A DNA stretch of 38,986 nucleotides from Candidatus Sumerlaeota bacterium (GTDB lineage: Bacteria > Sumerlaeota > Sumerlaeia > SLMS01 > JAHLLQ01). Positions within the stretch are counted from its first letter, which is position 1, and each line of letters opens with the position of its first letter. The DNA lies in the NCBI GenBank assembly GCA_021772755.1, contig JAJFLJ010000132.1, forward strand, positions 1 through 38,986, written 5' to 3'. The notes under the pieces are model-generated. The model worked only from the letters and a program-made list of their open reading frames with translations. It was not told where the DNA came from and made no database searches. Below are positions 1 to 38,986 of the stretch, piece after piece. A program made the position numbers and the translations under genes.

Positions 1-700
1 CCGTCGTCGGGACCTGCACGACGTTGTCGAAGGGTTCCGGCTGCTCGGCGTTCTTCCAGTTGATCCAGACGCAGTTCCATCCAAGCGGGGCCGTGGGCGC
101 GATGTCGTGCTCCCACGCGTCGCCGATGTAGAGAATGCGCGACGGGTCGGGCTTGCCGGCGCGTTCCCAGGCCATCTGGTAGAAGCGCGGCTCAGTCTTG
201 ACGCAGCCCGCGTCGTCGGTGGTCAGCATCCACTGGAACCGGTCGCGGTGGACGAGTTGTCCGAGCTTCGCGTCCTGGGTCTCGTGGGGCGCGTTGGTCA
301 GAACGGCGAGCTTCGCCTGGCGCGAGAGCGCGTCGATCAGCGCGGGGCTCGCGGGATACTCGCCCCGGTAGTTCAGGTAGATCTCCATATACTCCGCGCT
401 GACTTCGTCGGGGCAGTGCTTCCCGTCGAGACCGAAGCGCTCCAGCACGTTGTGGAAGCGCTTCGTGCGGAGCGTCGCGACATCGAGCGTTCCGCCGGCG
501 AGCTGGTCCCAGAGCACGCGGCTCTGATGGACGAACTCGTCGACGCACTCGGCGTGGTCCATGCCGGTGATCTCGCAGATGCGGAGAAGCGCGTGGCGCA
601 CGGCGGCGGGGTGGTCCCAGAGCGTGCCGTCGAGATCGAAGAAGATCCAGTCGGCGTCGTATCCGAAGGGTTCGGTGGTGTTCAATGGGGCCTCGCTCAT
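1..700 (-). CDS. HAD-superfamily hydrolase (YjjG/nucleotidase-like), C-terminus cut by window edge
   Basis: This is a soluble phosphatase of the haloacid dehalogenase superfamily; the substrate cannot be told, but the layout resembles YjjG-type 5'-nucleotidases. About 233 residues are visible. Motif I reads FFDLDGTLWDH near residue 20 (nucleophile and acid/base Asp). Motif II is LTNAPHE, the motif III lysine lies in CVKTEPRFY, and motif IV is YIGDAWEHDI (GDxxxxD). A helical cap sits between motifs I and II. The ATG at 698-700 overlaps the nth stop as ATGA, which fixes the start and implies translational coupling. The frame is open to base 1, so only a short C-terminal piece can be missing, given the usual 225-250 residues of the family. 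Fold assignment is firm; specificity is inference. Confidence 0.88.
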   Translation of the reverse strand, partial: MSEAPLNTTEPFGYDADWIFFDLDGTLWDHPAAVRHALLRICEITGMDHAECVDEFVHQSRVLWDQLAGGTLDVATLRTKRFHNVLERFGLDGKHCPDEVSAEYMEIYLNYRGEYPASPALIDALSRQAKLAVLTNAPHETQDAKLGQLVHRDRFQWMLTTDDAGCVKTEPRFYQMAWERAGKPDPSRILYIGDAWEHDIAPTAPLGWNCVWINWKNAEQPEPFDNVVQVPTT

Positions 701-1467
701 TTCTCGTGGGCGAACGCGCCCGGACAGATTTCGGCAAGGCGGCACTCGCCGCAGAGCGGCTTGCGCGCCTTGCACGTCTTGCGGCCGTGCAGGATGATCG
801 CGTGGGAGAAATGCGACCAGAGTTCCGGCGGCAGCAGGTTGGCGACGTCCGCCTCGATCTTCTCCGGGTCCGCGTTCTTCGTCAGGCCCAGCAGGTTCGT
901 GATGCGCTTGAAGTGCGTGTCGACGGTCAGTCCCGGATAGCCGAAGCAGTTCGTGCGGACGACGTTGGCCGTCTTGCGGGCGACGCCGCGCAGCGTCAAC
1001 AGGTCCTCCATCGCTTCGGGCACCGCGCCGCCGAATCGCTCGTGGATGTCGCGGCAGGTCTCGCGCACGGACTTCGCCTTGCTGTTGAAGAATCCGGTGC
1101 TGCGGATGTCCTTCTCCAGTTCCCCCTTCGGGGACGACGCGAAGTCCAGCGCCGTGGGGTATTTCGCGAAGAGCGCCGGAGTGACCTTGTTCACCCGCTC
1201 GTCGGTGCACTGCGCCGAGAGGATCGTGGCCACCAGAAGCTGAAGCGGGCTCTCGTGATGGAGCGCGCACGTCGCGCCGGGGAACTCCTTCTTCAGCTCC
1301 GCGGAGACCTTCGCCGCGCGTTTCGAGAGCGGCGCGCTGGCCCGCAGCCGGCCGATGCGCTCCTTCAGGTCCGCATCGACCTTGTTCCAGAGTTCGCTCT
1401 TCGCGTGAAAGTCCGCGAAGTTTCCGGCCGTCTTCTTCTTTGCGGCTGTGCCCGCCTTCTTCGCCAT
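697..1467 (-). CDS. nth: Endonuclease III (DNA glycosylase/AP lyase)
   Basis: Bifunctional base-excision repair enzyme that removes oxidised pyrimidines and nicks the AP site. The protein is 256 residues, somewhat longer than the usual 210-220 because of a Lys/Ala-rich N-terminal tail of about 40 residues (MAKKAGTAAKKK). The core is typical: LLVATILSAQCTDERVN, the helix-hairpin-helix LTLRGVARKTANVV with the catalytic Lys, TVDTHFKRITNLLGL with the catalytic Asp, and a C-terminal iron-sulfur loop C-x6-C-x2-C-x5-C (CKARKPLCGECRLAEIC). The ATG at 1465-1467 shares one base with the stop of the upstream glycosyltransferase (TGATG), and its stop overlaps the HAD start. The lysine tail could be an unstructured DNA-contacting extension. 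Confidence 0.96.
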   Translation of the reverse strand: MAKKAGTAAKKKTAGNFADFHAKSELWNKVDADLKERIGRLRASAPLSKRAAKVSAELKKEFPGATCALHHESPLQLLVATILSAQCTDERVNKVTPALFAKYPTALDFASSPKGELEKDIRSTGFFNSKAKSVRETCRDIHERFGGAVPEAMEDLLTLRGVARKTANVVRTNCFGYPGLTVDTHFKRITNLLGLTKNADPEKIEADVANLLPPELWSHFSHAIILHGRKTCKARKPLCGECRLAEICPGAFAHEK

Positions 1468-2723
1468 CAGGGTTCGCCCCCTCCCGCTTCGGTTCCGAGT
1501 TTGTCGATCACGCGCCGTTCCGTTTCCGCAATGACGGACTCCATGCGGTCGGTCATCGCTGTCCACGACCTGCCGGCGGCGAACTCCCGGCGAGCGCTTC
1601 GCGCGGCGTCGCCATCTCCGGAGAGCGCCCGCGCGATCGCTTCGCGCCATCCGGCGGCGGGCGCCACCACGACCGGCGGTTCGTAGAATTTCCTCACGTC
1701 CGGCACCGGCGTCGAAACCACCGGCAACCCGCACGCCAGGTACTCCAGCGTCTTCACCGGATTGACCGCGCGGGCGGCCTTGTTGTCCGCGAAGGGCATC
1801 AGCCCGATGTCGCAATGCTGATAGAAGCCCGGCAGATCGTCGTGGGGCCTCAGCCCGAGCTCGATCACGTTCGGCGGAAATCTCCAGTCGCCGAACGTCG
1901 CGCGACGCGGCCCGACGAGAATCACCGACGCGTGCGGAAAGGCCCTGGCGGTGTCGGCGATCAACCGGCCCGAGACGCGGTCGTTCAGCGTGCCGACGTA
2001 GAGCAGCCGCGGACGGGCGAGCCCCCGCAGTTCGGGCGGTTCATCCGCTGGCGTCTGGAGCTTGCCGATATCCACGCCGGACGCGATGAACTCCATCGAC
2101 CGCGTTCGCCCGGCGAGCGCCCGCGCCAGGGAGTCCGTACCGGCGAAGGCGAAATCGGCGCGCCGGAGGATGCGCTCCTCGCGGCGGCGCGAACCGGCAG
2201 GCGCCCACTCGAAGGCGCAGAAGTCGTCGATGGCATCGTAGCCGACGGCGGCGGGGCGCAGATCGGTCACCAGCCAGTCCACGAAGGGCGAATTGGTGAG
2301 CAGAATGAACGAGCGCCTGCCCAGCAGGGCGCCGAGCCGCCGCGCCACGATGACGCGATTGGCCGCCCGGATGGCGCCGTGGCGGTACTCTCCGGAAAGG
2401 ATCAACGGCGCGAAGACCAGCAGCCGCCCCCCCTCCTCGGAGCGCATTTCCCGCCATCGCCCGGCAAAGGGGCCGACGGCTTCGTGCACCTGGACCGGAG
2501 AACAGAAGACCACCGGCCGGTGCCGGGCCAGGCGGCGCGCCATTTCCTGGGGCCGCTGCCACACGCCGTCCCACGCGACCTGCGAAAACAGTAGCAACGG
2601 CAGGCGTTCGGAGTGCGGAAGGCGGACGGGGCCGCTTCGGGGCGGCACCGCCACGGCGGACTCCGCCAGCGCCCCGTGGGCGGCGGTCCAGCGGCCAAAT
2701 GTCAGGAGAGCGGCGGCGTTCAT
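1467..2723 (-). CDS. Glycosyltransferase, GT4-like (GT-B fold)
   Basis: A 418-residue putative GT-B glycosyltransferase. The N-terminal domain has LLLFSQVAWDGVWQRPQEMARRLA, split here as LLLFSQVAWDG and VWQRPQEMARRLA, a pattern common in exopolysaccharide glycosyltransferases. The central YDAIDDFCAFEW is also typical. The C-terminal Rossmann half contains RLLYVGTLNDRVSG, LIADTARAFPHASVILVG and the nucleotide-sugar-binding region NPVKTLEYLACGLPVVSTP, including the GT4 acidic residue before the ACGLP turn. I chose the ATG at 2723 because the residues before it in the longer reading are Arg/Pro-rich and unlike protein. It overlaps nth by one base (TGATG) and is first of a three-gene operon, divergent from the histidine kinase. 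Donor and acceptor sugars are unknown. The pairing with nth is probably incidental. Confidence 0.85.
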   Translation of the reverse strand: MNAAALLTFGRWTAAHGALAESAVAVPPRSGPVRLPHSERLPLLLFSQVAWDGVWQRPQEMARRLARHRPVVFCSPVQVHEAVGPFAGRWREMRSEEGGRLLVFAPLILSGEYRHGAIRAANRVIVARRLGALLGRRSFILLTNSPFVDWLVTDLRPAAVGYDAIDDFCAFEWAPAGSRRREERILRRADFAFAGTDSLARALAGRTRSMEFIASGVDIGKLQTPADEPPELRGLARPRLLYVGTLNDRVSGRLIADTARAFPHASVILVGPRRATFGDWRFPPNVIELGLRPHDDLPGFYQHCDIGLMPFADNKAARAVNPVKTLEYLACGLPVVSTPVPDVRKFYEPPVVVAPAAGWREAIARALSGDGDAARSARREFAAGRSWTAMTDRMESVIAETERRVIDKLGTEAGGGEP

Positions 2724-2769
2724 GGGGCTGTCTCGGCGGGACCTGCGGGTCGGACGGGGATGACGGGCC

Positions 2770-2798
2770 TTGAAGGCGGGCACAACGGTTGTTAGGCT
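2770..2798 (+). promoter_or_regulatory. Candidate sigma70-like promoter for the histidine kinase gene
   Basis: TTGAAG (2770-2775) and TAGGCT (2793-2798) are separated by 17 bases and lie 24 bases before the histidine kinase ATG, in the 98-base gap between divergent genes. The -10 match is weak, so this is only a candidate. Confidence 0.3.
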
Positions 2799-2821
2799 AC
2801 TCCCCGAAAGGTCGCAAGGCC

Positions 2822-4324
2822 ATGCCCGACGAAAGCCAGACGCCATCCGGCGAGTCCCGCCGCCCCGCGCTCTCCCAGCGCATCCCCGTCCGCATGCGGA
2901 CGGTGGTCTGGGCCGCCGGCATTTTCATCGTCTTCGGTGCCGGGGTGGCCATTCTCACCTCCCTCTTCGTCGACCGGCTTCAGCGCCGCATGGTCGAAAT
3001 GGCTCAGGTCGAGGTGGACCAGGCGGCCCGCAGCGCCGCGGCGGAAATCGAGCGCATCGTCGACCGCCGCGCCGCCTCCGGCCACACGATCCGCAGTCTC
3101 GGCGACGTCGCCTTCGACGAGGACATTCGCGCCACCTTCCGGATTCTCTCGCGGCAGGACGTCCTGCTGAGCGCGCTCATCGACTCCGAAGGCGTCGAAA
3201 TCTACCAGTCCGGCCGCGAGGGCGACATGGCGGCCTGCCCGAAACGCCCGGGCAGCAACCTGAACGCGTCGGTCATGCCGGTGGGCGGGACCGAACCCCT
3301 GATCGTCGAGTTCGAACTGCGCGGCCTGCCGGAAGGTGTCGAGGAGCAGCGCGTTCCCATCCATCACGACGGCCGCGAGATCGGGATCCTGGCCTATGGC
3401 ATCGAAGAGGCCGTCGCGCTCAAGGCGCTCGAACCCATCAGCACGCACATCTCCCGCAGTCTGGTCTGGATGTCCGCCGCCATCATCCTCTTCTCCGGCT
3501 TCGCGATCCTGCTGCTGACGCGCATCTCGACGCGTCACGGCGAATTGCAGCGCCGCCACGACGAAGCCCAGCACCTGGCCCACATCGGAACGATGGCCAG
3601 CGGGCTCGCCCACGAGATCCGCAATCCGCTCCACGCCATGAACCTCCACCTGGAGGCCGTGCGCGACGACATGGACGATCCGCGCCCCGACGCGAAGGAA
3701 CACGCGTCGAAGGTCATCGACGGCGTGCAGAAGCAGATCGTCTCGCTGAGCCGCATCCTGACGAACTTCATGAACTTCGCGATGCCCACGCGTATCGAAC
3801 AGGAACCCGTGCGGCTGCGCGCTCTCGGCGGCGAGGTCGGCGGTCTGCTGGAACCCGAGTTCGAATCGCGCGCCGTGACGTTCGAGCGCGAGGTCCCGGA
3901 GGACGCCTGGATCGAGGCCGATCCCACGATGGTGCGCCAGGTGCTGACCAACGTGCTGCTGAACGCGGCCCAGGCCGTCGAACGCCAGGAGGGCCGCCGC
4001 ATCGTACGTCTGTGCGCGAAGCAGGAAGGCCAGAAGTGGATCGTCCGCGTCGAGGACAACGGCCCCGGCATTCCCCCCGGCCGCGAGGACGTCCTGTTCG
4101 AGGTCTTCTACTCCGGCCGCAAGGGCGGCACCGGCTTCGGACTCGCCATCGCCAAACGCATCATGGAAGCCCACGGCGGGTCCATCGCCGCGGAGAACGT
4201 TCCCGGCGGCGGCGCACGGTTCACCCTCGACTTCCCCGTCTGCAAGGCGCCCGCCGCGACGCGCGACCTCCCCGGCGGACTCTCGCCCCTTCCCGTCCGC
4301 AGCGAACCCGAAACCATCGGCTGA
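2822..4324 (+). CDS. Membrane sensor histidine kinase, orphan
   Basis: A 500-residue two-component sensor kinase. It has a short cytoplasmic N-terminus, TM1 (about 26-50, WAAGIFIVFGAGVAI), a periplasmic sensor region of about 155 residues, and TM2 (about 208-230, MSAAIILFSGFAILLL). Next are a HisKA dimerisation helix with the H-box GLAHEIRNPLHAMN (phospho-acceptor His near 264), then a HATPase_c domain with N-box VLTNVLLNAAQAVE, G1 VEDNGPGIP and G2 GGTGFGLAIAKRI. A basic/Pro tail of about 25 residues follows. The start is the ATG at 2822, with AAGG spaced before it; a longer reading from 2789 is possible. No response-regulator gene lies nearby, so the partner must be elsewhere. The next gene is 86 bases downstream on the same strand. 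Confidence 0.93.
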   Translation: MPDESQTPSGESRRPALSQRIPVRMRTVVWAAGIFIVFGAGVAILTSLFVDRLQRRMVEMAQVEVDQAARSAAAEIERIVDRRAASGHTIRSLGDVAFDEDIRATFRILSRQDVLLSALIDSEGVEIYQSGREGDMAACPKRPGSNLNASVMPVGGTEPLIVEFELRGLPEGVEEQRVPIHHDGREIGILAYGIEEAVALKALEPISTHISRSLVWMSAAIILFSGFAILLLTRISTRHGELQRRHDEAQHLAHIGTMASGLAHEIRNPLHAMNLHLEAVRDDMDDPRPDAKEHASKVIDGVQKQIVSLSRILTNFMNFAMPTRIEQEPVRLRALGGEVGGLLEPEFESRAVTFEREVPEDAWIEADPTMVRQVLTNVLLNAAQAVERQEGRRIVRLCAKQEGQKWIVRVEDNGPGIPPGREDVLFEVFYSGRKGGTGFGLAIAKRIMEAHGGSIAAENVPGGGARFTLDFPVCKAPAATRDLPGGLSPLPVRSEPETIG

Positions 4325-4410
4325 TCCGCCCCTTCGGCCCGAACCGCTTCTTGCGCCCGCGCCGTTCGCGTGGTCGCACCTTTCCAGGTTCCGACGAAAC
4401 GGGGAAGTCC

Positions 4411-5217
4411 ATGTCCATCACGCGAAGCGAAGCGGACGGGTTGCTCGCCGCCATCGACGCCATGTGCGAATGCGCCGGCGAAATCCACATGAAGCACTTT
4501 CGCAGGCTCGACGGCTACGAGAGGAAGGGCGCGGTGGATCTGCTCACCGTCGCCGACGGCGAATCGGAAGAGGCCATCAAGTCGGAGATCGCGCGGCGCT
4601 TTCCCGGTCACGCGATTCTCGCCGAGGAAAGCGGTGCCTCCGGCGAAACGTCGTCGGACTGGCTTTGGGTCATCGACCCCATCGACGGCACGACGAACTA
4701 CGCCCACGGGCTGCCGCTCTTTTCCGTCAGCATCGCCGTCCAGCACCGCGGGCGAACCGTCGCCGGCGGCGTGTCGGCGTCGGCGCTCGGCGACCACTAT
4801 CGCGCGGCCCTCGGCCACGGAGCCACCCACAACGGCAGACCGATGAGCGTCTCGAAGGTCGGCGTCCTACGGGACGCGCTCGTCGTCACCGGGTTTCCGT
4901 ACGACCGCGCGGCGGTGCTGGACTGGCTGACGGGAACGGTGGGCCGCTTTCTCGAGCGCAGCCAGGGACTGCTGCGGCTGGGCAGCGCGGCGCTGGACTT
5001 CGCCCACGTCGCCGCCGGGCACCTCGACGGGTTCTACGAACTGAACCTGCATCCCTGGGACATGGCGGCGGGGGCGCTTCTCGTGCAGGAGGCCGGCGGC
5101 CGCGTCAGCGACTTCGACGGCGGCGACTTCTCCATCCACGAAAAGCGCATGATCTGCAGCAACGGCGCGATCCACCGCGAAATGATGGACGTGATCGGCG
5201 AAACGAAGGCGCCATGA
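4411..5217 (+). CDS. Inositol monophosphatase family phosphatase
   Basis: A 268-residue Mg-dependent phosphatase of the IMPase/SuhB/CysQ/HisN superfamily. It shows the metal-binding glutamates in ILAEESGA, the signature WVIDPIDGTTNYAHGLPLF (positions about 88-106), and the second signature HPWDMAAGALLVQEAGGRV near the C-terminus. Likely substrates are inositol-1-phosphate or another small sugar, nucleotide or histidinol phosphate; sequence alone does not decide. The ATG at 4411 starts the recognisable domain, and the in-frame sequence upstream has no protein-like character. It follows the histidine kinase by 86 bases and converges with the lipoprotein gene 24 bases downstream, with no obvious intrinsic terminator between them. 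Confidence 0.93.
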   Translation: MSITRSEADGLLAAIDAMCECAGEIHMKHFRRLDGYERKGAVDLLTVADGESEEAIKSEIARRFPGHAILAEESGASGETSSDWLWVIDPIDGTTNYAHGLPLFSVSIAVQHRGRTVAGGVSASALGDHYRAALGHGATHNGRPMSVSKVGVLRDALVVTGFPYDRAAVLDWLTGTVGRFLERSQGLLRLGSAALDFAHVAAGHLDGFYELNLHPWDMAAGALLVQEAGGRVSDFDGGDFSIHEKRMICSNGAIHREMMDVIGETKAP

Positions 5218-5241
5218 CCCGCGACCGTGCCACCTTCCGCG

Positions 5242-5982
5242 TCACGGGCCGGCGGGTGCGCCGCCCTTCATGACCTCGCCGAGGTCGCGCGACAGGTTCA
5301 GCGTCATCTGCGTCAGCGCGTCGACCACCGCCTCGCGGATGTCGTCCTCCATCAGGGTGACCGCCTGGCGGCGCGGCACGGAACGCCCCGATCCGCGGAT
5401 GCGGCCCTCCATGATCTTCGCGCCGGTCGCCCGGTCGGTCACCTCGACGTACGCGACGAACAGCGGCCGGTCGTTCGCGAAGGAAAACGCCATCCGGTCG
5501 AAGCGCATCGTGTAGCCAGTGTTCTCGAACACGTGGTTGGGCTGCGTTTCCACGCTCTCCTTCCTGTCCGCGAGCGATTCCTGCCAGAGCTTCCGCTCCT
5601 TGGGGTCCTCCGGCGGGGTCAGCGGAAGGTCCGCCGCCAGTTCGTAGACCGTTTCGGTCACCACGGCGATCTCGCTGAACATCAGGCGGAACCGCGCGGC
5701 GGACTCGGCGGCGAGCGCTTCGCCGTAGTAGATGCGGTAGTCCATCCGGTCCAGTGGCGTGCCCATCTTCGCGATCTCGTACACTTCGTACGCGTCGTCG
5801 GGCACCACGATGGTCAGCGGAGCGGCGAAACTCGTCTGTGCGGAATAGGCCGAGTGCTGCGGGAAGTGCACGCTGTGGGTGCAAGCGGTGGTGAAGAGCC
5901 CCGCGAACGCGAACGCCGCGAGGAGAAGCGCGCGCACCCGACGACGGGCGGTTGTCCGGTGTGCGAATGAAGAGTCGTTCAA
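5242..5982 (-). CDS. Hypothetical lipoprotein
   Basis: A 246-residue protein that I do not assign to a known family. It begins with a basic N-terminus and a hydrophobic stretch (ALLLAAFAFAGLF) ending in TTAC at residue 34, a weak lipobox, so a lipid-anchored envelope protein is likely. The mature part is soluble alpha/beta with YEVYEIAKMGTPL, TVYELAADLPLTPPEDP, and a C-terminal half (MAFSFANDRPLFVAYVEVTD, MEGRIRGSGRS) reminiscent of DUF4136/LptE-like small lipoproteins; that resemblance is only impression. The start is a TTG at 5980-5982 with AGGA about eight bases upstream; a GTG fifteen codons later would also give a signal peptide. It is codirectional with the next lipoprotein upstream. 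Confidence 0.75.
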   Translation of the reverse strand: MNDSSFAHRTTARRRVRALLLAAFAFAGLFTTACTHSVHFPQHSAYSAQTSFAAPLTIVVPDDAYEVYEIAKMGTPLDRMDYRIYYGEALAAESAARFRLMFSEIAVVTETVYELAADLPLTPPEDPKERKLWQESLADRKESVETQPNHVFENTGYTMRFDRMAFSFANDRPLFVAYVEVTDRATGAKIMEGRIRGSGRSVPRRQAVTLMEDDIREAVVDALTQMTLNLSRDLGEVMKGGAPAGP

Positions 5983-6069
5983 CGGCGGTTCCTGCTTTCG
6001 AAGGGTTTCCCGGGGGTACGCTTGGCCGCGACCGTCGGCGGGGCAAGCCGCCTCGCTCCGCCGGACGAA

Positions 6070-6705
6070 TCACTTCAGATTCGGAAGGTCCATCGCCCGA
6101 TAGGGCCGGGCGTCGGGCCGCACCGCCAGGACCGTCACCAGATCCGACACGTCGTACAACCCGCGCCGGACTTCGAGAACCCGCCCCTCCCTGCCTATCA
6201 CGACGCTCCAGATGCCCTCCACCTGCGTCGAATCCGCCCTCCCAAGCAGACCGAACGCGCGCGCCCCCCATCCCGACGGGTCGCAGAGAATCCCGATCTT
6301 CAGCTCCTCCGCCGCAGCGACTTTTTCGTTCGTCTCCGGAAGGTCCGGCCCCACCAGCAGAATCTCGCAGTCCCGCGAATCGGCCATCGTCAGATTCTCG
6401 CGGACCCAGTCGTAGACGGGGCGGGCCTCCGGCGAGCGGGCTCCTCCGTGAAAGATCAGCAGCGCGTCGCCCCCCGTCGTCAGCTCGCGCGTCGAGACAA
6501 GGTAGCCCTTCTGGTCTTCCAGCACCAGGAGCGGAACGGCCTCGCCGGCCTGAAGCGGAGCCTTGCGCGGCTTTGCCTCCAGGTTTTCCTGGCGTACGCC
6601 GACCGACGGATACTTCGTGGGCACGGCGGAGGGATCGCTCACCAGCGCCCCCCCGCAACCTGCCAGGAAGCCCAGGATCACTGCCAAGAGTGCGAATCGA
6701 ACCAT
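6070..6705 (-). CDS. Lipoprotein with cysteine-less thioredoxin-like domain
   Basis: A 211-residue lipoprotein. Residues 1-17 are a clear signal peptide with lipobox LAGC (Cys17). After a 35-residue linker comes a redoxin/AhpC-TSA-like fold: APLQAGEAVPLLVLEDQKGYL, strand ALLIFHGGARSPEARPVYDW, then CEILLVGPDLPETNE, a conserved-looking GILCDPSGWGARAFGL, and VEGIWSVVIGREGRVLEVRRG. In redox-active relatives the segment after the first strand reads WxxWCxxC; here it is FHGGARSPEA, with no cysteine, so thiol chemistry is unlikely. The ATG at 6705 sits just after a terminator that ends the upstream small gene, so this gene needs its own promoter or readthrough. Confidence 0.75.
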   Translation of the reverse strand: MVRFALLAVILGFLAGCGGALVSDPSAVPTKYPSVGVRQENLEAKPRKAPLQAGEAVPLLVLEDQKGYLVSTRELTTGGDALLIFHGGARSPEARPVYDWVRENLTMADSRDCEILLVGPDLPETNEKVAAAEELKIGILCDPSGWGARAFGLLGRADSTQVEGIWSVVIGREGRVLEVRRGLYDVSDLVTVLAVRPDARPYRAMDLPNLK

Positions 6706-6723
6706 GAGCGGACTTCTCCAATG

Positions 6724-6757
6724 AAAACGCGGGAGAGGGCGTCTACCCTCTCCCGCG
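6724..6757 (-). terminator. Intrinsic terminator after the 58-residue peptide gene
   Basis: Perfect 12-bp stem CGCGGGAGAGGG (6728-6739) and CCCTCTCCCGCG (6746-6757) with a 6-base loop. On the minus strand it is followed directly by TTTT. It lies 36 bases past the stop of the small gene and 22 bases before the lipoprotein ATG. Confidence 0.85.
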
Positions 6758-6793
6758 CGGAATTCGATCGGGTTTGCCGCAGGACGGCGAGGA

Positions 6794-6970
6794 CTAAAGA
6801 AGCCCCGAGCGGCTGGCGGCGTTGGCCGTGCTGCTCCAGCACATATCCACCGGCAGGGCGCTGTAGACCGTCCAGTAGACCATGCTGGCGAGGAGCGCGA
6901 ACGCCCCGGCCCAGTCCACGATGGAGGCAATGAAGCCCTGCCCCAGGGCGGTGTGAGTCATCTCGTTCAT
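6794..6970 (-). CDS. Small membrane peptide, 58 residues, unknown function
   Basis: A short reading frame that starts at the ATG at 6968-6970 and ends at TAG 6794-6796. The peptide begins MNEMTHTALGQG, has one hydrophobic segment of about 28 residues (IASIVDWAGAFALLASMVYW and on to SALPV), and ends DMCWSSTANAASRSGLL. Support for it being real is a GGAGG ribosome-binding site ten bases before the ATG, a coherent transmembrane-like composition, and a strong intrinsic terminator 36 bases after the stop. I do not recognise a family. It lies 92 bases downstream of the LysM lipoprotein on the same strand and may be transcribed with it or alone. An alternative is that the transcript acts as a small RNA. 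Confidence 0.65.
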   Translation of the reverse strand: MNEMTHTALGQGFIASIVDWAGAFALLASMVYWTVYSALPVDMCWSSTANAASRSGLL

Positions 6971-7062
6971 CGTGCAACGACCTCCGAACGGGGACCTCTG
7001 CTCCGGCGGGGCAGGCGTCGAGCCTTGTCCCGACGGCCCGCCGCGCGCGGCGCTGAATCCTT

Positions 7063-7719
7063 TTATTTCCCAGGGACGTAAATCCGCTGGCCCTTCAACG
7101 GCCGGGCTCCCGGGGGCAGGCGGTTCGCCTGGGCGAGATCCTTCGTGCTGATTCCATTGTCGCTGGCGATCTTCTCCAGCGTGTCGCCGGCCTGGAGCGT
7201 ATAGTACTTGCCCGTCGGCTTTGCGGCGGGCTTGGGGGCGGCTGCCACCGGCTTGGCCACAGGCTTCCCGGCGGGTTTGGCCGCTGCGACGTCCGGCTTC
7301 TTCTCGGCGGTCGGCGCGGCTGTTGCCGCGGCACCCGTCGCCAAACCGCTGAATTCGCGGGTCGTCGGCGCGTTGGATGCCGGCTGAACGGCACTGGCCA
7401 CGACACGGGCGGGCTTCGACTCGAAGCTGTCCAGGCGCTGCTCGATGGCCTCCAGGCGCGAAACGACCTCGATGGCGCCGTTCTCTCCGGGCGCCAGGGC
7501 GCGCAAGTTCGAGACCTCGTCGCGGAGAATGGTGATCTCCCCCGCCACGTTGCGCAGCAGCTTCGACGACTCGTCGAGCTGCTCCTTGATTTCATCGACT
7601 TCGGCGAATTTCTTGCGGATTACAGGCGAGTTTTCCGGCTTGGCCGAGCAGGCGGCCAGCCCGGCGGCGACGGCGAGAACGGGAACGATGCGAACGAGTG
7701 TCGGCAGACGGCGGGACAT
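7063..7719 (-). CDS. LysM-domain lipoprotein, peptidoglycan-associated
   Basis: A 218-residue envelope protein. The signal peptide has lipobox LAAC at residues 21-24. Residues about 34-85 form a coiled coil (VDEIKEQLDESSKLLRNVAG, then EITILRDEVSNLRALAPG). Residues about 105-170 are an Ala/Pro/Lys-rich spacer with repeated KPVAKP-type units, well suited to span periplasm. The last 48 residues are one LysM domain (YYTLQAGDTLEKIASDNGIS, DLAQANRLPPG, GQRIYVPGK), which binds N-acetylglucosamine polymers such as peptidoglycan. The ATG at 7717-7719 is preceded by AAAGGAG. The layout, lipid anchor then coiled coil then flexible arm then cell-wall module, suggests a tether or divisome/envelope structural role, by inference. 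Confidence 0.9.
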   Translation of the reverse strand: MSRRLPTLVRIVPVLAVAAGLAACSAKPENSPVIRKKFAEVDEIKEQLDESSKLLRNVAGEITILRDEVSNLRALAPGENGAIEVVSRLEAIEQRLDSFESKPARVVASAVQPASNAPTTREFSGLATGAAATAAPTAEKKPDVAAAKPAGKPVAKPVAAAPKPAAKPTGKYYTLQAGDTLEKIASDNGISTKDLAQANRLPPGARPLKGQRIYVPGK

Positions 7720-8080
7720 GAACGGACTCCTTTGAAATACAAGACGCAAAGCCACGGGACACGCGACTTTGCGACAGCCCATTCCCGCAACGCGCACAAC
7801 GACAAGAAAAATCTTCGGAAAATCGAAACCCGGCGCTAACGTCACCAAGCCCGTTCGGAATTCATCAATATACTCTCAACCCAAAAGTCTCTCCCGGAGA
7901 CTCGGGCGGACCACTCAAGGCGCCAAACACTACCGGCAACGCATAATCTGCGTACGCGGTTCGTCGTCGAGAGAGTCTTCGAATGGCGGTCGGAATGTTG
8001 AGAGCGTTGCACTTGAAGACGGCCTCGGATCGAAGATCACTTGTGGGCGCCTATGTGGCACACGATTCGATGAGGTACAA

Positions 8081-8097
8081 GGGTTCCACTGGAACCC
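8081..8097. repeat. Perfect 17-base palindrome, candidate operator
   Basis: GGGTTCCACTGGAACCC: two 8-base arms around a single central C. The size and tight spacing suit a dimeric repressor site. It lies 278 bases before the XRE-S24 repressor ATG. A T-arm of a tRNA was considered and rejected. Confidence 0.45.
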
Positions 8098-8159
8098 CCG
8101 AAGGGCTTGACCGCCCGGGGCAAAGGTGGATTTTGTCGGTGGGTACGGAATGCGATGCG

Positions 8160-8191
8160 GATTCGCCCTGCGAAACGTAACCGGGCGAATC
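8160..8191. repeat. Inverted repeat, 9-base arms, 14-base spacer
   Basis: GATTCGCCC at 8160-8168 and GGGCGAATC at 8183-8191. It could be a stem-loop in a leader RNA or a spaced operator upstream of the repressor gene. Confidence 0.4.
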
Positions 8192-8284
8192 AGGCGACGG
8201 ACACACTTTCGCCGGGAATGCCATGGCGACCCCAACGTTGCCCAACCCCGAACGACACGCCTTGTTAGCCAGCGCGAGCGCCAA

Positions 8285-8304
8285 TGGATGCAATTACGCA
8301 TCCA
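8285..8304. repeat. Dyad of 7-base arms, candidate autoregulatory operator
   Basis: TGGATGC at 8285-8291 and GCATCCA at 8298-8304 with an AT-rich 6-base centre (AATTAC). It lies 70 bases before the repressor ATG, where a promoter-overlapping operator would be expected. Unlike the two dyads upstream, it does not share their arm sequences. Confidence 0.4.
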
Positions 8305-8374
8305 ACATGGGCGCAAGCCTTATCTTACTCGGTCCGAACCGGACCGCCAACCGTTTGGAGTCACCACCACTCGC

Positions 8375-9169
8375 ATGACCAAGAACTTCTTTTCCCAGGC
8401 CCTTCGCGACGCAATGTCCGATCGCCACTTCAACCAGGCCCAGCTGGCCGAGTTCCTGAAGGTCGATCCCGCCTATATTTCCCGATGGCTCAAGGGCTCC
8501 AGCCCCCGGCTCCACCAGATGCGGGAAGTCCTCTCCCATCTGGGCTGGGACATCGACCGCGCCCGCCCCGACTACGATCCGTTCTCCGACGCGATCACGC
8601 GGGTCGATTCCGAGAAGGGGGCCGCAGGTTCGAAGAAGAAGGTGGCGGAGAAGACGGCGGCCTACCGCAAGATGGACGCCGGCGAGGTGAAGAAGCTGCT
8701 GGAGGGCGCGGCCGAGACGCACCGCATTGCGACCGCCGCACCCGTACCCCTCGTCGGAACGGTCGCCGCCGAGAACGCCCAGGTGACCGTCGGCAAGGAT
8801 GCCAGCGCCACCTACGACACCATCGGAACGATGTTCCCCGAGGTCGATTTCGCGGAGAACACGCTGTCGTTCCTGCGGGTCGAGGGCAAGAATCTGGAAC
8901 CGCTCTACCGCGACGGCGATCTTCTCGCCGTGCGCCGCGTGCTACAGCCCTCGAAGGCCCCCGACGGTTCGGTGGTCGTGTTCGAGACGGGCAAGCGCGG
9001 CTCGACGGGCCATCTGCGCCGGATGATCCGCGTCGCCGACCGCTCGGTTTCGAGGGTCGAGCGGCTCATCGGCATTCCCTTGGTCGATGGACAGGACTAC
9101 CTCTTCTTCAAGCCGCGCGAGGCGAAGCTCGCCTATGTCGTGGTGGGCGTACTGTCGGTTCGCGTCTGA
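8375..9169 (+). CDS. XRE-family repressor with LexA/CI-type S24 peptidase domain
   Basis: A 264-residue regulator. Residues about 5-55 are a Cro/CI-type helix-turn-helix (QALRDAMSDRHFNQAQLAEF, KVDPAYISRWLKGSSPRLHQ). Residues 65-110 are a charged linker. Residues about 120-264 are an S24/LexA-like self-cleaving domain: LVGTVAAENAQV (the Ala-Xaa cleavage-region equivalent), FLRVEGKNLEPLYRDGDLLA (normally V.GDSM.P...DGD) and a C-terminal part with HLRRMIRV. At the usual catalytic serine position, VxGxSM, the sequence is VEGKNLEP, so the Ser nucleophile is absent and autocleavage is doubtful. The ATG at 8375 opens the HTH domain directly. It faces the kinase operon tail (4-base gap, convergent). 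Targets are unknown; upstream dyads suggest autoregulation. Confidence 0.85.
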   Translation: MTKNFFSQALRDAMSDRHFNQAQLAEFLKVDPAYISRWLKGSSPRLHQMREVLSHLGWDIDRARPDYDPFSDAITRVDSEKGAAGSKKKVAEKTAAYRKMDAGEVKKLLEGAAETHRIATAAPVPLVGTVAAENAQVTVGKDASATYDTIGTMFPEVDFAENTLSFLRVEGKNLEPLYRDGDLLAVRRVLQPSKAPDGSVVVFETGKRGSTGHLRRMIRVADRSVSRVERLIGIPLVDGQDYLFFKPREAKLAYVVVGVLSVRV

Positions 9170-9173
9170 CCGG

Positions 9174-10499
9174 TCACTTCGACCGTACTTCGAGCAGTGC
9201 GCCCGCCAGATCCTCGACGTGCAGATCCGGGGCGCAGATGCGCCCTTGGCCGTCCGCGAGAATCAGCCGCGGGATGCGGTCGATGCCGAGTTCGTTCGCA
9301 TAGGCCGAGCGCCAGCCCGCTTCCTCGCAGATCAGAACGCTGAAGAACCCGAGCGAATCCGCGTATCCCCGCGCCGCCCCGATGTCGCGGTCGAGCGAGA
9401 GCGCCAGCATCGTGACGCCCTGGCCGTACGCCTGCCGAAAGAGCTCGGCGTTCTCTTCGAGAAGCCGGCGGCTCTTCGGGTCCCACGAGGCCCACACCAC
9501 GACGAGCATCGGCGGTCCGTTGAAGTCGGAAACCCGGAACAGGTTCCCTTCGGAATCGGTCATGGCGGCCTGGTAGGGAAAGTACCTCCGCTCGGGAGCC
9601 GGAATGAGAATCTTCCGGTCCGGATCGGCCGGCGCGGGGCGCGCGTACACGCGGCGGAGCTCCGCGATGCGGTCCTTCAGGAGATCGCTGGAGGGATTGC
9701 GCAGCACGCGTTCCCGCTCCGCTTCGGTGAGGACGGGCGGCTGCGAACCCGGCCGCAGCCGCGCGACGGGTTCGGCGATGGCCGGCGCGGGGGGCGACGG
9801 ACTCTGCAGTTCCCTCAGTCCCCACTCGATGAGCGTCAGCGAGTTGTGGCTTCGCCCCCCGTACGAACGGTCGATGTCCTTGGTGCCGAGAACCATCAGC
9901 AGCCCCCGGCCGATTCGGCGCGTCGCGACGACCGGTTCGCCGGATTCCGCCGCGCGGTTCCAAACGCGCCATTCCGGCGATCGCAGTTGCAGCGGACGCA
10001 TCGGCGTCGCGGAGGACCACACGTTGCCGTTCAACGGCCCCTTGCGGGGCTGGTCCGGCGTGAAGGCGCCGGCGACGGTTCGCGTCGAATAGCTGAAGTC
10101 GAAGCGCGTGCCCAGGTAGTCGAAGTTGTCGAGCACTCTGGCCGGGCTGTCGCCGTCGGCCAGCAGCACCAGCAGACCGCCGTCGTAGATCATCCGGTGG
10201 AACGCTTCCATGTCGTCGCGAAAGAACTCCATGGCCTCCGGAAACTCGTCGATATAGAAGACTTCGGAACGGCGAATCAGATCGCGGTCGGGCGGCGTCG
10301 TCGCGATGTCCAGATAGTAGATGTTGTTGTTGAGATCGACCCGGCGGGGGCGGGCGTTGGGCTTCTCCGACCGGTACCCGATGGTGATGCCGATGCTGCG
10401 CTGGGCGGCGGCCGGCGAGGGGGCGAGAAGAAGCCCCGACAGAACCGCCACGAACAGCATTCCAGACTTCAGCATCGCGGAACCGATCGGTCGGGACAT
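9174..10499 (-). CDS. Exported two-domain protein: glutamine-amidotransferase-like fold plus cysteine-less thioredoxin domain
   Basis: A 441-residue exported protein with a signal peptide ending near residue 32 (LLLAPSPAAA). Residues about 35-235 look like the DUF4159/GATase1-like fold seen in planctomycete-type proteins (RRVDLNNNIYYLDIA, EVFYIDEFPEAMEFFRDD, YDGGLLVLLADGDSP, IGRGLLMVLGTKDID); this assignment is tentative. Residues about 300-441 are a clear redoxin-type thioredoxin fold: MTDSEGNLFRVSDFNG, PPMLVVVWASWDPKSRRLLE, VTMLALSLDRD, GIDRIPRLILADGQGRI with the cis-proline. Where TlpA relatives have WASWCPPC, this has WASWDPKS: both catalytic cysteines are lost. It is the last gene of the FHA-kinase operon, 14 bases after the kinase stop, suggesting a role in the same signalling or envelope process. 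Confidence 0.75.
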   Translation of the reverse strand: MSRPIGSAMLKSGMLFVAVLSGLLLAPSPAAAQRSIGITIGYRSEKPNARPRRVDLNNNIYYLDIATTPPDRDLIRRSEVFYIDEFPEAMEFFRDDMEAFHRMIYDGGLLVLLADGDSPARVLDNFDYLGTRFDFSYSTRTVAGAFTPDQPRKGPLNGNVWSSATPMRPLQLRSPEWRVWNRAAESGEPVVATRRIGRGLLMVLGTKDIDRSYGGRSHNSLTLIEWGLRELQSPSPPAPAIAEPVARLRPGSQPPVLTEAERERVLRNPSSDLLKDRIAELRRVYARPAPADPDRKILIPAPERRYFPYQAAMTDSEGNLFRVSDFNGPPMLVVVWASWDPKSRRLLEENAELFRQAYGQGVTMLALSLDRDIGAARGYADSLGFFSVLICEEAGWRSAYANELGIDRIPRLILADGQGRICAPDLHVEDLAGALLEVRSK

Positions 10500-10513
10500 G
10501 GAACGAAGGCGGG

Positions 10514-11635
10514 TCAGGAGGTCAGCTTCAGACCGATGAACACCCCGAAGAACAGCATCGCGATGGCCACGAGAACGCCGATTCCCACCATCACCTTCAC
10601 GCTCATGCCGCTCTGCTGCCGGGGTGCGGAGGGAACCGAGGTGGTGGACTCGCGGGCCGGCTTGCGTTCCGCCGGCTTTTCCGGAGCGCCCGCCGCCGCA
10701 GGCTTCTTCGCCGCGCCGGGTCTGACGGATTCGGGAAGCTTCGACTCGTCGACGACGCCGTCCTCCTGCGAAAACTCCAGAAGCATCTCCTGAGCCTGCT
10801 TCGCCGTGGCGAACCGCTTGTCGGGGTGCTTCTGCAGCATGGCGGAGACGATCAGGCTCAGCGACTCGGGCACCGACGGCTCGACCTCGTGTACCGGCGT
10901 CGGCGCGTCGTGCACGATGCTGCGCATCGTCTTCAGATCGTCGGCCCCCAGGAAGGGGTGCTTCGCGGTGAGCATCTCGTAGAGCACGGTTCCGAGGGAG
11001 AAGATGTCGGACCGGCCGTCGGGGCGGACGTTGAACTGGTCGGAAATCTGTTCCGGCGCCATGTAGGCCGGCGTGCCGACGGCGAATCCGCTGGCGGTCA
11101 GAGTCTCGTCCTTGCGGCCCTTCGCGAGACCGAAGTCGGTGAGCACGACGCGGTTGGTCTCGCGCTCGATCAGGACGTTGCCGGGCTTGATGTCGCGGTG
11201 CAGAATGCCCTTCTCGTGGGTATAGTCCAGCGCCCCCGCGACGGTGCCGATGATGCGCGCCGCCTCGGCGGGCTTCCACTTCCGCCCCTTGCGGCGCTCG
11301 CTTTCCAGGTCGTACCCGTCGATGTACTCCAGAGCGAGATACTGGAGCGGGCCGGCGTCCTCGAACTCGAAGAGCTGGGCGATGTTGGGGTGGCGGATCT
11401 GGGCGAAGGTCTTCGCTTCGCGCTCGAAGCGGCGAAGGCTGTTCTCGCGCGACGCGCGTTCGGGAGAGAGCGTCTTGATGGCGACCTTGCGGTCGAGCTT
11501 CGTGTGCTTGGCGAGATAGACGATGCCCATGCCGCCGCGGCCCAGTTCGCCCACCAGCTCGTAGTTGCGGCGGGCGAAGAGAGCGGCGAGCCGCTGGCTG
11601 GAGGAGGATCGGGACGTGCCTGGGGACTGGTCCAT
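10514..11635 (-). CDS. Membrane-anchored Ser/Thr protein kinase (PknB-like)
   Basis: A 373-residue Hanks-type kinase with intact catalytic motifs: the Gly loop LGRGGMGIVYLAKH (31-44), VAIK with Lys54, catalytic loop ILHRDIKPGNVLI, LTDFGLAKG, activation segment ending GTPAYMAPEQIS, and SDIFSLGTVLYEML. Residues about 285-345 are a Pro/Ala/Lys linker, and residues about 347-370 form a single transmembrane helix (VKVMVGIGVLVAIAMLFFGV) followed by only a few residues. Unlike PknB/PrkC it has no extracellular PASTA domain. The upstream FHA-GAF gene, 35 bases away, is a natural phosphothreonine-binding partner, and the downstream exported protein may be the periplasmic component. All three lie on the minus strand as one operon. 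Confidence 0.95.
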   Translation of the reverse strand: MDQSPGTSRSSSSQRLAALFARRNYELVGELGRGGMGIVYLAKHTKLDRKVAIKTLSPERASRENSLRRFEREAKTFAQIRHPNIAQLFEFEDAGPLQYLALEYIDGYDLESERRKGRKWKPAEAARIIGTVAGALDYTHEKGILHRDIKPGNVLIERETNRVVLTDFGLAKGRKDETLTASGFAVGTPAYMAPEQISDQFNVRPDGRSDIFSLGTVLYEMLTAKHPFLGADDLKTMRSIVHDAPTPVHEVEPSVPESLSLIVSAMLQKHPDKRFATAKQAQEMLLEFSQEDGVVDESKLPESVRPGAAKKPAAAGAPEKPAERKPARESTTSVPSAPRQQSGMSVKVMVGIGVLVAIAMLFFGVFIGLKLTS

Positions 11636-11670
11636 CGGGAAACGGCGACCTTACGCAGGTGCGGGTGCGT

Positions 11671-12750
11671 TCAGCAGAGGGTTTCCTGCTGGCCGGACCC
11701 TTCGGTGCCGATTCGCTCCGCGACCGCTTCGCGGATGCGGGACGTGTCGCCCCGCTGGGCGGCGGCACCGCTGAGAAATCCACCCAAGACTTCTGCGCAC
11801 CGCGTCGCAAGGTCAACCGACTTCGCGGACAGCTTCGCCGGTCTGCCGGGGTTGTCGAAATACAGCGCTCCGAGAAGTCCCTCCTCGCCACCGCGAACCG
11901 GAGCGATCAGGATCGACCGATGATCCCCGGTCGCGTCCCCCTCCTGCCCCGAAAAATGCGGGTCGTTCCTCATCGAGGGAATGTGGACCGTCCGGCCCGC
12001 CTCCATCGCGTCCTGCAGCAGCGACTCGAAACGCGGCGGAATCTGCCGCGGCCATCCCGACACCGCCAGCCCGTGGGTGGAGGGAACGCGAAGTACCCCC
12101 GACTTCGACCTCAGCACGACGGCGGCGTTTTCCGCGTCCGTGGCGGAAACCAGGAACTGAAGAACCTCGTGGTACACGCTCGCGGGAGTCGGCGCGTACT
12201 GGAATATCTCGTGGAACGCGTTCAGGGTTCCCAGCAGCCGAAGCCCCGTTTCCGTCTCCTCCAGGTGCGCCGCGATGTTTCCCAGCGACTTGCCCGTCTG
12301 CATGACCTCTTCCGTTCGGACGAGTCCCGACGAGAGGCGCTTCTCGATGATCTTCAGTTCGCCGATCAGATCGTGCAGCTTCTGGACTTCGGACCTCATC
12401 AGCGGCTGGCTCAGCCGCGGACTGAGGACCGACTTGCCTTCGAGCGATTCCGCGTCCAGGCGGCTGACGAAGCGCATCACCGTCGAACCGAAGGCGATGT
12501 GGTCGCCCTCCTTCAGTTCCGCGCGGCGCAGCCGGTTGTCGTTGAGATAGGTTCCGTTACGGCTGTTCAGGTCGGTGACCAGCCAGTTTTCGCCTTCGTT
12601 GACCAGGCGTGCGTGATAGCTCGACACGCGCGGGTCCTTGAGCACGATATCGTTGTCCGCGGCGCGGCCGATCCGATAGCTTTCGTCCCGCTCCAGCTCG
12701 ACGCTGTAGGCCCAGTTGCCCTCGCCACTGATACAGAGATATCGAGCCAT
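11671..12750 (-). CDS. FHA-GAF signalling protein
   Basis: A 359-residue cytoplasmic protein. Residues about 1-95 are an FHA domain with its conserved residues: IGRAADNDIVL (Gly28-Arg29), VSSYHARL (Ser43, His46) and LNSRNGTYLN (Asn65-Gly66-Thr67); FHA binds phosphothreonine. Residues about 105-180 are helical, likely coiled coil (LHDLIGELKIIEKRLSSGLV). Residues about 195-340 are a GAF domain (YAPTPASVYHEVLQFLVSAT, AAVVLRSKSGVLRVP, SILIAPVRGGEEGLLGALYF). This FHA-linker-GAF order is otherwise known ahead of sigma54-activator or kinase outputs; here the protein ends without an output domain, and the kinase encoded 35 bases downstream may be its partner. Its ATG lies 65 bases from the divergent GT2 gene, so the two promoters must be close together. 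Confidence 0.92.
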   Translation of the reverse strand: MARYLCISGEGNWAYSVELERDESYRIGRAADNDIVLKDPRVSSYHARLVNEGENWLVTDLNSRNGTYLNDNRLRRAELKEGDHIAFGSTVMRFVSRLDAESLEGKSVLSPRLSQPLMRSEVQKLHDLIGELKIIEKRLSSGLVRTEEVMQTGKSLGNIAAHLEETETGLRLLGTLNAFHEIFQYAPTPASVYHEVLQFLVSATDAENAAVVLRSKSGVLRVPSTHGLAVSGWPRQIPPRFESLLQDAMEAGRTVHIPSMRNDPHFSGQEGDATGDHRSILIAPVRGGEEGLLGALYFDNPGRPAKLSAKSVDLATRCAEVLGGFLSGAAAQRGDTSRIREAVAERIGTEGSGQQETLC

Positions 12751-12815
12751 CCTTCAGGACCTCAGAGCCTGACGGAATCAGAGGCGGGGCAGGTCGTCAA
12801 GGCAGGTGTGATACT

Positions 12816-13805
12816 TTGAGCAACCCCTCCGGAATCAATGCCTCGCGTCCCCGGGTCGCTGTCGTGGTTCTCGCGTGGAATTCCGCCCGGGACCTGGAGC
12901 GCTGCCTGGATTGCGTGGCCGCGTCCCAAGGCGTTCGCCTGGAAGTCATCGTCGTCGACAACGCCTCGGGGGACGGGAGCGCCGACATCGCCGCCGCCCA
13001 TTCCGTCGGCGCGCGGATCCTCCGCAAGCGCCGCAATCTCGGCTGTGCCGGAGGCAACAACGCCGGTTGGCGGGCGGCCCGCAGCCCCTTCGTCGTGTTT
13101 CTCAACCCCGACTGCTTCGTCGGGCCGGAAACCCTCGCGCGCCTAGTCGAGCCTCTGCGCCGCGATCCATCCGTCGGCGCCACGGGGGGAAAGCTCTATT
13201 ACCCCGATACGACCGTCATCCAGCACGCCGGCGGCGTGCTCTTTCCCAACGCCATTGCGGACCACCCCGGCGCGGGGACCGAGGACGACGGTTCCTTCCG
13301 CCAGGACCGCGAGTGCGACTACGTGACGGGCGCGCTGACGGCCGTGCGGCGGAACGATCTGCGGTCGCTGGGCGGGTTCGATCCCGAATTCTTCCCCGCC
13401 TACTACGAGGAAGCGGACCTTTGCGAGCGGCTGCGGCGATCGGGAAAGCGCATCCTCTTCGTGGCGAATTCGGTCGCCTACCACCGCGAGTCCGTCGGAG
13501 TCGGGGGGCGCCAAAGCCGGCGGATGCTTCGCATCGGAACCGCCTCGCGGGTCCTGTTCCTCCTGAAGAACCGCGGCGTTCCGCAACTGGTGGCGCGCAC
13601 GATACCTGCGGAAGCGCGATGGATGGTTCGCCGTCACGGGGCGGGGGTCCGCGCCGAAACGCTTAGGGCCTGGCTTGTTGGAGTGGGATTTGCTCTCCGC
13701 TGCCTGGCGCGACGCAGCCGCCGCCCCCCGGGAATACGAACGAAGCTCAGGCCCGCCGCCCCTGCGGCGCGCGACGCCGACACGAATCGAACGCAATCGC
13801 GATGA
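12816..13805 (+). CDS. Family 2 glycosyltransferase
   Basis: A 329-residue GT-A fold enzyme of the rhamnosyltransferase-like GT2 group. It shows VAVVVLAWNSARDLERCL, VIVVDNASGDGSADI, the nucleotide-sugar segment RRNLGCAGGNNAGWRAA, metal-binding FLNPDCFVG, the acceptor region DYVTGALTAVRRNDLRSLGG, and FPAYYEEADLCERLRRSGKR with the catalytic-base acidic pair. The C-terminal 80 residues are basic with a weak hydrophobic segment (WLVGVGFALRCLA). The start is TTG at 12816, with AGGTG a few bases upstream. Its stop overlaps the first ABC gene as ATGA. The link to an exporter suggests synthesis of an exported glycolipid or oligosaccharide, by context only. Confidence 0.92.
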   Translation: MSNPSGINASRPRVAVVVLAWNSARDLERCLDCVAASQGVRLEVIVVDNASGDGSADIAAAHSVGARILRKRRNLGCAGGNNAGWRAARSPFVVFLNPDCFVGPETLARLVEPLRRDPSVGATGGKLYYPDTTVIQHAGGVLFPNAIADHPGAGTEDDGSFRQDRECDYVTGALTAVRRNDLRSLGGFDPEFFPAYYEEADLCERLRRSGKRILFVANSVAYHRESVGVGGRQSRRMLRIGTASRVLFLLKNRGVPQLVARTIPAEARWMVRRHGAGVRAETLRAWLVGVGFALRCLARRSRRPPGIRTKLRPAAPAARDADTNRTQSR

Positions 13806-15559
13806 AATCCCTTCTCCGCCTGATCCCGTACATGCGCCCCTACCGCTGGCGCTTCCTGTTCGGCGTGCTGTTCGTGCTGCTGGCGAACGCCCTGGGGGTG
13901 CAGATTCCCGCCATCGCCGGTCTCGCCATCAACGTCATCACGGGCTCGTCGGCCCGGACCGGCCTGGTGTCGATGATGGTCTTTCTCGTCGCCGTGGCGG
14001 GGCTGGCGGGGTGCTTTCGCTACCTCATGAGGCGCGTGCTGATCGACACGTCGCGCGACATCGAGTTCGACTTCCGCAACTCGGCGTACCGCCATCTCCA
14101 GAAGCTCGACGCGTCCTACTACGACGGCATGAGCACCGGCGACGTGATGTCGCGCATGACGAACGACATCGACGCGGTGCGCATGGTGCTCGGCCCGGCG
14201 GTGATGTACACGGCCAACACGATCTTCGTGCTGCCGATGGTTCTCGGCTACATGCTCGTGATGGACTGGCAGGTGACGCTGGCGGGGCTCTCGCCGCTGC
14301 TGATCATGCCGGTTCTCGTCAACCGGTTCGGGTCCGACCTGCACCGACACGCGCGCGGCCAGCAGGACCAGCTCGCGCAGCTGACCACCTACGTGCAGGA
14401 GTCGCTCGCCGGCATTCGCGTCATCAAGGCCTATGGCCAGGAGGAATCCGGCACCGCGCGCTTCGACGGCGAGAACGACCGCTACATCGACCAGAGCATG
14501 CGCCTGGCCCTGACGCAGTCGCTCTTCTTCCCCCTCATCCGCTTCGTCGCGGGAACGGGGCTTCTCGCGATTCTCTATCTCGGCGCCCGCCGCATCATCG
14601 CCGGAAACATGGACTACGGCACGCTGGTCTCGATGGTCATGTACTTCGGGATGCTGGTGTGGCCGCTCGTCGCGGCGGGATGGGTCATCAACCTGTTCCA
14701 GCGCGCGTCGGCGGCGATGGACCGCATGCACGGAATCTTCGGCGTCGAGTCGAACGTGAAGGACAGACCCTCCGCGAAGGCGTTCGTTCGGCCGAAGACC
14801 CCCGACATCGAGTTTCGCGGTCTCACCTTCGCCTACGAGGGGGCGGCCGAACCCGCCCTTCGCGACATCGACCTGAAGATCCCCTTCGGCGGCAGCCTCG
14901 GCATCGTGGGCCGCGTCGGCTCCGGCAAGTCCACCATCGTCCATCTTCTGCTGCGGCTCTACCGCGTGGAGGACGGAACCGTCTTCATCGGCGGCACCGA
15001 CATCAACGACTGGCCGTCGGCGGAACTTCGCCGCACGCTCGGCATCGTGTTCCAGGAGACGTTTCTCTTCAGCGAATCCATCGGCGAGAATATCCGCTTC
15101 GGCGCGCAGCGCGAACTCACCGACGGGGAAACGGCGGAGCTCGCCCGCATGGCCGGCGTCCACGACGACATCGCCGGATTCCCCCACCAGTACGGCACGA
15201 TGCTGGGCGAGCGCGGCATCAACCTGTCCGGCGGCCAGAAGCAGCGCGTCAGCCTCGCCCGCACGCTGGGGCGCGACGCCGACGTGCTGATTCTCGACGA
15301 CTCCCTCTCCGCCGTCGACACGCACACCGAAGAGGCCATTCTCGGCGCGCTGCGGGGCGTCATGAAGGACCGCACCACGCTGGTGATTTCGCACCGCATT
15401 TCCACCGTGGCGCTCTGCGACGAAATCGTCGTCCTGGAGGACGGCGCCATCGCGCAGCGCGGCACCCACGGCGAACTTCTCGAACAGAAGGGGCTCTACG
15501 CCGAACTGTGGGAACGCCAGCAGCTCGAAGAGGAGGTGCAGAGCGTTGAAACGCGATAG
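13802..15559 (+). CDS. ABC exporter half-transporter, subunit 1 (degenerate Walker B)
   Basis: A 585-residue type IV ABC exporter subunit with six N-terminal TM helices (about 15-310) and an NBD (about 340-580). NBD motifs are Walker A GRVGSGKST, Q-loop GIVFQETFLFSE, signature NLSGGQKQR, Walker B VLILDDSLSAVD and switch VISHRIST. The residue after Walker B is Asp instead of the catalytic Glu (LILDD), while the signature is canonical. That is the pattern of the subunit that contributes the degenerate site's Walker B in heterodimeric exporters such as TM287/288 or BmrCD. It overlaps the GT2 gene by four bases and the second half-transporter by 14. Substrate unknown: lipid, glycolipid or drug are possible. 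Confidence 0.95.
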   Translation: MKSLLRLIPYMRPYRWRFLFGVLFVLLANALGVQIPAIAGLAINVITGSSARTGLVSMMVFLVAVAGLAGCFRYLMRRVLIDTSRDIEFDFRNSAYRHLQKLDASYYDGMSTGDVMSRMTNDIDAVRMVLGPAVMYTANTIFVLPMVLGYMLVMDWQVTLAGLSPLLIMPVLVNRFGSDLHRHARGQQDQLAQLTTYVQESLAGIRVIKAYGQEESGTARFDGENDRYIDQSMRLALTQSLFFPLIRFVAGTGLLAILYLGARRIIAGNMDYGTLVSMVMYFGMLVWPLVAAGWVINLFQRASAAMDRMHGIFGVESNVKDRPSAKAFVRPKTPDIEFRGLTFAYEGAAEPALRDIDLKIPFGGSLGIVGRVGSGKSTIVHLLLRLYRVEDGTVFIGGTDINDWPSAELRRTLGIVFQETFLFSESIGENIRFGAQRELTDGETAELARMAGVHDDIAGFPHQYGTMLGERGINLSGGQKQRVSLARTLGRDADVLILDDSLSAVDTHTEEAILGALRGVMKDRTTLVISHRISTVALCDEIVVLEDGAIAQRGTHGELLEQKGLYAELWERQQLEEEVQSVETR

Positions 15560-17369
15560 CGAAAAGCGACTGCGCCGCGAGCGCGCCGACGCCGCCAGGG
15601 ACCACGAGGAGGAGCTGAAGGAGAGCTTCGAGGACTGGACCCAGGTGCGCCGCCTCTGGAAGTATCTTCGCCCCCGCCGCGGCCGCATCGCGGTGGCGAT
15701 CCTGCTCTCCGTCGTTCTTTCCCTCATGATGCTCGCCCCGGCGGTGCTGACGAAGCACGTCGTCGACGACTACATCGCCGGCGGAAACATGGACGGCGTT
15801 CTCGCGATGTGCGGCGTCGTCTTCCTCGCGATGCTGGCGATCCTCGCCGTCGAGGCCTTCACCAGCTACGCCATCGCCCGCATCGGGCAGGAGTCCATGA
15901 AGGACCTCCGCATGGACCTCTTCCGGCATCTCTGCCGGCACTCGCTGCGATTCTACGACAAGCGCCCCGTGGGGTGGCTCGTGACGCGGATGACGTCGGA
16001 CGTGAACGTGCTGAACGAACTGTTCGCGCAGGGCGTCGTCGGAATCTTCCAGCAGATCTTCATGCTTCTGGGCATCGTCGGCGTCCTCTTCTTCTACAAC
16101 CCCGTTCTGGCGGCGTGGAGCCTGGTGCTCGTGCCGATGGTGCTGGTGCTCTCCCGCGTGTTCCGGAACGCCATCCGCGTGTCGTACCGCCTGACGCGCG
16201 CGCGGCTCTCGCGCCTGAACACCCACGTCCAGGAGAACGTGACCGGCATGCGCGCCGTGCAGGCCAACACGCGCGAGGACGCGCAGTTCTCCCGCTTCGA
16301 GCTGCTCAACGACCTCCACCGCGAAGCGCACTTCCGCACGGTGTTCGCCTACTCGGTCTACTTTCCCATGATCGAACTGATCGCCGCCATCGGTATCGGC
16401 CTGGTGATCTGGAAGGGCGGCGAGCAGTACCTCGCCGACAGGATGACGGTCGGCGAGCTGATCCTCTTCGTCAGCCTGCTGGAGCGCTTCTTCCAGCCCA
16501 TCAAGGACCTCTCGGAAAAGTTCAACCTCGTGCAGTCCGCCATCGCCGCCAGCGAGCGGCTCTTCAAGCTGGTGGACGAGGAGCCCGCCATCACCGACCC
16601 GGAGACTCCCGCGGCGGCGCCTGCGTTCGCGCACTCCATCGAGTTCGACGACGTGTGGTTCGCCTACAACGAGGAGGACTGGGTCCTGAAGGGCGTTTCC
16701 TTCCGCATCGAAAAGGGGCAGAACGTCGCCATCGTCGGCCCCACGGGATCCGGCAAGACCACGCTCATGTCGCTGCTCTGCCGCTTCTACGACATCCAGA
16801 AGGGTCGCATCCTGATCGACGGCGTCGACATCCGCGAAATGCGCCAGGCGGACCTGCGCGGAAAGATCGCCATCGTCCTCCAGGACGTCTTCCTCTTCCG
16901 GGGGTCGGTGGAGGAGAACATCCGCCTCGGCGAGGAGGGCATCTCCCGCGCCCAGGTCGAGGCCGCCGCCCAGGCGGTCAACGCCGCACCCTTCATCGAG
17001 CGCCTGCCGAAAGGCTACGAATCCGGCGTCATGGAACGCGGCGCCACCCTCAGCGTCGGCCAGAAGCAGTTGCTCGCCTTCGCCCGCGCGCTGGCCTTCG
17101 AGCCGGAAATCCTCATCCTCGACGAGGCCACCTCGAACATCGACACCGAGACCGAGCAGCTCATCCAGCAGGCGCTCGACCGGCTGACCGTCGGACGCAC
17201 GGCCCTCGTCATCGCCCACCGGCTTTCGACGATCCAGAAGAGCGACAAGATTCTCGTGTTGAGAGACGGCCGCCTGGCGGAAGAGGGCACCCACCAGGAA
17301 CTGCTCGCCATGAACGGTCTGTACCGGCGCCTCTACGAGCTTCAGTACCGCGAGGAATCCCTCACGTAA
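15546..17369 (+). CDS. ABC exporter half-transporter, subunit 2 (degenerate signature)
   Basis: A 607-residue partner of the preceding subunit. A charged N-terminal extension of about 35 residues precedes six TM helices (about 45-335) and an NBD (about 365-600). Motifs are Walker A GPTGSGKTT, Q-loop AIVLQDVFLFRG, Walker B ILILDEATSNID with the catalytic Glu, and switch VIAHRLST. The signature is TLSVGQKQL, with Val replacing the first Gly of LSGGQ. Together with subunit 1 this gives one consensus and one degenerate ATP site. The start is TTG at 15546 inside the end of subunit 1 (14-base overlap), arguing for coupled translation in equal amounts. It is the last gene of the GT2-ABC-ABC operon. 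Confidence 0.95.
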   Translation: MKRDSEKRLRRERADAARDHEEELKESFEDWTQVRRLWKYLRPRRGRIAVAILLSVVLSLMMLAPAVLTKHVVDDYIAGGNMDGVLAMCGVVFLAMLAILAVEAFTSYAIARIGQESMKDLRMDLFRHLCRHSLRFYDKRPVGWLVTRMTSDVNVLNELFAQGVVGIFQQIFMLLGIVGVLFFYNPVLAAWSLVLVPMVLVLSRVFRNAIRVSYRLTRARLSRLNTHVQENVTGMRAVQANTREDAQFSRFELLNDLHREAHFRTVFAYSVYFPMIELIAAIGIGLVIWKGGEQYLADRMTVGELILFVSLLERFFQPIKDLSEKFNLVQSAIAASERLFKLVDEEPAITDPETPAAAPAFAHSIEFDDVWFAYNEEDWVLKGVSFRIEKGQNVAIVGPTGSGKTTLMSLLCRFYDIQKGRILIDGVDIREMRQADLRGKIAIVLQDVFLFRGSVEENIRLGEEGISRAQVEAAAQAVNAAPFIERLPKGYESGVMERGATLSVGQKQLLAFARALAFEPEILILDEATSNIDTETEQLIQQALDRLTVGRTALVIAHRLSTIQKSDKILVLRDGRLAEEGTHQELLAMNGLYRRLYELQYREESLT

Positions 17370-17867
17370 CCGGCTGCCGGACGGGCGGATTCGGCCTCTC
17401 GGCGACACGCTCCCGTACACGCCGCGCACCGTCGTCGCGGTTCCAAGGTGCGCGCCTGCAACGGCACGCGCGAAGGGAACGCGCCAATGTGACGGCCCAT
17501 ACAAACCGGAGAGGAAATCCACCGGTCATCTTGTGCAGGATCAGCCGGAGAGGTTTCCAGGAAGATTCGGCGATATCGGCCAAACCTGGCACGATACTCT
17601 CTAAGAGGAAGGTGAAACTCAGTTGGACCGAGTTCAAACCCGCTTCGGAGCCGCTGACGAGAACCTGCGGCGCGAGGCAGCACGGCGGACCCATTATCAC
17701 CGCCGCGCGGGAAAGTCAGGAGGCGCGTATTTCGACCGAACGATTCGATCAGTCACGGCGGGCTTTTGGCCAGGAGGCGAGTCTCCGGATGTGACGTCCG
17801 GGCTTACCCACCGAACAAAACCCTCGCTCCCGAAAGGGACACCCACACTCCTGTAAAAATACCCTCC

Positions 17868-17891
17868 AATGACAACATCCCACCTGTCATT
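17868..17891. repeat. Inverted repeat AATGACA-N10-TGTCATT
   Basis: AATGACA at 17868-17874 and TGTCATT at 17885-17891. It is AT-rich for this window and sits 27 bases before the terminator stem. It could be an operator or the first of two tandem RNA hairpins. Confidence 0.4.
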
Positions 17892-17918
17892 TCCCTTCTG
17901 GACAACCGCCTGACTCGG

Positions 17919-17955
17919 CCGGCCTTCCCCTCACCGGGAAGGCCGGTCCTTTTTT
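17919..17955 (+). terminator. Strong intrinsic terminator 57 bases before the peptidase ATG
   Basis: Perfect 11-bp stem CCGGCCTTCCC (17919-17929) and GGGAAGGCCGG (17936-17946), 6-base loop, then TCCTTTTTT. Its position just upstream of a gene, far from any upstream stop, fits attenuation or the end of a small RNA. Confidence 0.88.
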
Positions 17956-18011
17956 CGCCTTCCCACCGCCGGGGACTCTCTGCTTCCGTTTCCCATCCGA
18001 GGAGTGACTCC

Positions 18012-19430
18012 ATGACCCGATTTCGACTTCGCACGGTTCTCTGCGCCGCAGCCCTGTCCGTCGGCGCCACTGCGGCCGTCATCGCCCAGACTGCGGAGGA
18101 ACGCGTCGGGAATCTCGAAAAGCGCCTGAGCATCGCCGAGCGCGAAGCCGACCTCGCCAAGCGACGGCTGGCGGACCTCCAGCGCGAGATGAACGAGCTC
18201 GGCCCCTACCTGGAGGAGGCGAGATACAACAAGCTGGTGGACGAAATCGCCCGCCAGGTCTCCGAAATACGCAAGCTTCCCCTGGAGAAGGCCATCAAGC
18301 CGATCATCCTCGACCGCGACGGGTTGAAGGAACTGCTCGACCGCCTGATCAAGCAGGAACTGACGCCGAAGGCCGAGGAAGGCCTCAGCGCGACCTGGAA
18401 GACGCTGGAGCTGCTGCCGCCGGACGCCGACCTCAAGCTCCTCTACTCCTCGCTCCTGGAGGAACAGGTCGGCGGGCTCTACAACGAGCGCGACGGCTCC
18501 CTCTACGTCGTCAGCACGTTCGATCCCAAGTCGCTGATCGGCCGCGTCATTCTCGCCCACGAAATCTGCCACGCCCTTCAGGACCAGAACCACCCGATCC
18601 GCGATCTGCCCTTTCGGACCGACAACGAGGACCAGAACATGGCGACGGCGGCGGTGATCGAGGGCGACGCGACGTTCCTGATGATCGAGTGGGGCGCCGA
18701 GAGCTTCGCGGCCTCCGACCTGTTCTCCATGACCGAGATCTTCGAGCAGAGTACCCAGCAGCTCGATTCCGTGCCCCCGGCCCTGGTGCAGATGCTCGTC
18801 TTTCCCTATCTCGCCGGCATGGAGTTCATGACGCAGGTCATCGTCGACGGCGGCATGGGCAGCCGCGACGACCCCTTCGAGAACCCCCCGCTCTCGACCG
18901 AGCAGATTCTGCACCCCGAGAAGTACCTTGGCCGCAAGGACGTGCCGGTCGCCGTGGCGCTGCCCGAATGGACCGAACGCGACGGAATGCACGAGGTCAT
19001 GCGCACCCCGGCCGGCGAATGGATGACGCGCCTCGTGCTGACGCATTCCGATGCCTTCCCCGAACTCCGCATGACGACCACGGAGTTCCTCGTTACCGAT
19101 CCCCAGGCCGTCGATGGCGCGGCGGGATGGGGCGGCGATCTGGTTTCGACGGTTCGTTCCGCCGACGGAGCGCGGGAGTTCCTGGCCTGGAAGAGCGTCT
19201 GGGACACCGAGCGGGATGCGGCGGAATTTCGCGACGCGCTCGTCGATCGCATGCTCCGGTGGAACAAGTTCGCCGGACTCGATCCCGTCGTGAACGGGGA
19301 CACCGCCACCTTTTCGCGGGAGGGCGGCTGGCAGGCGACCGTCCGGACCGACGGCGAGTGGGTGCTGGTGCTGGTCGCCACGACGGAGTCGGAGCTGGCC
19401 GTGGCGGAAGAGTGGCTGAGCCTGAAGTAG
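18012..19430 (+). CDS. Predicted exported zinc peptidase (HExxH) with N-terminal coiled coil
   Basis: A 472-residue protein with a signal peptide (LCAAALSVGATAAVIAQ, cleavage near residue 26). Residues about 28-95 are a coiled coil (EERVGNLEKRLSIAEREADL and onward). A zincin-like centre follows: ILAHEICHALQDQNHPIRD, HExxH near residues 182-186, and downstream AAVIEGDATFLMIEW, where the Glu is a candidate third zinc ligand as in gluzincin-type HExxHxLQDQ families. The C-terminal third (FREGGWQATVRTDGEWVLVL-like; seen as GGWQATVRTDGEWVLVLVAT) is a small beta domain. Substrate unknown. The ATG at 18012 has GAGGAG upstream. Expression may be attenuated by the terminator at 17919-17955. Confidence 0.8.
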   Translation: MTRFRLRTVLCAAALSVGATAAVIAQTAEERVGNLEKRLSIAEREADLAKRRLADLQREMNELGPYLEEARYNKLVDEIARQVSEIRKLPLEKAIKPIILDRDGLKELLDRLIKQELTPKAEEGLSATWKTLELLPPDADLKLLYSSLLEEQVGGLYNERDGSLYVVSTFDPKSLIGRVILAHEICHALQDQNHPIRDLPFRTDNEDQNMATAAVIEGDATFLMIEWGAESFAASDLFSMTEIFEQSTQQLDSVPPALVQMLVFPYLAGMEFMTQVIVDGGMGSRDDPFENPPLSTEQILHPEKYLGRKDVPVAVALPEWTERDGMHEVMRTPAGEWMTRLVLTHSDAFPELRMTTTEFLVTDPQAVDGAAGWGGDLVSTVRSADGAREFLAWKSVWDTERDAAEFRDALVDRMLRWNKFAGLDPVVNGDTATFSREGGWQATVRTDGEWVLVLVATTESELAVAEEWLSLK

Positions 19431-19535
19431 GGTTCTCTCTCTGTTGACCGCGTCGCGCGGAGCGGGACAGGTTCCCGCCAGAGCAGAGCGAATCTGGAGC
19501 GGTGCCGCCAGCCGTTCCGCAATGGGGCCGATGCC

Positions 19536-19970
19536 ATGACCGATCAGGAACGCCGGATTTCTTCGCGATTCGCCTTCACCGCAGAGGCGATGATGGCGAT
19601 CATGATGCCGCACGAGACCTTCACCCCCCTCTCCATCCGGTCGGTCGTCAGCGACATCAGCCTGACGGGTCTGCGGGTGAAGACCTATCAACTCGGCAAG
19701 AAGGACTATCTGGAGCTCATCAAGAACGTCCACTTCGCCAAGATCGGATTCGACCTGCCCGGCGTCGAGGAGAGCATCCAGGGTCACGCCAGCATCGTCT
19801 GGGTCGACTACCACGACAAGTCAGGCGAGGACCAGGCCCACTGCCTGCTCGGCATGAAGTACGAGCGGTTCCTGGGCAACAGCGAGGAGTTGCTGCGCAG
19901 GGGGCTTGAGAACCTGAGATCGCCCGCACCCGGCTCGATGCCGGCCCCCGAAGGAAAGAAGCTCGGCTGA
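19536..19970 (+). CDS. PilZ-domain protein (c-di-GMP receptor candidate)
   Basis: A 144-residue single-domain protein. The two PilZ c-di-GMP-binding motifs are present: RxxxR as RRISSR at residues 6-11, and D/NxSxxG as DISLTG at residues 40-45. Beta strands follow (AKIGFDLPGV, GHASIVWVDYHD, CLLGMKYERF) with the usual final YxxF helix start. Thus it should bind cyclic di-GMP, though no output domain is attached; the tail is Pro-rich and ends in lysines. It lies 105 bases after the peptidase gene and 11 bases before the ROK-GmhA gene, so may be cotranscribed with the latter. Confidence 0.87.
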   Translation: MTDQERRISSRFAFTAEAMMAIMMPHETFTPLSIRSVVSDISLTGLRVKTYQLGKKDYLELIKNVHFAKIGFDLPGVEESIQGHASIVWVDYHDKSGEDQAHCLLGMKYERFLGNSEELLRRGLENLRSPAPGSMPAPEGKKLG

Positions 19971-19981
19971 GTCCGGCACCC

Positions 19982-21442
19982 ATGACCATTCTCGGCATCG
20001 ACATCGGCGGCACCGGAACGACGGTCCTTCTGGGCGAAGCGGACGGTTCGACGCGCGACCGCGCCGAATTTCCAACGCGGTCCGAACGCGGCTTTCCCGC
20101 CTTCCTGGAGGAACTGGTCGCCTGCGCGAAGTCCGTCGCGGCGCGGGCGGAGTCGCTCGACTGCGCGAGCATCGCCGTCGGCGGCCCTCTCGACGAAAGC
20201 ACCGGCACCCTGCTCGGGCCACCGCACCTCTCGCGGTGGACGGATGTTCCGCTGGCGGAGCTCGTCTCCAAAGCCCTCGGGCTTCCCGTCCATCTGATGC
20301 ACGACGCGCGCGCGAGCGCCTTCGCCGAGTTTCGCTTCGGCGCGGGCCGGAAACTCGGCGCCAACGGCATGGCGCACTTCACCTTCGCCACCGGATTCGG
20401 AATGGGCGCGGTTCTCGACGGACGCCTGCTGGACATTCCCGGCGAGATCGGACACTGGCGCGTGGCGTTTCGCGGGCCGGAGATGTTCGGCAAGTCGGGA
20501 AGCCTGGAAGGCCTGGCGAGCGGCACCGGCATGGCCGCCCTCGCCCACCGGACGGGCGAGTTCGACGACGCGGTCGCGGTGCGCGAGCTGGCGGAACTCG
20601 CCCGGGGCGGCGATACGCTCGCCGACAGCATCCTGCGCAGCGGCGCGAAACAGGTCGGCGTACAGTGCGCCCGCATCATCGACCAGCTCGGCGTCGGACT
20701 GATCACCCTGGGCACGATCGCCGTGCAGTGCGAGGACCTGGTTCTGGAAACGATCCGCGAGTCGGCGCGCGCCGAGGCCCTGCCCCATCTGTTCGCGCGG
20801 TGCCGTATCGAGCCCGCCGGCCTGGGGGAACGGCTCGGCGACGTGGCGTCCCTCTCCGCCGCGATCTCGCGGCGCGAAGGCTCCGCGTCCTTTCGCGAAC
20901 TGGCGCGGACCGTCGACCGGTGCGCGTCGGACCGCGTTCTCTGCACGGCCATCGACGCGGCGGCCCGGGCCGTCGTGGACGCGCTCGCCGGCGGACACAA
21001 GGTCCTGACCTGCGGCAACGGCGGGAGCGCGACGGACGCCGCGCATCTGGCGGAGGAACTCATCGGCCGCTTCAAGGGCGACCGCGTGTCGCTGCCGGCG
21101 GTGAATCTCGCCGCCGACGGAAGCGTGCTGACCTGTATCGCCAACGACTACGGGTTCGACGAGGTCTTCGCGCGCCAGGTCGGCGGTCTCGGCCAGGCGG
21201 GCGACGTGCTCGTCTGCTTCACCACCAGCGGAAACTCCGAGAACGTCAACCGGGCGCTGCGGCGCGCGCGCGAACGCGGCATGGTCGCCATCGCCCTGAC
21301 CGGCAAGAGCGGCGGCGGGGCGAAGACCCTTTGCGACATCTCCGTTCACGTCGAAAGCACCGAAACGGAACGCATCCAGGAGATGCACACCTTCGCGCTG
21401 CACGAAATCTGCCGCGCGGCGGAAGAGCGCTTCGGCGGGTAG
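19982..21442 (+). CDS. Fusion of ROK-family sugar kinase and GmhA-type sedoheptulose-7-phosphate isomerase
   Basis: A 486-residue two-domain enzyme. Residues 1-about 295 are a ROK kinase: phosphate loop ILGIDIGGTGTTVLLGEA, IAVGGPLDESTG, catalytic-Asp segment MHDARASAFAEFRFGAGRK (family NDANAAA), ATGFGMGAVLDGRLL and GEIGHWRV. The zinc cluster CxCGxxGCxE usual in ROK kinases is replaced by FGKSGSLEGLASG. Residues about 305-486 are a GmhA-like SIS domain: VLTCGNGGSATDAAHLAEEL, CIANDYGFDEVFARQV, FTTSGNSENVNRAL, and the QEMHTFALHEICRAAEE tail with the catalytic Glu/His region. GmhA makes D-glycero-D-manno-heptose-7-phosphate for LPS core or S-layer glycans. The kinase might act on a hexose, or on heptose phosphate as a counterpart of HldE; that is inference. 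Confidence 0.88.
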   Translation: MTILGIDIGGTGTTVLLGEADGSTRDRAEFPTRSERGFPAFLEELVACAKSVAARAESLDCASIAVGGPLDESTGTLLGPPHLSRWTDVPLAELVSKALGLPVHLMHDARASAFAEFRFGAGRKLGANGMAHFTFATGFGMGAVLDGRLLDIPGEIGHWRVAFRGPEMFGKSGSLEGLASGTGMAALAHRTGEFDDAVAVRELAELARGGDTLADSILRSGAKQVGVQCARIIDQLGVGLITLGTIAVQCEDLVLETIRESARAEALPHLFARCRIEPAGLGERLGDVASLSAAISRREGSASFRELARTVDRCASDRVLCTAIDAAARAVVDALAGGHKVLTCGNGGSATDAAHLAEELIGRFKGDRVSLPAVNLAADGSVLTCIANDYGFDEVFARQVGGLGQAGDVLVCFTTSGNSENVNRALRRARERGMVAIALTGKSGGGAKTLCDISVHVESTETERIQEMHTFALHEICRAAEERFGG

Positions 21443-21445
21443 CCC

Positions 21446-22186
21446 CTACCGCAGCGCCGACGCGGCGACGAGAACCCCCGCGAAGATCAGGAACACGAAC
21501 ACGGCCCTCTCCAGCTTCTTCGGCTCCACCCGCCGGTGCAGCCACGTTCCCAGAAACCACGCGCCCGCGATGAACGGCAGCGACATCGCGTAGAACGCCA
21601 GCACGGGCCGCGTCCACCACCCGCTCGCCGCGTGGCTGGCGACGATGACGAGACTGGTGGGGAAGAAGTACCCCTGAAGCGTCGCGCGAAACCGTTCCGG
21701 CGTCCACCGGCGCATCGTGCCGTACATCACGACGGGCGGACCGTTCGTGTTCCACGCGGCGCCCAGCATCCCGGCGAGAAACCCGAACGCGAAGGCTCCC
21801 CGGTCGGTCCGGAGATGCAGTCGCGCGCGAAAGAGAAGCTGGTAGAGAGCGTAGACGACGATGACGAACGCGAGCAGCAGTTTCAGCAGAAGGTCCGGCG
21901 CGTTCTTGAGAAGGAGGATGCCGACGGGAATGCCGAAGGCCGACGAAAGCAGCAGCCTCCAGGCGCTCTTGAAGTCGACATGCCGCTTGTGCGTCGTCAG
22001 AAGGATCAGTCCGATGGTCGTCGCCTGCAGCGCCACCAGCGGCACCGCGACCCGCGTCGGCAGAAACAGCACCAGCACCGGCATCGCGACGAGCGCGTCG
22101 CCGAACCCCAGCGTGAACCGCACCGTCGCGCCGGAGAGGCAGACGAGGAGCAGCAAAACGACGGTCGCGATGGAAAAGCCGAGCAT
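21446..22186 (-). CDS. TauE/SafE family membrane permease
   Basis: A 246-residue polytopic membrane protein with about eight hydrophobic segments in two related halves. It has the family-like first-half motif VRFTLGFGDALVAMPVLVLF with the hydrophobic RVAVPLVALQATTIGLILL, and the second-half GFLAGMLGAAWNTNGPPVVMY, where NxxGPP-type residues match the conserved G-x-N-GPP motif of sulfite/sulfoacetate exporters and related anion permeases. Substrate cannot be told. The ATG at 22186 lies 23 bases past the uvrA stop on the same strand; the gene converges with the ROK-GmhA gene with a 3-base gap. Confidence 0.9.
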   Translation of the reverse strand: MLGFSIATVVLLLLVCLSGATVRFTLGFGDALVAMPVLVLFLPTRVAVPLVALQATTIGLILLTTHKRHVDFKSAWRLLLSSAFGIPVGILLLKNAPDLLLKLLLAFVIVVYALYQLLFRARLHLRTDRGAFAFGFLAGMLGAAWNTNGPPVVMYGTMRRWTPERFRATLQGYFFPTSLVIVASHAASGWWTRPVLAFYAMSLPFIAGAWFLGTWLHRRVEPKKLERAVFVFLIFAGVLVAASALR

Positions 22187-22209
22187 GGGAACGGACGGTG
22201 CGGGGCGGC

Positions 22210-25029
22210 TCAGTCCGTGGCAAGCTCAGCGCGCAGATGTCTTCCCGTGAGGCTCGCCTCGCAGGCGGCGATGTCCTCCGGAGTGCCCTGGGCGACGATC
22301 CTGCCGCCGCCGTCGCCGCCCTCCGGCCCGAGATCCACGATCCAGTCGGCCCGGCGGATCAGCTCCAGGTTGTGCTCGATGACGAGCAGCGAGAACCCGC
22401 GGTCCAGAAGGCGGTCGAAGACACGCATCAGGACTTCGAGATCGGCGGCGTGCAGCCCCGTCGTCGGTTCGTCGAAGATCAGCAGCGCGTTGCCGGCGCT
22501 GCGGTCCGCCTCCGCCAGATGCGACGCGAGCTTCAGGCGCTGCGCCTCGCCGCCCGAAAGCGTGTTGGTCGCCTGGCCGAGCCGAAGATACCCGAGGCCC
22601 ACGTCCGCCAGCGGACGCAGTCCGCGCATGATCGCGCTCTGTCCGTCGAAGAACGCCAGCGCCTCCTCGACGGTCAGGTCGAGAATCGCGGTGATGTTCT
22701 TTCCGTTGTAGGCGACCTCCAGAATGCGCTCCTGGAAGCGCTGGCCGTCGCATGTGTCGCACACGACCTCCACGTCGGCGAGGAACTGCATGTCGATGAT
22801 CTGGCGACCGGTTCCCTCGCACGTCTCGCATCGTCCGCCAGACACGTTGAATGAGAAGTCGCGGCCCGCCAGGTTCTTGCGCTTTCCCGACGGCGAATCC
22901 GCCAGCAGGCGCCGGATGCCGTCGTACGCCTTGAGGTACGTCGCCGCGTTGGACCGCGAGGAGCGCCCGATGGTGTCCTGGCCGATGAGGATCGCGTCGT
23001 CGATGCGGTCGGTTCCCTCCAGCGCGACGATCTTTCCGGGCTCGTTGGCGGTGTCGCCCTGCTCGCGGCGGTAGTTCGCCCAAAGACAGTCGGTCACGAG
23101 CGTCGACTTGCCCGAACCGCTCACGCCCGACACCACGCAAAGAACCCCGAGCGGAATGTCCACCGTGACGTAGTCGAGATTGTTCTCGTGCGCGCCCTTG
23201 ACGCGAATGTGGCCCTTTGCCTCGCGGCGGCCGAAACGCGTCGTCTGCTTCTTCCGTCCGGCGGAACTCCGCGCGCGCGGACGTCCGTTGGCGAGCCACG
23301 GCGCCGTCTGCGAATCGGCGACGGCGGTGGTCAGGTTCTTCGGCTCGCCCTGATAGACGACGCGCCCGCCGCGCTCGCCGGCGCGCGGGCCGATATCCAC
23401 CAGGTTCTCCGCCGCGCGGATGACGTCCAGGTCGTGTTCGACGACGACGACCGTGTTGCCGAGGTCGCGCAGTCGCCGCAGAATCGCGATCAGCCGGTGC
23501 GTGTCGCGCGGATGGAGTCCGACGGTCGGTTCGTCGAGCACATAGAGCGTTTCCGTCAGCGCGCTGCCCAGCGCCGTCGACAGGTTGATGCGCTGGGACT
23601 CGCCGCCCGAGAGCGTGCGCGTCTGGCGGTCGAGCGTCAGATAGCCGAGCCCCACTTCCGCGAGATAGTCGAGACGCGACCGCACCTCGCGGATCGCGCG
23701 GCCGGCGGTTTCGCTCTGCGCCTTCGTCAGCTCCAGGTTCGCGAACCACTCCCGCAGGTCCAGCACGTTCATCGCGCAGACACCGGCCATGTTCATTCCG
23801 CCGACGCGAACGGCGCGCGCGTCCGCCGTCAGGCGCGAGCCGCCGCAGTCGGGGCACTGCGTGAAGCCGCGGAAGCGCGCGATCTGCACGCGGGCCTGGA
23901 CCTTGTAGCGCTTGCTCTCCAGCCACGCGAAGTATCCCGCGATGCCGGGCCAGTCGCCCTGGCCCTCGCACACGATGCGCCGCTTCCCCTCCGGCAGGTC
24001 CTTCCACGGGCGGTTCAGGTCGATGCCGAGTTCGCGGTTCATGTTCTGCAGATGGTCGACCATCTCGCGGCCCGTCTCGCCGCGCCACGGGGCGATGGCA
24101 CCGTCGTCGATGGAGAGCGTCGGATCTGGAATCACGCGCGACCAGTCCAGTCCCGTCACGCGGCCGAACCCCTGGCACGTGTCGCACGCGCCAAGCGGAT
24201 TGGCGAAGCTGAACAGACGCGGCTCGGGATCGCGGAACCCGCGGCCGCAGCCGTTGCAGGCCAGGTCCTCGTGCCACGCGTGCCGTTCGCCCCCGGTGGT
24301 CAGAATGGCGACGCGGCCCTTGCCGATGCGAAAGCCCGTCTGGACCGCTTCCGAGAGCCGCGTGCGGTTCGATTCCCGCACGACGAGTCGGTCGACCACG
24401 ATGCCGAAGGACTTCAGCGACTTCGGCGCCTTCCACTCCGGGTCCTCCAGATCGACGACGTCGCCGCCGACCACGATGCGCGTGTATCCCTGGCGCCGGA
24501 TTTCCGCGAGCGTGCGCTCGAAGCGCTTCGCGTCCTCGAGTTCGATCTCCGCCAGCACCAGGAACTTCGTGCCCTCCTCCCAGCCGAACACGGCCCGCGC
24601 GACGGTCGCCGGCGTGTCGCGCGTCACCGGCAGGTCGCACTCGGGACAGCGCAGCTCGCCGATGCGCGCGAAGATCAGCCGCAGGTAGTCGTTGATTTCC
24701 GTCGCGGTGCCGATCGTAGAGCGCGCGTTGCGGACGGCGTTCTTCTGCTCCAGGGCGATGGCCGGCGGAATCGCGTCGATCGCATCGACGTCGGGCCGCG
24801 GCATGCGGGCGATGAACTGGCGCGCGTACGTGGAGAGCGACTCCACGTAGCGGCGCTGGCCCTCGGCGAAGAGCGTGTCGAAGGCGAGGGAGGACTTGCC
24901 GGACCCGCTGACGCCGGTCACCACCGTCAGCTTCCCGGCGGGAATCTCCACGCCGACGTTCTTCAGATTGTGCGTGCGCGCGCCACGAACGCGGATCGGG
25001 GGCTGAATGTGGGAACGGCGGCGGGCCAA
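22210..25029 (-). CDS. uvrA: UvrA, excinuclease ABC subunit A (or UvrA paralogue)
   Basis: A 939-residue ABC ATPase that locates bulky DNA lesions for UvrB loading. NBD1 has Walker A TGVSGSGKSS and signature TLSGGESQRINL, with YVLDEPTVGLHPRDT. Between them lie the UvrB-binding/insertion region (about 120-280) and zinc modules CNGCGRGF...CDTC and CPDCGGSRL. NBD2 has Walker A SGVSGSGKST, zinc hook CETCEGTGR...CDTCDGQRF, signature TLSGGEAQRLKLAS, LIFDEPTTGLHAAD and the closing DLGPEGGDGGG. The linker region GQDTIGRSSRSNAATY differs from the usual DQSPIGRTPRSNPATY, and NBD1 reads YLTLDRQTRTLSGGES. It may therefore be one of the UvrA variants found beside a canonical copy in some phyla. The start is TTG at 25029, giving MARRRS. 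Confidence 0.93.
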   Translation of the reverse strand: MARRRSHIQPPIRVRGARTHNLKNVGVEIPAGKLTVVTGVSGSGKSSLAFDTLFAEGQRRYVESLSTYARQFIARMPRPDVDAIDAIPPAIALEQKNAVRNARSTIGTATEINDYLRLIFARIGELRCPECDLPVTRDTPATVARAVFGWEEGTKFLVLAEIELEDAKRFERTLAEIRRQGYTRIVVGGDVVDLEDPEWKAPKSLKSFGIVVDRLVVRESNRTRLSEAVQTGFRIGKGRVAILTTGGERHAWHEDLACNGCGRGFRDPEPRLFSFANPLGACDTCQGFGRVTGLDWSRVIPDPTLSIDDGAIAPWRGETGREMVDHLQNMNRELGIDLNRPWKDLPEGKRRIVCEGQGDWPGIAGYFAWLESKRYKVQARVQIARFRGFTQCPDCGGSRLTADARAVRVGGMNMAGVCAMNVLDLREWFANLELTKAQSETAGRAIREVRSRLDYLAEVGLGYLTLDRQTRTLSGGESQRINLSTALGSALTETLYVLDEPTVGLHPRDTHRLIAILRRLRDLGNTVVVVEHDLDVIRAAENLVDIGPRAGERGGRVVYQGEPKNLTTAVADSQTAPWLANGRPRARSSAGRKKQTTRFGRREAKGHIRVKGAHENNLDYVTVDIPLGVLCVVSGVSGSGKSTLVTDCLWANYRREQGDTANEPGKIVALEGTDRIDDAILIGQDTIGRSSRSNAATYLKAYDGIRRLLADSPSGKRKNLAGRDFSFNVSGGRCETCEGTGRQIIDMQFLADVEVVCDTCDGQRFQERILEVAYNGKNITAILDLTVEEALAFFDGQSAIMRGLRPLADVGLGYLRLGQATNTLSGGEAQRLKLASHLAEADRSAGNALLIFDEPTTGLHAADLEVLMRVFDRLLDRGFSLLVIEHNLELIRRADWIVDLGPEGGDGGGRIVAQGTPEDIAACEASLTGRHLRAELATD

Positions 25030-25117
25030 GGAAACGCTCCGGAAGAATCGGGCGCCGGGAGGTACGCCCCGCGCATGCCCCGTGAAAAGCCAATTGTGCG
25101 CCAGCGGCGCGATGCGC

Positions 25118-26128
25118 CTACACCACCACGGGGATCGCCGCCAAAGCCGAGAGCGCGGCGAGCAGAAAGAGGAATTCCGCGAAGGCGCGGCGGTCGCCGG
25201 ATTCCGGCGCGGTCTGCATGCAGCGGACGACGCCGACGATCGCCAGAAGGATCAGCAGGCCCTCGGCCGTCAGGAACCAGGCGGCGAACATCGCGGCGGT
25301 GATGGCGATGCGCTGCATTCGCGTCAGCGCGCGGAAACCGCGACCGCCATCCAGCGGGGGAACGGGCAGCAGGTTGAAAAGGTTGATCCACGCGCCGATC
25401 TTCGCGATGGCCGCCATGCTCTGCCACCCGGTGGCCAGGGCGATCAGCCACGCGGCGACGGCGGCCGCCAGCCCCCAGAGCGGTCCGGCCAGTCCGACGC
25501 GCGCGTCTTCGCGGGGATCGGCAGGGTATTGCTTCGCCCGGATGAACGCGCCCAGGCCGGGAATAAACATCGGCGCCTCCGCCGCGATACCGAACTTCCT
25601 CAGCGCCCAGACGTGGCCCATCTCGTGGATGTAGATGGAAACGATCAGGCCCGCGGCGAACTTCCACCCGAACGCCGCCCAATACACGCCGAGCGAAAGA
25701 ACCATCGAGAAGACGGTTCCGCTCTTCGAAAGACCAAGCGCCAGGAACTTCGCCTTCGTCACCACCCACACCACGACGAACTTCAGCTTCCAGAGCAGGA
25801 GCCCGGCCGCCCCGAGACCCGCGATCCACTTCGGCGCGATTCCCTTCCCCGCGCGCTGCGGAGCCCCCGCATCCACTTCGCGGCTCAGCTTCAGGACCCG
25901 TTCGCGAATGCCGGCGTACTGCGCGGAATGCGGCGGAAGGAGGTCCAGCCCGCGGCGCCACGCGGCGAGAGCGGCGGTCTTGTCGCCGGCCTGCTCCGCC
26001 TGCGTCGCGGTGGCGGCGAGTTCCTTCAATTCCTCGGCGTGAACGAGCCGGTTGCACTGCGGACAGTTCAGCGCGCCCGGCGCCTGCGCACCGCCGCAGT
26101 CGGGGCAGATGTCCGACGGCTGACTCAC
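25118..26128 (-). CDS. Site-2-type zinc metalloprotease (M50) with N-terminal zinc ribbon
   Basis: A 336-residue membrane protein. Residues 8-25 form a zinc ribbon CPDCGG...CPQC. Residues about 30-80 are helical with TPR-like character (KTAALAAWRRGLDLLPPHSA). Then come several TM helices; one carries the M50 active site YIHEMGHVWA (HEMGH near 168-172) and a later one carries LPVPPLDGGRGF (Asp near 259, third zinc ligand). Both motifs are intact, so it should be an active intramembrane protease. There is no PDZ domain. The start is GTG at 26126-26128, overlapping the upstream stop as GTGA. Substrates are unknown; the cytoplasmic zinc ribbon may recruit them. Confidence 0.9.
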   Translation of the reverse strand: MSQPSDICPDCGGAQAPGALNCPQCNRLVHAEELKELAATATQAEQAGDKTAALAAWRRGLDLLPPHSAQYAGIRERVLKLSREVDAGAPQRAGKGIAPKWIAGLGAAGLLLWKLKFVVVWVVTKAKFLALGLSKSGTVFSMVLSLGVYWAAFGWKFAAGLIVSIYIHEMGHVWALRKFGIAAEAPMFIPGLGAFIRAKQYPADPREDARVGLAGPLWGLAAAVAAWLIALATGWQSMAAIAKIGAWINLFNLLPVPPLDGGRGFRALTRMQRIAITAAMFAAWFLTAEGLLILLAIVGVVRCMQTAPESGDRRAFAEFLFLLAALSALAAIPVVV

Positions 26129-26934
26129 GAAGGCGGCGGAAGCGCCGGAGGAAGTCCCCCGCCGGGCGCGGCGCCGGCCTCGAACGGCCCATTCAGCTGA
26201 AGCTTCGCGGCTCCGCTCCGTCTCCACGCCTCCCAGAATCCAAAGGCCATGATAATCGCCATGATGATACTGCTGAGCGCCATCAGGACGGGCCCCGCCA
26301 GCGAGACGACGAAGGCCATCAGCAGAATGATCGCCTTGTACGCCACCGTGTCGCGCTGTTCTCCGCTGACGACCGGCTCGGTCTCGTCGAACTCCGGGTC
26401 GGATTCGATGCCCTGCTCGGTGAAGTAGCTGTCGTCGCCGGACATCGACGCGTCGATGCCGTGATACGTTTCGGGGATGAAGCTCCACGAAATGCAGAGC
26501 CATACGAACAGAAGCGCCATCAGCCGGTAGAGGATGCCGCCGTTGTGTTTCGACCCCGCCCCGACGGCGATGCCGATCACCCAGCCCGCCAGCGCCGCGA
26601 TGATCCCGATGTCGTAGCCCGTCAGCGCGCGAATGCCGCCCCACACGACCGCCCCGAGAATCGCCGCGCCAAGACCCAAGCCCAGCGCGCCGAAGAAACG
26701 CCCGGCCTTCGTGCCCATGCTCTTCGGATCGAGTTGCGATTCGACGAACTCCGCCGACGCGATCTGTCCGTTGAGCTGGTAGTAGCGGCCGACGACCGGT
26801 TTGCCGGTGTACTGGCACCGCAGTCCGCCATCGGTGCCTGGGCGGAACTCGGCGCGGTCGAACTGCATCGGCTCTTCGTTCGGCAGCTCCGGCGGTTCGC
26901 CGGATTCCGGAAGTCTCGGCTCGTCGATCGCCAT
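26125..26934 (-). CDS. Hypothetical polytopic membrane protein
   Basis: A 269-residue protein of no family that I recognise. The soluble N-terminal 90 residues contain LRCQYTGKPVVGRYYQLNGQ and ASAEFVESQ, a short module that looks like those in some zinc-ribbon/GYF-like membrane proteins but has only one cysteine. About five hydrophobic segments follow (FFGALGLGLGAAILGAVVW, IIAALAGWVIGIAV, LMALLFVWLCISW, IILLMAFVVSLAGPVLMAL, IIMAIIMAFGFW), with a charged acidic loop after the third, and a Pro-rich C-terminus. The start chosen is ATG 26934 with AGAGGGCGG upstream; an alternative ATG at 26982 would overlap the epimerase stop as TGATG. The stop overlaps the protease GTG by four bases, and tight linkage suggests they work together. 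Confidence 0.7.
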   Translation of the reverse strand: MAIDEPRLPESGEPPELPNEEPMQFDRAEFRPGTDGGLRCQYTGKPVVGRYYQLNGQIASAEFVESQLDPKSMGTKAGRFFGALGLGLGAAILGAVVWGGIRALTGYDIGIIAALAGWVIGIAVGAGSKHNGGILYRLMALLFVWLCISWSFIPETYHGIDASMSGDDSYFTEQGIESDPEFDETEPVVSGEQRDTVAYKAIILLMAFVVSLAGPVLMALSSIIMAIIMAFGFWEAWRRSGAAKLQLNGPFEAGAAPGGGLPPALPPPS

Positions 26935-26981
26935 GCCGCCCTCTTTCGCTCTGGGATACCTCGTACCATCCGGGGCGGACA

Positions 26982-27911
26982 TCAATCGGAGGCAAGCGGA
27001 GATCCGACTCCGCCGAGCGTGAGCCGCAGCCCCTCGTCGAGCGCGACCTGCGGTTTCCAGCCCAGCGCCATCAGGCGCGATGCGTCGCCTCGCGAATGGC
27101 GAACGTCGCCGGGGCGGGGCGGCTTGTGGTCGATGGCGGAGGAGCTCGCCGACAGGGCGACGATGCGTTTCGCCAGGTCGTTGACGGTGATGCGCGTGTT
27201 GCAGGCCGCGTTGTAGACGCCGCGCGCGCCGGCGCTTTCGGCGGCGAGAATGTTGGCGGCGGCGATGTCGCCGACGAAGATGAAGTCGCGCGTCTGCTCG
27301 CCGTCGTCGAAGACGACCAGCGGTTCGTTCGCGCGCGCCTTCTCGGCGAAGATGGCGATCGCCGCAGCGTACGGCGAATTCGGGTCCTGGCGCGGACCGT
27401 ACACGTTGAAGTACCGCAGCGACACCGTCGGCACTCCCATCAGCGCGCGCCAGCATTCCATGTAGTGTTCGGCGGCGAGCTTCGTGATAGCGTAGGGGCT
27501 GACGGGCGCCGGCAGATCCGTCTCCGAATGCACCGGCCGGTCCGCCATGCCGTAGACGGCCGACGTGGAGGAGAAAACGACCTTCTTCGCGCCGCAGGCC
27601 TTCGCCGCCTTCAGCACGTTGAGCGTCCCCAGCACGTTGATGGACTCGGTGACGTCGGGCTTCTCGACGGACTCGGGAACGCTGACGAGCGCCGCGAGAT
27701 GGTGGATGTAGTCGCAGCCCTCCGCGCATTCGCGAACGAGACCTTCGTCCTCGACGCTTCCCTCGACGAACCGGCAGTCGATGCCCTCCAGGTTCGCGCG
27801 GTGGCCGGTGCGCAGACTGTCGAGCACGACGACCTCCGCGCCGCGCGCGGACCACGCCGCGGCAAGATGGCTTCCGATGAACCCGGCTCCGCCGGTAATG
27901 AGGACCTTCAC
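26982..27911 (-). CDS. NAD-dependent sugar-nucleotide epimerase/dehydratase (extended SDR)
   Basis: A 309-residue extended short-chain dehydrogenase, closest in pattern to UDP-glucose/UDP-GlcNAc 4-epimerases. Features are the NAD-binding VLITGGAGFIGSHLAAAW (Gly7, 10, 13), LDSLRTGHRANLEG, HHLAALVSVPESVEKP, catalytic Ser-Tyr-Lys in SSTSAVYG and SPYAITKLAAEHY, RYFNVYGPRQDPNSPYAAAI and FDDGEQTRDFIFVGDIAAAN. The start is GTG at 27909-27911, overlapping the methyltransferase stop as GTGA, with MKVLITGG as the expected N-terminus. It probably supplies UDP-galactose or a related sugar for surface glycans. Why it is coupled to DNA-methylation genes is unclear. Confidence 0.93.
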   Translation of the reverse strand: MKVLITGGAGFIGSHLAAAWSARGAEVVVLDSLRTGHRANLEGIDCRFVEGSVEDEGLVRECAEGCDYIHHLAALVSVPESVEKPDVTESINVLGTLNVLKAAKACGAKKVVFSSTSAVYGMADRPVHSETDLPAPVSPYAITKLAAEHYMECWRALMGVPTVSLRYFNVYGPRQDPNSPYAAAIAIFAEKARANEPLVVFDDGEQTRDFIFVGDIAAANILAAESAGARGVYNAACNTRITVNDLAKRIVALSASSSAIDHKPPRPGDVRHSRGDASRLMALGWKPQVALDEGLRLTLGGVGSPLASD

Positions 27912-29251
27912 GTTTCCAGCCTCGCTCTCTCGCTGTTTGTCTTCGACTCGCTGCCGGACATCGCGCGCATGCCACGGCGGGTTCTCTGCGCGATGGTGTT
28001 CGACGGAACGCCGTAGTGTTCGCAGGCCTGCTGCATGTTCAGCGACAGAAGCCCCTCGTCGCCGTGGGCGAGCGTCTCCGCCGGCTTCTTCGCATCGATG
28101 CCCATTGCCGCGACGATGCGCGACGCCACGGCCCGCGCGAGAAGCGGCGGCACGGAGTTGCCGATCTGCCGCGCGCCGTGCCATTTCGTGACGTGGAACC
28201 GGAACCAGTCGGGATAGGAATGCAGGCGCGCCGCCTCGCGAACGGTGATGCAGCGGGCATGGTGCGGATGAATGGGGCGGGGCGAGGTGAACGCGCCGCG
28301 ATCGCTGGCGGTGCCCGCCCGCAGGGTGTTGCAGATGCCCGAGGGGTCGAGCTTGAAGAAGCGGCTGACGGGTTCCGTTTCCCCCCCGGCGGTCTTGGCG
28401 AAGCGCTTGCGCGAGAGCGCGGTGTGTTCGGAACGGAGACTCGACGTCATCGTGTTCGCGCGGTGGCTGCGCCGGTGGGAGCGGTCTGCCGGGTCCTTCG
28501 CCAGGCCGCGAAGAAACCGCGCGTAGGCAGAGGCGCGCCCGAAGCGGACCTTCGCGGAATCCGACGTTCGCAGTTCCTCGTAGTCCTCGGCGTCGGGCAG
28601 GTCGCCGAGCGCGTCGGCGACGGTGGGAACCGGCGGCAGCCCGGCGGGATTCTTCGCGCCAGGCATCGCGGTGAGCGCGTCGGGGTAGTCGGGCGCGGCG
28701 AGAGGGGCGCGCGCGCCGAGAAGAAAGAGACGTTCGCGGCTCTGCGGCACGCCGTAGTTCGCGGCGTTCAGAACGCGCGTCGGCTGGCGAACGTCGTAGC
28801 CGATGGCCTCGAACTCGGCCAGCAACTCGACGAGAAAGCGGCGATGCCGCCCCACCGTCAGACCCTTGACGTTCTCGAAGACGAAGTATTTCGGACGCAA
28901 CTCGTCGACGATCCGCAGGAAATGCCCGACCAGGGAATTGCGCGGATCGTCGAGCGCGCGCTTGCCCATCATCGAAAACCCCTGGCAGGGCGGCCCGCCG
29001 AACACGACGTCGATGCCGCCGGGCCGCACGCCGGCCGCTTCCAGGATCTCGCGCCCCGTCACGCTGTCGGCCGACTTGCAGATCACCGCGCAGCGCGGAA
29101 AGTTGTACTCGTGCGTCGCGCAGTGGACGGGATCGAGTTCCACGCAGGCGCGGACGTCGAAGCCCGCCTGCTCGAAACCGAGGGACATTCCGCCGGCCCC
29201 GGCGAACAGATCGATCCCGACGGGCCGCCGCGCTGTCGTCTTTCTAGCCAT
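27908..29251 (-). CDS. DNA (cytosine-5) methyltransferase
   Basis: A 447-residue C5 methyltransferase with the ordered motifs: I IDLFAGAGGMSLGFEQAGF, IV VVFGGPPCQGFSMMG with nucleophile Cys89, VI FVFENVKGL, VIII VPQSRERLFLLGAR, a target-recognition region of about 150 residues (with HRRSHRANTMTSSL, FFKLDPSGICNTLRAGT), IX ITVREAARLHSYPDWF and X RQIGNSVPPLLARAVA. The target sequence cannot be read from sequence. After motif X there is an extra tail of about 50 residues including MQQACEHYGVPSNTIAQRTR, which looks like a small helix-turn-helix. Its ATG overlaps the vsr stop by eight bases, as in other Vsr/C5-methyltransferase pairs; no restriction endonuclease gene is visible. Confidence 0.95.
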   Translation of the reverse strand: MARKTTARRPVGIDLFAGAGGMSLGFEQAGFDVRACVELDPVHCATHEYNFPRCAVICKSADSVTGREILEAAGVRPGGIDVVFGGPPCQGFSMMGKRALDDPRNSLVGHFLRIVDELRPKYFVFENVKGLTVGRHRRFLVELLAEFEAIGYDVRQPTRVLNAANYGVPQSRERLFLLGARAPLAAPDYPDALTAMPGAKNPAGLPPVPTVADALGDLPDAEDYEELRTSDSAKVRFGRASAYARFLRGLAKDPADRSHRRSHRANTMTSSLRSEHTALSRKRFAKTAGGETEPVSRFFKLDPSGICNTLRAGTASDRGAFTSPRPIHPHHARCITVREAARLHSYPDWFRFHVTKWHGARQIGNSVPPLLARAVASRIVAAMGIDAKKPAETLAHGDEGLLSLNMQQACEHYGVPSNTIAQRTRRGMRAMSGSESKTNSERARLET

Positions 29252-29651
29252 CGAGAAACCTCGCCAACCGTCGTTCGAGCTTTTCCGGATCCTTCGTCTC
29301 GCACTCCCAGACCGTCGCCACGCCCCACCCCGCCCGGCGCAGACGGCGGACGTTCCGTAGATCGCGCTCGACGTTTCGCCGGAACTTGTCCTCCCAGAAT
29401 CTCTTCCGCGTCTTCGGCGTCGTGGCAAGGCGACATCCCCTGTGGCGGTGCCAGAAACATCCGTGCACGAAGACGACCCTGCCGTGGCGGGGCAGAACGA
29501 TGTCGGGCTTGCCGGGCAGGTCCGGCGCGTGCAGCCGGAACCGGTAGCCCATTCGGTGGAGAAGGCTGCGCACGACCAGCTCCGGCGCGGTGTCCTTCGA
29601 CCCCACGCGGCCCATCAGCCAGCTGCGATGCTCCTTGCTCAGCCTGTCCAT
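29244..29651 (-). CDS. vsr: Very-short-patch mismatch repair endonuclease
   Basis: A 135-residue Vsr endonuclease, full length for the family. It nicks 5' of T in T:G mismatches that arise when 5-methylcytosine deaminates within a C5-methyltransferase target. Diagnostic parts are LSKEHRSWLMGRVGSKDTAP, LPGKPDIVLPRHGRVVFVHG with the catalytic Asp, CFWHRHRGCRLATTPKTR with the zinc and catalytic His/Cys residues, and WEDKFRRNVERDLRNVRRL, then WGVATVWECE. It precedes and overlaps the cognate methyltransferase gene by eight bases. It is the first gene of the minus-strand run, 60 bases from a divergent methyltransferase gene. Confidence 0.97.
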   Translation of the reverse strand: MDRLSKEHRSWLMGRVGSKDTAPELVVRSLLHRMGYRFRLHAPDLPGKPDIVLPRHGRVVFVHGCFWHRHRGCRLATTPKTRKRFWEDKFRRNVERDLRNVRRLRRAGWGVATVWECETKDPEKLERRLARFLDG

Positions 29652-29711
29652 GACCGGCTAACCCGCCTTCGAGGCGATCGGCGAATCCCACAACGGCGAA
29701 AGGGCACGGCA

Positions 29712-30452
29712 ATGGCGGAACGGGCACTTCACGGCAAGTCCACCATCGAGGAGATCCGCGCGCGGTTCGACGCGGACGTGGAACGGTTTTCAAGCCTGGA
29801 GACCGGGCAGAAGGCAACCATCGACGCACCCCTGGCGATGGAGCTGATCACCGGGGCGGCGCTGGCCTGCTCGCCCAGGCCCCGGCGCGTCCTGGACGTG
29901 GGATGCGGCGCGGGAAACAACACGCTGAAGCTGGTTTCGAAACTTCAGGCCGGGGCGCTTCCCGAATGCCACCTGGCGGACCTCAGCCGGCCGATGCTGG
30001 ATCGCGCGGAGCAACGCCTCCGCGAAGCCGGCGTCCATTCGATTCGCGCGTTTCGCGGCGACATTCGCGAAGCCGCGCTGGAGGAAGGCGCCTACGACAT
30101 CGTTCTCGCCGCGGCGGTGCTGCACCATCTTCGCGACGACGCGGACTGGGAGTCCACCCTGGCGAAGCTCTTTCGCGCCACGGCTCCGGGGGGCTGCATC
30201 TGGATCACCGATCTGGTCGCCCACGAAATCCCATCCGTTCACGACATGATGTGGGAGGCGTACGGGGGCTATCTCGTCTCCATCGGCGGCGCGGAGTACC
30301 GCGACCATGTTGTGGACTACATCGAGAAGGAGGACTCTCCCCGGCCGGTCACCTGGCAGCTCGACCTGCTGCGGCGCGTCGGGTTCGTCGAGGTCGATAT
30401 CCTGCACAAGAACTCCTGCTTCGCGGCGTTCGGCGGACGGCGCCCTTCCTGA
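29712..30452 (+). CDS. Class I SAM-dependent methyltransferase
   Basis: A 246-residue small-molecule or tRNA-type methyltransferase. The SAM-binding motif I is RRVLDVGCGAGNNTLKLVSK, acidic motif II is CHLADLSRPMLDRAEQRLRE, then FRGDIREAALEEGAYDIVLA and post-motif AAAVLHHLRDDADWESTLAK, FRATAPGGCIWITDLVAHE. The overall shape, including an N-terminal helix (TIEEIRARFDADVERFSSLE), resembles Methyltransf_25/CmoA-type enzymes; substrate unknown. The start ATG at 29712 is followed by the family-like N-terminus. It is divergent from vsr, with only 60 bases between the start codons, and followed by the stem-loop region. Confidence 0.92.
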   Translation: MAERALHGKSTIEEIRARFDADVERFSSLETGQKATIDAPLAMELITGAALACSPRPRRVLDVGCGAGNNTLKLVSKLQAGALPECHLADLSRPMLDRAEQRLREAGVHSIRAFRGDIREAALEEGAYDIVLAAAVLHHLRDDADWESTLAKLFRATAPGGCIWITDLVAHEIPSVHDMMWEAYGGYLVSIGGAEYRDHVVDYIEKEDSPRPVTWQLDLLRRVGFVEVDILHKNSCFAAFGGRRPS

Positions 30453-31038
30453 GCCATCGACTCGCAAACGCACGACGGCCAACTCGAAACCACAACGCAA
30501 AGACGCGGAGCGCTTTCCAGGCACTGAAGTGCCTGGCAAGCATCGGCCGAGCCCGGCGGACTCTGGTTTCCGAGGGGCGGGGGTCGCTCGCAGAATGTCC
30601 AACGCGCACTCGCCACCCACCACTCGCACCGACTCCTCGCCCCGGCAGGGGCGACGGCTCCGAAGGAGCCGAACAATGGTAGCCCGGGGCGCGAGTCCCG
30701 GCAGGGACGAGCGAGCCCCGGGTCGGTCGGCGCAGAAGAATCCAGGGCTGGCGCGGTCTTCGCCGGTTCGGGCGAGCGCAGCGAGGCCCGAACCGAAACG
30801 CGAAGAACGTGACAGCCCGAGGCGGTGTTTAAACGGAGGAAGGGCGGACGAAGAGGAGGATGAAGACGATAACGAAGAGCGCAGGCGGACAGCCCGTTTC
30901 CATCGCGAGGCGCTGTCGCTCCGGTACGGTTCGGGGCGGAACCGCCCGCTGCGGGGCCACCCCGCGCCCTTTCCCCTGGACACTCTTCGGACACCGTGGG
31001 ACTCAGCGGTCGATCATCGTCACCGGATCGGTTGCAGA
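30453..31038. repeat. Cluster of GC-rich stem-loops (REP-like) in a 586-base gap
   Basis: No gene is supported here. Instead there are several compact hairpins: CCAGGCACT-GA-AGTGCCTGG (30517-30536, 9-bp stem), TCGCCCC-GGCA-GGGGCGA (30637-30654), GGCTCC-GAA-GGAGCC (30656-30670), and CGGTTCGGGC/GCCCGAACCG with a 12-base loop (30764-30795, 10-bp stem). Phrases such as GTAGCCCGGGGCGCGAGTCCC and ACGCAAAGACGCGG resemble dispersed repeats of PVC-type genomes; this resemblance is from memory. The last 200 bases before the pseudokinase gene are purine-rich with no clear promoter. Confidence 0.6.
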
Positions 31039-32463
31039 ATGACGTCGGACGCAGCGCCCGAACAGACATGGCTGGAACCTGGAAGCGCATGGGACGCCTG
31101 GCGCGTGGATCGTCTGCTGGACGCGTGGACCGCCGTCCAGACCTACCTGCTGACCCACTCCGAGGACGGTTCCCGGGCGCTGCTGCACCTCTTCGACCGC
31201 AACCTGAGCCGCCGCAGCGGCTTCGAGGAGGAGGTCTTCGCCCTCAGCAAAGTCAACGAGCGCGTCTCCCATCCCGTCCTCGCCCGCGTGATCAAGCAGG
31301 GAAAGCGCAAGGACCGCCTCTTTCTTCTCTGCGAGCGCGCAGGGGCCGAGACCCTCGCCGACCGCATCGCGGGCAACCGCATCTCCATCGAGGACGTCAT
31401 CAACGTCTCGCGCTCCGTCGGCGGAGCGGTCTTCGCCTGTCACCGCGCCAGGTACGTCCACGGCGACGTGCGGGCGGACACGATTCTGATGGGCGAGGAC
31501 GGATCGCTCCAGATCCGCTGCCCCGGGATACTGCCGCTCGTCTGGTCCTCCGTCGGAAAGCACGATCTCGACGGACGGGACGAGTTCGCCCCGGAGCTCT
31601 CCCACGGCCGCCAGCCGAGCCCGCGCTCCGACGCGTATTCCTTCGCGATGGCCCTGCGAAGCGCCCTTCGCGTCGCCACCCCGCGGCCGCCCGACCATCT
31701 CGACATGGACCTCAGCGAAATCATCGACGCGGCCCTCGCCCCCGACGCGGCGGCGCGCACGGACGACGTCCGAAGCCTCGCGCTGGAAGTCGCCAATCTT
31801 CTCGGCGGGACGATCGGAGAGGTCGAAACCCGCGAGGAGGAGATCGCTCCGAAGAAAACCGCCGTCGCGCCAAAGACGCTCGCGATCGGCGGAGTCGCCG
31901 CCGGACTCGCGGTGCTGGTCGCCGTGGCGGTTCTGCTTCCGCGCGGAAACGGAGACACGCCCGTCGCGACGGACGAACATTCCGTTCCGGCGGCCGCTCC
32001 CGTTCCCGCAGAAATGCCCGAACCCGAGCCGACACCGCTCCCGACGCCATCACCCACTCCCGCCGCGACGCCCTCGCCCACCCCGACTCCGACACCAACA
32101 CCCGTTCCAACGCCGAGTCCCACGCCGCCGCCCTCGATTTCCTGGGAGGACGCGGCGAACCACACGGCTTCCGGCCTGCGGGAGGCGGAAAGCGTCGTCA
32201 TGATCCTGCTGGCGTGCGAATCCGACGCGTGCCGGAACTTCGAGGAGGACGTGCTTTCCGATCCGGCGCTCGTCGCCGCGACGGAGTCCGGGGTTCTTCT
32301 GGTGCGCGAGGCGAAGGGAACCGACGGCGATCTGGCGAAGGCGTGGAGCTCTATCGCGTCGCCCGAGGTGATTCTGCTGAAGAGCGACGGCACCGTCGCG
32401 GCGCGATACACCGCCGGCAACACGGCGTCGCAGATCGCCTACACGATCCGGCTGCTGAAGTAG
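31039..32463 (+). CDS. Pseudokinase-TM-Pro/Thr linker-thioredoxin-like fusion
   Basis: A 474-residue protein. Residues 1-about 260 have a protein-kinase fold but lack catalysis: the VAIK lysine is absent (ALLHLFDRNL), the loop HRDxKxxN reads VHGDVRADTILM near 138-149, and the DFG position reads SLQIRCPGIL. Residues about 281-301 are a TM helix (AIGGVAAGLAVLVAVAVLLP). Residues about 320-365 are a long Pro/Thr/Ser linker with repeated PTPSPTP units, typical of exposed cell-surface spacers. Residues about 368-474 are a thioredoxin-like domain (VVMILLACESDACRNFEEDV, IASPEVILLKSDGTVAARY), with C-x4-C instead of CxxC. The N-terminus is thus cytoplasmic and the thioredoxin fold outside. It converges with a second thioredoxin-like gene, one base apart. 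Start ATG at 31039. Confidence 0.85.
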   Translation: MTSDAAPEQTWLEPGSAWDAWRVDRLLDAWTAVQTYLLTHSEDGSRALLHLFDRNLSRRSGFEEEVFALSKVNERVSHPVLARVIKQGKRKDRLFLLCERAGAETLADRIAGNRISIEDVINVSRSVGGAVFACHRARYVHGDVRADTILMGEDGSLQIRCPGILPLVWSSVGKHDLDGRDEFAPELSHGRQPSPRSDAYSFAMALRSALRVATPRPPDHLDMDLSEIIDAALAPDAAARTDDVRSLALEVANLLGGTIGEVETREEEIAPKKTAVAPKTLAIGGVAAGLAVLVAVAVLLPRGNGDTPVATDEHSVPAAAPVPAEMPEPEPTPLPTPSPTPAATPSPTPTPTPTPVPTPSPTPPPSISWEDAANHTASGLREAESVVMILLACESDACRNFEEDVLSDPALVAATESGVLLVREAKGTDGDLAKAWSSIASPEVILLKSDGTVAARYTAGNTASQIAYTIRLLK

Positions 32464-32464
32464 G

Positions 32465-33625
32465 CTACTGCTGCAGCCGCAGGAGCTGCGCGACCTCTTC
32501 GGGGCGGAGCGACGAGCTGCGGAAGAGCACCTCGCCGCCGGAACCCAGGATCATCGTGGCGGGCAGCTGGTACACCTCGTACTGCTTCAGCAGCTCCGGG
32601 TTCGACGCTCCGTCGATCTTCCCGAAGACGATGTGGTGCATGCGCCGCAGTTCGTCGTTCCTTTCCAGCGCTTCGGCGAACGTGAGAGAGACGGGCACGT
32701 CCGGAGAGCACGCCACGACGAAGAGCTTCTTGTTCTCCGCGCGGGCGATCTTCGACGCATCCCCGAAATCCATCAGCAGCCGCCCGCTCCTCGCGTAGGT
32801 GGCCGCCTGCGCCGCCGGCGACGCCGCAGCGGCGCGCCGGCGCGCCGCGCCCACCGGGGTCTGCACGACGTGCGGGGGAAGAAGCGAGCCGGAGAGATGG
32901 GCGGGCTCGGCGATGCGAAGCTGCAGCTTGCCGCGATAGTTCTGGACCAGACCCGTCGCGAAGACCGGCGCGCCGGTCTGCGTCAGTTCCGCCGGCGGAT
33001 CGTCGGACCAGAAGACGATCTCGATTCTGCCGGCCGAATCGCCGGTCGTGATCACGTTCGGCGCGCGTTCGTTCCAGGACGGCTTGTAGGCCATGACCGT
33101 TCCGGCGTAGGAAACTTCCATGTCCACCATTTCGGGGAAGCGCGGAATGTCGGCCGCGTGGAAATATCCGTGCTCGTCGGTGGAGGGAAGCCCGCCCTCT
33201 TCCGGGGAATGAATGTGGTCGTAGCCCTCGATGCGAATCGTGTCCGGCCCCTTCGCGCGAATCACGAGCATGCCGTTCCAGTCGTGGAGCGTGCCCTTCG
33301 CCGTGACGGAAAGCCCCACCGCCGGATACCCGTAGGGACCGTGCACGGTGCGCTGGACATCGGGCATGTAGCCCACGACGACGGGAGGAGCCACGTCCGG
33401 CGGGGTCAGCGTGATCATGGTCGGTTCGGCTGCGGAGGTGGAGGGGGCGACGCTGGCGACGGTGCCGAAGATGGCGACGTCCTGGCCGGCAAGGGCCCTG
33501 GACACGTACCGGGCATCCACCGCCCCCGCGAACGGCTCGAAGGCGGATGACGGACGAACGAGCAGTGCAAGAAAACAGGCCAGTGCGAGAATGGCACGAC
33601 GATGGGCGCGCGGACGAACGGACAT
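32465..33625 (-). CDS. Exported protein with C-terminal thioredoxin-like domain
   Basis: A 386-residue protein with a signal peptide (ILALACFLALLVRPSSA, cleavage near residue 28). The middle (about 30-270) is beta-rich with repeated strand pairs such as VAIFGTVASVAPSTS and GLSVTAKGTLHDWNG, and VSYAGTVMAYKPSWNER, VFATGLVQNYRGKLQLRIAE, which suggest tandem OB-fold-like (nucleic-acid/sugar-binding type) domains; that is a guess. After an Ala/Arg-rich linker, residues about 290-386 are a thioredoxin_7-like domain (KKLFVVACSPDVPVSLTFAE, YEVYQLPATMILGSGGEVLF). Only one Cys remains, in ACSPDVP. This domain aligns by eye with the C-terminal domain of the convergent pseudokinase. AGGGG precedes the ATG at 33625. 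Confidence 0.75.
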   Translation of the reverse strand: MSVRPRAHRRAILALACFLALLVRPSSAFEPFAGAVDARYVSRALAGQDVAIFGTVASVAPSTSAAEPTMITLTPPDVAPPVVVGYMPDVQRTVHGPYGYPAVGLSVTAKGTLHDWNGMLVIRAKGPDTIRIEGYDHIHSPEEGGLPSTDEHGYFHAADIPRFPEMVDMEVSYAGTVMAYKPSWNERAPNVITTGDSAGRIEIVFWSDDPPAELTQTGAPVFATGLVQNYRGKLQLRIAEPAHLSGSLLPPHVVQTPVGAARRRAAAASPAAQAATYARSGRLLMDFGDASKIARAENKKLFVVACSPDVPVSLTFAEALERNDELRRMHHIVFGKIDGASNPELLKQYEVYQLPATMILGSGGEVLFRSSSLRPEEVAQLLRLQQ

Positions 33626-33963
33626 GGGAAACCCCTGGCAGCCGGATTCCTGGTGAGACTCCTCGGAAAGTATCGCCAGCGGCCTTGGATGTTAGAGAAC
33701 CGTGAGCGCGCGCCCCCGCGATGCAACAGGTTTTCGGAGGCCGCGCGGCATTCAAGGCGTGTATAATCAGCCTTCTCTCGCGGCCCGTCCGCCCGTGGAG
33801 CATTCGGAGATTCGGAGCACGGCGACGACTTCGCGGGCAGTCGGCTCCCCGCATGACGAATTCGGCGCCGACGGAACGCCGACACATGGCACCTTTTCCT
33901 TGAGCCCCGGATGGAGAAACTGTCAACTTTCGGCAAAGACTGACGCTGTTCCGGTTGCCACCC
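33626..33963. other. 338-base intergenic region between divergent genes
   Basis: Contains no gene that I can support. It should hold the promoters for the thioredoxin-like gene (minus) and the MerR gene (plus). A perfect TATAAT is listed separately; no other motif stands out. Confidence 0.6.
33762..33767 (+). promoter_or_regulatory. Perfect -10 hexamer TATAAT, promoter candidate for the MerR gene
   Basis: TATAAT within GTGTATAATCAG in an otherwise GC-rich gap, 197 bases before the MerR ATG. No recognisable -35 at 16-18 bases upstream (GGCCGC at the 17-base spacing). A long leader would follow. Confidence 0.35.
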
Positions 33964-34425
33964 ATGCCTTCGAGATCGCCCGCCTATCCCAAGAAGCTCT
34001 TCTACAAGATCCAGGAAGTCGCCAATATCATCGGCGTGGAGCCCTACGTTCTGCGCTACTGGGAAACGCGCTTTCCCACGCTCAGTCCCGAGAAGGACGG
34101 CAGCGACCAGCGGCGCTACCGCCAGAAGGACATCGAACTTCTTCTGCGGATTCGCGAACTGCTGCACGTCGAGAAGTACACCATCGCCGGCGCCATCGAG
34201 AAGCTCAAGGACGAGGTGCGCGGCGGACGCAGGAAGGCGCGCGCGACGGCCGATGCGGGCGGCGACCTGTTCGACGGCCTGCCCGGCGAAGCGGACTCCG
34301 CCACGCCGGCCTTCGAAGAGGACTCCGGTCTCAACGAGTCCCAGCGCAAGAGCCTGCGCAAGGTCCACGACGAACTCGGCCTGCTCAAGCGCGAGCTCGA
34401 AGAGTGGCGCGACGAGCTCGGCTGA
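33964..34425 (+). CDS. MerR-family transcriptional regulator
   Basis: A 153-residue DNA-binding protein. Residues about 10-85 are a winged-helix MerR domain: FYKIQEVANIIGVEPYVLRY, WETRFPTLSPEKDGSDQRRY, RQKDIELLLRIRELLHVEKY and TIAGAIEKL. This version, with WETxFPxLxPxK, is the subgroup often encoded near integration host factor genes, not the metal-sensing group; there are no effector cysteines. Residues about 85-125 are a charged linker and 125-153 a short coiled coil for dimerisation (SQRKSLRKVHDELGLLKREL). The start chosen is the ATG at 33964; a TTG three codons earlier is possible, and neither has a clear ribosome-binding site. It converges on the radical SAM gene (36-base gap). Confidence 0.92.
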   Translation: MPSRSPAYPKKLFYKIQEVANIIGVEPYVLRYWETRFPTLSPEKDGSDQRRYRQKDIELLLRIRELLHVEKYTIAGAIEKLKDEVRGGRRKARATADAGGDLFDGLPGEADSATPAFEEDSGLNESQRKSLRKVHDELGLLKRELEEWRDELG

Positions 34426-34461
34426 CGCGGGCCAACCGAACGAACCGAACGCTATGGGAAA

Positions 34462-36075
34462 CTAGGCCGTGGACTTTTTCGCGGGAAGAGGCGCCGTGCT
34501 CTCCGCGCTTTTCCCGGGAAGCGCGAGCTGGCGGAGACGCTTCGTGCCGGCCCGCACGTATTGCATCGTGTTCTTCGGACTGCCGGCCTTCATGAGCGTT
34601 CGCGCGATGTAGCGCGGGCGCAGGTACATCTTCAGCAGATGTTCGCGGCGCCACTTCGCCAGTTCGCCGCTGGCGATGCCGCTGAGCGTGCGAATGCCGC
34701 CCGTCGCGTAGCCGGCGCGCGCGGGGTCGTAGCTCTCCTCGAAGAGGTTCTCGGCCAGCGCGATGCCGTGCAGTTCGGTGCCCGGCAGGGGCGTCGCCAG
34801 ATTGAAGTCGAAGAAGTCGGGGTCCAGCTCCCGCAGGAACGCGTACGTCGTCTCCAGCGTCTCCCACGTCTCCCACGGAAGGCCGATCACCATGAAGGCG
34901 TGGACGCGGAGACCGTTGCGCTTGCAGCACGCCACGGCGTCCTTCGCCTGCTGGACGGTGGCGTTCTTCTTCATGTTGTCGAGCATCGTCTGGTCGCCGT
35001 GCTCGATGCCGAAGGCGACGACCCAGCAGCCGGCCTTCCTCATCAGCTGCGCGCGCTCGTCGTCGATGGTGTCGACGCGGCTGTTGCAGCCCCAGTGGAT
35101 GTCGAGCTTCGCCGCGACGATGCCCTCGCAGAGTTCGCGCAGCCACTTGCGGTTGATGGTAAACGTGTCGCCGTGGAAGAGGAACTCGCGGATGCCGTAC
35201 TTCTCGACGCATTCCTTCAGTTCCGCGACGACGCTCTCCGGCTTGCGGTAGCGCACCGTGAAGTCCGTCAGCACGCCGGCCGGACAGTAGATGCACTGCG
35301 ACGGACAGCCGCGGTTGCCGTGGACGACCGTCAGGGGGTTGCCGGTTTCCGGCGAAACGTAGATGTCGTTCTTCAGAAGATGGCGCGCGGGAAGGGGAAG
35401 CCCGTCCAGGTCGCGCTGGAGGTCGCGCTTGCCGGTGAAGAAGACGGAGTGCGCCTGCTCGCCGGCGAGAATGGCGGCGGGGGTTTCGGGGGGAAGGCGG
35501 CGCTTGCGAACGGGGGAGACCTGGGCCTTGCCCTCGGGCTCGACGAGCGTCGGTGCCGCAGGCTCGCCGACGCGGTCGAGCAGGTCCGAACGGAAGTGCA
35601 GGCCGCGCACCTCGCAGAACGGCGTACCGGCCGCGATCTCGCCGACCGCCTCCTCCGCCTCGTTCGGCAGAACGGCGTCGAGTTCCGGGTGGTCGCGCAA
35701 AACCGCCGACGCGTTGACGATCAGCGTTTCGCCCTTCGCCAGGGTCAGAATGTCCGGCAGCTTTTCCTTGGCGGCGAAGCAGGCCTGGAGGTCTCCGACG
35801 AGAGTGGCGGTCGTGGAGTTGAGCATCAGGGCGTCGGGCTTGAACTCCGCCAGGTCGCTCAGGAACGCGGCCCAGTCTCGTCCTGCGGCGGGATAGTCCT
35901 CGATGCGGCATTCCGTGCCGTGGCGCTCGGCGCAGGCGGCCGCCATCGCCAGGTCCATCGGCGGAAAGACGATCTGGACCGTCTGGTCCTCGACGGTGCA
36001 CTGGCACCGGTCGTCCCGCCGGTAGAGACCGGTGGGGGGATTGACGAGGAGAAGTCTTTGGATCGCGCCGCGCAT
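34462..36075 (-). CDS. B12-binding-domain radical SAM protein
   Basis: A 537-residue enzyme of the cobalamin-type radical SAM class. Residues about 1-150 resemble the B12-binding fold (RLLLVNPPTGLYRRDDRCQC, VFPPMDLAMAAACAERHG, ALMLNSTTATLVGD). Residues about 235-440 are the radical SAM barrel, with the 4Fe-4S cysteines in VHGNRGCPSQCIYCPAG (CxxxCxxC) and further motifs EFLFHGDTFTINRKWL, GCNSRVDTI, VAFGIEHGDQTMLDNM and MVIGLPWETWETLE. The C-terminal region is basic. Such proteins carry out methylations or rearrangements on lipids, cofactors or natural products; no neighbour tells which. ATG at 36075, divergent from the DUF1579-like gene. Confidence 0.93.
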   Translation of the reverse strand: MRGAIQRLLLVNPPTGLYRRDDRCQCTVEDQTVQIVFPPMDLAMAAACAERHGTECRIEDYPAAGRDWAAFLSDLAEFKPDALMLNSTTATLVGDLQACFAAKEKLPDILTLAKGETLIVNASAVLRDHPELDAVLPNEAEEAVGEIAAGTPFCEVRGLHFRSDLLDRVGEPAAPTLVEPEGKAQVSPVRKRRLPPETPAAILAGEQAHSVFFTGKRDLQRDLDGLPLPARHLLKNDIYVSPETGNPLTVVHGNRGCPSQCIYCPAGVLTDFTVRYRKPESVVAELKECVEKYGIREFLFHGDTFTINRKWLRELCEGIVAAKLDIHWGCNSRVDTIDDERAQLMRKAGCWVVAFGIEHGDQTMLDNMKKNATVQQAKDAVACCKRNGLRVHAFMVIGLPWETWETLETTYAFLRELDPDFFDFNLATPLPGTELHGIALAENLFEESYDPARAGYATGGIRTLSGIASGELAKWRREHLLKMYLRPRYIARTLMKAGSPKNTMQYVRAGTKRLRQLALPGKSAESTAPLPAKKSTA

Positions 36076-36230
36076 CGTGGCCAGACCCTCTTCGCGCCGC
36101 GTTCCCCCGGCAAGCGAAAGAAAGCGGGAGGAGCATCGGGCGGCCTGTGTTTTTGATTGTCACGACGCGTGTCCGTCGGGCCATGATGGAAATCTTGGAC
36201 TGGAATTCAGGCGCGGGGAGCGTCACCGAC

Positions 36231-36791
36231 ATGAAACAGGGTTCCGACGAGCGGGACGAACTCGGCGAGATTTTCGATGTTATCCGCGACCAGAATCGCG
36301 AGACCGCCGAGCGCGGCGTCCTCGACCATCTTCTCGGCGTCTGGGACGTCCAGGTCGATTTCTTCTTTCTCGGAACCAGCGTCCGGAAACAGGCCTACGG
36401 CGTGGCCGACGGACGCCACATCGTCGGCGGCCGCTACCTGCAGCTCGCCATCGCCACCGACTACGACGGCAACTCCTACAACGCCCTGATCATCCTCTGC
36501 TTCGATGCCGTCATCGGCCGGTACATGAGCGTCCTGCTGGACAACACGGTCACGTCGCTGATGACGTGCCGCGGCGATTTCGACGGGGAACGGCGCCTGC
36601 TGACCGAGGAGGGCGAGTTCTCCAACGCCGCGTTCGGGCGGCGCCACCCCATCCGCGCCACCTGGGACCTGACCGACGACAACTCCGTCGATCTCCTCTG
36701 GGAGGCCCCCCTGGGCGAGGACGGCGCGTGGTTCAGCGTGCTCCGCGCCCTCATGACCCGCCGTCCCGACGAAGAAGCCGTCGATTTGTGA
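36231..36791 (+). CDS. DUF1579-like protein
   Basis: A 186-residue cytoplasmic protein with no signal peptide. The core has GVLDHLLGVWDVQVDFFFLG, then DGRHIVGGRYLQLAIATDYD, YNALIILCFDAVIGRYMSVL and LDNTVTSLMTCRGDFDGERR, the pattern of the DUF1579 lipocalin-like fold (G-x-W near the start, GGR-Y-L-Q, then Y-D... DN). Function of the family is not known; a small-ligand beta-barrel is expected. The start chosen is ATG 36231, with GGGGAG upstream; an in-frame ATG at 36183 would add 16 residues. It lies 87 bases ahead of the TPR gene on the same strand. Confidence 0.75.
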   Translation: MKQGSDERDELGEIFDVIRDQNRETAERGVLDHLLGVWDVQVDFFFLGTSVRKQAYGVADGRHIVGGRYLQLAIATDYDGNSYNALIILCFDAVIGRYMSVLLDNTVTSLMTCRGDFDGERRLLTEEGEFSNAAFGRRHPIRATWDLTDDNSVDLLWEAPLGEDGAWFSVLRALMTRRPDEEAVDL

Positions 36792-36878
36792 CTGACACGC
36801 CCGCCGGGCTTTGACGACAAGAGGGCGATGCCAGCCGGGCGGACGAATCGAAACCGGCGGACGAGGTCGGCGCGCCAC

Positions 36879-38986
36879 ATGCTCGCCAGTATCTATCCGG
36901 AAGACACGATTCGCGAGGTTCTCGCGAACCTCGAGGCCCTCGACGTCCTCGAGTTCATCGACTATCGCCCCGAGTCCATGGTCCCCGACCGGGGCAAGAT
37001 CCGCTGCTACTGCCCCATCCACAACGAAACGGCGTTCCGCACGCTGCTCGTCGACGAGCGAAAGAAGACGTACCGCTGCGCGCGCGAGGACTGTCCCGGC
37101 ACGGAAGGCGGCGACATCATCTCTCTGGCGGCGTGGTCGCTGCGAACGGACTACGACACCGTCCTGCGCCGCCTCGTCGAGGAGTTCGGCCTGCCCGTCG
37201 CGCTTCCCGAAGACCAGGAGGCCCTCAACGACGCTCTCGCCGAGGCCGACCGCCTGGTCGATCTCATGCAGACCGACCCCGACAACTGCGCCAAGCACGC
37301 CAGCGAGGCCCGCGACCGCGTCGAGCGCGTTTTGGAGGAAAGCCCCCGCAGCATCCAGGCGCTGCGCGTTCGCCGCCGGATGCTGGAGATCACGGACCCG
37401 ACGGGCGAGCTTCCCCACATCGTCGGTCTTCTCTCCGACGCGGAGTACGACGCGGGAAACCTCGACGCGTCCGAGCGGACCCTGCTGCACTATCTCAAGT
37501 CCGACGAAACGAACCTTCCGCTGCGCAGGAAACTCGCCGACCGTCTCGCCGCGAAGGGCGAGAACGATCGCGCCGTCGAGCAGTTCATGGTCCTCGCCGA
37601 CGTCGCGGAGATGGCCGGCGACTACGAAACCGCCATCGCCGCCTACCGCTCCATCGGCGGCATTCCCGACACCGGCATCGACACCGGTGCGGTGATCTCG
37701 CAGCTCCTCATTCTGCTCGACCACAACAAGGAGGCGTCCCGGGAACAGTTCCGGCGCGCGCAACAGCACCTGGCCCGCGAGGAGACCGCCCTGGCGGAGA
37801 GCCTGCTGGAGGAGGCTCTCGAACTCGACCCCCTCAACTTCGAGGCCTCGATGGCGCTTCTCGCGCTCCAGACCGATCGCGGAATCGAACGCGCCGGGTT
37901 CATGGCGGCGATGGGCCGCGTCGATGCCCACATGGAGAAGTCGCAGTGGGAGTCCGCCACCGCGATGCTGGACACGCTCGCATCGGCGAAGCCCGACGAC
38001 ACGAACGTCATCGAGCGCCTCTTCGCCTGTCACCGCGCGCAGGAAAACGCGGAGATGGTGCGCGAGATGGAGAAGCGCCTCGTGCGCCTCTATCTCAAGG
38101 AGGGCGACCGCGGCGCGGCGCGCACGATCCTCGACGAGGTGCTCGTTCTGGAGCCGGAGAACCGCGACGCGCTCTTCCAGTACGCGGAGCTCGCCGCTGC
38201 GGACGGCGAGAGCGAAACCGCCGTCACCCACTATCGCACCCTCGCCCAGGTCTGCGACCGCCAGGGCGATTCCGACGGTTGCCTCGACGCGTACCGGCGC
38301 ATGGTGGAAACCGCGCCCGACAGCACCCGCGTCGCCACCGAATACGTCGAGATTCTGAGGCGCCTCGACCGCCGCGACGAAGCCCTCGCCGCCCTCGCGA
38401 AGACGGTGGAGGTCCTGAAGAACGAGGAGAACCTCTTCGGTCTGCGCGACATCCTCGCCCTCGCTCTCGAGATCGATCCCGCCAACGCGGCGTTCCTGCT
38501 GGAGGACGCGAAGGTTCTGGAGGCCACCGGCGAACCGGACAAGGCCCTGGAGCAGTGGCTGCGCGGATGCCGCGCGATGATCGCGGCGGGGCGCGCGTCC
38601 AGCGCGGAGGACGAACTCAAGCGCCTGCTGGAGCGCCATCCGCGCTACGTCCCCGCGCGCGAGGTGCTGGCGGAGGCGCTCGCCGCGCGCGGCAAGAAGG
38701 AGGACGCGATTCGCGAGCTGGCGGACCTCGCGCGGCATCTTCGCGAGACGCGCCGCCTGGGCCGCTGCCGCGAGGTCCTCGAACGCATCGCGGAACTCGA
38801 CTCCCTCGACGTCGATGCCCACGTCCAGCTCGTAGGGGTCTTCCGCGCGATGGAGGACGCCGACAGTCTCTTCGACGCGCTTGGAAGACTCGCGCGGATA
38901 CACCGCGCCAAACGCCGCTACGGCGACGCCATCGCGGCCGCCGGGGATGCCGTCGCCGTGCGGCCCGACGATCCGCAGGCGCGGCG
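36879..38986 (+). CDS. TPR-repeat protein with N-terminal DnaG-type (CHC2) zinc finger, runs off window
   Basis: The frame is open from the ATG at 36879 to the end, giving 702 residues without a stop. Residues about 10-105 resemble the zinc-binding domain of bacterial primase DnaG: IREVLANLEALDVLEFIDYR, then CYCPIHNETAF and TYRCAREDCPGTEGGDIISL (Cys45, His48, Cys67, Cys72), and WSLRTDYDTVLRRLVEEFGL. The rest, from about 140 on, is a long array of tetratricopeptide-type helix pairs (for example MAGDYETAIAAYRSIGGIPD, ESLLEEALELDPLNFEAS, ARTILDEVLVLEPENRDALF, PDKALEQWLRGCRAM). No toprim or polymerase domain follows, so it is not a primase. An ATG at 36828 would add 17 Arg-rich residues with unlike codon use and is less likely. 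Function unknown. Confidence 0.88.
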   Translation, partial: MLASIYPEDTIREVLANLEALDVLEFIDYRPESMVPDRGKIRCYCPIHNETAFRTLLVDERKKTYRCAREDCPGTEGGDIISLAAWSLRTDYDTVLRRLVEEFGLPVALPEDQEALNDALAEADRLVDLMQTDPDNCAKHASEARDRVERVLEESPRSIQALRVRRRMLEITDPTGELPHIVGLLSDAEYDAGNLDASERTLLHYLKSDETNLPLRRKLADRLAAKGENDRAVEQFMVLADVAEMAGDYETAIAAYRSIGGIPDTGIDTGAVISQLLILLDHNKEASREQFRRAQQHLAREETALAESLLEEALELDPLNFEASMALLALQTDRGIERAGFMAAMGRVDAHMEKSQWESATAMLDTLASAKPDDTNVIERLFACHRAQENAEMVREMEKRLVRLYLKEGDRGAARTILDEVLVLEPENRDALFQYAELAAADGESETAVTHYRTLAQVCDRQGDSDGCLDAYRRMVETAPDSTRVATEYVEILRRLDRRDEALAALAKTVEVLKNEENLFGLRDILALALEIDPANAAFLLEDAKVLEATGEPDKALEQWLRGCRAMIAAGRASSAEDELKRLLERHPRYVPAREVLAEALAARGKKEDAIRELADLARHLRETRRLGRCREVLERIAELDSLDVDAHVQLVGVFRAMEDADSLFDALGRLARIHRAKRRYGDAIAAAGDAVAVRPDDPQAR

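Follow-up and report, generated by a model that had tools for sequence, protein, structure and literature searches.

A membrane pseudokinase of Candidatus Sumerlaeota with a predicted thioredoxin-like outer domain that lacks the nucleophilic cysteine

Organization of the locus

A 474-codon open reading frame occupies positions 31039–32463 (+) of the stretch of Candidatus Sumerlaeota DNA analysed here (38,986 nucleotides, hereafter the window). Reading of the frame and its translation showed that it is open throughout, and it is a genuine gene. Its ATG at 31039 lies only about 10 residues ahead of the region shared with an ortholog in a congener, and the start is thus correct or almost so. The features of the gene and of its tail-to-tail neighbour are as follows, with the evidence for each in brackets:

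31039..32463 (+): whole gene, 474 amino acids; predicted pseudokinase, transmembrane (TM) helix, Pro/Thr stalk and thioredoxin-like domain (open reading frame and ortholog)
31072..31824 (+): predicted pseudokinase domain, residues ~12–262 (Pfam, phmmer, profile and alignment matches)
31186..31188 (+): position of the VAIK lysine, occupied by His50; Tyr in the ortholog (kinase alignment)
31459..31482 (+): catalytic loop HGDVRADT, with Asp143 present and the loop Lys and Asn gone (kinase alignment)
31516..31527 (+): RCPG where DFG is expected (kinase alignment)
31876..31941 (+): predicted TM helix, residues ~280–301 (hydropathy)
31945..32133 (+): Pro/Thr-rich stalk, residues 303–365 (composition)
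32134..32460 (+): predicted thioredoxin-like domain, residues 366–474 (hhalign, HMM, AlphaFold model and PDB match)
32215..32232 (+): Cys393-x4-Cys398, with Ser395 at the nucleophile position (alignment; conserved in L009)
32465..33625 (−): exported OB-fold-like neighbour, tail to tail, with its own C-terminal thioredoxin-like domain without CxxC (conserved synteny)

An earlier note, made from the DNA letters, had described one membrane helix and a Pro/Thr-rich linker in this protein, and both descriptions hold: the single helix has a mean hydropathy of 2.65, and the 63 residues of the stalk include 24 Pro and 12 Thr. A Lys-rich flank on the N-terminal side of the helix suggests that the kinase part is on the inner side of the membrane. 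From the charge distribution and from exported relatives we infer that the thioredoxin-like domain lies outside the cell, a location that fits the presence of related domains on exported, signal-peptide-bearing proteins.

No FHA or kinase gene was seen directly beside the pseudokinase gene, an Rfam scan of the locus returned no match and no NCBIfam family scored above its cut-off. The 586-bp gap 5′ of the gene, which corresponds to 47 bp in the congener, contains two dispersed repeats (window 30500–30880) with more than 20 matches across the genome, most copies being ~74–90% identical. Between the epimerase and methyltransferase genes lies a pair that resembles, by inspection, a cytosine methyltransferase and Vsr (window 27908–29651, −). 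The corresponding stretch of the congener contains nothing that matches this pair, which is probably a lineage-specific insertion or loss.

Conservation and selection in a congener

The single congener compared carries a full-length ortholog (L009/L049, 10321–11820, −) that is 56% identical and has an intact frame, the same domain order and the same residue losses. The two genomes share the succession of a methyltransferase, the pseudokinase, the tail-to-tail OB-fold/thioredoxin-like protein, a MerR regulator and a radical SAM protein. Beyond the congener, no further ortholog was found among 39 genomes of the class; a first contig scan with the whole protein as query gave no relative, and gene order is not conserved outside the genus.

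In the ortholog pair, the kinase part has a dN/dS of 0.305/1.99 and the thioredoxin-like part one of 0.293/1.83; dS nears saturation, which makes the ratio approximate. The two parts are equally constrained, dN being ~0.16 of dS, and the juxtamembrane/TM segment is under weaker constraint (0.595/1.23). These values argue for purifying selection on both domains and bear on the possibility that the missing motifs reflect local decay of a receptor kinase gene. The gene does evolve faster than its neighbours (56% versus 72–88% identity), as decay would predict. However, the earlier note had named homologues with intact kinase motifs as the sign of decay, and the congener instead shows the same order, the same C-x4-C and the same degenerate motifs. 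Because the frame is intact in two species with shared losses, and dN is well below dS in both domains, decay is very unlikely and largely refuted.

A predicted kinase fold that has lost most catalytic residues

The kinase-fold N terminus proposed in the earlier note is borne out by several searches, which predict a Hanks-type fold. Pfam Pkinase (PF00069) matches residues 65–224 above its curated cut-off (E = 5e-9), and a single-sequence phmmer search against PDB kinases gives E = 5.9e-8. A profile that combines the 474-residue protein with its ortholog and with L016, another pseudokinase, has PknA (2.3e-22), PknE (3.1e-20) and StkP among its best PDB matches, and hhalign against active kinases from the same class reaches 99.4%. 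The similarity spans both lobes and is weaker in the N-lobe; the AlphaFold model of this part, made from a two-row alignment, has a pLDDT of only 40, and the fold is predicted from sequence.

Motifs were read from an alignment with 30 kinases; aligning the window proteins alone puts the activation segment in the wrong place. The glycine loop is absent in both orthologs, the β3 (VAIK) lysine is replaced by His50 (Tyr in the ortholog) and DFG by RCPG (RPPG in the ortholog), with loss of the DFG Asp. The catalytic loop reads HGDVRADT here and HGDISPET in the ortholog: the loop Lys is replaced by Arg (Ser in the ortholog) and the loop Asn by Thr, and the His and the catalytic Asp143 are retained, as are APE and the helix-F Asp. 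The losses of the VAIK lysine and of DFG, both claimed in the earlier note, are thus confirmed, but the HRD motif that it listed as missing survives as HGD. Of the β3 Lys, HRD Asp, loop Asn and DFG Asp, the HRD Asp alone remains. By its motifs we classify the domain as a predicted pseudokinase with the His and the catalytic Asp in place.

Retention of Asp143 leaves some room for nucleotide binding, and a nucleotide might be bound through Arg160 and Asp143 and a phosphate or other group transferred. Such residual or altered catalysis would be in keeping with the DLHK pseudokinases, which also keep the catalytic Asp and have been modelled to bind ATP without the β3 Lys (PMC12599244). Nevertheless, none of the glycine loop, β3 Lys, loop Asn and DFG Asp is left and the ortholog has Ser where Arg replaces the loop Lys here, and we regard catalysis of this kind as highly improbable.

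Among described pseudokinases, the DLHK group shares the retained Asp and the loss of the ATP- and metal-binding motifs, but its members have no TM helix and keep the loop Asn (PMC12599244), whereas a TM helix is present here and Asn is replaced by Thr. The pseudokinase domain of Mycobacterium tuberculosis MviN (ActPs3) is, like ours, a Hanks-fold pseudokinase that is linked to the membrane and shares its chain with a further domain (PMC12599244). MviN, however, crosses the membrane several times, acts in peptidoglycan synthesis and has a carbohydrate-binding domain, whereas the 474-residue protein is single-pass; ActPs3 is also defined by the loss of all motifs including HRD (Lsidhpsr in MviN), and HGD is kept here. 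GLW does not take the place of HRD, unlike in the GLW pseudokinases. Judged by its motifs and layout, the protein therefore appears to lack a defining feature of each of these three groups.

L016 (G001:C22; L050 8494–10044, +) is a second membrane pseudokinase of the genus, in which the Lys is kept (VFIK), the catalytic loop reads YGDLHPN and GGYG stands for DFG. No counterpart was found in the window's own genome. We considered whether L016 also ends in a thioredoxin-like domain: its pseudokinase part is borne out, but a match of the end-domain behind its Pro/Thr stalk to the thioredoxin-like domains is not supported (hhalign probability 2%). In a kinase tree both proteins sit on very long branches, and the tree supports neither a common nor a separate origin.

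A thioredoxin-like domain without its nucleophile

The last 109 residues match none of the Pfam thioredoxin families. Nevertheless, hhalign against related domains reaches 97.6% (E = 3e-12), and an HMM made from eight related Sumerlaeota domains, with the 474-residue protein left out, recovers its C terminus at 1.3e-10 in a genome search. The AlphaFold model of this domain has thioredoxin topology at moderate confidence (mean pLDDT 69.6), among PDB structures it matches DsbD C-terminal domains best (DsbD-gamma; E = 4.9e-5, TM-score 0.60–0.68) and the Pro of an SPE motif aligns with the cis-Pro. The thioredoxin-like C terminus read from the letters in the earlier note, and the structure model proposed there as a check on it, therefore agree.

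CxxC is absent, the site reading SDAC here and SAVC in the ortholog. Ser395 occupies the nucleophile position, Cys398 the resolving position and Cys393 is extra; all three are conserved in the ortholog. The C-x4-C pointed out in the earlier note is thus present and conserved, but it is not a stretched CxxC, because only Cys398 stands at a canonical position. Sequence and model together support a thioredoxin-like fold without the nucleophile Cys, which shares fold and cis-Pro with Thioredoxin_7 (PF13899) and DsbD-gamma but differs in the replaced nucleophile and in the missing Pfam thioredoxin score.

The earlier note knew of no described class of thioredoxin-bearing pseudokinase, but PknE (Rv1743) of M. 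tuberculosis provides a precedent. PknE combines a kinase (residues 1–289), a TM helix (337–359) and an external thioredoxin-fold domain (377–566) in one chain (PMC3792642), the same order as here, and its kinase structure (2h34) ranks with the top PDB hits of the pseudokinase profile. Whereas PknE has an active kinase and a CPPC DsbA-like domain, both active sites here appear disabled, and a Pro/Thr stalk carries a shorter outer domain of the Thioredoxin_7/DsbD-gamma kind.

PknE has been linked to nitric oxide stress (PMC3792642), and a redox-sensing receptor on the outline proposed for it would have Cys393 and Cys398 form and break a disulfide, or bind a metal, and so change the partners of the pseudokinase. 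These are the sole external cysteines of the protein and both persist in the ortholog, which speaks for such a sensor. Against this, both orthologs have Ser in place of the nucleophile and relatives throughout the class mostly retain one Cys only, and we consider redox sensing unlikely.

A class-wide set of end-domains mostly without the nucleophile cysteine

The outer domain is one member of a set that spans the class, a point that the earlier note had missed. The thioredoxin-like profile has matches in 37 of the 39 genomes, with up to 22 per genome. CxxC is missing in 54 of the 56 proteins read out, a sample drawn with a profile of Cys-less members and biased toward them, and most of the 56 end within 25 residues of the domain; ordinary Thioredoxin_7 proteins are likewise present in the class. 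Across 57 aligned rows, one of them E. coli thioredoxin for reference, the nucleophile Cys is lost in nearly all (Ala 17, Val 11, Ser 10), the resolving Cys is retained in 33 and the cis-Pro in 49. Loss of the nucleophile with retention of the cis-Pro is expected if a substrate- or peptide-binding surface persists without chemistry.

These domains are very divergent (about 15–25% identity). Relatives within the class pass the Pfam cut-off for Thioredoxin_7, the same profile finds mostly CxxC proteins in other phyla, and a limited library search found no counterpart of the Cys-less set. Their N-terminal partners vary, from Kelch-like and other β-propellers, OB folds and carbohydrate-binding-like sandwiches (all named by sequence inspection) to a multihaem cytochrome and the pseudokinase (both by Pfam matches). 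The wider discovery, as predicted from these alignments, is a class-wide set of mostly C-terminal, nucleophile-less thioredoxin-like domains on varied exported proteins, with the pseudokinase as one user. Examples are L054–L102 and the neighbouring protein at window 32465–33625 (−). An inverted duplication as the source of the end-domains in the pseudokinase and this tail-to-tail neighbour was rejected: they are ~20% identical to each other, no better than to others.

In L051 (G000:C71), an active-looking Ser/Thr kinase (10737–13136, −) ends in a multi-TM segment with His residues that looks by eye like a b-type cytochrome. It is followed after 3 bases, in an apparent operon, by a multihaem cytochrome c7-like protein (9537–10733, −), which continues into a Pro/Thr stalk and ends with a thioredoxin-like domain of the Cys-less kind.

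The position of most sampled domains at the extreme C terminus, behind unrelated N-terminal parts and in nearly every genome, would suit a shared envelope attachment module. The pseudokinase protein would then be an inner-membrane organiser comparable in role to EssB/YukC, which, as a TM pseudokinase, recruits a secretion machine (PMC12599244). EssB/YukC likewise has degraded motifs and a structural role (PMC12599244), but no thioredoxin-like domain is described there and no secretion machine was seen here. The low identity among the domains argues against such docking, as does the lack of any link found to export or anchoring machinery; moreover, a protein restricted to one genus cannot be a universal hub. 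We find this role doubtful. A broader proposal, that the Cys-less thioredoxin fold serves the Sumerlaeota envelope as a general module for binding or docking at the C terminus of its proteins, through which the membrane pseudokinase of this genus reports on or organises an envelope network, is put forward as speculative.

A possible receptor-scaffold

We favour, at an even chance, a single-pass receptor-scaffold of the inner membrane in which the disabled thioredoxin-like domain binds an envelope protein and the disabled kinase binds a cytoplasmic partner. The earlier note had the domain order and the pseudokinase call right, and its idea that the outer domain senses or binds a partner while the inert kinase fold relays through binding is still the best inference. 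Outside, the stalked domain without a nucleophile would bind a protein without catalysing thiol exchange. Inside, the kinase fold, probably incapable of ordinary Mg-ATP phosphotransfer, would pass a signal or position a complex through cytoplasmic partners, perhaps an active Hanks kinase or an FHA protein. That both orthologs have lost the glycine loop, the β3 Lys, the Lys and Asn of the catalytic loop and the DFG Asp speaks for this reading, and there is published precedent for each half: the external domain of PknE (PMC3792642) and the MviN pseudokinase, which does not bind ATP and is a scaffold acting through PknB and FhaA (PMC12599244). Counting against it are the retention of Asp143, dispensable for a pure scaffold, the two conserved external Cys, which could be redox active, the single further ortholog, from the same genus, the lack of an adjoining FHA or kinase gene and the low confidence of the kinase model (pLDDT 40).

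The kinase–TM–thioredoxin order (PknE) and membrane pseudokinases (MviN, EssB/YukC) are already known; what appears to be new is their combination with both halves disabled. The literature searched, which leaves most subscription journals outside its coverage, yielded no paper that describes a pseudokinase–TM–thioredoxin-like protein or treats thioredoxin-like end-domains of Sumerlaeota. Kinase and thioredoxin, the two halves of a known enzyme pair, have seemingly both become binding domains that selection maintains, and with this receptor it becomes testable how a pseudokinase receptor can signal in the absence of chemistry. The disabled end-domains would amount to a new module of the envelope in a phylum that is uncultured.

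Elsewhere in the window (10514–12750, −), an active-looking Ser/Thr kinase with a C-terminal TM helix adjoins a gene that is FHA-like by inspection; the two are a possible partner set for the pseudokinase scaffold.
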